NCBI GenBank assembly: GCA_017795085.1
Contig: CP051246.1
Span: forward strand, 3,102,514 to 3,166,513
Direction of reading: 5' to 3'
Length of the DNA stretch: 64,000 bases
DNA from: Salegentibacter sp.
GTDB taxonomy: Bacteria > Bacteroidota > Bacteroidia > Flavobacteriales > Flavobacteriaceae
This document shows positions 1-64,000 of this stretch, one piece after another. The translations under genes were made by a program, and so were the position numbers. The notes below the pieces were generated by a model that worked only from the letters and a program-made list of their open reading frames with translations, ran no database searches and had not been told where the DNA came from. Position 1 is the first letter of the stretch, and the number at the start of each line of letters is the position of its first letter.

Positions 1-4
1 TGAT

Positions 5-44
5 CTTAGTTATCCAAACAAAAATAAAATCCAAACCTTTAAGT
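5..44. repeat. Left terminal inverted repeat of the RIT element
   Basis: These 40 bp are the exact reverse complement of 3407-3446. Beyond them the match continues imperfectly to about base 59. A further copy of the core AAAGGTTTGGATA lies just inside at about 77-89, so the end has subterminal repeats as expected for recombinase binding. Confidence 0.9.
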
Positions 45-93
45 ATAATCACCTGATTTAAAGGCTATACAATTAATAAAGGTTTGGATAAAT

Positions 94-1143
94 TCACTTC
101 TTTTGTATTTCATTTACTCCACAAAATGAGGAGAGCTTACTTAAATTAGACTTCCATTTCTTTGATATCTCTTTTTTGCCTTCATCTTCTAAAGTTGCCA
201 GAGCTTTGGCTTCTTGCTCGGTGGTAATGTCCAAATACGCCATCGTTGTTTGAATATTAGCGTGCCCGAGTAAGAAAGAAATTTGTACGATATTCATGCC
301 ATCTTCCAACCAATGTGACGCTTTTGCATGACGAATCTGATGAGCATGTAATTTAAGCGGTACTTCATCACAAATAGCATGGGCACATAGGGCGTACTTT
401 TTTAATTGCTTGTCTACAGCTACTTGGCTCATCTTGCCTTTGACACCTGTATTTCTGGAATAAAACAAGTACGAATCAGGATATTTCACAGCGTGAAATT
501 CATCCAGGTATTTCTTTAAATGTTCGACCGCTCTTGGTAAAAGATAAAGGGTCCGGATTTTATTTCCTTTTCCAATAACTGTTACATAAGGCTTAATGGT
601 CTCCAAATGCAAATATTTAAGTTTTATTGATAATATTTCGTCTATTCTTACCGCTGTGTTGTAGAGCACAATAAGGAATACCAGGTCCCTTCGGCCCGTC
701 TTTGTAGAAATATCTGGAACGCTCATTAAGGCTTGAACCGCTTTCTTGCTCATGCCATTTACTTTTTTTCTAATCGTCTTTTGGCGAAGGATTTGAGCAG
801 CCTCTAATGATAAATGCAAGAAGGAGATCTCCTTACTACCGAGGTATTTCAAGAATGCTCTTAATGATGCCAACCGATTATTACAGGTTTCAGGGCTGTT
901 ATCTCTGTGGTTTTTCAACCATAAAATCCACTGTTCTATGTAATCCCGAGCGAAGTATTTAGAGCAGAAGTCTGAAGGCTTCACTTTCTTCTCTACTTCC
1001 AAGAAATTAATGAATAAAGATAGTGTCTGGGAATAGGATTTTATCGTATGTGAACTATTTGATTTAAAGGTTAGCGTATACTCCTTTAGCCAGCTGTGGA
1101 TGTAATAGGCAATCACATGAGCCTCTTGGTTTGATTTTTTCAT
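94..1143 (-). CDS. Tyrosine recombinase, third gene of the RIT trio
   Basis: This 349-residue integrase/recombinase of the phage-integrase family has an N-terminal SAM-like core-binding domain (about residues 10-105) and a catalytic domain (about 135-320). Visible catalytic residues are R166 (TAVRIDE), H268 and R271 of the HxxR box (HAHQIRHAK), H294 (LLGHANI) and the nucleophile Y303 (MAYLD). It acts in the cytoplasm to cut and rejoin DNA at the element ends. Its start overlaps the stop of the preceding recombinase by 4 bp (ATGA), suggesting translational coupling. It resembles the recombinase at 3680-4693, so the interrupted neighbour belongs to a related multi-recombinase system. Confidence 0.9.
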   Translation of the reverse strand: MKKSNQEAHVIAYYIHSWLKEYTLTFKSNSSHTIKSYSQTLSLFINFLEVEKKVKPSDFCSKYFARDYIEQWILWLKNHRDNSPETCNNRLASLRAFLKYLGSKEISFLHLSLEAAQILRQKTIRKKVNGMSKKAVQALMSVPDISTKTGRRDLVFLIVLYNTAVRIDEILSIKLKYLHLETIKPYVTVIGKGNKIRTLYLLPRAVEHLKKYLDEFHAVKYPDSYLFYSRNTGVKGKMSQVAVDKQLKKYALCAHAICDEVPLKLHAHQIRHAKASHWLEDGMNIVQISFLLGHANIQTTMAYLDITTEQEAKALATLEDEGKKEISKKWKSNLSKLSSFCGVNEIQKK

Positions 1144-2090
1144 TTTGAATCTGGAATTATGTTGTTAAAGGAGTCATTGGTTTTGTCTTGTATCACATCA
1201 GAAAGCCCCGGGGTCAGTGAATAGTAATATTTAGTGCTCTCTAAAACGCTATGTCCCATGCTTTTGCTCAAGTACAGGAATTTTGAATGAAACTCCATAC
1301 CTTCTCCTATCCAACGATTAATATTTTCTGTTGCATAGTGATGCCGAAGCTGATATGCTGTGGCGTAAGCGGTATTTTTTTTGTCCCATAATTCTCTGAA
1401 ATTCACCTGAACCCAGCTACGTTTATGGCATTTATTTTTACGGGCTGAAAAAAAATAAATGCGGTTGGTGTAGATTTGGCTGATAGCTTTGTCGAACGCT
1501 CTCATAAGTTCGAGCATGCTATCATGGAGAACTACAAAGTGCTGGTCATAACCTTTAGAATACCGAATATTTAGTACACCATCCTTAAGATCCACATCTT
1601 CTACTTTTAGCAACCTGGCTTCAGTGGTTCTAATTCCGCTGCTATATAATAAACGGAAGAATACCGGAATGGTGACTTTTCTAGCCCGCTGCTCCTCAGT
1701 CCGGGTTCCGGTAATAGTATCACAGGCCTTGAAGAATTCTAATAGTTCTTTGTTTGTGAAAGCATGAGGAATATAGGTTCTTGGCGTTCTATATGGTAGT
1801 TCTGGCACCACAATATCTATTTTATCTCGACTCTTAAGATACTTGAGAAAACTGATGACGGGATAAATACGTGACCTGCAAGAGTTGTTTTTTTCCGTGT
1901 CACGTTTGCTGCACCATGTATCAACCATTTCTTGAGAGAGGACTTGAGCATGTGGGTACGTTTTCAAACAATACCTGTCAAAGATAAGTAGGGTCGCCCC
2001 GTAAGACGATTCATTCCAATAATCGGATGCTCTTCGATAAAAAATATATTCTTCGATAAGTGGACCTGCTGGGGATTGATATTTACTCAT
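1140..2090 (-). CDS. Tyrosine recombinase, second gene of the RIT trio
   Basis: This 316-residue tyrosine recombinase carries catalytic R154 (SSGIRTTEA), R249 in a box where the usual His is Tyr (AYQLRHH), H280 (SMGHSVL) and the tyrosine cluster near 288-290 (TKYYYS). The His-to-Tyr change in the first position of HxxR is tolerated in some family members. It overlaps the gene on each side by 4 bp, forming one operon of three recombinases read leftward. Division of labour within the trio cannot be told from sequence. Confidence 0.88.
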   Translation of the reverse strand: MSKYQSPAGPLIEEYIFYRRASDYWNESSYGATLLIFDRYCLKTYPHAQVLSQEMVDTWCSKRDTEKNNSCRSRIYPVISFLKYLKSRDKIDIVVPELPYRTPRTYIPHAFTNKELLEFFKACDTITGTRTEEQRARKVTIPVFFRLLYSSGIRTTEARLLKVEDVDLKDGVLNIRYSKGYDQHFVVLHDSMLELMRAFDKAISQIYTNRIYFFSARKNKCHKRSWVQVNFRELWDKKNTAYATAYQLRHHYATENINRWIGEGMEFHSKFLYLSKSMGHSVLESTKYYYSLTPGLSDVIQDKTNDSFNNIIPDSK

Positions 2091-3349
2091 AACAACACCT
2101 CCTTCTGAATTGGAAAATTCTCAATACTTAGTGAACATTCTTTCAAATGTAAAAAATCGGCACTCAGATATGGATGTAGAGAAGCGGGTGATTGGTGCCC
2201 CATGGTCTGACTGATAACTGGCTGTGAAATCCCATTTTCTAGCAATGAGATTGCCATATGGTGTCGAAAGAGATGAAAACCTTTTCTGTCTCCGGGATTT
2301 GTTCTAATGTTTCCTGCTTTCATGATTTGCATGGAAATACTATACAGGCTTCCACTCTGTAGTTTTATAAATGGATGAACTTGGGTTAGAAAAACATTCT
2401 GACATTTCGTCTCTGGCCTTTCGTTTATAAGATATTCATAGATTGCATTACCAACTATTGCCCTGAGCGGTAAAGTGAGAGGAACTTCTGTTTTCTGTTG
2501 CCTTATATGAATAAGGTCGCTATTCCAATCAATATCGGATAGTACTAACCCTGCAATATCACAGGAGCGTAAACCAGTATAAAAAGCAAGTAAACCGATA
2601 GCTTTATCACGCAAACTAAGGGATGAATTCATGCCGGTTAATACCGTCTTGATTTTAGAAGTTTCTTCTTTGGTAAGGTATTGTATGTTTTTTCTTCTTT
2701 CACGAAGGGCCGGTAGGTAAGACAAAACTGTAGCACAAATATTGTTTGGGAAATAAGGGATACAGGCTTTGATCACGGCTGCAATATTCTTTTTATAGGA
2801 ACAGCCTCTGCGTAGCTTACCATTTTGATAGAAGGTGTCCAACACCGCTTTTTCCGTGATAGCTATCAGTGAAAAAATATTATCCTCCTGCAATGACAAT
2901 AGAAAGCTTGTCGCATTATGTGATTCAGTATAAATAGTATCTTCCTTTTTACCTTTCTTTCTTTCCACACTACAATAGGTCGTGATCACAGCTTTAAATT
3001 CCTCAGACAAAAGATCATAAGCCGTTTTCTTGAATATTGGGCTTTTATACGATCTATCAGGATAGATATTTTCTAAGTCAAACCTTGCAATAGCACCAAT
3101 AATTCCTCGTTTTTCTTGAAGAACAGAAATAGACTTGGTTCTTTTTGTATGAAATAGGTAGACATCGGTGTAGGAGTTCCACTTTTCAGATTTTGCTTTG
3201 GAAAGAATACATTTTATCTCCCTTTTAAAACATCCAATATAATTTCGAGAGTATTGGTTTTCTTCTAGAAATGTAATGAGTAGGGGATACTTTTCCCGTA
3301 AATTTTGTACATCCATAATTGTTTTTACTTCTTTTAGTGAAGCATACAA
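2087..3349 (-). CDS. Tyrosine recombinase, first gene of the RIT trio
   Basis: This 420-residue recombinase is the promoter-proximal and largest member of the trio. The catalytic domain shows YTGLRSCDIAG (first Arg), HLFRHHMA (HxxR), MGHQSPAS (second His) and HPYLS (nucleophile Tyr). The N-terminal half (about 1-215) is a longer core-binding region than in its two partners. The start lies 58 bp inside the right terminal repeat, so the promoter must sit at the element end. Confidence 0.88.
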   Translation of the reverse strand: MYASLKEVKTIMDVQNLREKYPLLITFLEENQYSRNYIGCFKREIKCILSKAKSEKWNSYTDVYLFHTKRTKSISVLQEKRGIIGAIARFDLENIYPDRSYKSPIFKKTAYDLLSEEFKAVITTYCSVERKKGKKEDTIYTESHNATSFLLSLQEDNIFSLIAITEKAVLDTFYQNGKLRRGCSYKKNIAAVIKACIPYFPNNICATVLSYLPALRERRKNIQYLTKEETSKIKTVLTGMNSSLSLRDKAIGLLAFYTGLRSCDIAGLVLSDIDWNSDLIHIRQQKTEVPLTLPLRAIVGNAIYEYLINERPETKCQNVFLTQVHPFIKLQSGSLYSISMQIMKAGNIRTNPGDRKGFHLFRHHMAISLLENGISQPVISQTMGHQSPASLHPYLSADFLHLKECSLSIENFPIQKEVLL

Positions 3350-3406
3350 TTTAGATTAAAAATCCACACCTATATTTATTTTGTTGGCTAAAAATCAAGT
3401 AATTAC

Positions 3407-3446
3407 ACTTAAAGGTTTGGATTTTATTTTTGTTTGGATAACTAAG
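3407..3446. repeat. Right terminal inverted repeat of the RIT element
   Basis: This is the exact reverse complement of 5-44. It borders directly on the palindrome at 3447-3468, which repeats the TCCAAAC/GTTTGGA core of the terminal repeat. Confidence 0.9.
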
Positions 3447-3468
3447 AAAATCCAAACGTTTGGATTTT
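3447..3468. repeat. Perfect 22-bp palindrome at the outer right end of the RIT element
   Basis: The 22 bases centred on AACGTT read identically on both strands. Each half repeats the AATCCAAAC core of the terminal repeat. It has no counterpart at the left end, where the recombinase gene flank begins almost at once. It may be an extra recombinase binding site or the product of joined ends. Confidence 0.75.
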
Positions 3469-3474
3469 ACCTGA

Positions 3475-3693
3475 CATACATTTGCAGTCAGGTCTCTGGG
3501 AAAGATGGCAGATACAGGAATGGATCTATACGTATCACTGCCTATACTGTCCAATTATCTTGGTCATCAGTCCATTGAGTCAACCAATCACTACGTAAGA
3601 CTTACAGCTTCTATATTCCCAGACCTTATCAATGATATGGACAGAAGCTGTATTGATGTCTTCCCAAAATTCAGCTGCTATGAAACCGACTGA
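3475..3693 (+). pseudogene. 3' remnant of a tyrosine recombinase split by the RIT element
   Basis: The frame reads H-T-F-A-V-R-S-L-G-K-M from 3475 and continues through YLGHQSIESTNHYVRL, the C-terminal His and Tyr motifs of a tyrosine recombinase, to a stop at 3693. The codon before 3475 is TGA created at the junction; the original Arg of HxxR is restored by joining bases 2-8. The N-terminal part must lie upstream of the window. The next recombinase gene starts 14 bp before this stop, so the two were an operon. Confidence 0.85.
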
Positions 3694-4693
3694 TTTTTCT
3701 AGGTATATCTCTGATTTTTTATCAAGGTACCTTACAGATGAAAGAGGTGCTTCCATAAACACCATAAATGCGTACCGGGACACTTTTGTATTGCTGCTCA
3801 ACTTTATGGAGACCCAGCAGCAAATAAAGCTGGAGAAGTTGACCTTGAAAGATATTGACAAGAACACTGTCATTGCGTTCTTGGAGTGGATACAATCTAA
3901 ACGAGGCTGCAGTGTTGCCACGCGTAATTTACGATTGGCTGCCATACATTCCTTCTACAGATACTTACAGTATCAGAATTTAGATGTCATTTACGAGTGT
4001 CAAAAGATACTTGCCATAAAATCCAAAAAGCTTCCAAAAGAAACAATGGTGTATCTTACGGTTGAAGGTATCAAATCGTTATTGAAACAACCGGATACTA
4101 CAACAAAGAGAGGTAGACGGGACTTGGCTTTGTTGTCGTTGATGTATGACACAGGTGCGAGAGTTCAGGAAATTATTGACCTTACGCCATCAATGCTGCA
4201 CCTTGGAAGTCCTTCCTCAATTAAAATTATTGGTAAAGGCGATAAAGCACGATTGGTTCCGATGATTGAAGCACAAACGGTCCACTTGAATAACTACATC
4301 AGGGAATATCAAATGGACCGTCCCGAAAAAATGTTGCACCCTCTTTTTACCAATAGTAGAAAAGAAAAACTGACACGTTCGGGAATCACCTATATCTTGA
4401 GGAAATATGTTATAAACGCAAGGAAAACAGATCCATCTGTAATCCCTAAAAACATGAGTTGCCATTCATTGCGCCACTCAAAAGCGATGCATTTACTGCA
4501 AGCAGGGGTCAATCTTGTATATATCCGTGACATTCTGGGACATGTGTCCATACAGACCACGGAAATCTATGCACGGGCCGACTCTAAACAGAAGCGATTG
4601 GCTCTGGAAAAAGCATATGTGGATGTAAGCCCCAAAGAAGAACCTGATTGGGCAAACAATCAGAATCTAATCGATTGGCTCAAGAAGTTCTAA
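3680..4693 (+). CDS. Tyrosine recombinase/integrase
   Basis: This 337-residue recombinase starts at the ATG overlapping the end of the preceding recombinase remnant by 14 bp; an in-frame ATG at 3632 is less likely. The N-terminal core-binding domain is followed by a catalytic domain with YDTGARVQEI (Arg), HSLRHSKAM (HxxR), LGHVSIQTT (His) and EIYARAD (Tyr). It is similar to the 94-1143 recombinase. Its upstream partner is destroyed, so the element it served is probably immobile. Repeated end sequences follow immediately and then a truncated radC. This recalls the Tn554 family, which uses several tyrosine recombinases and targets radC. Confidence 0.9.
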   Translation: MKPTDFSRYISDFLSRYLTDERGASINTINAYRDTFVLLLNFMETQQQIKLEKLTLKDIDKNTVIAFLEWIQSKRGCSVATRNLRLAAIHSFYRYLQYQNLDVIYECQKILAIKSKKLPKETMVYLTVEGIKSLLKQPDTTTKRGRRDLALLSLMYDTGARVQEIIDLTPSMLHLGSPSSIKIIGKGDKARLVPMIEAQTVHLNNYIREYQMDRPEKMLHPLFTNSRKEKLTRSGITYILRKYVINARKTDPSVIPKNMSCHSLRHSKAMHLLQAGVNLVYIRDILGHVSIQTTEIYARADSKQKRLALEKAYVDVSPKEEPDWANNQNLIDWLKKF

Positions 4694-4697
4694 TAAT

Positions 4698-4782
4698 ATT
4701 ATGTAGAGTAATCTTTGATATAACTCAATAAAAATGTGCTGTTCAATGGATTACTCTACATAATAATTTACTCTACATAATG
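4698..4782. repeat. End repeats of the integrase element
   Basis: The sequence ATTATGTAGAGTAAT (4698-4712) recurs in inverted orientation at 4750-4764 and again at about 4767-4781, where it abuts the truncated radC. These are the likely terminal and subterminal recombinase binding sites of the element whose recombinases end at 4693. Confidence 0.7.
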
Positions 4783-5070
4783 AAGTAAAATAACTGCGGT
4801 TGTCAAGCTCTTTAAAAGTACGGCAAACAGGATGCGGACATCCACTAAAGTACCTGTGATACCTCCGTTTGAAACCTCATAAATTCCTTTTACCTTATTG
4901 GCGTTGTTGAGCAGTATTATTTTAAAAGTTTCGTGCAGTTCAATTGTTTCTTTGTTCCATTGGCTGTAGGCTATATCGGCAGCACTTTGGGAACAGGTTA
5001 CTTTGGGAAGCAAATTTGCCTTTGTGCTTCCGCTGTAACTTATGGCTATTTCATTAACTTTGCTTTTCAT
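4768..5070 (-). pseudogene. radC: RadC-like JAB protein, C-terminally truncated
   Basis: The frame encodes the N-terminal part of a RadC/DUF2466 protein of the type carried on Bacteroidota conjugative elements. It contains conserved TIELHETFKIILLNNANKV and GITGTLVDVRILFAV stretches. It stops after VILLH, exactly where intact proteins continue with the HNHPSG metal-binding JAMM motif. The last codons (Y-V-E-stop) come from the integrase element's end repeat. The insertion therefore removed the metal-binding motif. No function is expected. Confidence 0.85.
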
Positions 5071-5099
5071 TGTTTTTAAATTATTTGTGAATGATGAAT

Positions 5100-5133
5100 A
5101 AGAGGGCGCAACTTTCGACGGGAACGCCCTCTT
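5100..5133. terminator. Hairpin downstream of ssb
   Basis: A 9-bp perfect stem (AAGAGGGCG/CGCCCTCTT) encloses a 16-base loop between the end of ssb and the start of the truncated radC. The T-run is weak on the minus strand, so efficiency is uncertain. Its position suits termination of the ssb transcript. Confidence 0.55.
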
Positions 5134-5145
5134 AAATTTTAAGGA

Positions 5146-5490
5146 TTACTTATCATTTTTATTTCCGAGCAAAAGAATTTCCTTTGCTTCCACTTCGGTT
5201 ACATAGCGTTGGTTACCATCATCGGTGGTATAGGTACGGGTTCTCAATTTTCCCGTAATGGCAATTTCCTTTCCCTTACCTACATAATTTTCGATAATCC
5301 CCGCAGTCTTGCCCCACGCCACAACGGTATGCCAGTCGGTGGACTGTACCTTTTCGCCCTTGTTGTTTTTGTAGTGTTCATTTGTGGCGATTGAAAAACG
5401 GGCTACTTTTTTACCGCTTTCAAGGTTGGTAATTGTTGGTTCTTGCCCAATGTTTCCGATTAACTGTACGTGATTTTTTAAAGTACTCAT
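5146..5490 (-). CDS. ssb: Single-stranded DNA-binding protein, mobile-element type
   Basis: This 114-residue OB-fold protein begins MSTLKNHVQLIGNIGQEP and contains the conserved STDWHTVVAWGKTA and VGKGKEIAITGKL segments. The start was placed at MSTL because that aligns with the family; the longer frame adds an unrelated leader. It lacks the acidic C-terminal tip found in chromosomal SSBs, as is common for short versions on plasmids and conjugative transposons. It binds single-stranded DNA in the cytoplasm. Its neighbour, a radC-like gene, is a common companion on Bacteroidota integrative elements. Confidence 0.93.
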   Translation of the reverse strand: MSTLKNHVQLIGNIGQEPTITNLESGKKVARFSIATNEHYKNNKGEKVQSTDWHTVVAWGKTAGIIENYVGKGKEIAITGKLRTRTYTTDDGNQRYVTEVEAKEILLLGNKNDK

Positions 5491-5500
5491 AATAAAATAT

Positions 5501-5671
5501 TTAAAGATTAATAATGCTATCTGAACCATTCAGACAGTTTTTGTTTCTATTTTTTTGAAGTGATTTACTTATTATATCTTGAGCGTTTTCCTTTTTTGGT
5601 TTTTTTGGTGCCGCTTCCTTTTTGATGTCTTTGTACGATTCCATAAGATTCATTTTGGATTTACTTCCCAT
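5501..5671 (-). CDS. Small lysine-rich hypothetical protein
   Basis: This frame of 56 codons begins MGSKSKMNLMESYKD, continues through a lysine-rich stretch (KKEAAPKKPKKENAQ) and ends 10 bp before ssb, so it could be co-transcribed with it. Reading upstream, the same frame stays open for a few codons giving GITIGYAMGSKSK before a stop, so the real gene may be longer and already broken. A second degraded copy lies just upstream (5735-5875). I do not recognise it. Confidence 0.4.
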   Translation of the reverse strand: MGSKSKMNLMESYKDIKKEAAPKKPKKENAQDIISKSLQKNRNKNCLNGSDSIINL

Positions 5672-5734
5672 AGCGTATCCTATGGTAATTCCTAATTTTT
5701 AATCATAAATTTTACCTATAGTTTTGATTTCTTG

Positions 5735-5875
5735 CCAACGAATTTGAACAGACTTACTTATTATATCCAGAGCATTTTCCTCTTTTTGATTTTTTTTGTG
5801 TCCTTGCTATTTTCTGTATTTGTATTGATTTCATGATTGTTTATTTTGACTTACTTCCTATAGTGCCGCCACATT
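5735..5875 (-). pseudogene. Decayed tandem copy of the small lysine-rich ORF
   Basis: At DNA level the segment parallels 5550-5690: both carry GACTTACTTATTATAT- and GCNTTTTCCT-like stretches and a GSKSK-encoding end. On the minus strand it is interrupted by several stops. It records a tandem duplication of the small gene upstream of ssb. Confidence 0.4.
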
Positions 5876-5879
5876 ACCT

Positions 5880-6025
5880 TTTTTGATGCTTTTATTTTAC
5901 AACATCCGGGATTGGTAAAGCGTATAAAAAGAGCAGGCGAAGCCGGAACGGCTTTATGCCGCTGTCCAAGAACGGATTTTGTTTTTTTGCAGTTTAAAAA
6001 AAGGGATAGTGGGAGCTATGGATAT
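5880..6025. repeat. Non-coding repeat, copy 1
   Basis: This stretch shares an extended mosaic of matches with 7730-7880: TTTTTTGATGCT, GGAATTGATAAG-like, TATAAAA, CGAAGCCGGAACGGCTTTATGC versus CACGACCGGTTATGC, and AAAAAAAGGGA at the end. A 63-codon plus-strand frame across it (5912-6103) is probably not a gene because the second copy does not preserve it. The two copies flank the IS110 element. Confidence 0.5.
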
Positions 6026-6235
6026 AGTAAGGCAAATATGAGCACTGAAGAGGAACAAAGTTCAGAGCAAGGGCACAAAACGCATAAAGGCTTTCTTTGC
6101 TGAAACGGGAATAGGTTACGTTTAAGCAATATTTTTCTTCATCCACTTTTTTACGCTGAAAAATTAGTTTCAACCAGTGGATAAAATTCAGTTTCCTTTA
6201 TTACTGTTATTACCTAGAAAACAGTAAGTATTTTT

Positions 6236-7225
6236 TTAAGAAGCGTATTTCATGATGTTGACATATGGTGTGCCTCTTGCAACTACGGCAAATGCCCTGG
6301 CCACCAATTTGTTCCTGATGATGTTCAGCGTGCTCATCTTGCTCTTTCCGATATCGAGCCTGCGTTCGTAATAGTCTTTCATTTCAGGATTGCACTTTAT
6401 TGCAGATAGCGCACATTGGTGCAAAAGGGTTTTGCCTTCCAAGTTTGCCAATTGGCTAACTCTTGTCCTGCCTCGCACACTGGTTCCTGAACTGTGCGGG
6501 AAAGGAGCTATGCCACAATAAGATGCGAACTTTCTCCACGATTTAAACGCGCTGAATCCCAACGTATAGACAATTAGGAATCTAGCAGTTACACTGCCTA
6601 TTCCTTTGATACCGACCAGAAGTCCGAACATCCGTGCCAGTTCTTCATCTTCTCTTATCAATCTGTCCATCTCCCGTTCGAGGTCATTTATACGCCAACT
6701 AAGCAGGTTGATGATGTCCTCCTGTACCCAGTAGAGCAAAGCTTCGTCGCCCAACACTCTTTTCTGTTCTTTGAGCGTAGCCATATGGCCGGCACGTTGA
6801 ACGACCAGTTTTCTTCGCATTGACATCAGGCGTTTCAGTTTTGATAGTACTGCCTTTGGAACTTGAAGGGGGTCAATCTCCTCTCGTTTCCGATAACCAT
6901 ATAGGGCAATGCGCTTTGCATCGGCCTTGTCATCTTTACCTCTGGTAATTCCTAGAGACCGTTTTATTTCAAGTCCTGATACCACGTGGATATGGCAATC
7001 CTGGTCGTCCAGTTGTTTCAATAATTGTTCTGAATAGAGACCCGTATGCTCGAACACGAACAGTAGCATTTCCTTACCGACAATACTTTTTTTAACTGAC
7101 CAATCCATCATCCTTTCAATTCCTTCCCGATTGTTCTTGAATTTTTTTTGTACCCCATTTTGGTGGGCACAGCAGTCCAATGTCAATTTGCTGACATCGA
7201 TGCCAATAACATCTTTGATTTCCAT
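6236..7225 (-). CDS. IS110-family transposase
   Basis: This 329-residue DEDD recombinase has an N-terminal RuvC-like domain with D10 (VIGIDVSK), E59 (VFEHTGLY), D99 and D102 (GKDDKADAKR). A C-terminal transposase_20 domain follows (GIKGIGSVTARFL, SYCGIAPFPHSSGTS), whose Ser near residue 245-249 is the expected second-site nucleophile. Length matches the family. IS110 enzymes are guided by a bridge RNA made from a non-coding end; here a structured 375-bp non-coding stretch precedes the gene. The protein looks intact. Confidence 0.95.
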   Translation of the reverse strand: MEIKDVIGIDVSKLTLDCCAHQNGVQKKFKNNREGIERMMDWSVKKSIVGKEMLLFVFEHTGLYSEQLLKQLDDQDCHIHVVSGLEIKRSLGITRGKDDKADAKRIALYGYRKREEIDPLQVPKAVLSKLKRLMSMRRKLVVQRAGHMATLKEQKRVLGDEALLYWVQEDIINLLSWRINDLEREMDRLIREDEELARMFGLLVGIKGIGSVTARFLIVYTLGFSAFKSWRKFASYCGIAPFPHSSGTSVRGRTRVSQLANLEGKTLLHQCALSAIKCNPEMKDYYERRLDIGKSKMSTLNIIRNKLVARAFAVVARGTPYVNIMKYAS

Positions 7226-7263
7226 AACTTTATATTGTTTTAATTAGGTTGCTTAAACTAAGA

Positions 7264-7457
7264 CCTTTACGAGCAAGGGCTAAAATCCTATATGGTTCTG
7301 GCAACCTGGTTATAAAGGACGGGGACTGATACGCTATAAAGGTCGTGGACCTAGCCGTCGCCTTTACGAGCAAGGGCTAAAATCCTATATGGTTCTGGCA
7401 ACCTGGTTATAAAGGACGGGGACTGATACGCTATAAAGGTCGTGGACCTAGCCGTCG
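7264..7457. repeat. Perfect 97-bp tandem duplication
   Basis: 7264-7360 and 7361-7457 are identical over 97 bp, beginning CCTTTACGAGCAAGGGC and ending CTAGCCGTCG. A third, diverged partial unit lies at about 7537-7603. The duplication lies wholly inside the presumed bridge-RNA region of the IS110 element. Confidence 0.9.
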
Positions 7458-7610
7458 CGAAAGTTCACCCCGTTCTTTTTCAAATTATTACTTAAAGTTA
7501 ACCATATCTTCATCTATTAAATATTATAGTTTACAAAAAGGATGGGGACAAAAACTCTATAAAGGTCTAATTTCCTAGCCGTCGCGAAGGGTCACCCCAT
7601 CCAATTTTAA
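7264..7610 (-). ncRNA. Candidate IS110 bridge RNA region
   Basis: The non-coding DNA upstream of the IS110 transposase contains repeated pairing segments. One stem pairs about 7316-7324 with CCCCGTTCTT near 7468-7477. A second, related stem pairs GGATGGGG (about 7540-7547) with CCCCATCC (about 7595-7602). Both enclose the conserved blocks CTATAAAGGTC and CCTAGCCGTCGCGAA with different bases between them. Conserved scaffold with variable loops is the expected pattern for bridge RNAs, which in the IS110 group are read from the end upstream of the transposase. Assignment is by position and structure only. Confidence 0.5.
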
Positions 7611-8260
7611 ACTCTTAGAGGGTTATCAACAAAATCCAAGGTTATGAGTCTCCCCCAGACCCCCTCTTTTCAACATCATTATCATAATAGATTTCATCTA
7701 TAGAACAAATCTAAAGGCCCTCGCTGTTACCTTTTTTTGTTGCTGATACATTTTCAATATTTGGAATTGATAAGAACTTATAAAAGGGAGGCACGACCGG
7801 TTATGCAGTCCGTTCAACTTCCAAATATTGGTATTTTGCTTACAAAAAAAGGGAAGAGACAGTGACGGCGCGGAAGTGGGTCTAAAGTCTATATGTGAAG
7901 TACAAAAACATTGGAAGCGGGACCAAAAGCAAGGATGGAAATCCGATTAAGCGGACTCCATTCCCGATTTCGAATTGGAATGAAGTGCGTTTCCCAGCAT
8001 AGCGGGAAGGGCTAACGAAATGGAAAGGAGAAATTGCGGATGGTGTCCAAGACTTTTTATAGTGAAGCTCTTTCCCCGCAATGGGGCTTTTTCTGCGGAA
8101 TGAAGTGGGAATGTGCTGAACGGGTTATGAAATTGGAAATCCAATAATTACCACTATTGCAATAAAGTGGCAAACATTTGAATTTATAATGTAGATGGAT
8201 TATTAAATATAAAATCACCAATCCAGCGCTCTTATTCTTCCTTCTAATTTGGTAAGAGTG
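7611..8260. other. Non-coding element remnant with repeat copy 2
   Basis: No convincing gene is seen. 7730-7880 is a diverged copy of 5880-6025. Around 7990-8110 there are GGAAAGGAG- and CCCCGCAATGGGG-type inverted segments typical of intergenic DNA on Bacteroidota integrative elements. The 65-codon minus frame at 7947-8144 has no start context or recognisable domain. Confidence 0.5.
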
Positions 8261-9019
8261 TTACGATGGCATCCCACGAGAGGGATTCCCTGTAAACATA
8301 CTTTCTTTCATAACATTATAATCAGTTGCATAATTTTTGATGACTATATCAGGCGGTATTATCTTAATTGAGCTTGGTATATGATTGGTATAATCTATTC
8401 CTTTTAATGGTGAAAAAGATCTTCGATGTTCAGCTATATGGTAAAACAATTCTTTATCCTTTAATGCTTTTTTTGCGTGGTCAGTATCCATTAACCTTTC
8501 CAAATCATGTAGATGTCGGCTTAGTCTATCAACTCTTATATTATCCTTTTGCCACTCCTCATGCAACAGGAATATTTTTTCCAAAAATGTTCGTTGTGGT
8601 TCAACAGTTCTTACTGCAAAGGTTGGATTGGTAAAGATAGCCGATTCAAATTCTCTCTCTACAATAGATTGAATGGACACATCTTCGCAAGGTTCCCTAT
8701 GCGATCTGCAACTGATTTCTTAAAGTATTCTGGGTTTCAGATATTCGCTCTGTTTTGTCAATGGGTCATAGATAACATAAATCCGTAACGGGTCAGTATC
8801 GGAATCTTCAAAAGGTTCGACGCCTATTGAGGAAATAGGTAATTTTTGTTTCTTTATTGCTTCGGCTATATCCCCAAGTAATTGTGTACTAATGAATTTG
8901 GCATTTTTCTTCCGAAGTTTCTTTATTTGTGTCCTGGACAGTTTACCTTCCATATCAAAATAGGCACGATCAATGGCCATTTCAAAGGATGGTGTATGCT
9001 GTGGATTTAAGTACAGCAT
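8261..9019 (-). pseudogene. AbiEii/AbiGii-type nucleotidyltransferase toxin, truncated and nonsense-mutated
   Basis: Two stretches in the same minus frame, 9019-8723 and 8719-8261, are separated by a single TAA at 8720-8722. The first contains AIDRAYF, KLSRTQIKKLRKK and SDTDPLRIYVIYD. The second contains PQRTFLEKIFLLHEEWQK, HLHDLERLMDTD and AEHRRSF. Both are characteristic of the AbiEii nucleotidyltransferase family. The N-terminal GGTSLSK catalytic region is missing, replaced at 9020 by a different gene family. No AbiEi-type antitoxin is adjacent. It is a dead fragment of a toxin-antitoxin/abortive-infection system. Confidence 0.8.
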
Positions 9020-9020
9020 C

Positions 9021-9633
9021 CTACAACGTCACTATTACCATTTCAATAAATCAGGAAAAGCATGGATAATGTATTTTAATAATTGGAGTGGTTTTATTTT
9101 TGATCAAAAAGACCCATACCAGTTATATGAGAAGGGCAAAAGAGCAGTTTATACTGAACAAACCGAGGGGCTAAGACTAGGTTCCAGAAGCTTGCAAGAA
9201 CAAACTGATAGTATTCTTCGGGAAAACAGAAAAAAGAAAGAAAAAAAAGCTTGAAATAGAAAAGGCCCAGGACAAAATACTTCTTAAAACCTACGATTCA
9301 ATAAAATAATTGGTAAATTTGAGAACAAGTCGGTAAAAACATTCCCACCCGCCAAGCGAGAGGAGATATTAATTGCAATGGCCAGAAAGTTGATCTTAAA
9401 AAGGGGACCTTCATCCTATCATGGTTTTATGAGGCCCCTGAAATTGAGTACCTTAAACTGAATGAGATTAATTTACCTGCGATGGCAAGTAAGAATTTCG
9501 GAAAAATGGCATATGCCGTAAACTTTTACCAGGGTTTGATTAAAGAAGAGATAGATTATATCATTTATATATTGGAAGATACTGGCCAAAAGTACTTATT
9601 AAATAAGAATGATTGGATGAAATTGCGACAATA
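9021..9633 (+). pseudogene. Partner-family secreted protein, 5'-truncated and frameshifted
   Basis: Pieces in different frames match the C-terminal two thirds of the intact proteins at 49626-50600 and 52408-53382: NKSGKAWIMYFNNW, DSILRENRKKK, then at DNA level the segments encoding FGKMAY, IDYIIYILEDTGQKYLL and NDWMKLRQ before the TAA at 9631-9633. The 5' end is cut by the AbiEii remnant. At least two frameshifts are present. Confidence 0.8.
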
Positions 9634-9749
9634 AGTATTTTCTGTTCTTTGTAAAAACCCAAGTTAGTTAATCCTATCCTGAACAAGACGGGATTCTATT
9701 TTAATTGCTAAATGAAACGAGAATGATGACCGCGTAAAAGGAACCTGCT

Positions 9750-10064
9750 TTGACCATAGAACAAAAGATGTCCCAAACCGAATATCGTGCAATAATAAAT
9801 AAATATAAAGGTCGGGACTTGGCTAGGCTTCCAAGGGCTACCCGCGATTCTTTTATCATAGCTACCGCCAAAGATGCCCGATTCCCAAATAGTTTAAAGA
9901 ATGCAATGTCTGACATAGAAAAAACTCCTGAAGGATCGTTTCTTTTTAATAAGCGGTTTTATGCCGAACCGGTTTATACCGTCACTTTTTATAAAGACAA
10001 GGAAAAAAATCTTCTCGGCTGGACCGTATATGTCTCTGAAAAAGTGGATGAAGTGCTTAATTGA
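9750..10064 (+). pseudogene. Single-domain partner-family protein lacking its signal peptide
   Basis: The open frame of 104 codons matches the mature part of the intact 57449-57868 protein (INKYKG, ATRDSFIIATAKDARFPNSL, EPVYTVTFYKDKEK, GWTVYV). It has only a TTG as possible start and no signal sequence. The relic at 14703 begins at the same point with nearly the same upstream bases (GAACCTGC-TTGA), so both derive from one already truncated ancestor. Translation in the cytoplasm cannot be excluded. Confidence 0.65.
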
Positions 10065-10173
10065 GGTTTATGAGGGCCATGAAAAAGTTCACTAAGAGCC
10101 TGTTATAATCAATTTTATTTATTGTAAATTCAAAAATATATTGTCGATAAATAAATATTCTGTTTAAATTTTA

Positions 10174-11132
10174 TAGAGGTCAGTAGTTAATTACCTATAA
10201 TTTGGGATTGATAGGTGACATTGCCTTGAACCATTTTTGTGATCAGGTTATTGAATATTGTAGCTTTGCTCTGAGATCGGTTGATCCTAAAACAAAATTC
10301 GCTAAAATACCTGTTCAGGTTTTTATCGCTTACCCAAGAATAAGTGGTCCTTATCCAAGATTTTACTTGGTGTATCATTGTATGGATCGCCTTAAAATTC
10401 AATCCTTTATTGCTTTCTATTTGTGTAATGTCGTATGCTTTGCCAATTGGTCTATAACCCCGCCATTTATCAGTGGTCACCTTAGCTTCACGGCTTATAT
10501 GATTGATAAAAATGTACTGAAGGGACTGGGCTGAAAAATCATCGATTTTCATAGTGTACATCCGCTTTACCTTGCCTTCTTCAGTCAATTGAACTGCCGT
10601 GACTGCTTTTTTTTTCTTACCATCATAACTTCTTCCTATTTTTCCCTCGTCTTTCCCGCCCAGAACAAATTCATCCACGTGAACATCACCATCCATGGGA
10701 TTGTTCCCACTCGAAGCCATAGCCTCCCTGACCTTCATCATAAATAGCCTCGCCGTTTTTTCTGTGACCCCATAACGCACGGACATATAACTTGCCGATA
10801 AACTTTTGGTTGTCGTGGCCATCTCAAAACAAATGAAAAATGCTTTGCGCACACCAAATTTCACTTTGTGAAAAAGCGTATTGGCAGTAGCAGATTCGAT
10901 ATGGTGGCAAATATTGCATTGTCTGGCAAAATCCTTGCGCACTTGACAAGCATAGTGGTTACATCTTGTACATTTAAAACTGGTTTTGGACTTGATTGAA
11001 GCAAGGTATTGCTTACAATCCTGGTCGGTTTTGAACCGATCAGAGAACTCCAGAAGATTTTGACCCTTAAAAATATCCATTATTTTAAATATTTACTGGC
11101 AATAAAGATACGTATTTAAATACTGACCTCTA
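10174..11132. mobile_element. IS1595-family insertion sequence
   Basis: The transposase gene is enclosed by short inverted repeats reading TAGAGGTCAGTA at the left (from 10174) and its complement TACTGACCTCTA at the right (to about 11132). The element separates partner-family relics on the left from a lipoprotein relic on the right. Related but unequal fragments occur at 15748, 42400 and 47687. Confidence 0.8.
10187..11080 (-). CDS. IS1595-family transposase
   Basis: This 297-residue protein has an N-terminal zinc ribbon (two CxxC pairs: FKCTRCNHYAC and QCNICHHIES). An ISXO2-like DDE domain follows with VDEFVLGGK (first Asp), VTTDKWRGY (second Asp) and a C-terminal HxxKSWIRT...LNRYFSEFCFRINR segment. 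Length and motif order match the family. It appears intact and could be active. Confidence 0.93.
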   Translation of the reverse strand: MDIFKGQNLLEFSDRFKTDQDCKQYLASIKSKTSFKCTRCNHYACQVRKDFARQCNICHHIESATANTLFHKVKFGVRKAFFICFEMATTTKSLSASYMSVRYGVTEKTARLFMMKVREAMASSGNNPMDGDVHVDEFVLGGKDEGKIGRSYDGKKKKAVTAVQLTEEGKVKRMYTMKIDDFSAQSLQYIFINHISREAKVTTDKWRGYRPIGKAYDITQIESNKGLNFKAIHTMIHQVKSWIRTTYSWVSDKNLNRYFSEFCFRINRSQSKATIFNNLITKMVQGNVTYQSQIIGN

Positions 11133-11161
11133 ATTCAAAATTTTATAAGGTTTATTGATTT

Positions 11162-11190
11162 CCTCCTCTTAATTTACTGATATCCCCCTC
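11162..11190 (+). promoter_or_regulatory. Double C-tract motif upstream of a lipoprotein relic
   Basis: CCTCCTCTTAATTTACTGA followed by TATCCCCCTC lies about 52-80 bp before the ATG at 11242. It resembles the C-tract/AT-spacer/C-tract motif at 48537, 51337, 54502 and 56394. It may be a promoter or regulator site shared by the family. Confidence 0.4.
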
Positions 11191-11241
11191 CCGCCCAAAG
11201 CCACTTATTGGTAAATTGTGGTAAATTTTAAACCCAACCTT

Positions 11242-12204
11242 ATGAGAAAGCACTACTATTTATTCTTTTTAACCTTTCTGCTCCTGGTATATTCCTGTGA
11301 ACAGGAAGTTTTAGAACCCGATCTTCAAAAATAAGGTAAGGACATTATAGATAAGGAGGAAAAGGTTAATGCCACTAAATCCCCGGACAATCCTTATTAC
11401 CAAGCTACTTTGTCCATTACATCTAATTACCCTCTAATTGTTGGAGGGTCTATGGACATAGACCTTGAATTGGAGATGAAATATATTTACGAAGGAAACC
11501 CTTATGATTATGAGCGGGTTGAGTATGAAGTGGTAAGGCATGGGGAACAATTTGGTATGAATATGGGATACTTGGATTGCAATGATATCTGGTGCAGTAA
11601 TGTGCTCGCTGCACAAGCCGGGGAATGGGATATAAGGGCTTATATACGCTATAACCACCCCACGTATGGGTACCAATTTGTTTATTCCAACGTGGTAACG
11701 CTAGAAATCTTTTATCCCGAGGTTGATAATATAAAAGTTGATCCTACTATTGTAAGTGAGATGGAAGATGCCTGGAATGCTGCGGTAAATGCCTCGGGCC
11801 CGGGGAATTTAGAAGAAAGGGGGTTTAGTATTTATGGAAATACCACCTCTGGCAGCCTGGTTTATGAGGTAAAGTATGGCAATCCTTCTCCGGGTGGCTC
11901 TAGTGAGGAAACTGAGATTATTATAAATTACACAGGTGAATCTAAAGTTTACCCCAGGAATGGAGTAAAATTTTCGGTGGCGTGGTTCCATACCCATCCC
12001 CCTCATAGATGGTGTACCGGATGCAGGCGAACCGGTATACCTTCCCCAGAAGATAATACAATTAGTACCAATAAGAAAATACCGGGCATTTTAATGGACT
12101 ATAAAGAATTTAGCTTATGTTATGACCATGATCTGGATCTTAACACAGGCCTTAAAACATTTGGACCGGGTAGAAGGATTTATGATGAAAACATTCTTAA
12201 TTAA
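11242..12204 (+). pseudogene. JAMM-like variable lipoprotein, nonsense-mutated
   Basis: The frame opens MRKHYYLFFLTFLLLVYSC (lipoprotein signal), hits TAA at 11332-11334, then remains open to 12204. After the signal come an Ig-like region (YQATLSITSNYPL to about YSNVVTLEIFYP) and a C-terminal region with WFHTHPPHRWCTGCRR and IPSPEDN. HTHP plus PSxxD is the arrangement of JAMM/JAB metallopeptidase-like sites, here with a CxxC insert. The end GPGRRIYDEN resembles the GPSRR/GPNRR ends of the other copies. This is the most divergent copy in the window and preserves HTHP best. Confidence 0.75.
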
Positions 12205-12219
12205 AAAAAATCTAAGATT

Positions 12220-12390
12220 ATGAAAATACCTCAACTTACTATAATATTCGTATTCCTATTGATCTGTAATTTGTTTTTTGCGCAGGACAAAGAGAACAGT
12301 CAAAAGAAAGAATGGGAAAAACAAGAGGAAAAATTCAAAGAAAACGAGATAAGAGAAAAATCAGGAGAAAAATTCAAAAGTAAAACTTGA
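12220..12390 (+). CDS. Small secreted charged protein
   Basis: A 56-residue frame, 15 bp after the lipoprotein relic, starts MKIPQLTIIFVFLLICNLFF-AQ, a clear signal peptide. It continues as a short, highly charged Lys/Glu-rich tail (QKKEWEKQEEKFKENE). Its position corresponds to that of the partner genes after other lipoprotein copies. It may be a truncated partner or a distinct small protein; I do not recognise it. Confidence 0.5.
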   Translation: MKIPQLTIIFVFLLICNLFFAQDKENSQKKEWEKQEEKFKENEIREKSGEKFKSKT

Positions 12391-12437
12391 ATAAAATAAA
12401 TATTTTAACAATTGTTTTGATTTTAAAATCCAACATT

Positions 12438-13469
12438 ATGAAAAAACAATACCTTTTTCTTCTGTTAATCCTTCCTTTTTGCAGGGGTTTAGCCCATAGC
12501 GATTACTTTTATAATCGTGAGTATGGAAATGTTAAGGTTTCTATCTTAACAGGATTTCATTATGAAGAGATTAACAAAATTTTTATCCTGGGCCAGCTGG
12601 CCGCTAAAATGTCTGTAGAACTTAACTATAACAAACCCATCTTCTTATATTTCAGGCACCACTACTCCACTGACGATAAACCGGAATATTTCATCTCTTA
12701 TGGCCGGGGGAAGGAAGATCGTAAAAGCATAAGAGACGAAGAGGATTGGCAGGAACACAACCATTTAGAAGAAGATGCAATTGTAATACATCAAAAAGGC
12801 GGTTCCTTTGATATTATCTCTACTTTAAAACTAATGGAATATGCTATTAAAAACGTTCCTTTTATTAAGGAAGACCAACAAATGCTGGTGTATGAAAGGG
12901 AAAGGAAATATCCTACTTTCCGCTATAGATTTTATTCCATAAACAAAAAGCCTATTCAGGAGCAACTCCTCAAAGAGCCCGGTAATTTGATTGCTGAGAC
13001 ATTACAAAACAAGGTTTACAGGCCGGAGAATTTTTCTGAGAGGGAATTTACAACATGTTGCTCTTACTATTGGCAGGATAATAAATACCATATTTTCTGG
13101 AGATCACGGCATTACAACAATACAACCAACGAACCTGAATTTCAGGAAACGCACCTGCTCACGCTGGACAATATTTATATTCTGGAGGAAATAGAACATT
13201 TGGATTATGTGATTTTTGATACCAGAAACAGTTTTTATTATACAGATCAACACCACCAGAAGGAAATTTCCCAAAAACAAACCATAAAAAACCTGAATGA
13301 TTACTATTGGCCTTTTAAGGTAAAAAGGATCGCCCTTGATAAAATTTCTCTGAGCGTTACTACCCAGATATGGAATACAAAAGATAAAATCAGGACCTTA
13401 ATTTATTTAACGGAAAAAGACGAATTGATACAGGACCTGGACCGGTTGATTTTAAACGCAGCAGAATAA
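12438..13469 (+). CDS. Secreted protein of unknown function (paralogue of 54593-55612)
   Basis: The 343-residue protein begins MKKQYLFLLLILPFCRGLAHS, a signal peptide, which sets the start at 12438 rather than an upstream ATG. The mature part has conserved blocks YGNVKVSILTGFHYEEINK, NKPIFLYFRHHYS, FSEREFTTCCSYYWQDNK and KDELIQDLDRL. It is about 70% similar to the 54593-55612 product and, like it, sits inside the lipoprotein/partner array. No catalytic motif or known domain is recognised. It probably acts in the periplasm or outside the cell. Confidence 0.8.
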   Translation: MKKQYLFLLLILPFCRGLAHSDYFYNREYGNVKVSILTGFHYEEINKIFILGQLAAKMSVELNYNKPIFLYFRHHYSTDDKPEYFISYGRGKEDRKSIRDEEDWQEHNHLEEDAIVIHQKGGSFDIISTLKLMEYAIKNVPFIKEDQQMLVYERERKYPTFRYRFYSINKKPIQEQLLKEPGNLIAETLQNKVYRPENFSEREFTTCCSYYWQDNKYHIFWRSRHYNNTTNEPEFQETHLLTLDNIYILEEIEHLDYVIFDTRNSFYYTDQHHQKEISQKQTIKNLNDYYWPFKVKRIALDKISLSVTTQIWNTKDKIRTLIYLTEKDELIQDLDRLILNAAE

Positions 13470-13709
13470 TCCTAATTAAAGTTCCTGATGAGTGGATTCT
13501 GATTTCTATTATTTCGGAAATGATGATGTTTTTGCTGCGTCTTTTTATCATTATCGAAATTATTATTGTGAGAGAAAATTTAACTTATTAAGAAGCCGAT
13601 GAGGATTTTGTTATAAACCATCTGCACAGATGTTGACGCCCCTTGAAAAAATTATTTTACCGTCTCCTCCAGAAGACACTATTAATATAATTCTATAAAA
13701 AATAAGAAA

Positions 13710-14195
13710 ATGAAAGTAATTAAAATCTTAATCGTCGCATTTATCTTTATTTGTTCCCCTGTATTTTCCCAGGAAAATCCTTTTCCTCTAATCCAGAACC
13801 AGGTAGAAGAATTATTTCAGAAAAATAAAAAAATCACAGATCAGTTTGCCGGGGAAACTGGGTATAGCCAGAAAAACCTATCGGCCATGTCCAAAAAAGA
13901 CAGGGAAACTTTTATCATCGCCAAAGCCAGATAGCTTGTCTTATGTTATGGCCCTGCATATTATCGGGATTATAGAGAACCGATAATAGAGGAAAGCGTT
14001 TCCACACAAGAAGAGGAAGAAGATTTTAGAAAAAAACGCTATATAGTGAAATTCCCTTACGACCCTTCGAAGGAAAAGTTTTCAGGAAAATTCTCTGCAA
14101 TAGTAACTTTTCTGGAAAACAACAAAACACGCTCGGTAAGGTTTGGGGGCAGTACAATTAGCCTCATGTATTTACCCATATTAAAGATTTAAAAG
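13710..14195 (+). pseudogene. Two-domain partner-family protein, nonsense-mutated and truncated
   Basis: The start MKVIKILIVAFIFICSPVFSQ is a signal peptide followed by ENPFPLIQNQVEELFQ, closely matching the first domain of the 49626-50600 protein. TAG at 13932-13934 interrupts it after IIAKAR. The frame then continues LVLCYGPAYYRDYREP and KRYIVKFPYDPSKEKF before decaying near 14195. The second domain is absent. Confidence 0.8.
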
Positions 14196-14289
14196 ACTTA
14201 GATGAAAGACTTAAAACTGATTACCAGCCTTTAAAAGAAGGAGAGATGTGAAATTTAGCAACTAATAAAATCCGGGATTCCAGTTCCTA

Positions 14290-14698
14290 GGTTTTTGGAA
14301 GGCAGGAGAAAGGTTTCATGATTTATGTTAATACAACCACCGGTAATGGGAACTATTCCTTTGAAAATCCCAAAGGTAGCGAAACTGGGCCTACCGTTCA
14401 ATGTTGAACCAAAGCCAATATAACAATGCAATGGGTTCTACTGACGACCCAAAACAAAGTTATGAAGATAGGGGGAATTTTTTTGTTGCCCTGTTCCACA
14501 CGCATACCCCCGGTTTATTATTGTAATGGATATTCGAAAGATACCGGACCATCAGATCCTGATATACCTAGAATAAACGCCGCTAAAGCCCCGGGAGTCG
14601 TTACAGATTACAGCAAAGATACAATTTACTGGAACGACCCGTTAAATAGCCCTTCGACCACTGAATGTTATGGAACATATAACCCAAGAGAATTATAA
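14290..14698 (+). pseudogene. JAMM-like lipoprotein, 3' fragment
   Basis: Only the variable C-terminal half survives, split over two frames. One frame gives FFVALFHTHTPG; after a frameshift the other gives YYCNGYSKDTGPSDPD, APGVVTDYSKD and YGTYNPREL. The HTHTP and GPSxPD elements match the intact copy at 56476. A stop also interrupts the region before the motif. Confidence 0.75.
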
Positions 14699-14702
14699 AG
14701 AA

Positions 14703-14990
14703 CCTGCCTTGATCACAGAACAAAAGATGGCCCAAGCCTAATATCGTGCAATAATAAATAAATACAGGAGTTGAGACCTGGCTCTTCCTGAGGTTACCCG
14801 CGATTCTTTTTACTATCGCCACTGCCAAAGATTCCCGATTTCCAAATAATCTTCTGTCCGGTTTTGAGGGAATAAAATTTTCGGTAGTAGATTCGTCCAA
14901 AAATGATAATACTTTGCATACCACCATCGGGATTGTGGAAAAAAATGCTAAGGCCTTAATAAGGATTGTTCTCTCTAACTATACTTGAAT
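14703..14990 (+). pseudogene. Chimeric partner-family relic
   Basis: The first half (ITEQKMAQA, AIINKY, VTRDSF) matches the relic at 9750. From about 14855 the sequence switches to LLSGFEGIKF, TTIGIVEKNAKALIRIV, matching the C-terminus of the intact 53751-54191 protein. Stops and frameshifts are present. It shows recombination between partner types within the family. Confidence 0.7.
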
Positions 14991-15041
14991 GAAATAAATT
15001 TCTGTAATTTTTTACATGATACATAAAAGTTGATTCCATAT

Positions 15042-15467
15042 TGTAAGTGAGATGGATGTTGCCTGGGATGCTGCAGAAAACGCATCGGACCAGGAATTTA
15101 ATCTGCATTATTCATGATGTTTAAAGAATTTCTCTGACCATGCAGGTTAACCTCGACTTAGTTTTACCCATTTTGGAATATCAAAAATGTTGGTAAAACT
15201 TTGTCGCAAAAAGACATATAGTTGGATCTAATGAATATTCTGGGTTAAAGGAAAGAGTGGCAGTATTTATGGAGATACCACCTTGGTAGCCAAAGGTTAT
15301 GAGATAGAGTGCGGAGGTCCTTCTTCTGATGATTACACTCCCGATATCTAGAATAGAGGTATATTCCACAGGTGACCCAGAGCCTATCATAAAAATGAGG
15401 GGAAATTTTCGGTGGCATGGTTTCGTCCCACACCTTTCATAAATGGAGTGTGGGATGCAGAAGAAGC
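15042..15467 (+). pseudogene. JAMM-like lipoprotein, heavily decayed fragment
   Basis: VSEMDVAWDAAENAS, SIYGDTT, and GKFSVAWFRPTP match the 11242-12204 copy (VSEMEDAWNAAVNAS, SIYGNTT, VKFSVAWFHTHP) but in broken frames and with the HTHP changed. It is cut at about 15467 by an IS21 fragment. Confidence 0.65.
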
Positions 15468-15741
15468 TTTATTTCCATCAAATCCATTTGTTGTTTCTTG
15501 TCCAGGTGAGACAGACCAAAGTCATCCAGGATTAACAGGTTGGCCTTGGCCAGTTTATCAAAGAACTTCAGGAAGCTGCCATCAAGACGACTCATTTTGG
15601 TCTTAATCAGTAATTTTTGAGTATTAAAATATAGTACCTTATTTCCCTGACTGCAGGCCTGGTGTCCTAATGCTGAGGCAAGAAAGTTTTTTCCGCAGCC
15701 TGTGGCCCCGGTAATCAACACTGATTCCCCTTTTAGAGGTC
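15468..15741 (-). pseudogene. istB: IS21 IstB-like ATPase fragment
   Basis: The fragment encodes the P-loop (ITGATGCGKNFLASALG) and Walker B region (LLILDDFGLSHLDKKQQ) of an IstB AAA+ helper ATPase. Both ends are lost: the left end runs into a lipoprotein relic and the right end into an IS1595 fragment. A separate C-terminal IstB piece occurs at 48290 and 56147. Confidence 0.85.
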
Positions 15742-15747
15742 TTTATT

Positions 15748-15872
15748 TAATTACATAGAATTTGTGCGTGATAAAGTTTATCGGCATTCACCATGCGCTT
15801 GATTAGATTGTTGAATATCGTATTCTTGCTTTGGGACCTATTGATTCGATAACAAAATTCATTCAAATACAT
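15748..15872 (-). pseudogene. IS1595 transposase 3' fragment
   Basis: About 40 codons read YLNEFCYRINRSQSKNTIFN, NLIKRMV and end at a stop near 15748. This matches the C-terminus of the intact IS1595 transposase at 10187 (FSEFCFRINRSQSKATIFN). It is joined directly to an IS3 fragment. Confidence 0.75.
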
Positions 15873-16085
15873 AACTGCTCTGTAATGCGAGTAGATCCAT
15901 AAGTAGCATGACTTGCATCAAATTCTTTCTTGATTAAATCTGTAAACAAACTATACTCTATAGCTCGTTTAGATGGTCCATGACTAAACCACCGGTAATA
16001 ACTACTGCGACTTACTTTTAAAACCCTGCACATCCTTTCGATGGAATATAAATGGCGGTGCCCCGCTATAAATTGGTAGATCTCC
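15873..16085 (-). pseudogene. IS3-family OrfB, N-terminal fragment
   Basis: The frame reads YQFIAGHRHLYSIERMCRVL, SRSSYYRWF, KRAIEYSLFTDLIKKEFDAS, HATYGSTRI and is then cut by the IS1595 fragment. This is the start of an IS3-type OrfB before the rve catalytic core. It overlaps OrfA in the -1 frame; AAAAAAG in the overlap is a typical slippage site. Confidence 0.8.
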
Positions 16086-16356
16086 CATCGCTCTTGGAAA
16101 AGATGTGAACGGCCTTTTTTAAAATCTCCAGCTCCAGTTCTTTTTCTCTAAGAGTCTTACGTAATTTTTTAACCTCACTTGATTCTTCCGGTACTGTTGC
16201 TTTTACAGTTGTCGTTGGAGTAGAATCAGCCCATCTACGCCACTTATACAATCGCTGAACGTTAAGTTCATCTGCCAGTTCTTTTATATTTTCTCGCTGA
16301 TGACTTAAACGTACCGCTTGTTCTTTAAATTCTTTAATGTAAACACGTTTTTTCAT
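16066..16356 (-). CDS. IS3-family OrfA
   Basis: This 96-residue protein starts MKKRVYIKEFKEQAVRL, a Tnp_1-type helix-turn-helix, and ends with a coiled-coil (KKLRKTLREKELELEILKKA). In intact IS3 elements OrfA binds DNA and is joined to OrfB by -1 frameshifting at A6G; here OrfB is truncated, so the element cannot move. Confidence 0.82.
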   Translation of the reverse strand: MKKRVYIKEFKEQAVRLSHQRENIKELADELNVQRLYKWRRWADSTPTTTVKATVPEESSEVKKLRKTLREKELELEILKKAVHIFSKSDGRSTNL

Positions 16357-16383
16357 TTTTCTAAGATATTTGTTTATCAGCAA

Positions 16384-16829
16384 ACAGTCTTAAATTTTGT
16401 GTCCGAGTAAAGGTAGCAACTCCACTTATTCAGCTGTCGGACAGTTTTCGCACTAAATTGATCTCAGAACTTATAACCGCCACATCCTCCGTCTTCATTA
16501 AGGTCATGCGTTGTGACGGTGAGCCGAATGAAGACATAGACAAACTATTTTTCGAAGAAGAGGTTTGTTTGTCTTTTCAGTGCACCTGAAGAGTCCATAT
16601 AATTATTTTTTATGTGCAAACCAAAAGGGGGCTCAGGCTCTTTTAATTTCAACTTTCGGATATTTTTGTGTTTAAATAAAATATTGAATTCAATAACCTG
16701 AGTTTATCAATTAATTTTTAACATTCTTGTTCCAAAGTAAAATCCCTATCTTAAACCCCATCTAGGAATAAATAAATGATTTTTTTAAATATGGTAAAAT
16801 TTTATTCTTAATTAAAGTTTTTTGTATAT
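16384..16829. other. Intergenic region before the hybrid regulator
   Basis: The left part to about 16590 looks like leftover IS or coding debris: a plus frame LISELITATSSVFIKVMRCD is open but unrecognised. From about 16600 it is strongly AT-rich and holds the promoter of the regulator gene. No terminator or RNA was recognised. Confidence 0.4.
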
Positions 16830-19800
16830 ATGAAATTAATTTTAAAAAACAATAATATTCTTTTTTTTTACAAGCTTATAGCCACAATTTTAATTTTTAC
16901 GACGACCCAAATTTTAATGGGTACGACTTTCCCTTCAGAAATCACTATTAACGAATACACCGTCCAACATTTAGATATCAAAGATGGATTATCGCACAAC
17001 TCTGTGACCTCATTACATAAAGATAAGAGAGGCTTTTTATGGGTGGGAACTTATGATGGAATCAATCGATATAACGGATATGAATTTGAAGTCTTTCGAA
17101 ATCAACCTAAAGATTCCACCACGCTCATTAATAATCGAATCGTTAGTATATATAGCAACAGGAATGAAGTTTGGGTAGGTACAAAAAGAGGAGTTAGTGT
17201 TTATAGTTATTTAACCGGAAAATTTACCTCAAGATATAGAATTGATCCATTGACAAAAAAAAGAATCATTCTTGATGCTCCTATAAATGCGATAGATGGT
17301 AATGGTGGTAGAACGTATATAGCCACTGCGGGAAATGGTCTGCTGTATAACACTTCTCAAAAAAAGAACCTACAACCAATCCCTCTCAGGATAGGAAATG
17401 AAATATTGTGGAATTATCATGCTCAAGCGATTGAAACTGATAAAGAGGGGGTAATGTGGGTATTTATCCAAGGGCAGGGAATAGCTGTACTGAATTCTGA
17501 AAAAGAAGAACTTCAACTGATATTTTCTGGAATTAAAAGTGGTTCGAGTTTAACTTTTGATGATGAAAGTAATTTGTGGGTAGGCATGGACAATGGTGTT
17601 TTGAGATATAATATTGAAAGTAAATATTATGAAATATTTTCTCAAAGGAATATTAGGCACCCCATAAAAGATCTTGTTTATCTACCAGAAAAAAATCAAG
17701 TGTGGGCTGCTACAGATGGTAATGGTATTGTTAAATACGATTTTAAAGAAAGAAAATTTTCTGAACTAGAGGAAGGATATGGGGGAAAAAAAATAAGCAA
17801 TAAATCTGTTTTCGCCCTCCTTCGTGATGATGATAGATTATGGGTTGGTTCTAGAGATGGACTCGATTTACTATTAGATGAAATGAGTCCGTTCACTACA
17901 GTCTCAAAGACTAATTCTAATAACTCTTTGCCCAGTAATCTTGTCCTATCTTTTGCTGAACAAAATATTAATAAAATTTGGATAGGGACTGATGGTTATG
18001 GAGTGAGCTTATGGAACAGAGCTGAGAACGACTTTTCCAACTTCGCACATGATCCGAAGGATCCATCCTCACTGTCTAATGATTTTGTGACCTCTATCGT
18101 AACGAATGATAAAGGAGTTTGGATGGGGACTTATGGTGGGGGTATAAATTTATTTGATGAAGAGAAGGGTGAATTCAAGAAATATGAATTATACAATAAA
18201 AAATATAAAAATTACCAAAATAATGTATGGGTCTTATTCATAGATAGAGACGATCAATTATGGGCGGGAACTTCAGACAGGGAAGGGTTATTCAAGTATA
18301 ATCTCATCCTTGACGAATTTGAGTATGTGGAAACAAATCTTAACGGTATAATTTCCATGTCCCAGGATGAAAAAGGAAATTTTTGGGTAGGAAGATTCGG
18401 GGAATTAGTTAAGCTTGATCTGGAAAATCTTGACCATAAGGTGTTTGATATGGAGTTTCCAGTGAGATCGATAATTTTTGATTCTAACGATAATCTTTTC
18501 TTAGGTACTGAGGGTGGAGGTTTAATTCACCTCGATCCTAAAACAAATCAGAAAGAAGTTTTTACTGAAGTTGATGGGCTTCCAAACAATTCAGTTTTAA
18601 ATATTCTTCGTGACAATAAAGGTAAACTTTGGATGAGCACCTACAATGGAATCTCAAAGTTCAATCCAGATACAGAAGAAATTAGTAATTTCTCTGATGC
18701 CGACGGCCTACAAAGCAACCAGTTTAACTATAATGCAGCACTAGAGCTTTCCAACGGCAAATTGTTAATGGGTGGAATAAAAGGGTTCAATATAATTAAT
18801 CCCGAATTTCAAAATTCTCCCCACAGTTTCCCTGAGTTGGTAATTTCTGGTATTAAGATCAACAACGTCCCACTGTCCAATTCTGAGAAAACAGCATTTG
18901 CAACTAGTGAGCTCGAACTCCCGTATGACAAATCAATGCTGTCCATTAAGTTTGCTGCTCTTGAATACAATCTTTCTGAAAAAATTTCTTATGCCTATAT
19001 TCTTGAAGGATGGGACAGGGAATGGCATTATGTGGGAAACAGCCGAGTTGCTAATTACTCTAAACTTCCTGAAGGTAATTATACATTTAAAATTAAATCT
19101 ACTAATGGAGATGGGATCTGGAACGAAGAGGTTACCAGTCTTTCAATTGTTATTTATCCTCCCTGGTTCCGAACCACTATAGCCTATTTTATATATTTTA
19201 TTCTTGGAATAGGGATTTTTTATGGTTTCTTCCTTTATTATCGCAACCAGGAAAGAATGAAGTACGAAGTCCATTTGTCAAGGGAGAAGATTAAGCAGGA
19301 AAAAGATCTCAATGAAAAAAAACTTAATTTTTTCACGAATATTGCTCACGAATTTCGATCTCCACTAACGATGATAATTAATCCATTAAAAGATATGATC
19401 TATGGAAAAAACTCAAAAATGGATGGTGGAGAAATTGAAATTATTTACCAAAATTCACGAAGATTATTAAGCTTAGTGGACCAACTTCTACTTTTTAGAA
19501 AAACCGACAGTGATACAGGAAATCTTAAAATTGTTCATTTAGATCTTGTCCACTTATGTAAAGAAGTTTTTACTTGTTTTATGCAGCATGCATCTTCAAG
19601 AAATATTAATTATAATTTTCAATCTGAAGAGAAGGAAGTTTTTATTTTTGCAGATAGGCAAAAAATTGAAATGTCTCTGTTTAATCTCATTTCTAATGCT
19701 CTTAAATTCACTCAGAAAAACGAAGGGAAGGTATTTGTAAAACTTTCCTGTAGTGATAATGAAATTTTACTTCAAGTAGTTGATAATGGAGAAGGAATCT

Positions 19801-20960
19801 CAGCTAAAGAGAAAGAAAAAATATTTGGCCTCTTCTACCAGGCGGATACGAAAAATAGGATAAATAGAAATGGTTTTGGAATTGGATTATATTTAGTGAA
19901 TAGTTTTATAAAAAAGCATAATGGTAGTGTAACCTGTTTCGATAATGAATATGGAGGCACAACGTTTGAAATAAAACTTAAGCAGGGAAAGAATCATTTT
20001 AAGGATAGTATAATACATGAAGAGTTAGAAGAAACACACATGATTTCGGAGAGTCTCTTGGTTGAAGAAAGAGACGACAATTCTGGAAAAGATTTAATAG
20101 AAAGAGAGGGAGTAATTCAAGATTTTGCCGAAAAAAACCAAACTATTTTAATAATCGATGATAATCCCCAAATTTTGGCTTATCTAGTAAAAATACTTTC
20201 AGAAACTTATAAGATAGTAAAAGCAGAGAGTGCAGAAGAGGGAATGGAAACTCTTAATAGATGTATCCCTGATCTAATTGTTTCGGATGTTGTTATGCAA
20301 GAAATGTCCGGGGTAGAATTTTGCAAGACTATAAAGACTAGTACCAACTTCAAACATATTCCGGTAATTTTGCTTACAGCCGGCAGTTCAGAAGAAATTA
20401 AACTTAAAGGAGTTGAGGTAGGTGCTGATGACTATATCACCAAACCATTTAACAAGGAATATCTAAAAGCAAGGATTAAAGGTATACTCAAAAGGCGGGA
20501 AACAATTAAGAATCATTTCCTAAATAATGTGACAAAAAATATAGCTGACCAAAAAATTTCTCAGGAGGATAAAGAATTACTAGACAAGATTGTGGAAGCA
20601 GTAGAAGCTCGCATTGAAGAAGAAGAAGAAGAAGGATTCAACTTAAAAGATGTAGCTACAGAAATAGGTATGAGCCATTCTCTTATGTATAAAAGAATAA
20701 AACAGATAACTGGAAAATCTGCCAGTGAGTTTGTTCGTTTTATTCGTCTTCGCAAGGTGGCGACCTTGCTCATTATATCGGGTATGCGAGTGAGCCAGGC
20801 TGCATCTATGGCCGGATTTAGGGATTTAAAATATTTCAGGAAGCAGTTTCAAAAACAATACGAAATGAATCCATCAGAATTCCAGAAGAAATATAAAAAC
20901 GTTAGAGATAAAAATTATATTTTGAATGAAACTTTCTGGAAATCGGACCAGGTGAAGTAA
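16830..20960 (+). CDS. Hybrid two-component system sensor/regulator (HTCS)
   Basis: This 1376-residue one-protein signalling system has, in order: an N-terminal signal/anchor (about 10-30); a periplasmic Reg_prop double beta-propeller (about 35-690, many WVGT/WIGT/WAGT blades); a Y_Y_Y domain (about 700-770); a membrane segment (about 783-805); HisKA with H840 (IAHEFRSPL); HATPase_c (NLISNALKFT, DNGEGIS, GFGIGLYLV); a receiver domain with D1153 (PDLIVSDVV) and KPFN; and a C-terminal AraC-type helix-turn-helix (about 1275-1365). Such proteins sense an oligosaccharide in the periplasm and switch on an adjacent utilisation locus. It lies convergent to the SusC/D locus that starts at 22523, the probable target. 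All catalytic residues are present. Confidence 0.96.
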   Translation: MKLILKNNNILFFYKLIATILIFTTTQILMGTTFPSEITINEYTVQHLDIKDGLSHNSVTSLHKDKRGFLWVGTYDGINRYNGYEFEVFRNQPKDSTTLINNRIVSIYSNRNEVWVGTKRGVSVYSYLTGKFTSRYRIDPLTKKRIILDAPINAIDGNGGRTYIATAGNGLLYNTSQKKNLQPIPLRIGNEILWNYHAQAIETDKEGVMWVFIQGQGIAVLNSEKEELQLIFSGIKSGSSLTFDDESNLWVGMDNGVLRYNIESKYYEIFSQRNIRHPIKDLVYLPEKNQVWAATDGNGIVKYDFKERKFSELEEGYGGKKISNKSVFALLRDDDRLWVGSRDGLDLLLDEMSPFTTVSKTNSNNSLPSNLVLSFAEQNINKIWIGTDGYGVSLWNRAENDFSNFAHDPKDPSSLSNDFVTSIVTNDKGVWMGTYGGGINLFDEEKGEFKKYELYNKKYKNYQNNVWVLFIDRDDQLWAGTSDREGLFKYNLILDEFEYVETNLNGIISMSQDEKGNFWVGRFGELVKLDLENLDHKVFDMEFPVRSIIFDSNDNLFLGTEGGGLIHLDPKTNQKEVFTEVDGLPNNSVLNILRDNKGKLWMSTYNGISKFNPDTEEISNFSDADGLQSNQFNYNAALELSNGKLLMGGIKGFNIINPEFQNSPHSFPELVISGIKINNVPLSNSEKTAFATSELELPYDKSMLSIKFAALEYNLSEKISYAYILEGWDREWHYVGNSRVANYSKLPEGNYTFKIKSTNGDGIWNEEVTSLSIVIYPPWFRTTIAYFIYFILGIGIFYGFFLYYRNQERMKYEVHLSREKIKQEKDLNEKKLNFFTNIAHEFRSPLTMIINPLKDMIYGKNSKMDGGEIEIIYQNSRRLLSLVDQLLLFRKTDSDTGNLKIVHLDLVHLCKEVFTCFMQHASSRNINYNFQSEEKEVFIFADRQKIEMSLFNLISNALKFTQKNEGKVFVKLSCSDNEILLQVVDNGEGISAKEKEKIFGLFYQADTKNRINRNGFGIGLYLVNSFIKKHNGSVTCFDNEYGGTTFEIKLKQGKNHFKDSIIHEELEETHMISESLLVEERDDNSGKDLIEREGVIQDFAEKNQTILIIDDNPQILAYLVKILSETYKIVKAESAEEGMETLNRCIPDLIVSDVVMQEMSGVEFCKTIKTSTNFKHIPVILLTAGSSEEIKLKGVEVGADDYITKPFNKEYLKARIKGILKRRETIKNHFLNNVTKNIADQKISQEDKELLDKIVEAVEARIEEEEEEGFNLKDVATEIGMSHSLMYKRIKQITGKSASEFVRFIRLRKVATLLIISGMRVSQAASMAGFRDLKYFRKQFQKQYEMNPSEFQKKYKNVRDKNYILNETFWKSDQVK

Positions 20961-21157
20961 TTCGGGCTATTCGTATATTTTTACATTCCAAACTTTACAG
21001 TCTTATTAAACAAGATTTAGTTTCAGACCCACCAGCAAATGAGGCTTAAAACCTGAAGCTTAATGGTGTGTGAACCATGGAAAGCAGAATCCTATGAAGA
21101 CTTAAGGTACAGACTCCAAAGATTGAGGTCGTTATATTTCCCGGTAAAATAGCAAAA

Positions 21158-22272
21158 ATGAGAGTGTTAACCCAGTTTAGATCCGGTAAAACCTTTTTAA
21201 TGCAGAAGTGCTTTTGCATCGATACGAATATGACAGAGAAAGCTCTTCATGCAGAGATGGACTCCCATCTCAATAGTGATGAACGCTCCAAAGGAAATAA
21301 GCGTAATGGCAAGGGAAATAAAAAGCTTAAAAGTGGCTTTGGCTCCTTTGAAATTGATACCCCTGAAGACCGTCAAAGCAGTTTCAAACCGGAACTGGTC
21401 AAAAAACGACAGACGATTCTAGCAGATAATCTTTCAGAAAAAATCATCGGTATTTATGGGATGAGCTACCGTGACATCTCCAGTCATATCAAGGAACTGT
21501 AGGATGGTTTTAAGCCAGATCACCGATCAGATCATCCCGATATCAAAGCCTGGCAAAGCCGTCCTTTAGAGCCTCTTTACTGCATTGTATGGCTTGATGC
21601 CATGCATTATAAGGTTAAGGTGGATTGAAAGATCACCCATAAAGCACTCTGTAACATCCTGGGTATTACAAAAGAAGGAAAAAAGGAAATCCTGGGCATG
21701 TATATCTCTGAGAGCGAAGGTGTTAATTTTTGGCTACAGGTGCTCATCGACCTCTATAACCGAGGATTACAGGATATCCTTATTGCCTGTACCGATAACT
21801 TAAGGGGTTTTACCGAAGCGATCTTAAGTGTATATCCAAGAGCACAGGTGCAGCTTTGTATCGTTCACCAGATTCGTAATTCACTTAAATACTTGGCTTC
21901 AAAGGATCAAAAGGAATTCGAAAAAGGTCTATAGAGCTGTCACCAAAGATGCACTATTGAACCTGGAAGAGAAATGGGGCAGTAAATATCCTGTGGTCAT
22001 TGAAAGCTGGCAGCGTAACTGGGAGCAGTTATCCTAGTATTTTCTAGTACCCTGAACCTATTAGAAAGATCATTTATACCACCACTGCCGTAAAGGGCTT
22101 CCATCGCCAGATCAGGAAAGTCACCAAAACCAAAGTTGCTTTCACCAATGATATGTCACTACTCAAACTGGTCTACCTGGCCACAAGAAACATTGAGAAA
22201 AAATGGACCGCTTTGCATAATTGGAGCCTTACGATTCAGCAATTTTATATTAAATTTGGAGACAGAGTTTAA
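21158..22272 (+). pseudogene. IS256-family transposase, multiply broken
   Basis: The degenerate frame contains TEKALHAEMDSHLN, SSFKPELVKKRQTILAD, IYGMSYRDISSHIKEL, WLDAMHYKVKVD, ITKEGKKEILGMYISESEGV, NRGLQDILIACTDNLRGF and QLCIVHQIRNSLKYLASKDQ. This is the normal order of a mutator/IS256 transposase. It is interrupted by at least three stops and frameshifts and ends near QQFYIKFGDRV. The second Asp (ACTDNL) is still visible. Confidence 0.88.
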
Positions 22273-22299
22273 TTTACAGACCCGGACAAAAACTTAATA

Positions 22300-22400
22300 T
22301 TGGCTTTGGCTTCTTTGCTATTGAGAGCGGCTTTGAGCCTGAACTGGTTAAAGCATCAAACCATTCTTGCTAATAGAATTGCCCTCATCATCTTAAAAAT
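22300..22400 (+). repeat. Second IS256 N-terminal scrap
   Basis: GGCTTTGGCTTCTTTGCTATTGA and GAGCCTGAACTGGTTAAAG parallel the IS256 segment at about 21339-21405. A partial second copy was therefore left downstream of the first. Confidence 0.5.
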
Positions 22401-22522
22401 GTCCTATATTTTAAAGTTCTTCTTTCTCCTGACAATTTGCTTATTGCTTACCTCCCATCACTGCCAATTGATTAGGTTAGGTATTGTAAAAAGATCAAAA
22501 GGTTAACCTAATCTTTATTTAC

Positions 22523-24220
22523 TTAACTTTCTCTTTCCTGGTTCTCCTCTTCTACTTCCACTTCTAAACTAAAGCTGTCAAGGAATACATTTCCATCTAA
22601 CAACCATGTGTCATCTACCGGAATATCTAACCAATAAAATATTTGTGGCGGTATTGAAACATTTTCAACAGATACATCCCCTGGACCTAAATTACAGGGT
22701 AAGCTGTTTGTACTTGTAATAAATTCCCTCCTATTTTCAATTACCAGATCCGGACTTCCATCTATTTTGTTTTCAAAGATATCTCCCTCAGTTTGGGCAG
22801 GCCAATAACCTATAAGATGATTATATTCCCGATGATCTTCAGGTATTTCAGGTAAACAAGCGTTCTCAGCAATCTGGAAATCACTTAAAGCACTGTCCCA
22901 TATCCTAATTTCCGCAATATTAAAATCAACACCTGATCCCCCTACTACAAAATCACCTAAATCTGTTAATGCACCTCCAAAGACTTCACTAACTACTGTG
23001 GTCATTAAGGCTCCATCGTAGTACATTTTAAAAGTCCTTGTATCCATTTCAGGTTGTGTTGTAATTACCACTACTACAGAGTGCCACAAGCCATCCGAAA
23101 ATGTATTCCCCATTCCTAGTTGTACAGCACCACCCTCTTGATCTATATTTACACGCAAGTCAGTACCATTAAATGCACGATAAATACCCCAGCTGTCTTT
23201 ACCTAAAATTCTATTCCAGTTGCCATAATCATAGGAGCCATCTGAAAGAGGGTTCACCTTAATATGGGCTTCAATAGTGAGATCTCCATCACCTAATTCA
23301 AGAAGTCCTTCATCGTCCTGGGCTACTGCCACAACATCATTATTAAAACTTGTTGTAAGCAATTTTTCACTTTCCAATTCCAAAGATTCATAATCTGGAT
23401 GGTAGAACATGCTGAAGGTGTTACGTTCTGGTTCAGAGCTCCCACCATAAGTCGTTTCTATACCCCCATGGTTTGAAGACACGATTACGAGCCATTCCTC
23501 TTCTTCATATGTTTCACGTTGTTCTATTGCCGTAAGGACCTCCCCGATATATCCATCAACGGTATTTAAGGCCTCCACGTAACCAGAATTTTCTTTAGAA
23601 AACCCATTTTGCAATCCGGCATTAAGTACCCCTCTAAACCCAACAACATTCAATGCAAAATCAGAACTTTCCAATTCGTTAATTACCGTGTTTTTAGCTT
23701 CCTCATCAGAGGATACTACTATACGCTCATTCGCATAGGTAAATAAACCTTCACTTAATGGGTCCCACGAAGTTACCGCCAGTGAAGTAAGAGCGGGATT
23801 TACTGTATTAACTTGATGAAAAATCGTTGGAAAATAAGGAATATTAGCTTGGGTATTGTTTAGGCCGGTATTGGCAATAAAAGAACTGTCCATGATTTCG
23901 TGTTTTTCGGCATAAACCCCTGTTAATTGACTTGCCCAGGTGGTTGCATCATTCGAATTAGCTTCGCTCAATCCAGTCCAAGTATATTTGCTATTGGCCA
24001 TCATTTCTTCAATGGTAGGCGGCATTATATCTTTTACCTCCTGGCCTACCGCTCCTTCAACATTAATAAACATTACCTTCTTTTGGATTGTAGAGTCTAC
24101 CTCTGTATTGATTTCATCAAATACCCCCACTGGATTATCGTATTTGGTGCAGGATACATTTAAAAACACTAAAACACTTACTGAAAGTATCTTAACTATA
24201 CTATATTTTATTATTTTCAT
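22523..24220 (-). CDS. Alkaline phosphatase-fold/LamG (DUF4983-like) surface lipoprotein 1
   Basis: This 565-residue lipoprotein (SVLVFLNVSC lipobox) has an N-terminal alkaline-phosphatase/nucleotide-pyrophosphatase-like domain (about 48-285). The usual metal-binding Asp is replaced by Glu (FINVEGAVG, E55), but the WASQLTGVYAEKHE and SSNHGG blocks persist. A LamG/concanavalin-like jelly roll follows (about 310-470, DLTIEAHIKV, FSDGLWHSVVV, IAEIRIWDSALSDFQIA), with a DUF4983-like tail ending in an acidic stretch. It is the last gene of the locus. It probably binds or processes a glycan or glycoprotein at the cell surface; enzymatic activity is doubtful given the Glu substitution. Confidence 0.75.
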   Translation of the reverse strand: MKIIKYSIVKILSVSVLVFLNVSCTKYDNPVGVFDEINTEVDSTIQKKVMFINVEGAVGQEVKDIMPPTIEEMMANSKYTWTGLSEANSNDATTWASQLTGVYAEKHEIMDSSFIANTGLNNTQANIPYFPTIFHQVNTVNPALTSLAVTSWDPLSEGLFTYANERIVVSSDEEAKNTVINELESSDFALNVVGFRGVLNAGLQNGFSKENSGYVEALNTVDGYIGEVLTAIEQRETYEEEEWLVIVSSNHGGIETTYGGSSEPERNTFSMFYHPDYESLELESEKLLTTSFNNDVVAVAQDDEGLLELGDGDLTIEAHIKVNPLSDGSYDYGNWNRILGKDSWGIYRAFNGTDLRVNIDQEGGAVQLGMGNTFSDGLWHSVVVVITTQPEMDTRTFKMYYDGALMTTVVSEVFGGALTDLGDFVVGGSGVDFNIAEIRIWDSALSDFQIAENACLPEIPEDHREYNHLIGYWPAQTEGDIFENKIDGSPDLVIENRREFITSTNSLPCNLGPGDVSVENVSIPPQIFYWLDIPVDDTWLLDGNVFLDSFSLEVEVEEENQERES

Positions 24221-24245
24221 AATTTCACTATTAAATTTAATATCA

Positions 24246-26222
24246 TCATCGGTTCTTAAACGTTCCGATTTCGGTTAATGAGCTATCACTACCATCACCA
24301 TGGTTGCTATGAATGATGATTTTGAAAAACCTAAAAGTTCTTTCTGCAGAAAGTTCAAAATATTGTTTATAAACTCTATCCTCCATTTCAAAATTCCCCA
24401 GGGATTCCCAGGTGGAGTTATCGTTACTTACGGAAATCTCTATAGTCTCAGGACGTCTGTGCGCTGCGGCCAAATAAAAACCAGACACTGAATTTGTTTC
24501 TTCCATATCTACTGTAATTTCATAAGGCATTGATGAATTGGATGGGCAACCACTCCAGCACGAGTGCCAATAGGTACCAAGATCGGCATCGTTGAGTGCC
24601 CCTGCTGCAATTTGATTTGCAGCCCCCTCGTTTGTTGCCTCGCTATTAGTGCGAAATATCCAGTTTGTCCTATCATGATAAATTTTTTCAGCAATATAAT
24701 GCCTATCTCCTCCTAGCTTGGTTATCGGGTTGTACTCCCAAAGAGCTTTATCTAAAGGCGTATATTCTTGTGCAATTGCCCTTGCATAATCTCTTATTTG
24801 CATTCCCCAAGCATCAAAAAAGCTGGAATAATCTCTTTGGGTGAATTCAGAAAGGGTGATGAAAAAGAAATTCTTCTTAGCAAGATCTCCCGTTGCTGGG
24901 AATTCGGCTTCATCGAGTTCATTTAATAAATGGGTATAAAAATCCCAACCATCCTCTCCGGTGTCGGGATTTTCTATGTTATGGAATAACTGTATAAAAG
25001 GTGTAAGTTTAAATATCCAATTAGAAACTTCCCCATCGTTTTCAAAAGATTTTTCCTCATTCTGCATTGCATATTCAATTGCCTGGGGAAATACATCGTC
25101 GACTCCATTTATTTCTCCTAGTGAGGGAAGGTCGCCTTCTATTCCTGATATTTTAAAGGCATGAATATTTGGTCCTGCTTCTCTCATATCTTCCCACCAG
25201 GGAGATATAGAAGGTACATAGTTATAACCTAAAGCCCTAAAGCTTCCCCAGGATTGTCCATTTTTTATTTTTTCCAAATCCGTCCATTCATTAAACCAAT
25301 ATTGATCTTGTTGTGCCACTATAGGTTGTCCGCCGTCCTTCACATATACCCCATTCTCCAATTGGGCATCCAATACCATCCGTTCAGGAAAGTCAGGAAT
25401 ATTATCACCATCTCCACCATCCATTCCCACAAAACGGTAATAATCTTCTATCATGATTTCATCCCAAGCCTCCATTACCTGATCAATATCGTTTAATTTA
25501 CCATTATTGATACTCCTTAACACTAAACTTCGAGGAACTGAAAATGCCATATGGCTAGATCTTATTTCAAACCAGGGTACAGAGGTATTTCTTACCTGGT
25601 TCTGCCATTCGGCAACACTTGTTTCACCTAAAACAAAATCTGGTGCCTTAACCCCACCAGTAACCTGTATCTCTGTTTCTCCACCAGAAAGGTTTTTCCC
25701 TTTAATCCAAATATATCCTCCAAAAGGATTACGAAGTTGGTTAACCCCAGGAAACAATTCACTAACAGTATATATCAGAGGCTCTCGTCTTGAAGGGTTA
25801 AGTCCTGTAAGGTCTTCCGTATGGAAACCAATTTGTGCAGTTAATCCATATACCCCAGATGGAACCCTTATTTGAATTAACTCACCCGGTGGAGCATAAA
25901 GGCCAGTACTAAAAATCGGCAGTGGTAATGTTGAAAAGCCAACATCTTGGGGCTCTAAATTTCGTCTTCCGAGATCCAAACTAATAATAGCATTTTCTAG
26001 TCTTACTTCGCTCGAATCAACCAGACCGGGAAAAGCCCGTGCTTTATCATACATGCTCATATCTACCTCAAAACCGGTAGTATCTATACTTACATTTGAA
26101 GAATCTGCAGATTCCATATCGTAACCAGGTTCGAAATCATACTCATAATCAACCTCGCAGGCTGAAAAAAGGACTACAATAACCCCTGCAATCATTTTTA
26201 AATAAAAAGCTTCATATTTCAT
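24246..26222 (-). CDS. M60-like (enhancin-type) lipoprotein with degenerate active site
   Basis: This 658-residue lipoprotein (VVLFSAC lipobox) has a peptidase_M60 domain: LYAPPGELIQIRVPSG, RREPLIY, NPFGGYIWIKGKN, then TPFIQLFHNI. A C-terminal F5/8-type discoidin domain follows (about 560-658, SMPYEITVDMEETNSVSGF, VYKQYFELSAERTFRFFKI). In active M60 enzymes SWG is followed by HExGH; here residues 329-333 read R-A-L-G-Y (WGSFRALGYNY), so both His and the catalytic Glu are gone. M60 proteins normally cut mucin-type glycoproteins. This one more likely binds a glycopeptide without cutting it. Substrate is inferred only. Confidence 0.85.
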   Translation of the reverse strand: MKYEAFYLKMIAGVIVVLFSACEVDYEYDFEPGYDMESADSSNVSIDTTGFEVDMSMYDKARAFPGLVDSSEVRLENAIISLDLGRRNLEPQDVGFSTLPLPIFSTGLYAPPGELIQIRVPSGVYGLTAQIGFHTEDLTGLNPSRREPLIYTVSELFPGVNQLRNPFGGYIWIKGKNLSGGETEIQVTGGVKAPDFVLGETSVAEWQNQVRNTSVPWFEIRSSHMAFSVPRSLVLRSINNGKLNDIDQVMEAWDEIMIEDYYRFVGMDGGDGDNIPDFPERMVLDAQLENGVYVKDGGQPIVAQQDQYWFNEWTDLEKIKNGQSWGSFRALGYNYVPSISPWWEDMREAGPNIHAFKISGIEGDLPSLGEINGVDDVFPQAIEYAMQNEEKSFENDGEVSNWIFKLTPFIQLFHNIENPDTGEDGWDFYTHLLNELDEAEFPATGDLAKKNFFFITLSEFTQRDYSSFFDAWGMQIRDYARAIAQEYTPLDKALWEYNPITKLGGDRHYIAEKIYHDRTNWIFRTNSEATNEGAANQIAAGALNDADLGTYWHSCWSGCPSNSSMPYEITVDMEETNSVSGFYLAAAHRRPETIEISVSNDNSTWESLGNFEMEDRVYKQYFELSAERTFRFFKIIIHSNHGDGSDSSLTEIGTFKNR

Positions 26223-26311
26223 TTTTATTTTATTTTATTTTATTTTTAATACGGTTTTATAGAAACAATATTAATATAGGATTAATCATTAATCTTCTTC
26301 AATTAATATAC

Positions 26312-28039
26312 TCAAGGTGTTATGTCATTATATTGCGGAGACCAACCCTTTCCTTCAAGTTCCCAATTAGGATCTATTCTTGTTTCTAACCATTGAAAGA
26401 TTTGAAAAGGAAGATCAACTGAATTAGGTACTAACCTATAAAAAGAATCATCTGGTATAGGGCATAAATTAGTACTACTCTCTTCAAATTCCTCCCAATT
26501 ATAAGGTCCACTCATTACAAAATCGGCATTCTCCCCCATTTTTCCTGTTCTCTCGTTAAGTATATGTTCATCTCTATCATTCCCAGGCCAATAACCGATC
26601 AGATTTTCATAAAAAGGATGGGTATCATTAACTTCTGTTATACAAGAAATACTGGCTATATCATCATTAGTTAAAGCTTTATTATAAATTTGAAGATTTG
26701 TAAGAAAAAGATCGGGGCTGACATCCCCATCATTTGGTATCCGTCCAATACGTAAAGGGACATCATTGGATACCTCATCCTGGGTATGATCTATAATTGC
26801 TTCGCTATTAAAAACCCCATCTGTGAATAACCTTACCGTACTTGAAACACCTGCTTCGCGATCAAAGACAACAGTGACTACGTGCCAATCTCCATCACTT
26901 ACTGTTCCTCCACCAAGTTCCCAGGACATTGAGCTATTTATCCAATAATCATCTCCTTTCAAGAAAATATTCCACCCTGGACCTCCAAAACCCCTGGATC
27001 GTTTAGAAAGGATTGTAGGCCAACCATAAGTCCCTGCGCGATTTTTCATCAAAAACTGAATAGTGTATTCGCTATCTTCCTCTATATTAAAAAGGGTAGA
27101 GTCTTCTAAAATAGCATTAACGTTTCCATTGGCATAGTTATATTTAACCCCATAACCCGAATATTTTGCTTCAGTGGCAATAGGTTCTTGTATGAGATTT
27201 GCATTGAAGCGAGTGTTATGAATTACCATGAAGGTATTTCTTCTATCATCATCAAATGGATCAATTCCTAGAGGTTCCTCTTCCAATTCCTCACCTTTAT
27301 TTGAAGTAATTATAACTAACCAGTCTTCATTATTATATTCCGGCCTCGATTTTAAAGCTTCCATAATCTGGCCTATATAATCATCAGTTTTCATAATCTC
27401 ATCAGCATATTCCGAATCATCCAGCTGAAAACCAGCACGCTCACCAGCCGTTTGAACTCCGTGAAACTGTCCTACTACAATATCTGGATCCTCATTTTCC
27501 AGATTATCAATTATTGCATTCTTCACTTCCTCATCATTGAGATTGAAATTTTCATAGATATCAGCATTAGAGGTAAAATAGCGGGAGAATTTTGGTGATG
27601 AAGAAAAAGCTGCAGTATTCATACTGGAAGAAGATTCTTCAATTAAACTTATAAAGGAAGGATATTCATCTAAATTGTTATTTTCAAAATCATTAGATAC
27701 TACATTATGCTTATTCACATCCACCCCAGTTAATTGATTGGCCCAACCTTCTGCTTCCGTCACTTCTCCTAAATCAGCGTTAGCAAGACCGTTAAAAGTA
27801 TAAACTGACTGGGTAGTAAGTTGCATAATATTAGATGGAGCCGTTTGCCTAATAGCATCTCCACTAGCTCCATCTATGGTTATAAAAAGTACCTTATTAG
27901 ATTTATTCTGATAATTTTCTGAATAGGATTCTTTTAACAGGTTAGGAAACTCTTTTTCGCAAGACACTAATACTAAAGAGAAAACTCCAATAATCGTAAG
28001 TATTATTTTTCGTAGATAAGTAAATTTTACTGTTTTCAT
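26312..28039 (-). CDS. Alkaline phosphatase-fold/LamG (DUF4983-like) surface lipoprotein 2
   Basis: This 575-residue paralogue of the 22523-24220 product has the same architecture: lipobox (SLVLVSC), phosphatase-like domain (about 50-290), LamG domain (about 310-455, DSEYTIQFLMKN, SDGDWHVVTVVFD, LTNLQIYNKALTNDDIA) and conserved C-terminal tail (HPFYENLIGYWPGNDRDEH). It retains the metal-site Asp (FITIDGASG, D56), but the later SNHG motif reads TSNKGE. The two copies have therefore lost different residues. Together they flank the M60-like gene. Confidence 0.75.
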   Translation of the reverse strand: MKTVKFTYLRKIILTIIGVFSLVLVSCEKEFPNLLKESYSENYQNKSNKVLFITIDGASGDAIRQTAPSNIMQLTTQSVYTFNGLANADLGEVTEAEGWANQLTGVDVNKHNVVSNDFENNNLDEYPSFISLIEESSSSMNTAAFSSSPKFSRYFTSNADIYENFNLNDEEVKNAIIDNLENEDPDIVVGQFHGVQTAGERAGFQLDDSEYADEIMKTDDYIGQIMEALKSRPEYNNEDWLVIITSNKGEELEEEPLGIDPFDDDRRNTFMVIHNTRFNANLIQEPIATEAKYSGYGVKYNYANGNVNAILEDSTLFNIEEDSEYTIQFLMKNRAGTYGWPTILSKRSRGFGGPGWNIFLKGDDYWINSSMSWELGGGTVSDGDWHVVTVVFDREAGVSSTVRLFTDGVFNSEAIIDHTQDEVSNDVPLRIGRIPNDGDVSPDLFLTNLQIYNKALTNDDIASISCITEVNDTHPFYENLIGYWPGNDRDEHILNERTGKMGENADFVMSGPYNWEEFEESSTNLCPIPDDSFYRLVPNSVDLPFQIFQWLETRIDPNWELEGKGWSPQYNDITP

Positions 28040-28056
28040 TTCTGCGTTGTTAAAAA

Positions 28057-29652
28057 TTATTCCTGAACTTCTATCTGAACGATATTCCCCACCGATTGAT
28101 CATCAAATCTAGATATTGACCCCATAAGTATTAATGCAGGCCGGTCTAAGGCAGAAGTGGTTTCAATTACTTTAGAAATTTCCCCTCTAAATTGGCCAGC
28201 CATATTAAAGTATTGTTGTACCTCGCCGTTACTCTCCAGAATTAAGAATCCTCCTCTGGTAATCCCATCATAGTTTTCAAAATTTCCAGAAAGCACTATC
28301 CTTCCGTTATCTAATGCCGCAGCAAAATTGGGCCGCCCACCAGAATATTCTCTAAGTTCAAACTCTTCGTCGATTTCCCCATTTTCCTTCAAAACAACCA
28401 CACCATTATGAGGTTCCCCATTAAAGTTATTGAAGTTTCCTGTAATAACCACCCTTTCAGCTACACGATTATATTCCACTGAATTAATACTTCCATCGGC
28501 TCCTGATCCCACCTTGAAGTTCTGATCATAATCACCGTTATGATTTAATCGAACTATACCACCTGCTGCTTCCCCATCAAAATTAGTAAAGTCTCCTACC
28601 AGCACGACTTTACCATCATCTTCCATATAGGCATCTAAAACTGATCCATTGGCTCCAGCTGCATCTGCATGATAAGATTCTTCCAAATCTCCATCCTGAT
28701 TTAATTTCATTACAGTATTGATATCTGTATAATTATAGCTGAGGCTGTAGGCTGTAGATCTGGAATAATCAACTTTTCCGTAAGCACTTAAATCTCCAAC
28801 TGCAATTATATGGTCATCAGGTGTAACAAATGATTTAACAATTACCTGATCTGGTGCACCTCCATTAAATACGGGGGCTTCCGTGATTCCATTTTCGGGA
28901 TTTTCAGGAGTTGGGTTTCTTACCCTTACTTCCTCTGAATCAATCGTTCCATCCTCATTAATACGAGTAATCCCACTCATACCGGAGATACCATTGTATT
29001 CATTAAATGATCCGGATATGATCATTTCTCCATTTGACAATCTGGATACTGAAAGTATATATCCCATGGGACCAACTTGCATATCCCTCATTTCATTATT
29101 AAAATCCTCTACAACCTGTCCACCAGAGTTTATTAATGCCATACCATTAAACCCACGCCACCAATCATTCAAATTTTCAATATCGTTAAAAGAGCCTACG
29201 AGTAAATAACCGTTAGAGTGTTCAATATAATCATAAATAGGTCCTTGGGTACCTTCGACCAAACCAAAATTGGGATCTACAACCACATTTCCTTCAACCT
29301 GAAACCTAGGACCGAAAAAAACCTGCCCGTCCATAATTATAGAGGACTCTCCTGAACTTACCTTATCGGGGACCTTGACGGTAACGGTTGAATCTGTTAC
29401 ATTTAAAACCTCTGCGAGTTCATTATTTATAAAGAAATCAAATTGTCCATTCCATCCCACCAGGCCTTCAGAGTGGAAGGTGACTTCTGTTCCAGGAGGT
29501 CCACTAGGCGGATCAGGCAAATCGTTAAACAATTTAATGCCAAAAGGCTCTTTTCCTCCAGCATAGGGATCCTCTAAAATATTCTCCTCCTTATTACAAG
29601 AATAAAAAGATAATATTACACCTAATATGATTAAAATATTTTTTAATTTCAT
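28057..29652 (-). CDS. IPT/TIG plus beta-propeller lipoprotein (DUF5008/DUF5122-like)
   Basis: The start was set at MKLKNILIILGVILSFYSC, which gives a clean lipoprotein signal and avoids overlap with the preceding gene. An IPT/TIG-like domain (about 45-130, PSGPPGTEVTFHSEGLVGW) is followed by repeated delta-60/DUF5122 propeller blades with recurring VGDFTNFDG, ITGNFNNFNG and LSGNFENYDG motifs. Such SusE/F-position surface lipoproteins usually bind the glycan. It lies directly after the SusD1-fasciclin pair in the operon. Confidence 0.8.
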   Translation of the reverse strand: MKLKNILIILGVILSFYSCNKEENILEDPYAGGKEPFGIKLFNDLPDPPSGPPGTEVTFHSEGLVGWNGQFDFFINNELAEVLNVTDSTVTVKVPDKVSSGESSIIMDGQVFFGPRFQVEGNVVVDPNFGLVEGTQGPIYDYIEHSNGYLLVGSFNDIENLNDWWRGFNGMALINSGGQVVEDFNNEMRDMQVGPMGYILSVSRLSNGEMIISGSFNEYNGISGMSGITRINEDGTIDSEEVRVRNPTPENPENGITEAPVFNGGAPDQVIVKSFVTPDDHIIAVGDLSAYGKVDYSRSTAYSLSYNYTDINTVMKLNQDGDLEESYHADAAGANGSVLDAYMEDDGKVVLVGDFTNFDGEAAGGIVRLNHNGDYDQNFKVGSGADGSINSVEYNRVAERVVITGNFNNFNGEPHNGVVVLKENGEIDEEFELREYSGGRPNFAAALDNGRIVLSGNFENYDGITRGGFLILESNGEVQQYFNMAGQFRGEISKVIETTSALDRPALILMGSISRFDDQSVGNIVQIEVQE

Positions 29653-29686
29653 TTTTACTTTATAATGTTTCATAAAATTCCTATAA

Positions 29687-30415
29687 TTAATCATCTTCTT
29701 CTTCCCGAATACCGGCAGATATTGCACGGGAAACAAATTCACTTGCTCTAAACCCGAAGCTATGCTCTTGGTATCTTAACACATGAACAGCACCATTATA
29801 GGGTTGAATATCTGATGAAGCCACTGGTACATTAATCATAGCATCCTCATCATTGGAGAACTCATTAATATAAGAAAAATAAAGCTGCCTATAACCTGCA
29901 TATTGGACTCCTCCAGCATCAAAATAAACAACACCAAGGTTCATGGGACGGCCGCTGAGAGAAATAAATCCCTGCCCACCAAAGGCGTCTAATTGCGTGG
30001 TATCCAACTGAGGGATATCCCTTGCTAAATATTTACCTTTAATTATATAATTGGAAAGTAATTCTCTCCATACTTCCCCATTAACCTGACCTAAATCGGA
30101 TACTGTATCCCTACCTCTACGATATAGATTCTCATTAAGCGCGTACAAAGATCGATTAATACTTGGATTACTTGGTGCAAAAAAGGTTATGCTATCTTCG
30201 ATAAACAATTCCTCCATACCCGCTAATTCTATAACTTTAGTAAGGGAGTCAAAATGAACAGGTTTATCATTAAGATAGTCCCAAATTGTCCCTTCATAAT
30301 TAGCCTCGTGAAGTCCAGTATCCAATAGATAATCATCATCTGTACAACTCCAAATCGTTAGGCAAAAAAGTACAGTTCCTAATACCTTATACATAAATTG
30401 ATAATATTTTTTCAT
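29687..30415 (-). CDS. Fasciclin-domain lipoprotein 1
   Basis: This 242-residue lipoprotein (LFCLTIWSC lipobox) has one fasciclin (BIgH3) domain: IWDYLNDKPVHFDSLTKVIE, SITFFAPSNPSINRSLYAL, LLSNYIIKGKYLARDI and a closing NGAVHVLRYQEHSFGF. Fasciclin lipoproteins next to SusC/D pairs are common in Bacteroidota loci and probably help surface assembly or ligand capture. It parallels the 36205-36888 gene, one per SusC/D pair. Confidence 0.88.
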   Translation of the reverse strand: MKKYYQFMYKVLGTVLFCLTIWSCTDDDYLLDTGLHEANYEGTIWDYLNDKPVHFDSLTKVIELAGMEELFIEDSITFFAPSNPSINRSLYALNENLYRRGRDTVSDLGQVNGEVWRELLSNYIIKGKYLARDIPQLDTTQLDAFGGQGFISLSGRPMNLGVVYFDAGGVQYAGYRQLYFSYINEFSNDEDAMINVPVASSDIQPYNGAVHVLRYQEHSFGFRASEFVSRAISAGIREEEDD

Positions 30416-30425
30416 AACTAAACTC

Positions 30426-31910
30426 TTAATTCCAATATTGATTTAAAGTCATAAACGGATTGTTGTTTAAAGCATCTTGATGAATGGGCCAGGTCCATGC
30501 GCCCTCATTAAAGGCAGAAAGACTTATAGGAGCATAAGCATAAGCACCGTCTACCACCTTACCCGTTCTTACTAGGTCATAGAAATAATGTCCTTCGCCG
30601 ATTAATTCTCTTACGCGTTCCCAGTAAATCTCATTTACAAGTGCCTCACCAAAAGCTTCCACAGGTTGAGCCTCGGCACGGTCTCGAATTAAATTAACCA
30701 AATCCAAAGCCTCCCCATCCCTTCCTAATTCAGCAAGCGCTTCAGCACGTAATAAAACTATGTCAGTATATCTAAAAACAATTTGATTACCGGCATTACT
30801 AGTTTGACCTCCACCAGGATCCTGAAAGGGATTAACAAACTTTACTACTTGCATGGTTCCATCAGTAGAATAAAGATTTTCGAACCAAAGTTCTTGACGT
30901 CGATCAAACTCATTAGGAGGATAGATATCTCTAATAAATTCGACATCAAAATTAATTATTGGATTGATATAGTAATTATAGGGTTCCATCGTCACAAAAT
31001 TCGAATAAACACTATTTTCATTAAATTGTTCTCCAGCATTAACATTTTGAACAATTTCAAATAGGCCTTCTTTAGAACCTCCCGAAAATATATCCTCAGT
31101 ATCTTCCAGGGGTAATAATTCATAGCTACCCTCATTTTCCTCCATAATCTCCCTTCCTAATTCTATCACGTTTTCAAAATAAGTCGCTTCATTCTGATCA
31201 TCAAAACCTGCTGCCCACATATTCATGTGCATCATTAAAGCAATGATACTTCCTCTTGAAGCACGAGTACCAACGTTGGACTGATCCTCATAGGTCCATG
31301 GAAGATCGTCCTTATACACAGCTAATTCTTCAAGGCCATTTTGTAACACCGCAATCATATCCATCCTTGGTAAAGCTTCTTCACTAAAAGCTTCTGTATA
31401 ATATGGGACATCCCCATAGGTTCTTACCAATAGAAAGTAAGTTAAATTTCGCATAAAAACTGCTTCTGCTTGATAACTATTTATTTCTTCGGTAGTTAAA
31501 ATACTTTCACTTTCAGGCAATTCTTCGACTTGTTCATAAAGAATATTGGCCAATTGAATTACTTCGTAAAAATCTTTCCATTGAGTTAAGGGTATGAATT
31601 GATCATCTGAGATTAAATCTCCTAAAGAATTATTCCTTAATCTCTCTATTTCCGGTCTATCGTGTTGATCATTTTCATTTACAGGCGCTGTACGTAGATC
31701 ACCTGTAGCAGGAAAAAAAGGTTTATTAATCATTGTTGCCTGCCGAAGGCGGTTATACATACTTGTATTAAATGCTTCCACATCATCTTTTGTTTTCCAG
31801 AAATTATTTCCAGAGAGATTATCAATTGGCACCACATCCAAAAAGTCACTACAACCAAAGCATGTAAGAAATAATAATGAAAACGCTAATTTAATTACTA
31901 CTTTTTTCAT
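30426..31910 (-). CDS. SusD/RagB-family outer-membrane lipoprotein 1
   Basis: This 494-residue SusD protein has a lipobox (SLLFLTCFGC), SDFLDVVPIDNLSGNNFWKT, TPR-like helices and the family C-terminus (NLIRDRAEA, VRELIGEGHYFYDLVRTG, PIHQDALNNNP). SusD caps the SusC channel and delivers glycan or peptide ligand. It follows SusC1 by 47 bp. Confidence 0.95.
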   Translation of the reverse strand: MKKVVIKLAFSLLFLTCFGCSDFLDVVPIDNLSGNNFWKTKDDVEAFNTSMYNRLRQATMINKPFFPATGDLRTAPVNENDQHDRPEIERLRNNSLGDLISDDQFIPLTQWKDFYEVIQLANILYEQVEELPESESILTTEEINSYQAEAVFMRNLTYFLLVRTYGDVPYYTEAFSEEALPRMDMIAVLQNGLEELAVYKDDLPWTYEDQSNVGTRASRGSIIALMMHMNMWAAGFDDQNEATYFENVIELGREIMEENEGSYELLPLEDTEDIFSGGSKEGLFEIVQNVNAGEQFNENSVYSNFVTMEPYNYYINPIINFDVEFIRDIYPPNEFDRRQELWFENLYSTDGTMQVVKFVNPFQDPGGGQTSNAGNQIVFRYTDIVLLRAEALAELGRDGEALDLVNLIRDRAEAQPVEAFGEALVNEIYWERVRELIGEGHYFYDLVRTGKVVDGAYAYAPISLSAFNEGAWTWPIHQDALNNNPFMTLNQYWN

Positions 31911-31957
31911 TTTATCATTTTATAAATTATTATTCATCCTTCTATAATATCCTATTG

Positions 31958-34900
31958 CTAAAACTGGACATTTAAACCGATTGAAAAACTTCGACTATTC
32001 GGGTAACCTCCTGAAGAATCCCTACCTAATCCCGACACACTTTCAGGATTTGGACCAGAGTATTTACTGAATGTATAAATATTATTAATACTGCCATTAA
32101 TCCTGGCTGATGATATACCAAAACTTTCTGTCAAATCTCTATTCAGGTTGTATGACAGGCTAACATTATTTATTTTTAAATAAGAACCATCTTCCTGAAA
32201 TAAAGTTTGGTCAGTCCTAAATGGTGTATATAACTCATACCGGGTATAATGATAGGGATTAGGATATTCATCAGTATCAATATTCTCCCTTGTCCAAAAA
32301 TTATACATATTTATAGGAACAAGCGCAGTTTCTGATTCGGGGTTTTCAAAGCTTCTAAATCGTTCTGCTATGGCGTTATTTAGAATATCTCTTCTCCAAG
32401 TTATGGAAATACTGGTCCTTACGGAAAAAGGTCCATATCGTAAATTTGTACTAAGTCCTCCTACAAACCTTGGTTGCGAATTTCCTACAATAACCCTATC
32501 ATTGTCATCTAAAATATAATCCCCATTAATATCAGTCCATATAGGATCTCCGGCTCTAAAATAACGTCCTTCAGAAACAGTCCCCCCATTTCTATATCTT
32601 AATCCAGTAAGTGGATCAACCGGAACATCAAGATCATTATTATAAACACCTGCATAATGAAACAAATAATTAGATAGAGAATTACCACCAAGTCTATTTA
32701 CAATAAGTTGATCTGCAACATCCCCCCCTTCAGTACCTCCAGTAAACAACTGCCTTGCCCCATCGGGTAATTTCGCCAGAACATCTTGGTTCAATGCTCC
32801 ATTTATATTCACACTCCATTGCCATTTACTGGTAGGAGGTAATAAATGGGCGTTAATAGCCATTTCATAACCGTAATTTACCATACTGGTTTCATTGGTA
32901 TTAACCCCTAAAAAAGCATTGTGATTTGCAATCTCTTTTCGTCTCAAAATGTGATCTGTTTGTCTATAATAAGTATCAAAACTTAGGCCGTATTTTCCAT
33001 CTAAAAAACTCATATTCAGACCCATATTCCATGAAGTATTTGTACTAGGAATTAAGGAAGTATTAGGCATATCCGCTAGTTCTAAGGAAATAGATCTTTG
33101 ATTGTTATACCCTAATGGATCTACATTATACCTACCATAAATGTCATATATATCACCAGAAGGAACAATAGACTTACCCCAGCTCGCCCTGATAGAAGCA
33201 AAACTCATAATGTGGTCAATCGCATCGAAGAAGGCTTCCCGGTGTATATTCCAGCGAAGCCCTACGGAAGGGCTTTTTGTCCAAGGCACATCAGGACCTT
33301 GAGTAGATCCTCCACTAAGTCTATAAGTAAAATCTGCTACGTATCTTTGGGTAAAATTATAAGATAGCGAACTGGAAAAACTCACAGATCTTGACTCCTG
33401 CCCAGTATCTGCCGATCCCGAAGAGAGTCTTTGGCTATATCCAATAGGTCCCCAAATTTGATCATTAGGCAACCCGGCCTGAGTAATACTATTGCTTTTT
33501 CCTTTTCGAAAATTAACCTCTCCAAAAACGCTTGCACTAATATTATGATTTCCAAAACTTTGGGAATAATTAATATTGCTCCTGTTATATAAACTTTCAG
33601 TTGTAGAGTTATATGCAAATATTCTAGCCATATCATTTTCCAATAATCCCGGATAAAAGGTATCTTCAGTTCCTGTATTATAAGTATACCCCATCGCTGA
33701 GTTTAGTCTTACCGTCGGAAATAATTCGTATCCAATATTTAGATTAGCTCTAACAGAAATAGTTTTATTCTCGTTGATTATAGACATCGCCCCCAATGTC
33801 TCGTTACTTGCAGAGTATAGCGATGGAGATGGATATAAGGAACTTGTATTACCTGCATCGGCTATCCCGGTTTGTGCAAGTGCATTACCACTACCCTTAC
33901 TATTTTCTCCCAAACTAGTATTTATATTAGCTCGAAGATTAAATTTATTTGTTGGGCGATATCCCATATTCATATCTAAAGTGTATCGGGTAAACCCGGT
34001 ATTCGCAATAATTCCCTTACTATCCTGATATCCCGCATTAATTTTATAATTAAATTCCTGGTCTCCACCAGAGGCATTTATATTATGAGATTGATTATAA
34101 GTAGTACGATAAAATAGGGCTTGCCAATCTGTAGCATTATTATAATATGGGTTCAAACTATCTGCAAGCATCTCATTCCGGTTAATCAAATTTAACCCCC
34201 GTGCACCGGTTGCAGAAGTATCATATGCAATTATTTGGTTAATTCTATTCATTCTTTCATCTCTTCCCACAATAACATCCCTTAGCTGTGGTGGGGTATT
34301 TACAAAAAAGCTACTTGAATAAGAAATAATTGGTACTTCGGAATCACCTCGCTTTGTTCTAATAAGGATAACTCCATAGGCACCAGCAGAGCCATAAAGT
34401 GATGTAGCTTGGGCATCTTTTAAAACCGTAATATCTTTAATATCTTCTGGAGGAATTAATGACAAAGGACTAATTCCCGGTCCAGCCTGGTCAAAGCCAT
34501 ATTCATAGGATGATGGGTCTTCCAAGGGGATACCGTCAATTACAAAAAGTGGTGGAGTTGGTGTTAAAAGTGCCTGATCACCCTCTCCTTGCACATTAAT
34601 TGTTGAAACCCCCCTAATTACTACTTGGCCCATCATTCCGGGTGTACCATTGTTATTTTGTATATTTAATCCCGGAACTCTCCCTTGCAAAAGTTCCATA
34701 ACATTATCTACGGGAATGTCTTGTAATTCTTTACCTTCAATCACAACGGCAGAACCGGTAACTTCCTCCCTGGATTTCTCTTGGTAATTTGTAATCACCG
34801 TTTCATCAAGTTCTGAAGCATCAGTTTTCATAAAAATTTCGAGGTCATTTGTAGATTTAGTAATTTCCTTAGTAATAGGTTTATAACCTAAATAAAGGAA

Positions 34901-35143
34901 TTCAAGAGAAGCACCTTGAGGTACGACTATACTAAACTCACCATCTTGGTCACTTACAGTACCCCTATTTGTTCTTTCACCATCTATCAATAAAACTACA
35001 GAAACACCTTCCAACACGATTTCATAAGCTTCCCGATCATGAATGGTCCCTTCTACAGAAAAGCTGGTATTCTGAGCTATACCCTTTGTGGTCAAGAAAA
35101 AATTCACCATAAATAATAGGAATAATGTATACTTATATTTCAT
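31958..35143 (-). CDS. SusC/RagA-family TonB-dependent transporter 1
   Basis: This 1061-residue outer-membrane importer starts at MKYKYTLFLLFMVNFFL with a signal peptide; an upstream in-frame ATG would overlap the preceding gene. It has a CarboxypepD_reg-like N-terminal domain (FSVEGTIHDREAYEIVLEG), a plug with PVDNVMELLQGRVPGLNIQ and ITVLKDAQATSLYGSAG, a 22-strand barrel and an aromatic terminus. It imports ligands captured by SusD1 using TonB/ExbBD energy. Confidence 0.95.
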   Translation of the reverse strand: MKYKYTLFLLFMVNFFLTTKGIAQNTSFSVEGTIHDREAYEIVLEGVSVVLLIDGERTNRGTVSDQDGEFSIVVPQGASLEFLYLGYKPITKEITKSTNDLEIFMKTDASELDETVITNYQEKSREEVTGSAVVIEGKELQDIPVDNVMELLQGRVPGLNIQNNNGTPGMMGQVVIRGVSTINVQGEGDQALLTPTPPLFVIDGIPLEDPSSYEYGFDQAGPGISPLSLIPPEDIKDITVLKDAQATSLYGSAGAYGVILIRTKRGDSEVPIISYSSSFFVNTPPQLRDVIVGRDERMNRINQIIAYDTSATGARGLNLINRNEMLADSLNPYYNNATDWQALFYRTTYNQSHNINASGGDQEFNYKINAGYQDSKGIIANTGFTRYTLDMNMGYRPTNKFNLRANINTSLGENSKGSGNALAQTGIADAGNTSSLYPSPSLYSASNETLGAMSIINENKTISVRANLNIGYELFPTVRLNSAMGYTYNTGTEDTFYPGLLENDMARIFAYNSTTESLYNRSNINYSQSFGNHNISASVFGEVNFRKGKSNSITQAGLPNDQIWGPIGYSQRLSSGSADTGQESRSVSFSSSLSYNFTQRYVADFTYRLSGGSTQGPDVPWTKSPSVGLRWNIHREAFFDAIDHIMSFASIRASWGKSIVPSGDIYDIYGRYNVDPLGYNNQRSISLELADMPNTSLIPSTNTSWNMGLNMSFLDGKYGLSFDTYYRQTDHILRRKEIANHNAFLGVNTNETSMVNYGYEMAINAHLLPPTSKWQWSVNINGALNQDVLAKLPDGARQLFTGGTEGGDVADQLIVNRLGGNSLSNYLFHYAGVYNNDLDVPVDPLTGLRYRNGGTVSEGRYFRAGDPIWTDINGDYILDDNDRVIVGNSQPRFVGGLSTNLRYGPFSVRTSISITWRRDILNNAIAERFRSFENPESETALVPINMYNFWTRENIDTDEYPNPYHYTRYELYTPFRTDQTLFQEDGSYLKINNVSLSYNLNRDLTESFGISSARINGSINNIYTFSKYSGPNPESVSGLGRDSSGGYPNSRSFSIGLNVQF

Positions 35144-35177
35144 ATCTAAATCTGATTTGTAATTCAACATTAAAGAA

Positions 35178-36221
35178 TTAATCATTTTCGAAATTTGGAT
35201 TTTCCTCTGGAAAAACTACTATAATTTCCCAATGACCTGATTGATAAATCGAAAATTCAAAAACAATTTCTGCTACTTCTCTAAAGCCGCCAGCATTAAT
35301 TCTATCATAGGAAAATACTGTACGAGCTTGTTCACCCGTTGAATTGGTATATTGTGTTTGGGTTTCTACTAGAGGAATTGGATATGCTACCTGGTAACGA
35401 ACATATTCCTCTGTAAATTCCATATCAAAACCGTGAACAAGATTTTCCCAGTCAGTGAGATTAAAATTATCAGGATCAATAGGATTATAATCCTTATCAA
35501 GAAATTTAAAAGTTAGAGTGTTGAAATCATTGCTCAGATCTTCTACTTCATTAAAATAAATTTCAATATCTTCTAATGATAAATCAAACCGACTTTCATC
35601 GCTTTCTACATTAGTCACTGACAACGGTCTTACATATTCATCTTCTGCAATTCCCAGTAAGGGATCATAATTAGAAGGTTCATATGGACGCTCTCTTTGC
35701 GGTATCAACCGCATATCCTCAAAAAACTTATTACCACCTGCATTCGCTACCTCCACATCAAATACATAACCGGAATCAGGTTCAGTTTTAACAAAAGAAG
35801 AATTAGCACCATTCCACATAACAAAATCACCTGAATGCTTTCTAATTGAAAAAAGAGGGCGGTTTTCAATTGTTCTTTTATCTTCAATTTCTTCCAAGGA
35901 TGTCTCATTCCCCAAATACGGCTTTTCCCATACCTTAACAGGATGGTTCTCGGTCAACTCGGTAGCGGGTGACCCATCTACCCTTCTTAGGTTGATTATT
36001 TCCATATCAAATGGACGCGATGAATTGGCCGGATTAAAAACATTGTTCATTAAATTATTTCTTCCAAGAATTGGTCTGAAAACAGTTTGATTAAACCTGG
36101 TATCCTCATCAAAAACCTCAAGTTCTTCAGGAAGAAAATCTTCTGCACACGATATACTTATTAAAACCAGACCCAATAAATAGATCCACCTGGATTGAAA
36201 TTTATTATTCATCTTCTTCAT
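35178..36221 (-). CDS. DUF5007-like SusC/D-associated lipoprotein
   Basis: This 347-residue lipoprotein (GLVLISISC lipobox) has conserved blocks TVFRPILGRNNLMNNVFNP, RPFDMEIINLRRVDG, NHPVKVWEKPY, HSGDFVMWNGANSS and ERPYEPSNYDPL. These match the DUF5007 family found beside SusC/D pairs, of unknown biochemical role. Its start overlaps the end of the fasciclin gene by 17 bp, so the genes are one transcript. It sits between the two SusC/D modules. Confidence 0.75.
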   Translation of the reverse strand: MKKMNNKFQSRWIYLLGLVLISISCAEDFLPEELEVFDEDTRFNQTVFRPILGRNNLMNNVFNPANSSRPFDMEIINLRRVDGSPATELTENHPVKVWEKPYLGNETSLEEIEDKRTIENRPLFSIRKHSGDFVMWNGANSSFVKTEPDSGYVFDVEVANAGGNKFFEDMRLIPQRERPYEPSNYDPLLGIAEDEYVRPLSVTNVESDESRFDLSLEDIEIYFNEVEDLSNDFNTLTFKFLDKDYNPIDPDNFNLTDWENLVHGFDMEFTEEYVRYQVAYPIPLVETQTQYTNSTGEQARTVFSYDRINAGGFREVAEIVFEFSIYQSGHWEIIVVFPEENPNFEND

Positions 36222-36888
36222 TTATTATTTTGTTAAACCTAAAAACAAACTCTTCGAAACCGAAGTTATGGCCTGATGATAATTTATAAACCAAACCATT
36301 ATTAGTTTCTATATTCATAGACTCGGCATATGACCTTGTCCAATTACTTGTCAATACAGAGTTATTAAGGTCGCTAAAAATTAGTCGTTGCGATCCATTC
36401 TCAACATGTCCTGATGCATCTAGATATTCATGTGCTATGTTCATTGGATATTCATATTTATAGCTGTTAACTTCCAAGCCAGCCCTATTCACTTTTATTC
36501 TCTCCACTTCGATTAACTCCTCAAAAACATAGCGAGAAATAAGAGTGTCTAAATCGGCTCGATTAAGGTTTTCCAAATAGACAGGTTCTGCGAGGCTATC
36601 ACCTCTAAACTTATTTAATTCATTTAACACATTTTCAAAACTTTCGTTTGGAACTGCAAACAGTGTAATGTTATCTTGATGAAGTGTTTCTCTTAATCCG
36701 GGAACCCGGTTTATAACCACAAGCAAGGAATCATATACTCCTTCATTAGCCTCCAGGTAATCGAGAGTACTACCTTCATAAGGTTGTATCTCATTACTAT
36801 AATCATAAGAGTCATCGGTCTCGCAGGAGTAAAAGAATAGAAAAGCCACAAGTATCCAAATAAGGTTAACAACATATTTATTTGTCAT
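36205..36888 (-). CDS. Fasciclin-domain lipoprotein 2
   Basis: The start was set at MTNKYVVNLIWILVAFLFFYSC, giving a lipoprotein signal. One fasciclin domain follows: LDYLEANEGVYDSLLVVINR, NITLFAVPNESFENVLNEL, FEELIEVERIKVNRAGLEV, NNGLVYKLSSGHNFGFEEF. It occupies the same place behind SusD2 as the other fasciclin protein does behind SusD1. Confidence 0.87.
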   Translation of the reverse strand: MTNKYVVNLIWILVAFLFFYSCETDDSYDYSNEIQPYEGSTLDYLEANEGVYDSLLVVINRVPGLRETLHQDNITLFAVPNESFENVLNELNKFRGDSLAEPVYLENLNRADLDTLISRYVFEELIEVERIKVNRAGLEVNSYKYEYPMNIAHEYLDASGHVENGSQRLIFSDLNNSVLTSNWTRSYAESMNIETNNGLVYKLSSGHNFGFEEFVFRFNKIINEEDE

Positions 36889-36914
36889 ATTTATTATATT
36901 TTTTCCCTGTATTT

Positions 36915-38447
36915 TCATTGCCAATAATCATTTTGGTTTATTAAAGAATTGTTTCGCAAAACTTTGCTGGAAATAGGCCAATAAATTCCATCCTCTTCAA
37001 TGAGTTCTACCATTTCGGAATCATTTTTCTTTAACCTTTGATGCCTTATTTGGTCATACCATCTCCATCCTTCACCCAGAAGTTCCCTTCTTCTCTCTTC
37101 AAAGACCGCATCCAAAAGATCGCCACTTTCCCCAATTACAAATGAAGGTAACCCTCTCTCATTCCTAATACTATTTAATTCCGAAACAGCCTCTTCCTGC
37201 CTACTAAGGACAGCTAGTATTTCTGCTCTCAACAAGATTATTTCTTCTAATCGGGTGAAAATTAAAGTAGAACCATAAAGTGCATAGCTACCTTCCGTTT
37301 GACCATCACTTTGAACCTTTATCTTACTAAAGACTGGAAATTCTCCATTAAAATTGGTAAAGTAGTTAGTAGTATGTGTTTGTGAAACAGTATCAATACC
37401 AAACCGATGGTCATATCCATGGTCGAAAATTTCATTAATATAATCCTTAGGCACATATATGTCAGGTACAGGTCTTGCTGTAAATGGTTCAGCTAAGGTT
37501 AAGTCTTCAATATGTCCTGTTGTAGTAGACTCACCATTTGAATCCATAAAATTAAATGCTACAATATGATCCGAAGAACGCCCTGCGAACAAGCCTGTAG
37601 AAGAGGACAATTCAGCTGTGCTCGAACGCCCTATATTAGCTTGCTCATAATTATTCATTATAAATTCCGAATAAACATCTGCATCAATATAATTCCCTTT
37701 CCAGGCTGAAAGGTGCGCTAAAATCGCATATGCTGAAATTTTATTGATTAGAACTCCACTCCAAAACTCCTGACCCTCACCATAATACTGCGCTTCACCT
37801 CCCCCATAAATATATGGTAACGTATTTGCAGCTTCCAAAAGTTCATTTTCAGCAAAATTAAGTACCTGCTGTTGATCTGTTCTTGGTTTTTCATCGAATG
37901 ACCCATTATCAAATGAGGATGTTATTAAAGGCACATCTCCCCAAATTCTACTCATATAGAAATAAGCAAATGCTCTTAAAGCTCTGGCTTGTGCTATATC
38001 TAACTCTAAATTACTATCAGAATATCTTTCATCTTCTTCATTTACCCTTGGAGCGTTTTCAATAAAAACTGATGCAGCATTTATGACTGCATAGAACCTA
38101 CGCCAATCGGATAAATCATGTAGCATGTTATAAGAAGAATTAAGATCATTGTTAATAACAGCCTTAATATCAGTCCTATTAGAAGATTTAAAATCCCCCT
38201 TACGAAGTTCTCCGTAAACCCAATGGGCATTCTCATTGGCTGCAGCCGCTCTGAACAAACCGTATACTCCCATTAATGCGGATCGTGTATCGGTTAAACT
38301 CTCCCATTGTTTATCCTCTGATGCTACATGGGTAGACTCAACGTCTAAATAATCGCTACATCCTGTTATTAAAAAAGTGAATAGTAGAACTATCAGAATC
38401 TTTTTTATACAATTTCTTTGGAGTAAAGTTATTAGTATTGATTTCAT
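36915..38447 (-). CDS. SusD/RagB-family outer-membrane lipoprotein 2
   Basis: The start was placed at MKSILITLLQRNC because it gives the signal/lipobox LLFTFLITGC. SDYLDVESTHVA, ALRAFAYFYMSRIWGDVPL, LNSIRNERGLPS and RRRELLGEGWRWYDQIRHQ are typical SusD features. It is only distantly similar to SusD1, so the two pairs probably bind different ligands. Confidence 0.94.
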   Translation of the reverse strand: MKSILITLLQRNCIKKILIVLLFTFLITGCSDYLDVESTHVASEDKQWESLTDTRSALMGVYGLFRAAAANENAHWVYGELRKGDFKSSNRTDIKAVINNDLNSSYNMLHDLSDWRRFYAVINAASVFIENAPRVNEEDERYSDSNLELDIAQARALRAFAYFYMSRIWGDVPLITSSFDNGSFDEKPRTDQQQVLNFAENELLEAANTLPYIYGGGEAQYYGEGQEFWSGVLINKISAYAILAHLSAWKGNYIDADVYSEFIMNNYEQANIGRSSTAELSSSTGLFAGRSSDHIVAFNFMDSNGESTTTGHIEDLTLAEPFTARPVPDIYVPKDYINEIFDHGYDHRFGIDTVSQTHTTNYFTNFNGEFPVFSKIKVQSDGQTEGSYALYGSTLIFTRLEEIILLRAEILAVLSRQEEAVSELNSIRNERGLPSFVIGESGDLLDAVFEERRRELLGEGWRWYDQIRHQRLKKNDSEMVELIEEDGIYWPISSKVLRNNSLINQNDYWQ

Positions 38448-38460
38448 TATTATATAAATT

Positions 38461-41421
38461 TTATAAGTCAAGTTTTAATCCTAAACTAATGATCCTCGGA
38501 ATTGGAAGGGAACGCCCATCATAATATCCATTAAAGCCAACTAATTCGGGATCCTTTCCACTAAAATCCGTAAGAGTTAATAGATTGTTTCCATTTAAAT
38601 ATATATAAGCCTTTTTCAGCTGTGAAATTCCATTATTATTTTCAGTGTCTTTTTTACTTTTTCCAAAGGAAAACTTATATCCCAACCTTACCGATCTTAG
38701 TTTGATATAGGACAAATCTTCGAGAAAAAGATCCTGATCCACACGATAAGGATCAACCTGACTTAATGGATTATATAAAGGATATTCCCCAGCATTATCA
38801 TTCTCTTGCCAGAAGTATATCTCTGAAACACTACTTATTGACCCTTGAGAATCCAAATTGGTAAAATTATATCTATTGGCAGCTCTGGAATTTAATGCCT
38901 TATGCCCCATAGCGAAGAAAACATGAAAATTCAAATCCCAATTCCCAGCAGTAAATTGATTAATCAGCCCACCAGTAATTTTAGGAAAAGCATTCCCCCT
39001 CAAAACTTTATCATTATCATCAATTGTAAAATCCCCATTTTCATCGGACCATATTGGATCACCATCTTGGAAATTTAGCCCGTTAATATTTAGAGGTCTT
39101 TCATTATCAGGATTTACCGGCACATCATTTTCCTGATTATATACACCTTGATTTTTATAAACCCAAAATTTATCTATAGCTTCACCTACCTCCAATTTTC
39201 TATTATCCAAAACAAGTTCATCTCGTCCATCCGGTAAGCCAGTTAAAGTATTTTTATTATAGTTGGCATTAAAAGATGTACTCCAGTTGAACCCGCCGCT
39301 GTTTGAAGAAGAAATGAAATCAACAGAAAGTGTTAAATCTATTCCTTTGTTATTAACATCCATACCACTCATAAATTCCTGAGTAAATCCATATTCAGAA
39401 GGAACCGGAACCGCCACAAGCATATCCTTGTCCTCGTTATCATAAAAACTTAAAAAAGCATTTAACCTCTTATCGAAAAAAGATCCGCTAATATCAAAGT
39501 TCATTTTTTCTGTATAGGGCCAACCAACATCATACCCTATCCATCCCGAAGTATAGGGTCTGGAGAGAGCAGCCATGCCATTGTAAGATGGCACCCTTTG
39601 TTGTTGGTTCCAGCCCAAATCTACCGTGTATTGCGGTCCGGCAGCAAACCTGTCGCTTTCAATGAGTTTCCCTAGTTTTGCCCAGGAAAACCTTGCAATA
39701 ATTTCCCTACTGGCTTCAGGCTCTATTAGCTTTGCCAGATTTACTTCAGCATATAATGCAGGATTGATTCTCCAACTTTTATCTGACTGTACATTAGAAG
39801 AACCATCATATCTTAAAGTGCCCCCAGCATTAAAAATATCCTTATAAGTATAATTAAAAGTACCCCCAAGTGACAACAATCGCATTTGCTCCCTATCGGT
39901 AAATCTAGATGTATTAAATTCGGAATCATTTGAACTTTTAATAAAATCATTAGGTCCATTGAATGCCTGAGAATAATTATACCTATGTATATCATTCTGA
40001 ACAGCACCAAAAGCTTGAAGATTAAATTTATGATTATCATTTACACTAAAATCATAATCAAGACTATTGTTCCATAATAAACGCTGGTTATAACTAAAGA
40101 AATTAGAAATATAATTTACCGTTTCCATTATGGTAGAGGGCCAAAAAACATCCCTAATTCCTTCGTTATAATCAAAATTAAACCTACTACTAAAATTTAA
40201 CTCCCCTGCGTTAATAGTTGCTGCTATATAGCCTCTTACAATATTGTTAATATTATCATCAATACTTTTCTCATGTTCCTCCAGATATTTATTATATACA
40301 GCTTTATTTGGAGCTATTGGGGATGATAAATCTGGTAAATATTGGGTCTCAGCGTACCTGTCATGAAAATTTCGATTTCTTGTCCTGTCTGTTGTTGCAC
40401 CACTTACCATTGTAGATACCTTTACCCACTCAAAAGGAACCATATTGATCAAAAAAGAAACGTTATTCTTATTAAAAGAAGTATTATCAGCGTTTCCTGC
40501 ATCCGATGTTCTGCCCATTGTAAACCGAAAATTTGCATTTGCAGAACCACTAGAAAGGGCTAGATTTGTTTTATAGATTGGTTTAGCCTGATAGTAACTC
40601 TCCTTCCAATTGGAAGGTCCAAAATAATTGTCGTTAGAATAATCATTTAAATACCTTGGAGCTGAGTGTTCCGTTTCAGAAATATCATAAAGATTGTAAA
40701 ACTGATTTCTGAACTGATTTTCATAATGTCCATTTGTGGGACTTACGCTTTCAGGGACTGTCATACCCACATAACTATCTACAGTAACCTCTCTATAAGA
40801 AGTTGCAACGTCTTTAAGTGTGATCCAAATTGCCCCATTAGCCGCATTTGGCCCTAATTCTGCCAATTTAGCGGGATCTTTAATCACTTCAATTGACTGA
40901 ATATTATCTGTATTTATCCCAGCTAACAAATTTGAAGCAGGGCCAATGGGAGCCACATCATATTCCTGGATATTATATACAAAAGGATGACTGGTAATTA
41001 AAGGAATACCATCTATATACACCATTGGCTGTACGCCCCTTATATCCCTATTTTTAAATACAGGCGATGAAATACCTCTAATAGTGAAGTTTTGAATAAC
41101 CCCTGGTTCACCAGATTTTTCCTGAACATATACTCCAGAAGCTCGACCTTTTAATAGTTGTTGTATTGAAATATAAGGAGAGAAAACAGCATCCTTAACA
41201 TCTATGCTATCTCCCATACTTTGTACCAAGGTTGCTGATTCCTTCAAATAAACTGTATTTTTTTTATACGATGTATCGATATCATTCCTAGCTGTATCTG
41301 CTGGAATTATGGAATCCTGCTGAAAAGTTGTAACAATCTCGGCCTTCAAATTATAGGGAGAGAAAACCAGAAAAAAACAACCTAGAAAGGCTTTAAAAAA
41401 CCACCGTAATTCTTTCTTCAT
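38461..41421 (-). CDS. SusC/RagA-family TonB-dependent transporter 2
   Basis: This 986-residue transporter is the first gene of the locus. After a signal peptide (WFFKAFLGCFFLVFSPY) it goes almost directly to the plug (SIQQLLKGRASGVYVQE, QNFTIRGISSPVF, SIEVIKDPAKLAELGPNAAN). The CarboxypepD_reg-like domain present in SusC1 is absent. Barrel and C-terminus are complete. It imports ligand with SusD2. Confidence 0.94.
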   Translation of the reverse strand: MKKELRWFFKAFLGCFFLVFSPYNLKAEIVTTFQQDSIIPADTARNDIDTSYKKNTVYLKESATLVQSMGDSIDVKDAVFSPYISIQQLLKGRASGVYVQEKSGEPGVIQNFTIRGISSPVFKNRDIRGVQPMVYIDGIPLITSHPFVYNIQEYDVAPIGPASNLLAGINTDNIQSIEVIKDPAKLAELGPNAANGAIWITLKDVATSYREVTVDSYVGMTVPESVSPTNGHYENQFRNQFYNLYDISETEHSAPRYLNDYSNDNYFGPSNWKESYYQAKPIYKTNLALSSGSANANFRFTMGRTSDAGNADNTSFNKNNVSFLINMVPFEWVKVSTMVSGATTDRTRNRNFHDRYAETQYLPDLSSPIAPNKAVYNKYLEEHEKSIDDNINNIVRGYIAATINAGELNFSSRFNFDYNEGIRDVFWPSTIMETVNYISNFFSYNQRLLWNNSLDYDFSVNDNHKFNLQAFGAVQNDIHRYNYSQAFNGPNDFIKSSNDSEFNTSRFTDREQMRLLSLGGTFNYTYKDIFNAGGTLRYDGSSNVQSDKSWRINPALYAEVNLAKLIEPEASREIIARFSWAKLGKLIESDRFAAGPQYTVDLGWNQQQRVPSYNGMAALSRPYTSGWIGYDVGWPYTEKMNFDISGSFFDKRLNAFLSFYDNEDKDMLVAVPVPSEYGFTQEFMSGMDVNNKGIDLTLSVDFISSSNSGGFNWSTSFNANYNKNTLTGLPDGRDELVLDNRKLEVGEAIDKFWVYKNQGVYNQENDVPVNPDNERPLNINGLNFQDGDPIWSDENGDFTIDDNDKVLRGNAFPKITGGLINQFTAGNWDLNFHVFFAMGHKALNSRAANRYNFTNLDSQGSISSVSEIYFWQENDNAGEYPLYNPLSQVDPYRVDQDLFLEDLSYIKLRSVRLGYKFSFGKSKKDTENNNGISQLKKAYIYLNGNNLLTLTDFSGKDPELVGFNGYYDGRSLPIPRIISLGLKLDL

Positions 41422-41523
41422 ACCATTTGATTTATTTTTATCCACTTAAGAATGTTAATTTATCTTATATTTTTTTATGATTTCATAAAAACACATAACC
41501 GTACTTTTTACATTTACACAAAA

Positions 41524-41535
41524 GAAAACGTTTTC
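41524..41535. promoter_or_regulatory. 12-bp palindrome upstream of SusC2
   Basis: GAAAACGTTTTC is a perfect palindrome about 103 bp before the SusC2 start, in AT-rich DNA where the locus promoter should be. It is a candidate operator; no matching site was found elsewhere in the window. Confidence 0.3.
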
Positions 41536-42399
41536 GTCCTAAACAATGGGGGATAAAATGATAAAAAAGCAGGGTGTAAATCGTATTTTTCCAGTCAAAG
41601 TCTAATTTTATTGGTTTGTTAATAAATACAAAAAATAAGTTTAAATATTTTAAAAAAATTGGTTGATGAAAAAGTAGGATTATTAAAAAATTTAAAAAAC
41701 TATACCATGAAGTTGATTTAAACTTTTTCCCTTTATTATTGATTTATTGAGCCATACCATACCAATGCATGCTATAGTTAAAACCCTTTCCAACTAGTTG
41801 TTCTAGTGTCGAACCTATTTAGCCATGAAAGTCAATTATCCCTCCATGCATTAGTAAGCTTTATTGCATACCTTATTTCGTAGGCCTATTACCAAAATAC
41901 TCCTCTCTACCCATAGTTCCATTACGCATATTAAAAGATATTAGTGTAGGTATATTGTTGACCAAATCCACCATCGACGTTTAAGATGACACCATATCCA
42001 CTGGTTTTTTACGCTTTTCAGCGTTGCGATCACGAACTCGAATTGTACTTCGATATCATAAATGCCGCTATGATTCCCAGCCACAGGCTCCATCATGGTT
42101 AGGTCGAACCTTTCTAAGTAAGGGTTAGAAAGAGCCGTTAGTTGGCTTTTGCTCTTCCTATCTTCGTATTCTACTTCTCCCCTTATTGCAGAGTGTGGCT
42201 AACATCGAGGTCGATGCTTGAAAGGTAAAATTCAGTTCCATGCCTATTCAAAACCCCACCCAGCATGATTTCCAAGATCCCCACAAGTACCATTTTTGTT
42301 TATTATGAGCCAACACCGATTGCCAGATCCGTTGAAGAGTGATAAGAAGACTCTTGTAACTGGGTATAACTAAACCACTCTGCACCCTCCTCCTATCCG
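41536..42399. other. Promoter-proximal debris upstream of the SusC/D locus
   Basis: No intact gene. On the minus strand 41941-42197 stays open for about 85 codons and looks protein-like (AIRGEVEYEDRKSKSQLTAL, NPYLERFDLTMMEPVAGNHS, GIYDIEVQFEFVIATL), ending at TAA. I cannot assign it; it may be a fragment of a lost gene. The rest shows scattered stops. Confidence 0.35.
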
Positions 42400-42735
42400 C
42401 CGAACACGGTTCCGTCCACCTCGGCCGTACCGGTTATGGGATGGTTGCCCGAACTCTTCATGGCCTTCATCACCTTGCGCTTGAAAGCCCAGCAGGTCTT
42501 CTGCCTAAGGCCGAGCTTGCGGACGAGCTCCGTCGAGGTGATGCCCTTTTTATTGGTCGAGACGAAGTACACGATATAGAAGGCCTTTAAAATGTCGAAC
42601 TTGATCTTGTGGAACAGGAGGTTGGTCGTAGGCGACTCGTCGTAGCGGCACGAGGTGCAGCACTGGCGCGAATACTGCAGCCGCCCTTACAACATCTACC
42701 GTGCCCGCATTTCCGGCACTTGAAACCATTTCCCC
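42400..42735 (-). pseudogene. GC-rich IS1595 transposase fragment
   Basis: After one frameshift the minus strand reads YSRQCCTSCRYDESPTTNLL, FHKIKFDILKAFYIVYF, STNKKGITSTELVRKLGL and PITGTAEVDGTVFGG. This is the zinc-ribbon and first DDE portion of an IS1595 transposase. Base composition is much richer in GC than any neighbour, so it came from a different source than the 10187 copy. Confidence 0.8.
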
Positions 42736-42860
42736 ACTAAGGTCCGATAGGTGGGAAAGACAGCTGTCGCCGTCGGGGTAACGTTCTCAGAATTCGAAAA
42801 GGGAAAGGCTCTTGAATCTCAGCTCCATATTTCTTGTGTATTTTTGCCCTAAAATAAACT

Positions 42861-43422
42861 ACCTCGGAGCAAGCCCACGAGGTGTTAAAATAATTTGAGC
42901 TGTCCAGAATGGATTTTTTCATATTCTTCTTCTTTTCCCTGATTCTGAACATATTTTTGAATTACTTCTTTGCTCGCATATAACCCAACCGTATTTGCAT
43001 AAAATCCACTCGTCCAAAAATTTCCGCCCCACAACTTTGCCTTTATTTCTGGATGCAAACGAAATATTTCCCTTGCCACTATACTTTTTATAGTCCTGAC
43101 CATCTCACTTACACACATATTGGGAACACTTTGAACAAGAAAATGAACGTGATCAGATTCATAGCCTATTTCAATGAATTCAACTTCATAACGTGCCGAT
43201 ATTTCTTTACAAACATTCACTAAAGTTATTCCCGATTCCTCAGTAATTACACTTTTTCTGTACTTCAGAGGAAAAACCAAATGGTACATTAATAAAATCT
43301 TATTATGGCTCTTGGGTATATGTTCATCTTCCACAACCCGAATATACGCTTTTCCAAAGCGTTAAGAAAAACCATCCGTTTTTCAAACTTTTCCTTTTCT
43401 ACATCCCGAGGCATGCCTCGGG
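42861..43422. mobile_element. IS200/IS605-type element with end hairpins
   Basis: A TnpA gene lies between a hairpin at 42861-42883 (ACCTCG/CGAGGT stem) and a perfect 18-bp palindrome at 43405-43422 (CCCGAGGCATGCCTCGGG). Hairpins at both ends are what Y1 transposases recognise. No TnpB gene is present. Confidence 0.75.
42885..43334 (-). CDS. tnpA: IS200/IS605-family transposase TnpA
   Basis: This 149-residue HUH/Y1 transposase has MYHLVFPLKYRKSVIT near the start, the HUH motif DHVHFLVQ, RTIKSIVAREIF and WGGNFWTSGFYANTVG. The catalytic Tyr is expected in the C-terminal helix (EVIQKYVQNQ). It cuts single-stranded DNA at end hairpins. It appears intact. Confidence 0.93.
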   Translation of the reverse strand: MEDEHIPKSHNKILLMYHLVFPLKYRKSVITEESGITLVNVCKEISARYEVEFIEIGYESDHVHFLVQSVPNMCVSEMVRTIKSIVAREIFRLHPEIKAKLWGGNFWTSGFYANTVGLYASKEVIQKYVQNQGKEEEYEKIHSGQLKLF

Positions 43423-43494
43423 GAATTCTTTAGATTAAATACTTTAACGCTCTTGGCAAAGTGCCTAAGTCAAAAAAAGAATTAAGGAATTCTA

Positions 43495-45048
43495 TTATTC
43501 ATCAACCATAGAACTATTAATTGCCCCCGGAGGAATGATGAGGAAACTAAAACCAGTAGCCCCCCCCCCATTATTTTCTAAACGAACAAGAACTTTGTTC
43601 CATCCTTGCCGAAATTGAAAGGAGGTAATATGTTCATCGATATTATACCAGCTTGCTCCAGTATCTTCCCATACATTCTCACCATTGATCCATAAACGAC
43701 CACTGTCATCAGTTCCTATTGCTACCAACATGTTTGTAGCTTCATCAAAATACAATTCTGTATAAGCATAGTAAGCCGAGCTGCCCGTGGTTACCGGTAC
43801 GGTATTATGCATTGATTCGCTTTGCATAAATTCCCATTCAAGTTTTCCGTTAAGTTCAACTTCCTCTCCGGTAATTCGTAAGGGATCAGAATCAGTTTCA
43901 ACTGTTCCTGTTCCTTTTTTACCATCGGTATAGACGGCATCAAGATCTACTGATATTTCAGGTTGATGAGAAATTGCAAAATCATCTCGCCCATGAGTTT
44001 CCCAAGGTCCAATTATATACCAGGTATTAACATACAGCCAACCTTTGCGATCGGCTGATTTAGAAAAACGACGACCAGGGAGGGCTTGGGCTTCTACAAT
44101 TTCTTTATCAAGCCTGGCACCCTTGTATTCATTCATTCGGGTTTTATTATTGTTATTCTCATAATCCACATCCATGCCACCATCCCCATCGCCAGATCCA
44201 TCCTGAGAGGATTCTAAGCCGGCCTTTTGTGTTCCAACTGGTCTGGAAGTACCTAATAATCCTTCTAAACGGGCTCCAGCAAGGCCAGCTTGGCGGGTGC
44301 TTAGACCAAGTAATTCCCGGTAATTATTCAGGTCATTTGTGTTTTTAATTTCCAAACCAGCACTTGCCCTACTATCTGGTGAGCGTTTCCATTCTTTCCC
44401 GTTTGTTTGTTTGTCAATGAGCTGCTCGAAGGTCGACATTTTTGAAGAACTTTTTTCTAGACCACCATATACCTCAGGAAAAGAATAACCTTGTGAAAGC
44501 GCACGTTTTGCAGCAATCATTGCTAAATGGTTTTCCTGAATTTCAGTTTCATAACGTTTTAACATGTCATTAAGTTCTTCTACTGAAGGATCGGTTCCCA
44601 GTTGCGTATCCACCTGTGAAATATTTCGTGCCGAAGATGTATTATTGGCATCAGCCGGGGCAGAAGCTGAAAGTTTTCGGTCTTCGACCTTTGTAAGAAG
44701 ATTATTCTTTCGCTGCCTAACTTTTCCTGAAATCTCTTTAAAAATTGTTAATTGTCTTTGTAAATTTCTCTTAACCTGTACTTCTGATTGCCTAACCAGT
44801 TTTTTTGAAAAATCATCGGGTAAAGGCCGCTGCGATTTCTCTTTATTTTCTCGTCTGGACTGTTCCTCTTTTTTTCTTCGATCAATTTCACGTTCTTGAG
44901 GTTTTTCTTTACTGGAAAGATCAAGCACCTTATTTTCTGGTGTTGGAATCAGCCAAAGCAATAGTATTATTGCAATAGCAATAACACTCGCGATGACCCA
45001 TGAAAGAATAATGGTAGACCGACTAGTTTTTGTTGTAGTTTTCGTCAT
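43495..45048 (-). CDS. TonB-like anchored protein with a jelly-roll C-terminus
   Basis: This 517-residue protein has one N-terminal membrane helix (about 13-35, TIILSWVIASVIAIAIILLL) and a long charged, coiled periplasmic stretch (about 45-125), like TonB. No TonB C-terminal domain follows. Instead, after a WLYVNTWYIIGPWETHGRDD segment, the last 120 residues resemble a PA14/jelly-roll sugar-binding fold (YAYTELYFDEATNMLVAIGT, DDSGRLWINGENVW, FQFRQGWNKVLVRLENNGGG). It overlaps the preceding exbD by 26 bp, so it belongs to the ExbB-ExbD complex operon. Function is inferred. Confidence 0.65.
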   Translation of the reverse strand: MTKTTTKTSRSTIILSWVIASVIAIAIILLLWLIPTPENKVLDLSSKEKPQEREIDRRKKEEQSRRENKEKSQRPLPDDFSKKLVRQSEVQVKRNLQRQLTIFKEISGKVRQRKNNLLTKVEDRKLSASAPADANNTSSARNISQVDTQLGTDPSVEELNDMLKRYETEIQENHLAMIAAKRALSQGYSFPEVYGGLEKSSSKMSTFEQLIDKQTNGKEWKRSPDSRASAGLEIKNTNDLNNYRELLGLSTRQAGLAGARLEGLLGTSRPVGTQKAGLESSQDGSGDGDGGMDVDYENNNNKTRMNEYKGARLDKEIVEAQALPGRRFSKSADRKGWLYVNTWYIIGPWETHGRDDFAISHQPEISVDLDAVYTDGKKGTGTVETDSDPLRITGEEVELNGKLEWEFMQSESMHNTVPVTTGSSAYYAYTELYFDEATNMLVAIGTDDSGRLWINGENVWEDTGASWYNIDEHITSFQFRQGWNKVLVRLENNGGGATGFSFLIIPPGAINSSMVDE

Positions 45049-45448
45049 AAGTTCGTATTCCTATATTACTCAAATTATAAAATTGACAAGCATCCATTAC
45101 TTCAACGAAACGGCCAATAGGAGTATCCTCATCCATATCAATCCTTATACGACGGTCTGGATTGGAAATACTAATTGAACGCAATTGCTCATGCAAATAA
45201 TTGGTTGTGCCGGGTTGCCCGTCCCAGAACAGGTTCCCTTGAGAATCCAAGCCTACTACTGCTTGTTTATCATCAGGTCTAAGTTTCACAGCAGATTCGG
45301 AAGCAGGCAAATCAATTGGTATATCTTTATTCTTAACCTTAGTCATGCTTGATACTAAGAAAAATATGAGTAAGAGGAAAACACAATCAATCAGGGGCGA
45401 CATAGAAACCTCTGGTTCTTCTTCACTATTATTTAACGGTAAGTTCAT
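45023..45448 (-). CDS. exbD: ExbD/TolR-family protein 2
   Basis: This 141-residue protein has a short cytoplasmic start, one membrane helix with the proton-pathway Asp (MSPLIDCVFLLLIFFLVSS) and a periplasmic domain. It overlaps the first exbD by 4 bp. It would form a proton-driven motor with ExbB. Confidence 0.92.
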   Translation of the reverse strand: MNLPLNNSEEEPEVSMSPLIDCVFLLLIFFLVSSMTKVKNKDIPIDLPASESAVKLRPDDKQAVVGLDSQGNLFWDGQPGTTNYLHEQLRSISISNPDRRIRIDMDEDTPIGRFVEVMDACQFYNLSNIGIRTYDENYNKN

Positions 45449-45897
45449 GGTTTTGCTGGTTTACTCCCTAGACGGACACGTGTTTGTGTGAATCCTTCTA
45501 GTTGAAATTTATCAAAGACATCGATTACCGTCTTAACAGGCACGGTTTTGTAGGCTGCAATATCTATTGGAACTTCTGTTCCCTGCTGGTTCCGTAAATC
45601 AGAAAGGAAGGAGGATAGATCATCAATTGAAACAAAGTCTTGCTGCCCTGTATAGGCATCATGATTAATTACCTGATATACATCACCTCCTTCATCTACG
45701 GTAATGATAATTTTCTCATCTCCAGACTGCGTTGTAGACAAGCTGGAAGTAATTGGAGGAAGAGAAATAGGAATTTGCATTTCCCATTTCTTCATCATGG
45801 TGGTCACCAGAAAAAAAATCAGCAATAAAAAAACACAGTCAATTAAAGGCGACATAGGGACCTCCACCTTTTCTTCATCATTAAATGGTAGACGCAT
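45445..45897 (-). CDS. exbD: ExbD/TolR-family protein 1
   Basis: This 150-residue ExbD has the same MSPLIDCVFLLLIFFLVTT helix as its neighbour but a different periplasmic part. Two non-identical ExbDs suggest a heteromeric motor. It overlaps the ExbB gene by 17 bp. Confidence 0.92.
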   Translation of the reverse strand: MRLPFNDEEKVEVPMSPLIDCVFLLLIFFLVTTMMKKWEMQIPISLPPITSSLSTTQSGDEKIIITVDEGGDVYQVINHDAYTGQQDFVSIDDLSSFLSDLRNQQGTEVPIDIAAYKTVPVKTVIDVFDKFQLEGFTQTRVRLGSKPAKP

Positions 45898-47305
45898 GAT
45901 TTTTATTTTTAGATTTCTCTATTTTTACCGCATCTTCATTTAAATAAAGCATAGTAATAGCGTTTTCAATTTCAACTTCAATAATTGATGCTAATCCCAT
46001 AATTCTTTTTCTTATAATAAAGTAAACTGCAATTGAAGGAGCGGCAATAATTAAACCAGTCGCAGTAGTAATAAGCGCTTTAGAAATAGCATCAGAGAGT
46101 ACAGCTGCACCACCCTCGTCACCATACATAGCAACCAGACCAAATGCCTCTATCATACCTACAATGGTACCAAGTAGCCCAAGCAAAGGAGAAAGAGAAG
46201 CAATTACCGAAAGTGGATATATTCGGTTAAGATGATCTTTAATATCACGAGCAGCAATGTCACCAGCGGTCTCACTAACTACTTCTCTGCCTGCTTCTTT
46301 ATGTTTAAAAATAAAACCCAAGGCTTCACCCAATGGAGAAGGATGTTCCTCACATGCCTTAAGCGCACCGCCCACATCATCTTGTGAAAGATTATTCCTT
46401 ACAAGAGAACGCAGTTTCTTAGGCGCTAGATGTTCTTCTCGTGAAGTCATAAATCTTTGTACCGAAATTACGATTGCTACCAGACCTAAAATATACAAAG
46501 GATACATCCAAGCTCCCCCTGCCTTTATCTGAGCCGCCCAATCTATTTTCACACCATTTTCCTCAGCTTGCTCTTCTGGACTGTCCCCCGCAATATCACT
46601 GGATGAAATACCACTATTCTCTTCTTGAACATCTACTGACTCAGCAATTTTATTAGGAAGAATTCCCGGCCCACCTTCAAGAGCCTCCAAATTTTGAGCA
46701 AGAAATAAAGCATCAAACCCAGCATCGCGGGAATCAGGACATATAAATGAAACACCCTTAAGTGTGAAATCGCCAAAATCTTTCCAGAGATCACGGGTGA
46801 TAGAGGTCCAGTTACCGGGCCCGTTATCGTTAATCAACAATGCACCTGGAATTGCCTTACCTTCTCCGGCCTTATATGTATAGTTATATTCTTCTCCTAT
46901 TCGATTGTTAGAATCACCAATTAGTTGATGGTCAAAGTGCATACCTATCTGCAAGTCATCGCCCCACTTGATCCATTTAAAAGTAATAAACCGAAATTCT
47001 CCGGGGCCAGGATTTTCCCGAATGGGAATCGACAGACCTGACATTTTAGCTGGACTATTGGATGATTGAACATAAATATAATTAGCACTTATTGTATCTG
47101 AACCTCCTGCATGTACAAATTCTTCTTCACCTTGCCAATAAGCACCACTAGGTATTTCATCATTAAAAATTCCAAATTTAGTAGTATCACCTTCAGTTTC
47201 GGTTTTGTTATTCTGACTTGTTTGGGAAAAACAGGGTATAGCAATAAATACTAAAGCCATAACAAGAAGAAAAGCAAGTAGTTGGCCATTTGATAATAGT
47301 TTCAT
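45881..47305 (-). CDS. exbB: ExbB/TolQ-family protein with large N-terminal extension
   Basis: The start was set at MKLLSNGQLLAFLLVMALVF, a signal peptide. About 200 residues of periplasmic beta-rich sequence follow (GAYWQGEEEFVHAGGSD, RFITFKWIKWGDDLQIGMHF, FTLKGVSFICPDSRDAGFDA). Then comes the ExbB/MotA core: YPLYILGLVAIVISVQRFMT, YPLSVIASLSPLLGLLGTIV and ALITTATGLIIAAPSIAVYF. Normal ExbB proteins are half this length. Extracytoplasmic extensions occur in some lineages and may sense load. It is the first gene of the operon. Confidence 0.9.
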   Translation of the reverse strand: MKLLSNGQLLAFLLVMALVFIAIPCFSQTSQNNKTETEGDTTKFGIFNDEIPSGAYWQGEEEFVHAGGSDTISANYIYVQSSNSPAKMSGLSIPIRENPGPGEFRFITFKWIKWGDDLQIGMHFDHQLIGDSNNRIGEEYNYTYKAGEGKAIPGALLINDNGPGNWTSITRDLWKDFGDFTLKGVSFICPDSRDAGFDALFLAQNLEALEGGPGILPNKIAESVDVQEENSGISSSDIAGDSPEEQAEENGVKIDWAAQIKAGGAWMYPLYILGLVAIVISVQRFMTSREEHLAPKKLRSLVRNNLSQDDVGGALKACEEHPSPLGEALGFIFKHKEAGREVVSETAGDIAARDIKDHLNRIYPLSVIASLSPLLGLLGTIVGMIEAFGLVAMYGDEGGAAVLSDAISKALITTATGLIIAAPSIAVYFIIRKRIMGLASIIEVEIENAITMLYLNEDAVKIEKSKNKNHASTI

Positions 47306-47686
47306 TTTTTTTGTTTTTATAAATATCATGTTAAAGATTTAATAGGCTATATATTTTCAATTAATATTCCCAGTTACCCTATTACAGGTTCTCGTAGAAA
47401 CTTTTCCAAATATTAAATTTATACAAAAATTGAAGTAGAAATAATAAATTATAAAATTTAATATAAAAATTAAAAATCGCGCAAACGATAGAGTTCAATT
47501 CTTTTAAGTTAGCAAATAAACGAATAAATCATCATAGCGATAAGGGGGTAATTAAGCTATTAAGAGGGGCGAATTGAATTTTTAATGAAAATACAGCACA
47601 ATTACACTTGAAGTATTAAGTTTGTATTAATTATTAAATTGAATGCCCCTATTAGATTTTTAAGAAATATTTTATTGTATATCCGT
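47306..47686. other. AT-rich intergenic region
   Basis: It holds the promoter region of the exbB operon (leftward) and the 3' end of an IS fragment on the right. No gene, repeat or hairpin was recognised. Confidence 0.5.
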
Positions 47687-48150
47687 TTAGTGTCCACTTG
47701 CTGTAATGCTTGCTATCACTAACCTGTCAAATATTTTATCCCCAAAATACCGTCTATTTAACTTGTAAATGAATTCATTGAGGTATAATTGCAGGTATTT
47801 TTTCTTGATTTTATGATATGTACCGGCGAAATTCCGCTTTGCATTACTAATGGCAATGTGTACCCATTTAAGAGTTTCTTTGGTGGTTGTCTCGTTTGAT
47901 TTTTCAGTCATATGTAGTTCTACATAATCTGCGATATCAAGGTAGGAGGTGCTTTTATCAGTAAAAACAATAACTTGTTCCTCATCAATTGCCTGTTTAA
48001 AGGTCTGGTCCGTTCCTTCCGCTTTGTGATCATCAAGAACTTTTGCCTTAAAATACCTGCATTGCCTATCAACTTTACCAGTATCGATATCCTCTAGTAC
48101 AGTACTTTCAGCCATTACCATAACATTGGATTTTGTTTTGCTGCCGCGGC
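47687..48150 (-). pseudogene. IS1595-family transposase, 3' half
   Basis: The frame encodes GSKTKSNVMVMAES, VDRQCRYFKAKVLDDH, VIVFTDKSTSYLDIADYVE, TLKWVHIAISNAKRNF and KLNRRYFGDKIFDRL, the ISXO2-like C-terminal catalytic half. The zinc ribbon and first catalytic Asp are missing. The upstream cut at 48150 coincides with the start of an IS21 end; an apparent ATG at 48244 is an artefact of that fusion. Confidence 0.85.
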
Positions 48151-48289
48151 TGTTTATTCCAATTGAAAAGTAGGCCACTATTTCAGTTGAAAAGTATACC
48201 ATTTTCTCTAAAGAATAAAGTTTTTTTCCTGTGGCGTACCCCACAGGAAAAAGTGGTCATAAAGACGTAGTTCTGTGATTTTTTGATTT

Positions 48290-48396
48290 TCATTTTTTCA
48301 TCTTTTCTTTGGTTTCTTTTAGGCGGTAGGATTCCCCGTTCATATTGACCAGGTAGGCTTTATGGGTAAGGCGGTCTACAAGGGCTGCTGTGAGCA
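48290..48396 (-). pseudogene. istB: IS21 IstB C-terminal scrap, copy 1
   Basis: The minus strand reads LTAALVDRLTHKAYLVNMNG and ESYRLKETKEKMKK to a stop, the end of an IstB ATPase. The IS21 terminal repeat-like sequence (AAAAGTAGGCCACTATTTCA) lies just downstream at about 48165-48185. The same scrap occurs at 56147-56253. Confidence 0.75.
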
Positions 48397-48418
48397 CAGG
48401 AAAGGTCTATTTTCGACT

Positions 48419-48448
48419 GGGTTTAATTTTAATATTAAAGTTGAACCC
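48419..48448. repeat. 30-bp imperfect palindrome upstream of the lipoprotein gene
   Basis: GGGTTTAATTTTAAT and its near complement ATTAAAGTTGAACCC face each other. The same sequence occurs at 51224-51253 and 56276-56305, in each case about 165-170 bp before the lipoprotein ATG. It could be an operator or an insulator-like terminator. Confidence 0.6.
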
Positions 48449-48536
48449 TTACTTCATAAGGAAAAGTCGAAACTGAAAAACAAACCTAATTAGTAATATT
48501 TAAATATTTTTCTAAATTTCTAGACGATTAAAGAAT

Positions 48537-48565
48537 CCCCCCTTTAAATTACTAATTTCCCCCTC
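48537..48565 (+). promoter_or_regulatory. Double C-tract motif
   Basis: CCCCCCTTTAAATTACTAA followed by TTTCCCCCTC lies about 54 bp before the lipoprotein ATG at 48619. Equivalent motifs precede 51419, 54593, 56476 and, less well kept, 11242. The C-tracts are about two helical turns apart, which suits a dimeric regulator. Confidence 0.5.
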
Positions 48566-48618
48566 TTATAATAAGCAACTTCTTTTTAAATTGATTTAGA
48601 ACTTTTAAAGCCATTAAT

Positions 48619-49599
48619 ATGAGAAAACTTTACTATTTATTTTTCTTGCTTATGCTATGTGCTTGCGAGCAGGAACAATTAGAACCTGATATAAAGGAAG
48701 AAAGTAAAGATATTAAAAATAAGAAGGAGAAGGCTGATAACAATAAATCCTCAAATAATCCTTTTTATAAAGCTACCTTACAGGTCTTTAGCAGTAATCC
48801 TGTTGAATTAATGGAGCCTATATATCTGGACCTTACTTTGGAAATGAATTCGACATACCCGGGAGATCCCAATGATATCCAATCCTTGGGTTATCAAATT
48901 GTTAGAAATGGAGAGCCCTTCGATGAAAATGATGGGGATACTTACTTATCCTGCGGGGTTTTTGCGACCCGTTGTACAATTGACGCGAAACAACCCGGGA
49001 AATGGAAAATAAGGGCAGTAGTGTATTATGATAGCCCTATCCATGGGTGGCAAACTGTATATTCTAATGAAGAAGAAATAGAGGTTTCTTTTCCTGAAAT
49101 TAGCGATATTTTAGCAGATGGCGGGATACAAAGCCAGATGAATACCACCTGGCAAGATACCAAAGATGCCGCATCCTCTTCAGGTAGGCATGAAAAAGGC
49201 TTCTACATATATGCGAATACTGAAAATGGAAATCTGAATTATGAGGCTGGCAATATTGAAAACGGCCCAACCGTTTCTTGTGTTGAGAATGCCACGATAA
49301 CTCCCGGCATACTCAATGAAACCTTCAATCCAGTCTTCGAAGATGGAGGAGTTTTTGGTGTGGCTTACTATCATTGCCATACCACACTGGATTACTGCCC
49401 TGGAACCACCTGTGACAACGATACTTATTTTGCGAGAGAGCCCACCGGGCCCTCTGGAGCAGATTATTCTTGGGCTACAAATTACCTTATTCCCTTAATC
49501 GTTAGGGATTATAGTGCTAATAGAATTACCAGTTGTACAGATGTAGATGCTCCTTCACAAAATTATTTTTCTGGTCCCTCCAGGAGATATTACAATTAA
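48619..49599 (+). CDS. JAMM-like variable lipoprotein, copy A (intact)
   Basis: This 326-residue lipoprotein starts MRKLYYLFFLLMLCAC with lipobox LCAC, followed by a charged linker (about 17-45). An Ig-like domain (about 48-160, FYKATLQVFSSNPVELM to EEEIEVSFPEI) precedes a variable C-terminal domain (about 165-326). The latter contains FGVAYYHCHTTLDYCPGTTC and GPSGADYS and ends GPSRRYYN. HxH plus PSxxD resembles a JAMM/JAB metal site with an inserted Cys pair; here the Pro after HxH is lost. The first 119 codons are identical to copy C. A secreted partner gene follows 26 bp downstream. An effector role is inferred. Confidence 0.8.
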   Translation: MRKLYYLFFLLMLCACEQEQLEPDIKEESKDIKNKKEKADNNKSSNNPFYKATLQVFSSNPVELMEPIYLDLTLEMNSTYPGDPNDIQSLGYQIVRNGEPFDENDGDTYLSCGVFATRCTIDAKQPGKWKIRAVVYYDSPIHGWQTVYSNEEEIEVSFPEISDILADGGIQSQMNTTWQDTKDAASSSGRHEKGFYIYANTENGNLNYEAGNIENGPTVSCVENATITPGILNETFNPVFEDGGVFGVAYYHCHTTLDYCPGTTCDNDTYFAREPTGPSGADYSWATNYLIPLIVRDYSANRITSCTDVDAPSQNYFSGPSRRYYN

Positions 49600-49625
49600 T
49601 ATTAAACATAAAAAAGACAATAAAA

Positions 49626-50600
49626 ATGCATACAGTAAAAATTTTAATAACCGCATTTATCTTCCTGAGTATTCCGGCAATGGCCCAGGAAAACCCCTAT
49701 CCCCTATCCCAGCATCAGTTAGAGGAATTGTTTCAGGAAAATAAAAAGATAACCGATCAGTTTGCCGGAGAAAACGGGTATAGTCGTAAAAAATTATCGT
49801 CCATGTCCAAAAAGAACAGAGAAGCCTTTATGACCGCCAAAGCCAAGCAACTCGTCTTGATCTATGGTTCCGCATACTTTCGGGAATATAGAGAACCGGT
49901 AATTGAAGAAACAATCTCAGGGGATGAAGAAGATTATGGAGAAAAACGCTACAAGGTTAAATTCCCTTACAACCCTTCTAAAGAAAAGCTTTGGGGAGAT
50001 TATGCCGCAGTGGTCACCTTTTTAAACAATGGCAGGGCCCGATCGATTAATTTCGGTGGTCATAGTTTAGGCATAGTGAACCCGAAATTAGAGCATTATA
50101 AAAATAGTGAGATTATGGAAATGAAATATCAACCCGCAACCTCTCCTAAATTCAATTTGCAAGCACAAACTGATAGTCTTATTCAGGAAAACAGAAAAAA
50201 GAGAGATATACAGCTTAAAAAAGAAAAAGCCCGGGATAAAATATTTCTTAAATCTTATGATGCAAAAATTGGCGATTACGAAAACAAGCCGGTGAAAACT
50301 ATCCCTCCCGCCCAGCGAAACAACATATTAATTGCAATGGCAAGGAAATTGATTCTAAGAATAAGAAGAGAACCATCCTCTTATCATGGCTTCCATGAAA
50401 CACCTGAAATTAAGCACGTTGAATTGAATGAGAATAATTTTCCCGCTATGATAAGCAAGAACTTTGGGAAAATGGCATACCGCGTTAGTTTTTACCAGGA
50501 TTCGGATAAAAAGGATATAGATTACATCGTTTATATATTAGAAGAAACCGGCCAAAAGTACCTATTAAATAAAAATGATTGGCTGGAATTGCAACAGTAA
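49626..50600 (+). CDS. Two-domain secreted partner protein
   Basis: This 324-residue secreted protein starts at MHTVKILITAFIFLSIPAMA-Q, a signal peptide. It contains two copies of a weak module, a short helix [hydrophobic]-P/S-xxx-R/K-xxx-AK followed by YxVxF: SMSKKNREAFMTAKAKQL with RYKVKFPYN, then IPPAQRNNILIAMARKLIL with AYRVSFYQD. A charged linker (SLIQENRKKRDIQLKKEKAR) joins them. The second half is almost identical to that of 52408-53382, the first half is not. It may protect against or assist the adjacent lipoprotein; no known family was recognised. Confidence 0.8.
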   Translation: MHTVKILITAFIFLSIPAMAQENPYPLSQHQLEELFQENKKITDQFAGENGYSRKKLSSMSKKNREAFMTAKAKQLVLIYGSAYFREYREPVIEETISGDEEDYGEKRYKVKFPYNPSKEKLWGDYAAVVTFLNNGRARSINFGGHSLGIVNPKLEHYKNSEIMEMKYQPATSPKFNLQAQTDSLIQENRKKRDIQLKKEKARDKIFLKSYDAKIGDYENKPVKTIPPAQRNNILIAMARKLILRIRREPSSYHGFHETPEIKHVELNENNFPAMISKNFGKMAYRVSFYQDSDKKDIDYIVYILEETGQKYLLNKNDWLELQQ

Positions 50601-50769
50601 GTATATTGCGTTTGTATGGGGAAAACCAAAAAGTACGACTATTCTGAGTTTTGTTGAACAGTTCCGTGATTAAATATCGTGACCAGACTACACAAGGCAC
50701 AGCCGGAAGAAAGCAGGAGTGGTGTGCAAAGAGCTGCGAAGGCATTGAGCATTGCTATCTCAACGTCAA

Positions 50770-50985
50770 ATGAGGAAGCCTGGTTTATGAGGTAGATTAT
50801 GTGGTCCCTATTCCAGGATTGTTATCAGGAAGCTAAAATTATTATACCACTAGAGTTTGAATCTGAAACTTACCACAGGGAGGGTGTGAAATTTCCGATA
50901 GCATGGTAGAAACACCCTTATACCTTCCCCACAAGATAATGGCCGGCGATGAGGGTTTTTGATGAAAATGTAACCAACTAAAATT
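50770..50985 (+). pseudogene. JAMM-like lipoprotein scrap
   Basis: SLVYEVDYVVPIPG and later DNA-level matches to the region around the HTHP motif and the GRRIYDEN end of the 11242 copy are visible, with stops in all frames. The preceding 110 bp (50600-50710) recur after the next partner gene (53385-53480), so 3' flanks are shared too. Confidence 0.6.
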
Positions 50986-51418
50986 TTTAATTATGAGAGT
51001 ACCAGGGTACCATATTCACCGAGGAAATAAATTATGATAATGAACATAATGGTAGACAAACCTATTTACTGGATTGTTGAAAAATTTAAGAAGAAAAAAA
51101 TCCTATCACACTGAATTTAAAAAAGACTTTACCATTTTACTGGAAAATGGGGAAGTGTTATGGTATAGAATTATTTTTAGAGCTCATTTAAGACATCTCT
51201 TAAAAATATACAACTTACAATAAGGGTTTAATTTTAATATTAAAGTTGAACCCTTACTTCATAAGGAAAAGTTGAAACTGCCCCCCTGATTATAATTATC
51301 TAAATATTTTGTGTAACTTTTAGACAATCAACCAAGCCCCCCCCTTAAAATTACGAATTCACCCCTCTTATAAAAAGCAACTTCTTTTTAAATTGAGTAA
51401 GAATTTAGAGCCATTAAT
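50986..51418. other. Intergenic region before lipoprotein copy B
   Basis: No gene is supported. It contains the 30-bp palindrome (51224-51253) and the double C-tract motif (51337-51367). From 51224 it aligns with the upstream region of copy A but at visibly lower identity than the coding sequence that follows. Confidence 0.55.
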
Positions 51419-52390
51419 ATGAGAAAACTTTACTATTTATTTTTCCTGCTTATGCTATGTGCTTGCGAGCAGAAACAATTAGAACCTGATATAAAGGAAG
51501 AAAGTAAAGATATTAAAAATAAGAAGGAGAAGGCTGATAACAATAAATCCTCAAATAATCCTTTTTATAAAGCTACCTTACAAGTATTTAGCAGTAATCC
51601 TGTTGAATTAATGGAGCCTATATATCTGGACCTTACTTTGGAAATGAATTCGACATACCCGGGAGATCCCAATGATATCCAATCCTTGGGTTATCAAATT
51701 GTTAGAAATGGAGAGCCCTTCGATGAAAATGATGGGGATACTTACTTATCCTGCGGGGTTTTTGCGACCCGTTGTACAATTGACGCGAAACAACCCGGGC
51801 TATGGAAAATAAGGGCAGTAGTGTATTATGATAGCCCTATCCATGGGTGGCAAACTGTATATTCTAATGAGGAAGAAATAGAGGTTTCTTTCCCTGAAAT
51901 TAGTGCCATTCTAGCAGATGGTGGGATACAAAGCCAGATGAATACCACCTGGCAAGATACCAAAGATGCCGCATCCTCTTGAGGTAGACATGAAAAAGGC
52001 TTCTACATATATGCGAATACCGAAAATGGAAATTTGGATTATGAAATATCAAGTTCTATTATTGAGGGTCCAACGGTTGGTTGTTATGGAAAACCAACTA
52101 TAGTTCCCGGAGCAACTGTTGATGAAGCAACCAACCCACAATTTGAAGAGGGTGGCGTTTTTGCCGCGGCGGTTTTTCATACCCATACACCATTAACATA
52201 CTGTTCAAGCCATCTTGATAGAGATGTTGGACCTTCTGATAACAACGGTCAGGGTGATATAGATTTCGCAAATTCAAAGAATATTCCTGGTGCTGTCATG
52301 GATTATTCCACAACAATTCAAGGAGGGCATGATATAGATCAAAATTCTGAAGTATATACTTTTGGCCCTAATAGAAGAACATACTTTTAA
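51419..52390 (+). pseudogene. JAMM-like variable lipoprotein, copy B (one internal TGA)
   Basis: The first 187 codons are nearly identical to copy A; then TGA at 51980-51982 replaces the TCA Ser codon found in copy A. The same frame reopens immediately and runs to 52390 with FAAAVFHTHTPLTYCSSH, VGPSDNNGQGD, IPGAVMDYS and FGPNRRTYF. The HTHTP and PSDNN elements of the JAMM-like site are present. A single base change separates it from an intact gene. Its partner at 52408 is intact. Confidence 0.8.
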
Positions 52391-52407
52391 TATATAAAAA
52401 ATTAATC

Positions 52408-53382
52408 ATGAAATATTATCAAAACCTCTTAATTGCATTCGTACTAATTGGTCTCCCGGCTTTTTCACAAACTAAAACTGAATTAAGCCAGGAAAGGATT
52501 GAAGAGAAAGTCGATACCATCCAGGAAAAACTGGCTGCTCTTAGTATTGAAAATTGGATAGATTTCTCAAAAGAAGAAAAGTCAAACTATTTAAGGTTAA
52601 AAGCCGAAGAAATAGTGCTGCTCCTGGGCCCAGGTTTTTATGACGAGTCCCAAAAAATCATTATCAACAAGGACGTTGTTGTAAAAACAGGGGAATCCAG
52701 AAATGATGCCTTATTAGGTAAAAAAGTCTACGAAGTAAACTTTCAGAATGCACCTGATGAAAAAAACTCTAAAAATTATGCGGCGATCGTTACCTTTTTG
52801 AAAAGCTCTGGTAAAGCATATCATATCTCCTTTAGCAATATGATGGGTTTGTGGTTTGGTGAAGAAAGTCCTTATGAACTTTTCAAGAATGGAGTCAAAA
52901 TAAAGAATGAAACAGAAGGATTAAAAAGTGCTCCAGGTTTCAATTTGCAAGCACACACCGATAGTCTTATTCAGGAAAACAGAAAAAGGAGGGATATACA
53001 GCTTAAAAAAGAAAAGGCCCGCGATCAAATATTTCTTAAATCTTATGATGCAATAATTGGCAATTACAACTACAAGCCAGTGAAAACTTTTCCTCCCTCC
53101 CAGCGAAACGATATATTAATTGCAATGGCAAGGAAATTAATTCTTAAAAGAGAGCCCTATTCTTACCATGGCTTCCATGAAACCCCTGAAATTGAATATG
53201 TTGAATTGAATGAGAATAATTTTCCCGCTATGGTAAGCAAAAACTTTGGAAAAATGGCATACCGCGTTAGCTTTTACCAGGATTCCGATAAAAAGGATAT
53301 AGATTATATCGTTTATATATTAGAGGAAACCGGCCAAAAGTACCTATTAAACAATATTGATTGGCTGGAATTGCGACAGTAA
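52408..53382 (+). CDS. Two-domain secreted partner protein
   Basis: This 324-residue protein begins MKYYQNLLIAFVLIGLPAFS-Q (signal peptide), 17 bp after the copy B lipoprotein. The first module (DFSKEEKSNYLRLKAEEIVL, KVYEVNFQN) differs from that of 49626-50600. From FNLQAHTDSLIQENRK onward the two are nearly identical (PPSQRNDILIAMARKLILK, MAYRVSFYQDSDKKDIDYIV). The variable half therefore lies next to the variable half of the upstream lipoprotein. Confidence 0.82.
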   Translation: MKYYQNLLIAFVLIGLPAFSQTKTELSQERIEEKVDTIQEKLAALSIENWIDFSKEEKSNYLRLKAEEIVLLLGPGFYDESQKIIINKDVVVKTGESRNDALLGKKVYEVNFQNAPDEKNSKNYAAIVTFLKSSGKAYHISFSNMMGLWFGEESPYELFKNGVKIKNETEGLKSAPGFNLQAHTDSLIQENRKRRDIQLKKEKARDQIFLKSYDAIIGNYNYKPVKTFPPSQRNDILIAMARKLILKREPYSYHGFHETPEIEYVELNENNFPAMVSKNFGKMAYRVSFYQDSDKKDIDYIVYILEETGQKYLLNNIDWLELRQ

Positions 53383-53489
53383 GTATATTATGTTTGTATG
53401 GGAAAACCAAAAAGTACGACTATTCTGAGTTTTGTTGAATAGGTCCGTGATTAAAAATCATGACGAGACTACACGCCGGGAGAAGCAGG

Positions 53490-53739
53490 AGTGGTGCGCA
53501 TACAACATTGGATACTGCCCTGGACCACATGCTATTTGGAGATAATTAATTTGCGAGAGAGCCCACTGGCCCATCAGATGATGGTAAGGGCTAATATAAA
53601 TAATACAAAAGCCCCTGGGATATTAAAAGACTATAACAAAACCCCTAAAATCTATTGGTATGATCTTTTAAAATCTTCTGCCAAAGTTTATGAATATGGT
53701 TCTTCTAAAAGAACTAGACCTTTACAAATAAATAATTAA
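53490..53739 (+). pseudogene. JAMM-like lipoprotein 3' fragment
   Basis: The fragment starts at DNA matching the TTGGATTACTGCCCTGGA region of copy A and keeps the REPTGPSDD element, then in another frame APGILKDYNKTPKIYWYD and SSAKVYEYGSSKRTRPL. Frameshifts prevent a full product. It directly precedes another partner gene, preserving the lipoprotein-partner order. Confidence 0.7.
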
Positions 53740-53750
53740 ATCCTGATTTT

Positions 53751-54191
53751 ATGAAGACTCTATTATTAAATATTTTTCTTTTATTAACCAGTATACTATT
53801 GGCTCAAGAGCGGGATACTGCAACATTGCAACAAGAAAAAGATTCTGTTGCCAAATATAATGCTATTATTCAACAATATAAAGGAGAGAATTTAGCTTCA
53901 TTACCAGAATCAAATAAAAATGAACTTATCATGGCAAAAGCAAAGAAAACCAGGATAGAACAAGGTTTTGGAATTACCTCCTGGAATATCCAGAAACACA
54001 GGGAAATGTTTGCCACAACTGGGGGAGAAAAACACCTTCCAGGCTTTGAGGGAGATAAAATATATTGGGTGAAATTCCCTATCAAAGATACCCTGAAAAA
54101 AGATAATACTTCATTTTCTACCATTGGGGTTGTGGAAAAAAATGGGGACGTATTAATTAGAATTGTTCCTTCGGAAGTGAAAGTTGATTAA
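53751..54191 (+). CDS. Single-domain secreted partner protein
   Basis: This 146-residue protein has a signal peptide (MKTLLLNIFLLLTSILLA-Q), a coiled stretch (DTATLQQEKDSVAKYNAIIQ) and one module: LASLPESNKNELIMAKAKKT then IYWVKFPIK, ending STIGVVEKNGDVLIRIV. It resembles the first module of the two-domain partners. Its upstream lipoprotein is only a fragment, so it is an orphan partner here. Confidence 0.78.
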   Translation: MKTLLLNIFLLLTSILLAQERDTATLQQEKDSVAKYNAIIQQYKGENLASLPESNKNELIMAKAKKTRIEQGFGITSWNIQKHREMFATTGGEKHLPGFEGDKIYWVKFPIKDTLKKDNTSFSTIGVVEKNGDVLIRIVPSEVKVD

Positions 54192-54246
54192 AGTAAAATT
54201 AAATTTCCAGGTTGTAAAACCCTTTTAAATAAGGGCGGTAAAAAAG

Positions 54247-54330
54247 AATTCCGGTTGAACCGTATATGTCTTTGAGAAAATAGATGAAGTTCTCATCACA
54301 GTTCATGAGAAAGATGATAAGTTCCATTAG
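54247..54330 (+). pseudogene. 3' scrap of a partner gene
   Basis: TVYVFEKIDEVLITVHEKDD followed by KFH-stop matches the last 23 codons of the intact 57449-57868 gene. The bases beyond the stop also resemble the 3' flank at 58585. Confidence 0.7.
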
Positions 54331-54501
54331 ATTTTCAAACCAACGGAAGTGATAGTATTGTTTAAACCGGTTTTGTAGTGCACAAGCCAACTGTAATTTA
54401 TTTTTGTTGATAGCACGGAAAATGCAATAATTTCTGGCATAATAATCTTCAATTCCTTTTTCGAAGAAGATTGCATTTATTCCAATTGCTGCCGGTATTT
54501 A

Positions 54502-54529
54502 CCCCCTTTAAAATACGGATTTACCCCTC
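54502..54529 (+). promoter_or_regulatory. Double C-tract motif upstream of 54593
   Basis: CCCCCTTTAAAATACGGA followed by TTTACCCCTC matches the motif before the lipoprotein genes, although this gene belongs to another family. That suggests common regulation of the whole array. Confidence 0.5.
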
Positions 54530-54592
54530 AACATCTTATTGACTTTTTTCTAATTTACGAGAGTTATTGTCAAAATAATAATTGATTATTAC

Positions 54593-55612
54593 ATGAAAAA
54601 ACTGAGCTGCACCTTATTCTTAATCGTGATTATTCCTTTTCATACTGCCCTTGCCCATGGCGATTATTTTTATGAAAAGAAGTATGGAAATGTTAAGGTT
54701 TCCATCTTAACAGGATTTGATTATGAGGAGATTAATAAAGTTTTTATCCTAGGTAAGCTTGCCTCTAAACTGGCGAAAAAACTTAACTACAACAAGCCAA
54801 TCTTTTTATATTTCAAACATCACTATTTAACGGAGGATAAACCGGAATATTACATTTCTTCTAGCCGGGGGAAAGAAGACCGGCAAGATATTAATAATAA
54901 TGAGGACTGGCAGGAATTTAATCATTTAAAGCAAGAAGCTATCGTTTTACAGCAAATGGGCAATTACTTTGATATTGCATCTACCCTAAAACTACTGGAA
55001 TATGCTATTAACAACACTACTTTTATCAAGTCAAATCAAGAACTGATAGAATATCATAGGGAAAAAACTACATTTCGGTATAGATTTTACTCCATAAATC
55101 AAAAGCCCATAAAAGAGCAATTAGCCAAAAAATCCAGTAAACTAATTGCTGCTACTCAAAAAAACAAGATTTACAGAACCGAAAATTTTTCTGAAAGAGA
55201 ATTTACAACAGGTTGCTCGTATTATTGGCAGGATAATAAGTTTCACCTCTTTTGGAGGTCTCGTGACTATAACAGTAATACCAATAAAGCCGAATTTAAT
55301 GATAATCACCTGCTTACCCTGGACAGTTTATACATTTTTCAGGAAATAGAAAATTTAGACTATGCTATTTTTAATACCAGAAAAAGTTTTTATTATACAG
55401 ATCAACATCAGAGGAAAATCTCGAAGAACCATATTATAGAAGATGCACAGGGTTACTACCGACCATTTAAAGTTAGAAAAATAGCCTTTGACAAAGTTTC
55501 CCTTAGCATGGAAAAAATGATGTGGTCTCAAAACGAAACAGCAAGAACATTAATTTATCTAACCCGAAAGGATAAATTAATACAGGACCTGGATGAAAGG
55601 TTAGCCGAATGA
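54593..55612 (+). CDS. Secreted protein of unknown function (paralogue of 12438-13469)
   Basis: This 339-residue protein has signal peptide MKKLSCTLFLIVIIPFHTAL-A and the conserved blocks HGDYFYEKKYGNVKVSILTG, NKPIFLYFKHHYL, FSEREFTTGCSYYWQDNK and KDKLIQDLDERL. Both paralogues keep full length while many neighbours are decayed, so the protein may be under selection. No catalytic motif is recognised. Confidence 0.82.
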   Translation: MKKLSCTLFLIVIIPFHTALAHGDYFYEKKYGNVKVSILTGFDYEEINKVFILGKLASKLAKKLNYNKPIFLYFKHHYLTEDKPEYYISSSRGKEDRQDINNNEDWQEFNHLKQEAIVLQQMGNYFDIASTLKLLEYAINNTTFIKSNQELIEYHREKTTFRYRFYSINQKPIKEQLAKKSSKLIAATQKNKIYRTENFSEREFTTGCSYYWQDNKFHLFWRSRDYNSNTNKAEFNDNHLLTLDSLYIFQEIENLDYAIFNTRKSFYYTDQHQRKISKNHIIEDAQGYYRPFKVRKIAFDKVSLSMEKMMWSQNETARTLIYLTRKDKLIQDLDERLAE

Positions 55613-55742
55613 AATTAACTCTCTCAAGATAAAGAGCGGACATATCAGAACAAAATAGTCTATAGACAGCGCAGGTATAATTTTTAAGACCATATTCCTT
55701 ATGAGCATAAAATATAACTTTCTAATCTAAATTCTAAATATT

Positions 55743-55955
55743 ATGGAACTTATGACTTTCGATTGGAATATCTTTATTTGGCAAACGCTTATGGTTTTTG
55801 CGATTGTTTTAATGGTTTATTGTCTTTATGATATTTTAACCCATTCCTTTGAACAAGAAGACAAGCTGGTATGGATTTTAGTGATTTTCTTAATTCCTTT
55901 GTCGGGTTCCATTTTCTATTTGATTTCGGCAAAAAGAAAAGATAAAATAGCTTAA
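55743..55955 (+). CDS. PLDc_N-type small membrane protein
   Basis: This 70-residue protein has two predicted helices (WQTLMVFAIVLMVYCLYDIL, LVWILVIFLIPLSGSIFYLI) and the basic tail typical of the phospholipase D nuclease N-terminal domain. A close copy forms the N-terminus of the long frame at 61398. Role unknown; similar domains occur in bacteriocin-immunity-like and cardiolipin synthase proteins. Confidence 0.75.
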   Translation: MELMTFDWNIFIWQTLMVFAIVLMVYCLYDILTHSFEQEDKLVWILVIFLIPLSGSIFYLISAKRKDKIA

Positions 55956-56007
55956 GAATGAGGTCTAAGAAAGAGGTTGATTCACATTTTTTAGCTTATG
56001 CTCGGTT

Positions 56008-56831
56008 TGTTTATTCCAATTGAAAAGTAGGCCACTATTTCAGTTGAAAAGTATACCATTTTCTCTAAAGAATAAAGTTTTTTTCCTGTGGCGTACCCCA
56101 CAGGAAAAAGTGGTCATAAAGACGTAGTTCTGTGATTTTTTGATTTTCATTTTTTCATCTTTTCTTTGGTTTCTTTTAGGCGGTAGGATTCCCCGTTCAT
56201 ATTGACCAGGTAGGCTTTATGGGTAAGGCGGTCTACAAGGGCTGCTGTGAGCACAGGAAAGGTCTATTTTCGACTGGGTTTAATTTTAATATTAAAGTTG
56301 AACCCTTACTTCATAAGGAAAAGTCGAAACTGAAAAACAAACCTAATTAGTAATATTTAAATATTTTTCTAAATTTCTAGACGATTAAAGAATCCCCCCT
56401 TTAAATTACTAATTTCCCCCTCTTATAATAAGCAACTTCTTTTTAAATTGATTTAGAACTTTTAAAGCCATTAATATGAGAAAACTTTACTATTTATTTT
56501 TCTTGCTTATGCTATGTGCTTGCGAGCAGGAACAATTAGAACCTGATATAAAGGAAGAAAGTAAAGATATTAAAAATAAGAAGGAGAAGGCTGATAACAA
56601 TAAATCCTCAAATAATCCTTTTTATAAAGCTACCTTACAGGTCTTTAGCAGTAATCCTGTTGAATTAATGGAGCCTATATATCTGGACCTTACTTTGGAA
56701 ATGAATTCGACATACCCGGGAGATCCCAATGATATCCAATCCTTGGGTTATCAAATTGTTAGAAATGGAGAGCCCTTCGATGAAAATGATGGGGATACTT
56801 ACTTATCCTGCGGGGTTTTTGCGACCCGTTG
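56008..56831. repeat. 824-bp repeat, copy 2
   Basis: This is the second copy of 48151-48974. It includes the IstB scrap (56147-56253), the 30-bp palindrome (56276-56305), the double C-tract motif (56394-56422) and the 5' part of lipoprotein copy C. Identity ends just after the Cys-rich ATRCTI segment of the Ig-like domain. Confidence 0.85.
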
Positions 56832-57423
56832 TACGATTGACGCGAAACAACCCGGGGAATGGAAAATTAGGGCGGTGGTCTATTATGACAATGAAACCTA
56901 TGGGTGGCAAACTGTATATTCAAATGAAGAAGAAATAGAAATTATTTTTCCAGATATAACAGAAATTTCAGCGGATGGCGGGATACAAAGTTCAATGACT
57001 TCTGCCTGGTCCCAAACCAAGCAGGCGGCTTCCTCCTCCGGAAGACGGGAAATGGGTTTTAGAATTTTTGCCAATACAGAATCCGATAATCTACAATATG
57101 AAACGAATTTAATTCAATTAGGACCTGTTGTAAATTGTCTTGAAAACGGGGAGATGACTTTAACCGGAAATTCAACCTATTCAAGCTATTTTGAAAATGG
57201 AGGAAAGTTTTATGTAGCCTCCTTTCATACCCATACCCCACAATTTTACTGTCATTGCAGCCCCTGCAGGGGCACCGGCCCATCCGGCCCAGATTACAGC
57301 TGGGATATGCCCGGGCTGGTTTATGACTATTATGGCCCTATTTATGCTTACTATCCTCTAAACTCTTCTGCCAAAGTTTATGATTACGGTCCTTCCCGGA
57401 GATTGCGTCCATTTAATTATTAA
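56476..57423 (+). CDS. JAMM-like variable lipoprotein, copy C (intact)
   Basis: This 315-residue lipoprotein shares its first 119 codons with copy A at DNA level, then diverges inside the Ig-like domain. The variable C-terminus has FYVASFHTHTPQFYCHCSPC, GTGPSGPDYSWD and YDYGPSRRLRPF. HTHTP with GPSGPD is the clearest JAMM-like arrangement among intact copies, with a CxCxxC insert between. A single-domain partner follows 25 bp downstream. Confidence 0.82.
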   Translation: MRKLYYLFFLLMLCACEQEQLEPDIKEESKDIKNKKEKADNNKSSNNPFYKATLQVFSSNPVELMEPIYLDLTLEMNSTYPGDPNDIQSLGYQIVRNGEPFDENDGDTYLSCGVFATRCTIDAKQPGEWKIRAVVYYDNETYGWQTVYSNEEEIEIIFPDITEISADGGIQSSMTSAWSQTKQAASSSGRREMGFRIFANTESDNLQYETNLIQLGPVVNCLENGEMTLTGNSTYSSYFENGGKFYVASFHTHTPQFYCHCSPCRGTGPSGPDYSWDMPGLVYDYYGPIYAYYPLNSSAKVYDYGPSRRLRPFNY

Positions 57424-57448
57424 CAAATCAATTAATAAAAACAACATT

Positions 57449-57868
57449 ATGAAAACTATCTTTTTATGTCTCTTTTTAAGTCTTAGTGCAACTATTACCG
57501 CGCAGGAGCAAAATCCCTGGACCCCGCAACAAAAAAAGGCCAAAGCCGAATATATGGAAACTATAAATAAGTATAAAGCCAGCGATGTGGCAACTTTACC
57601 ACAACCTGCCAGGGATTCCTTTATAATAGCCACGGCAAAAAATGCCCTCTTCCCTAATAGTCTTAATTACCCCATGTCTGGGATAGAAAAAACTTCAATT
57701 CCAGAGGGAGCATTCCTTTTTAATAAGCGTCTCTATGGTGAGCCGGTATATACAGTTACTTTTTATAAAGACAAAGAAAAAAAGGATCCCGGCTGGACAG
57801 TATATGTCTTTGAGAAAATAGATGAAGTTATTATTGAGGTTCATGAGAAAGATGATAAATTCCATTAA
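57449..57868 (+). CDS. Single-domain secreted partner protein
   Basis: This 139-residue protein has signal peptide MKTIFLCLFLSLSATITA-Q, then EYMETINKYKASDVATLPQP, ARDSFIIATAKNALFPNSL, GEPVYTVTFYKDKEK and GWTVYVFEKIDEV. It shows the helix/AK and YxVxF module once. Broken copies at 9750, 14703, 58178 and 59747 make it the commonest partner type here. Confidence 0.82.
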   Translation: MKTIFLCLFLSLSATITAQEQNPWTPQQKKAKAEYMETINKYKASDVATLPQPARDSFIIATAKNALFPNSLNYPMSGIEKTSIPEGAFLFNKRLYGEPVYTVTFYKDKEKKDPGWTVYVFEKIDEVIIEVHEKDDKFH

Positions 57869-57870
57869 AT

Positions 57871-57977
57871 TTTCTTGGCTCACGTTTGCGATTGGACTGG
57901 CATTTAATGCACACTGATTCTTCTATGACTAAGAAAAAGTATCGTAATGAAAGAGAGAGAGATTCTATATAATTAGT
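57871..57977 (+). pseudogene. 3' scrap of the 58784 gene family
   Basis: The DNA matches 59632-59738 closely and encodes GSRLRLDWHLMHTDSSMTKK and KYRNERERDSI in a broken frame. It shows that the 57.4-60.2 kb stretch grew by duplication of partner plus neighbour. Confidence 0.75.
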
Positions 57978-58060
57978 TAAGTAGTTATGAAATACCGATG
58001 ATTTAGCGCACGCAAACACCGATGAGTTTTTTGCTTAAATTTAAGTGATGTAAAAAACTT

Positions 58061-58155
58061 ATGGGTATGAAATCAATTGACTACGAGCAACTTATTTCCG
58101 TGGGATGCGGGATAGATGTTCACAAAAATGTTATTGTTGCTACTGTTACCTTAAA
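58061..58155 (+). pseudogene. IS110 transposase N-terminal scrap
   Basis: MGMKSIDYEQLISVGCGIDV and HKNVIVATVT form the first 30 residues of an IS110 transposase, including its first catalytic Asp. It is fused to the leader of the next partner copy. It is unlike the 6236-7225 transposase, so a second IS110 type visited this region. Confidence 0.75.
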
Positions 58156-58177
58156 TCAATTAATAAAAACTAGTATT

Positions 58178-58584
58178 ATGAAAACTATCTTTTTATGCCT
58201 CTTTTTAAGTCTTAGTGCAACTATGAGCGCGCAGGAAAAAATTTCCTGGACCCCGCAACAAAAAAAGGCCAAAGCCGAATATATGAAACTATAAATAAGT
58301 ACAAAGGCAGTGATTTGGAAACATTGCCACAACCTGCAAGGGATTCTTTTATAATAGCCACGGCCAAAAATGCCCTGTTCCCTAATAGTCTTAATTATCC
58401 CATGTCTGGGATAGAAAAAACGTCATATTTTGGAGCTTTTAGTAAGTACAAAGGAAAGCCGATTTATACAGTTACTTTTTATAAAGACAAAGAAAAAACA
58501 GATCCCGGCTGGACAGTATATGTCTTTGAGAAGATGGACAAAGTTTTTATAAAAGTTCATGAAGAAGATGACAAGTTCCATTAA
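58178..58584 (+). pseudogene. Single-domain partner gene, frameshifted
   Basis: The signal peptide MKTIFLCLFLSLSATMSA and the start of the mature protein match the 57449 copy. Loss of one G in GAATATATGGAAACT shifts the frame to a stop after about 38 codons. The remaining frame (ARDSFIIATAKNALFPNSL, KPIYTVTFYKDKEK) stays open to 58584. One base would restore it. Confidence 0.85.
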
Positions 58585-58783
58585 ATTTTCAAACAAACCG
58601 AAGTAGTATTATTTGTTAAAGCCAGCTTAATGGCACAACAGTTGTAATTCATTTTATATAATTGCGGAAAATGCGATATTTCCTAGCAGAATCTTCAATT
58701 TTTTTCATAAGGAGATGGATTTATTACTGTAGGTCACCTATCAGAAAGCCTGAACTTTTAAAGAATTCTAACAGTAGATACTT

Positions 58784-59731
58784 ATGAAAACAAATACAAC
58801 AAGTTTAAATAAACGAATCCTGTTACCTATCCTCTGCATCCTTGTATTTTCTGAGATATGGGCACAAGATCATCCCGTACCTATCCAAAAAAATATTCTT
58901 GGGTATAATAATTCAGGACGGGAATATTATGAGCAAGTAAATAAAATACTTCTAAATAACCTCTCCCGACCAAAATTCCAAATTCTGGTACTCCCTTCAT
59001 TTTCCAGAGGATACGTGATCTATTTAGAAGATTGGGATAGCCTTGTTAAAAAGACTGCAGAAGAAGTCATATCTAAAGAGTCCAATCCTAATAAAATTAC
59101 AACTTCTGAAAAAAAAGTCGCACTCCCGGGAGGTTTTGGATTAAAATTAAAGAAATTAATTTTGAAAGTATTGAGTGAGACAAAATATCCTGATCTTAAT
59201 GAAACGGTAATTCGCCAGGACGGAGTTTCTTATTATTTAATAACAGAAAAATCCGGGTTTGGGCTATTATCTGGAAAAATCTGGTCTCCTAAAGAAGGTA
59301 CAAAAATGAAAGACCTGGAGAATATCATTCGTCTGCTTGAAGAAATGACCGACGCTCAAGATCAAGAATTAGTTCCTGAAGTTTTAGAACAAGTAGACCG
59401 GTTGATGGCGAGGCTAGATCCGGTAAAATTTGAACGGCAAAGAAGAAGAATAAATCAAAAGCTAGACAGTATTACTGCTTTTCTGGAATTGAATGAAGAA
59501 GAAACCCTCCTACTCAAGAATAATGATACCACTATTACAATTGTAAGCAAGGCTATAAGGAAAGGAGTATCCAAAGATACCATAGAAAAAAGATTAGGTA
59601 GCTACTTTTTCCAAAACAAAAGATTAGAAATTCTTGGCTCTCGTCTACGATTGGACTGGCATTTAATGCGCACTGATTCCTCTATTACTAAGAAAAAGTA
59701 TCGTACTGAAAGAAAGAGAGATTCTATATAA
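58784..59731 (+). CDS. Secreted helical protein of unknown function
   Basis: This 315-residue protein has a signal peptide (MKTNTTSLNKRILLPILCIL to WA-Q) and a mixed first half (PSFSRGYVIYLEDWDSLVKK). A largely helical, charged second half follows (DLENIIRLLEEMTDAQDQEL, KFERQRRRINQKLDSITAFL), ending in a basic tail. No domain is recognised. It sits between two partner genes and a C-terminal scrap of it lies at 57871, so it belongs to the array. Confidence 0.75.
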   Translation: MKTNTTSLNKRILLPILCILVFSEIWAQDHPVPIQKNILGYNNSGREYYEQVNKILLNNLSRPKFQILVLPSFSRGYVIYLEDWDSLVKKTAEEVISKESNPNKITTSEKKVALPGGFGLKLKKLILKVLSETKYPDLNETVIRQDGVSYYLITEKSGFGLLSGKIWSPKEGTKMKDLENIIRLLEEMTDAQDQELVPEVLEQVDRLMARLDPVKFERQRRRINQKLDSITAFLELNEEETLLLKNNDTTITIVSKAIRKGVSKDTIEKRLGSYFFQNKRLEILGSRLRLDWHLMRTDSSITKKKYRTERKRDSI

Positions 59732-59746
59732 TTAAGTTAAGTAGTT

Positions 59747-60159
59747 ATGAAAACAATATTTTTATTCTTTTTTTAAGTATACGTCCGATCGTCATTGCTC
59801 AGGAACAAGATGCCCTAACTCCAGAACAAAAGCAAGCCAAAGTAGAATATGTGGAAACTATAAATAAATACAAAGGCCAGGACCTGGCAACCTTGCCACA
59901 ACCTGCCAGAGATTCATTTGTAATTGCCAGTGCGAAAAATGCCATATTCCCTCATAATTTCCAATACACAATGTCTGAAATAAAAAAAGATACCATTAGT
60001 AATTTTTTTTCCCGACGATACGCTGGAGAGCCAGTTTATAGAATTACCTTCTATAAAGATAAGGAAATGAAGGATGCCAGAGGTAAGGTATATGTCTTGG
60101 AAAATTCAGACCGGGATCTTGTTGAAGTTTATGAAAACCCTGGTGTAGTTGGCTGGTAA
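59747..60159 (+). pseudogene. Single-domain partner gene, frameshifted in its signal peptide
   Basis: ATG at 59747 gives MKTIFLFFF then a stop; with one base change in the T-run it would continue SIRPIVIAQEQDALTPEQKQ. The mature region is open (NKYKGQDLATLPQPARDSFV, GEPVYRITFYKDKEMKDARG). A homopolymer frameshift such as this could also be phase variation or a sequencing error. Confidence 0.75.
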
Positions 60160-60240
60160 AACTATAGTAAAACCAATCACTGTATAACGAAACTTTTTAA
60201 AAAGTCATAGAGAAACCCATTTAATATATCACTTCATTAC

Positions 60241-61366
60241 TGTCCAGTTAAAATAGACTGAGTGACAGTTGGTTATAATCAAGTTCTTTGACATTACTAT
60301 AATCTATATTCATAAAAAGCTCATTTATAGGGGTTTTATCTAATAATGAGATGCCCAAAACCTGTAATATTTCGTAGGCACTTATCGCGCAATAAATCTG
60401 GATTTTTACGGCATTTTCAGATGTTCCCCAGAAGGATTTTATTTTCAAGTGTTGTTTGACCCATTTAAAGAAAAGTTCCACCTGCCATCTTTTTTTGTAC
60501 AGTAAAGCAACCTCCTCGGCAGTAACCTTCATGTTGTTTGTCAAAAAGATAAAGGTTCGGTTCGACTCCTTATCATAATATTTCACCTTGCGAAGTTTTT
60601 CTGGGTACTCCTGGGAGGTGTAAAAACCACTTAATTTTCCAATCTGGTCACATCGAATCCCAGTTAGCTTATCGACTTTATTAGAGTACATCCGCCTGAA
60701 TTTGGTATTCGATTTTGCCCGAACCATAAAGTAGGCTGAGCAACGTTCTATTTTGTACAACCTAGTGTAATCAAGATATGCACGATCAAAATATATAGTG
60801 GGCACCCGCTTCATAAACCAGCTCATCCATTGCCTTCACGTCATGAACATTAGCAGGGGTAATATGCAGAAAGGCTGGTATCTGGGTGTTTACATCATAT
60901 AAGGTGTGAAGTTTAATTCCTCCTTTTTCCTTGCGAATTTTCGCCCACCAAAAGGCATTTAGACAAAGATCACTGGTGGAGGAATCAAAGGCATAAATGT
61001 TTCCTTCTGCTGGTAACACTTTTGCCCAATCCAAGATGATATGATTTTCCACTATGAGCATCAAGCGCAACGATTAGGTCTCGGAGGCTTTCTCGATTAG
61101 TCAGCTGACCGAATAGCATACAGAGTAGTTGGTTCCAGCAAGTAAAATGTTTTACATACCTGTTTCCATCGTGCTTTTTGACAAACCCATCAAAAAACCG
61201 TTGGGGTAAATATCCCGTCAATTGGGAGAAAACGTATTTTCCTTGATTCATGGCCGCCAAATTTTAGAGGCTAAACCTAATCAATTCAAATCGTCACGCA
61301 CCTATGAGGCTTGTAAAGTATAGATTATCAGTAATTTCAAAGGACAATTAAAAATTTTTAATGGAC
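60241..61366 (-). pseudogene. IS4-family insertion sequence, transposase broken
   Basis: Three minus-frame pieces form a DDE transposase of the IS4 type with a DUF4372-like N-terminus. The first is 61260-60985 (GKYVFSQLTGYLPQRFFDGF, CWNQLLCMLFGQLTNRESL). The second is 61070-60786 (GNIYAFDSSTSDLCLNAFWW, KLHTLYDVNTQIPAFLHITP). The third is 60826-60248 (FDRAYLDYTRLYKIE, LLYKKRWQVELFFKWVKQHL with the catalytic Glu). A short internal deletion and frameshifts inactivate it. Weak inverted repeats (TGTCCAGTTAAAAT and TGTCCATTAAAAAT in complement) mark the ends. Confidence 0.82.
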
Positions 61367-61397
61367 ACTAATGATATCACTTCAAAAATTATTTATT

Positions 61398-64000
61398 ATG
61401 GAAATTATAACTTTAGAATGGAATACATTAATTTGGGAAGTTTTCGTTCTTTTTTCAATTGTTTTAATGCTTTATTGTCTTTATGACATTTTAACCCATT
61501 CCTTTAAAGGAAATGAAAAGCTAGTATGGATTTTAGTGCTCTTCTTAATTCCATTGGTGGGGCCTATCTTCTATTTGGTCCTCGGTAAAAAAAGGCTGAT
61601 GCATTTTGAAAATAAGAAAGATCATGTTTTTTTCAAAAAGCACTTGAGCCCTTTGAATTACATCATTTGTTTTTTCCTCCCCTTTTTGGTTTTTTCACAG
61701 GACAAGCCTGTGAGTGCCCAGGCTGCCCTGGCCGAAAAGGTTTATCTTCAACTGGATAGTCAGGTCTACACTACAAGCCAAACCATTTGGTTTAAGGCTC
61801 TGGTGACAAGTGCTGCCAATCATAGGCCTAGTTCCCTGAGTGGAGTACTACATGTTGAACTAATTAGCCCTGACCGCCGGATTATCGAAAAAAAACTGGT
61901 GAAAATTAAGCAGGGTTCAGGCGAGAACTTTTTCGAACTCCGGGACAACTATCCCCAGGGGAAATATCTTATTAGGGCATATACGCATTGGAACAAGAAC
62001 TTTTCTGAAGATTTTATCTTTAGAAGTTACATAGATATTTTTTCCTCTTCCACAGAAGAAACGGAATCAGCGATCACCAACGTAAACCTGATAAAAAAAG
62101 AAAGAGGGGAATACGAACTTGAGGGTCTGCTTAAACCTCGCCTTATCGATAGCCTGCACCGTAAGGAACTTGATGTTTACCTCTCTCTTGATGGTAATAA
62201 CGATACCCTGTCTCTCAAAGAAAATTCCGCTGGCACCTATGACTTAAATTACGAAGTGCCGGCTGATATTCGCAGGGCGAGTATTAGCTTTAAAACAAAT
62301 AATGATTTTCACCGAACCCGTGTTATTGCTCTTCATGAAGATACAGACCTTCAGTTTTTCCCGGAAAGCGGGGAACTGGTGAATGGCTTAATGAACAAAG
62401 TGGGTTTTAAAGTTTCAGGACCTGACGGAAAAGGATTTAAGGCAAAGGGTAAGATCATAGGCCAGAATGGTAAACTAATTACTTCTTTCGAGAGCAATCG
62501 CCTGGGTATGGGAAGTTTTCACATACAAGCTGATACCAGTACAACTTATTTTGCCAGATTGACCTCACCTCGAGAAGATCCCGAAGAAAAATACCCCTTA
62601 CCTACAGTAGTACCCAAAGGCAACAAATTATCTTTACTTAAAGCACAGGGAAATATAAGAATAGAGGCTTTCTCCAATAACCACGAATCGGACAGCATAT
62701 TTATTAATGTAAGCTCTAGGGGAATCAATTATTATCTGATTAAAAGTCGCCTCAAAAATGGCAGAGACCTTTCCATCATATCACCAGAGAAATTACCTCA
62801 AGGCATTATTGTTTTTACAATGTTGGACCATAAGAAGCGCCCTCTTGCAGAAAGGTTGTTTTTCAACGAGAGACGAGATAAAGAGCTTAAATTAAATATT
62901 ACGGCTGATCAGACTTCCTATGAGAAACGGGGAAAAACGAAGTTAAAGGTGCAGGTCACCAATAGCAAAGACCAAAAGGTAAAAGCTAATATTTCTGTAT
63001 TAGTAATAGACAATTCCGACATGGGCAGGATTCAGGAAAGACGTGAAAATATCTTATCATATTTTTTACTCAGTTCGGAAATAAGGGGAATAATAGAAGA
63101 TCCGGGCTACTATTTCAGGGAAACAAATAAGAATAGCCTGAAGGATATTGATGCGTTACTCCTCACCCAGGGATGGCGCAAATATAATTACCGGAACCCT
63201 GTGGGTGACAGTCTTTCTTATTCTCCTGAAACAAGCTTAAAAGTAAGCGGAACCGTTGGCGGAATTTTTTCTAGAAACAAATTGAAAGAAGGAATAGGCT
63301 TAACGCTTCTTACCTTCGGAAAAAACAGCGATATCTATACCTCAAAAAGTGACTCTACTGGACATTTTCGTTTTAACCTGGATGATTATTACGGACGTAA
63401 TCTGAATATCTTAGTACAAAGTAAAAATGAAGCAGGAAAAAGAAAGAACTATAGCGTTTCACTTGAGGAGCACAAGCCGCCTGAAGTCCTATATGATGAT
63501 GTTGAGGCCATAGTGAAGCCGGACAGTACCATGATTAACTTGGCCAAAAAACAACAAGAAAAACAAATGACCGAAGAAGCCTTCAAACTTGCCACAGGTG
63601 TTACTGAATTGGAAGAGGTGCATATCGACGCCTACAATTTAACTCCACAAAGAAAAGAGATGATGGAAACCTACGGAAAACCGGATATTGTAATTGATGG
63701 TGACAAGATAAGGGAAAAAGAAGAAAAGTGGTCTTATGGCCTTTATAGTGTCTTGCTCTTCAATTTTCCTGAAGGACTTAATATCGATGGAGGATTTGAG
63801 GGCCCTTTACGTGCAAGTGTGCTTGAGGGGGGTAACAACCGGGAGACCTTGGTTGTTATTGACGGCATTCCCGTACAAGGACATGACTACCATCTAATAC
63901 CTAATATTTCCCCCAGCGAAGTACGCAGTGTAGAAATCATAAAATTTGCCCAACGTTTTCAGCAGCTTTACAGAGAGGTTTACCCTGATAATCTGACGGC
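61398..64000 (+). CDS. PLDc_N-like membrane segment fused in frame to an MG2-like/TonB-plug-like protein (runs off the window)
   Basis: The frame from ATG 61398 has no stop to the window edge (over 860 codons). Residues 1-67 are a PLDc_N-type two-helix segment close to the 55743 gene (TLIWEVFVLFSIVLMLYCLY, LVWILVLFLIPLVGPIFYLV). An internal in-frame ATG at 61599 starts a second signal-like region (NYIICFFLPFLVFS-Q). An MG2-like beta domain follows (AEKVYLQLDSQVYTTSQTIW, DNYPQGKYLIRAYTHWNKNF), then a regulatory-like domain and a plug-like end (NRETLVVIDGIPVQGHDY, ISPSEVRSVEIIKFAQRF). The native gene may start at 61599 with the first part being an unrelated gene whose stop was lost. Confidence 0.75.
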   Translation, partial: MEIITLEWNTLIWEVFVLFSIVLMLYCLYDILTHSFKGNEKLVWILVLFLIPLVGPIFYLVLGKKRLMHFENKKDHVFFKKHLSPLNYIICFFLPFLVFSQDKPVSAQAALAEKVYLQLDSQVYTTSQTIWFKALVTSAANHRPSSLSGVLHVELISPDRRIIEKKLVKIKQGSGENFFELRDNYPQGKYLIRAYTHWNKNFSEDFIFRSYIDIFSSSTEETESAITNVNLIKKERGEYELEGLLKPRLIDSLHRKELDVYLSLDGNNDTLSLKENSAGTYDLNYEVPADIRRASISFKTNNDFHRTRVIALHEDTDLQFFPESGELVNGLMNKVGFKVSGPDGKGFKAKGKIIGQNGKLITSFESNRLGMGSFHIQADTSTTYFARLTSPREDPEEKYPLPTVVPKGNKLSLLKAQGNIRIEAFSNNHESDSIFINVSSRGINYYLIKSRLKNGRDLSIISPEKLPQGIIVFTMLDHKKRPLAERLFFNERRDKELKLNITADQTSYEKRGKTKLKVQVTNSKDQKVKANISVLVIDNSDMGRIQERRENILSYFLLSSEIRGIIEDPGYYFRETNKNSLKDIDALLLTQGWRKYNYRNPVGDSLSYSPETSLKVSGTVGGIFSRNKLKEGIGLTLLTFGKNSDIYTSKSDSTGHFRFNLDDYYGRNLNILVQSKNEAGKRKNYSVSLEEHKPPEVLYDDVEAIVKPDSTMINLAKKQQEKQMTEEAFKLATGVTELEEVHIDAYNLTPQRKEMMETYGKPDIVIDGDKIREKEEKWSYGLYSVLLFNFPEGLNIDGGFEGPLRASVLEGGNNRETLVVIDGIPVQGHDYHLIPNISPSEVRSVEIIKFAQRFQQLYREVYPDNLT

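Follow-up and report, generated by a model that had tools for sequence, protein, structure and literature searches.

Introduction

RIT elements are trios of recombinase genes (Van Houdt et al. 2012, PMC3414803; Janssen et al. 2010, C. metallidurans, PMC2864759), and the same two papers record insertions into radC and into the transposase genes of IS66 or Tn6049. The need for three recombinases has been described as difficult to understand (PMC3414803), and both the target specificity and the empty site of RITs are entered as not tested in a table from 2023 (PMC10214605). As far as the available text of PMC3414803 and PMC2864759 extends, neither contains the insertion codon, the 6-bp core, a second core site, spacer relics, a flip-and-shift relation or the targeting of one RIT by another. 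Target-site details may exist in Ricker et al. 2013 (Plasmid), Van Houdt et al. 2009 and Nielsen et al. 2017.

Here we describe an element, RIT1, in a 64,000-nucleotide stretch of a Salegentibacter sp. genome (hereafter the window). Like the RITs in the available text of these papers, it comprises an overlapping tyrosine-recombinase trio, spans about 3.5 kb, and has inverted-repeat ends, a palindrome beside the trio and identical copies (PMC3414803, PMC2864759).

Anatomy of RIT1 and its insertion site

The locus and its surroundings contain the following features (window positions):
1-3, plus strand: end of the host ritB 5' half, with target arm T1 (..CATGA); the rest of this half is at L009, 7252-8005, left of the window
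4-9, plus strand: s1, TCTTAG, 6-bp core from the current target (Asp codon base 3, Leu codon, Arg codon bases 1-2)
10-3441, no strand: RIT1 proper, 3432 bp, ends TTATCC..GGATAA, one of five identical genome copies, bounded by the inverted-repeat ends TTATCCAAAC..GTTTGGATAA
94-1143, minus strand: ritC-position tyrosine recombinase of RIT1, 349 aa
1140-2090, minus strand: ritB-position tyrosine recombinase of RIT1, 316 aa, with a 4-bp overlap with each neighbouring gene
2087-3349, minus strand: ritA-position tyrosine recombinase of RIT1, 420 aa
3442-3447, plus strand: s2, CTAAGA (TCTTAG on the other strand), between element and X, interpreted as left over from the previous target
3448-3467, no strand: X, perfect palindrome of 20 bp, AAATCCAAACGTTTGGATTT, made up of two inverted half-sites resembling the element end arm (ATCCAAAC)
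3468-3473, plus strand: s3, TACCTG, between X and T2, interpreted as left over from an older target
3474-3693, plus strand: 3' half of the host ritB (RHTFAVRSL..), with 3' target arm T2, ACATACAT
3632-4693, plus strand: intact host ritC, 353 aa
4694-4780, no strand: right terminus of the host RIT, ..TACTCTACATAA, without palindrome X at the window copy
4787-5070, minus strand: 5' half of radC, cut at its HNHPSG motif by the host RIT

The ends of RIT1 form an 86-nt inverted repeat, 86% complementary. Its three recombinases, which overlap by 4 bp at 1140-1143 and 2087-2090, are the only long frames inside the element. All three exceed the Pfam cut-off for PF00589, and Pfam assigns them recombinase domains only. 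By gene order, by lengths and by the trios that their homologues form, they are candidate RitA, RitB and RitC proteins of the published families. An Rfam search over window positions 1-12000 gave no match.

RIT1 sits within the Arg codon of the HxxR motif (after bases 1-2) in the ritB of a second RIT. The order is T1, s1 (6 bp), element, s2 (6 bp), the 20-bp palindrome X, s3 (6 bp) and T2, and the empty site is T1-s1-T2, which joins to H-D-L-R-H-T-F-A-V with nothing gained or lost. A 30-bp stretch that includes X separates RIT1 from the 3' half of the host ritB. The initial annotation had already placed the insertion in this codon of another tyrosine recombinase and rebuilt D-L-R-H-T-F-A-V without gain or loss; its cut was one base off the symmetrical one and yields the same empty site. 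The upstream neighbour, which it expected to encode a recombinase N-terminus, does so: left of the window, a frame open for 264 codons terminates in ..GPRIHDL and matches Phage_integrase (PF00589, profile positions 4-124 of 172), scoring 132.5 bits with the RitB profile compared with 30.9 for RitA and 34.7 for RitC. RitB is again the top profile for the C-terminal half (49.8 bits).

Copies of RIT1 and of its carrier

The five genome copies of RIT1 show no mismatches over window positions 9-3447, and all five adjoin a host-type ritB N-terminal half at the same base. The copy at L010 additionally adjoins the ritB of a different trio at the same codon. RIT1, a second insertion and identical junctions are common to the composites L011-L013, so RIT1 in these three represents one event. 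In the window copy the second insertion is absent, the orientation of RIT1 is opposite and s2 and s3 differ. L010, L166 and the host RIT of the window are hybrids with two like halves, so recombination between copies is needed. Searches of 299 family genomes with the RitC of RIT1 (E 1e-70) and of 395 phylum genomes with its RitB (E 1e-30) hit only the genome of the window, and a multi-copy search in 35 genomes, mostly draft assemblies, gave no usable further near-identical copies. Mobility of RIT1 is suggested by its copies and empty sites.

The left end of the window's host RIT, a hybrid copy, likewise adjoins a radC 5' half. All six radC 5' halves end at position 71 of the profile, with 3' halves starting at 64-66 in three cases. 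One radC, at 3.728 Mb, is intact and carries the same TAGCCA word. The other four host copies have an extra insertion of ~1.43 kb in the same ritB (IS110-like by eye), and each of the five host-type ritB 5' halves found is broken. The initial annotation held that RIT1 had disabled a competitor. The ritB is indeed broken, but three different radC genes harbour the carrier with RIT1 and the second insertion already in its ritB. The damage therefore did not halt the carrier's spread at that time.

Targets of related elements

Relatives were taken from plasmids, genome contigs (best 80 of 89) and viral contigs (16 loci, seven resolved; L154 is probably spurious). Among 85 loci tried, 39 copies were resolved (38 relatives and the window copy), with L066 and L090 accepted by hand; for many of the other 46 the contig ends at the element or the ends were not located. 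Anatomy of the RIT1 type is seen in the 39 resolved copies, also in Rhizobium and Rhodococcus, although in several conserved cases, among them L092, L104, L118 and the Rhizobium group, it is the 5' side of the target gene that bears X. For six loci (L065, L090, L130, L137, L145, L146) the best open frame was replaced by hand with the frame running towards X, and the boundary of L137 was set by eye. L128 and L073 are without a 5' half, and L069 has four codons of it only.

The Arg of HxxR is the insertion point in 13 of the 39 resolved copies, the window copy included, which bears out the initial annotation's expectation of other copies at the same site. Three more HxxR insertions occur in viral contigs, at L148, L149 and, shifted by one codon and in a distant group, L160. 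In 28 of the 39 copies the insertion lies in a motif that we take to be catalytic or substrate-contacting (HxxR, HExxH, DExH, PD-(D/E)xK, HUH, IS66 and more). These include L066, a recombinase by record annotation without a Pfam or Rit-profile match, L128, assigned by eye, and L063, L097, L102 and L138, in which Pfam covers neighbouring domains or falls below its cut-off. The other 11 targets are not known catalytic motifs or are unclear. The Rhizobium group is inserted in a conserved IS66 segment, presumably a non-catalytic one. Target halves stop and resume at adjacent profile positions: YhcG_C 61/63 (twice), MPTase-PolyVal 51/54, PcfK 67/70 and DDE_Tnp_IS66 257/260.

Among 15 recombinase targets scored, nine are RitB-like and three RitC-like. 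The proposal of the initial annotation that the conserved HxxR segment supplies target sites in rival elements fits these; against its stronger reading stand the Rhizobium IS66 group and the 11 copies elsewhere or unclear. In RitB targets, conserved arms of about CAYGA and RCAY flank the core, most positions of which are variable. Avoidance of self, by which an element's own genes would lack the target word, is a weak signal: its own ritB reaches at most 12 of 16 arm matches, and in every case the arm score of the own ritB is never above the element's best chance match. Random insertion was considered and rejected.

Seven loci outside the 39 (L117, L120, L083, L112, L116, L123, L129) were assigned by inspection or on the evidence of a single half. 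The 5' halves at L117 and L120 stop at the RDFLG box of RitC-like targets.

Spacers as a possible record of earlier targets

X would supply a second core site. The spacers s2 and s3 look like relics of earlier targets and may constitute a first-in-first-out record, s1 becoming s2 and s2 becoming s3 as the element flips between copies. This flip-and-shift relation is seen in three RITs, two in this genome and one in Rhizobium. The host RIT chain runs from 4.587 Mb {CGTCCA,TAGCCA,TTTTCA} through 2.72 Mb {ATTGCA,CGTCCA,TAGCCA} to 3.24 Mb {AATGCA,ATTGCA,CGTCCA}, with orientations R, L and R. The RIT1 step leads from L011-L013 {TCTTAG,TACCTG,TCTTAG} to the flipped window copy {TCTTAG,TCTTAG,TACCTG}. 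The Rhizobium chain (L171, L163, L165, L164) has 0/3390 mismatches.

Seven pairs show the shift with the flip, compared with 1.67 expected from column shuffles, a count reached in 0/5000; the host and Rhizobium elements alone give five compared with 0.88 (1/5000 shuffles). Two of the three Rhizobium steps (to L163 and to L164) allow an alternative parent in the same orientation, and the step from L078 to L082 is trivial because its spacers repeat. Four steps are free of ambiguity. Of 18 relic spacers in HxxR elements, 16 have AG or CG as their last two bases; the misfits to the HxxR codon pattern are s3 of RIT1 (TACCTG) and s2 of L069 (TTCAAA).

Proposed mechanism and alternatives

We propose, with a probability of about 0.8, that RIT1 is a site-specific tyrosine-recombination trio with a second core carried by X and a three-slot spacer record. 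The proposal builds on what can be read from the DNA itself: the anatomy, the insertion codon, the in-frame empty sites, the spacer relations and the coupling of orientation. To these we add, as what we infer, a circle, a strand order, an assignment of recombinases to arms and any benefit. RIT1 would insert via a 6-bp core into a site encoding the HxxR of a recombinase, mostly RitB or RitC of other RITs. As X consists of two end-like half-sites, the circle would hold tandem core sites, end-s2-X and X-s1-end. On excision, attL would pair with the X-side site and s1 would stay in the circle. Integration would mostly use the other core site, flipping the element and shifting s1 to s2 and s2 to s3, while integration through the same core site would keep orientation and s2. 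Parent and daughter copies occur in one genome, so the move appears to be copy-out-like.

RitB, perhaps with RitA, would read the target and RitC would act on the element's own sites. The target covaries with RitB, less clearly with RitA and not with RitC, in a test that removes relatedness only partly; the RitA signal is gone once RitB is held fixed (r 0.05, 618/2000). We put forward only tentatively, at somewhat less than even odds, the wider idea that the three recombinases split the work, RitC (conserved across target classes) on the element's own half-sites and RitB with RitA on target arms evolving towards active-site codons of other mobile elements, alongside a three-slot record that gives readable pedigrees.

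Duplication of a single nested composite by homologous recombination or segmental duplication, the repeated codon being one event copied five times, would account for what L011-L013 have in common. It is largely refuted, and we consider it highly improbable, by the window copy with its reversed RIT1, other s2 and s3 and missing second insertion, by L010, which adjoins the second trio's ritB at the same codon, by hits on that codon in divergent recombinases of unrelated genomes, and by composites in different radC genes, each with its own 5' and 3' halves. The hybrids confirm that copies recombine, and the spacer chain could on that basis reflect gene conversion or inversion between copies and hold no record of transposition. 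Neither process predicts the two-slot shift together with the coupled flip, and the spacers equal s1 of other copies exactly, with TAGCCA present in the intact radC at 3.728 Mb; we regard this explanation as improbable.

A more serious possibility, although one we lean against, is that the recombinases read a DNA word such as CAYGA-N6-RCAY from any H-[DE]-x-x-H string, the active site being a by-product with no selective meaning. HDxRH and HExxH do yield the same DNA pattern, the arms are conserved around a largely variable core, and non-catalytic targets occur. Nevertheless, RIT groups that differ in their arms all arrive at the active-site motifs of enzymes unrelated to each other (DExH, PD-(D/E)xK, HUH, HNHPSG, catalytic Tyr), and L160 of the distant group lies in the same HxxR box, one codon off. 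Selection of RIT1 as a weapon that inactivates rival RITs would fit the predominance of RitB-like and RitC-like proteins among the 15 scored recombinase targets and the five broken host-type ritB 5' halves. We think it unlikely, since the carrier with its twice-broken ritB is found in three radC genes, riding in a mobile carrier offers an equal or better benefit, and many RITs lie in non-RIT genes.

On the site-specific model with its second core, the anatomy provides exact attachment sites, a two-core-site scheme and a testable division of labour, and the record of earlier targets inside the element puts insertions in temporal order. Should the targeting hold, RITs would be tools that address active-site codons site-specifically, and would clearly exemplify the nesting of one mobile element in another; if the three-slot record is true, transposition pedigrees could be read straight from genomes.

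Comparison with other mobile elements

Inteins, group I introns and homing endonucleases occupy those codons of widespread genes that are most conserved and often belong to an active site, so that targets stay available. Such elements rely on nucleases and either are removed by splicing or leave function unharmed, whereas RITs break the gene and use recombinases. Neither a nuclease nor self-splicing is seen in RIT1, which has recombinase domains only and leaves its target gene broken.

GInts, as far as the available text of PMC5385486 describes them, resemble RITs in having several integrases per operon, recurrent site-specific insertion in one gene family (ssb) and attachment-site variants, but have four genes, large cargo, direct imperfect repeats and mostly gene-end insertion. 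Closer in operation are the strand-biased circularizing integrative elements (SEs) and Tn554, which share with RIT1 tyrosine recombinases, target specificity and a copy-out-like move (PMC10214605). In both, a 6-bp spacer from the donor's left flank becomes the new right flank (PMC10214605), a carry-over also displayed by the RIT spacer chains. The SE genes are IntA, Tfp, IntB and Srap and those of Tn554 TnpA, TnpB and TnpC, unlike the RIT trio (PMC10214605); no Tfp, Srap or TnpC-like gene was found among the long frames of RIT1. RIT1 thus works like SE/Tn554 and is not a member: they leave one 6-bp footprint compared with the three slots of a RIT, and the available text of PMC10214605 describes no palindromic second core or coupled flip for them.

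Nested insertion in the host ritB

Joining window bases 4-9 to 3474 onward restores the motif H-D-L-R-H-T-F-A-V, and because the window occupies positions 3,102,514-3,166,513 of a genome that is a single contig of 4.73 Mb, the sequence to its left could be read. This left neighbour (L009) holds a reading frame that ends in ..GPRIHDL ahead of the window. It scores 132.5 bits with the RitB profile versus 30.9 and 34.7 with the other two Rit profiles, and matches PF00589 over profile positions 4-124. The exact insertion proposed in the initial annotation is thus real. Recombinases of 424 aa upstream and 353 aa downstream flank the split ritB, so the host is itself a trio, and the arrangement is a RIT (recombinase-in-trio element) inside a RIT.

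The nested element, RIT1, has five genome copies with 0 mismatches across window 9-3447. All five adjoin one ritB 5' half at the identical base, and four adjoin the 3' half of that gene. The fifth, L010, adjoins instead a ritB 5' half of another trio (..GPRVHDI; RitB, 137 bits), with the junction likewise within the Arg codon.

Target genes and motifs

We resolved 39 loci out of 85 tried (L066 and L090 were accepted by hand), and 28/39 targets lie in motifs regarded here as catalytic or substrate-contacting.

Targets in motifs regarded as catalytic or substrate-contacting (of 39 loci)
HxxR Arg codon of tyrosine recombinases, window copy included: 13
DNN-x-E segment of IS66 TnpC: 4
Catalytic Tyr region: 2
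HExxH, peptidase-like: 2
DExH, helicase-like: 2
YhcG nuclease: 2
HUH transposase: 1
MutS domain I: 1
IS21 transposase: 1

The remaining 11/39 comprise PcfK, TnpV, IS66 TnpB, a DUF3800-like protein (no Pfam match), what we take to be an Rpn-like protein, three possible phage-gene ends and three targets without assignment. Where both halves fall on one Pfam model, they stop and restart at adjacent positions: YhcG_C 61/63 (twice), MPTase-PolyVal 51/54, PcfK 67/70 and IS66 257/260. In radC, the target of the host RIT, six 5' halves end at RadC profile position 71 and three 3' halves begin at 64-66; one further radC is intact. The 15 recombinase targets scored as RitB-like (9), RitC-like (3), ambiguous (2) or without match (1); the short C-half at L084, scored alone, leans to RitC.

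A Rhizobium RIT group targets a conserved IS66 segment close to the C-terminus, which is not known to be catalytic; active sites are therefore frequent, not universal, targets. The codons that RITs enter are conserved ones, active-site codons among them, and the genes often belong to mobile elements. The rule first proposed, that the conserved HxxR segment is targeted, was well guessed but too narrow, since other conserved codons are also used.

At 14 HxxR sites, CA is conserved at T1 (5' arm) positions 4-5 and T2 (3' arm) positions 2-3. Within the core, conservation is limited to T at position 3, A/C at 5 and G at 6, as the codons demand. In L160, a RIT whose RitB is only 25% identical enters a RitC-like gene at its HxxR box, one codon later; the sequence suggests an independent arrival at this motif. 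In L117 and L120, RitC-like 5' halves stop at an RDFLG box, ahead of the conserved His, at the RIT end; the automated palindrome search did not find X (see below) there.

Element plan and probable spacer record

End alignment and palindrome search among relatives gave a common plan: T1, a 6-base spacer s1, the TTATCC..GGATAA element, s2 (6), a 20-bp palindrome X, s3 (6) and T2. X consists of two half-sites resembling the element ends, and an inverted-arm core site is formed at either end of X, together with the adjacent six bases and the end of the element; a circle would therefore carry two core sites in tandem. A Priestia relative has the identical 20 bases at a RitB identity of 47%. Rhizobium and Rhodococcus RITs have similar plans with different palindromes, as does the host RIT (TTATGCAAAGCTTTGCATAA). 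In a further group (L107, L108, L110, L150) the palindrome is TTATCAGTACGTACTGATAA or a near variant, and the target is perhaps a phage gene end.

Spacers of three host RIT copies (s1, s2, s3; position of X)
4.587 Mb: CGTCCA, TAGCCA, TTTTCA; right of trio
2.72 Mb: ATTGCA, CGTCCA, TAGCCA; left of trio
3.24 Mb: AATGCA, ATTGCA, CGTCCA; right of trio

At every step of this chain s1 becomes s2, s2 becomes s3 and the element flips. RIT1 shows the same shift and flip, from TCTTAG, TACCTG, TCTTAG (L011-L013) to TCTTAG, TCTTAG, TACCTG in the window copy, which has the opposite orientation. R. leguminosarum L171 (ATCC 14479), L163, L165 and L164 (TP16) chain likewise, with 0 mismatches in 3390. There are 7 shift-with-flip pairs, against 1.67 expected when spacer and orientation columns are shuffled within groups (0/5000 shuffles), and 5 against 0.88 for host RIT and Rhizobium alone (1/5000). 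L163 to L164 and L173 to L163 are also compatible with a same-orientation step, the alternative use of the two core sites, in which s2 is kept and s1 moves to s3. Repeated spacers make L078 to L082 uninformative. Four steps thus remain unambiguous. Relic spacers unlike s1 end in AG or CG in 16/18 cases, as if from an HxxR site (chance level 1/8, presuming even base use; L078 and L101, with all spacers equal, left out); the exceptions are TACCTG of RIT1 and TTCAAA of L069.

Parent and daughter copies coexist in one genome, so copy-out movement is favoured by these sequences. With two core sites and a spacer record, the mechanism is richer than initially pictured.

Possible history of the nested copies

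An insertion of ~1.43 kb interrupts ritB in the other four host copies and is absent from the window's host ritB. By eye it is IS110-like (at 4589097-4590524 of the L011 contig). Close to the nested RITs, window 6236-7225 also encodes a transposase that NCBIfam places in the IS110 family. RIT1 and this second insertion may first have entered the ritB of one host RIT; the composite would then have spread to three radC genes, perhaps mobilised in trans by the then-intact window host copy, which RIT1 would have entered later. The initial annotation saw a disabled competitor. All five ritB 5' halves of host type that we found are indeed interrupted, but the broken composite now occupies three radC genes, which leaves that account half supported.

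Several copies are hybrids with two like target halves, the expected outcome of recombination between oppositely placed copies: L010 (1.378-1.381 Mb) and the window host RIT (window 4780-5070 with L009 5740-5850) are 5'+5', and L166 is 3'+3' with X on both sides. On each side of the host RIT lies an ssb-like gene (named by eye) with a truncated radC, the two sets being symmetrical and inverted (L009 5131-5857 and window 4768-5529).

A possible division of labour among the recombinases

All three proteins are complete in 27 elements; covariation was assessed in 21 of them, after near-identical and unresolved elements had been dropped. Given RitC, shared target class follows identity in RitB (r 0.51) and RitA (r 0.39; each 0/2000 shuffles, relatedness included), whereas RitC, given the others, runs in the opposite direction (r -0.23). 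Once RitB is fixed, RitA retains no signal (r 0.05, 618/2000), while RitB given RitA does (r 0.34, 1/2000, relatedness included). This suggests that RitB, perhaps together with RitA, reads the target, a lead only, because the covariation still includes relatedness.

As far as the portions consulted go, the literature describes a RitA with two core-binding domains and a RitC with an extra C-terminal helix (PMC8138268), and already notes radC and the transposases of IS66 or Tn6049 as RIT insertion sites, without naming the codon (PMC2864759, PMC3414803).
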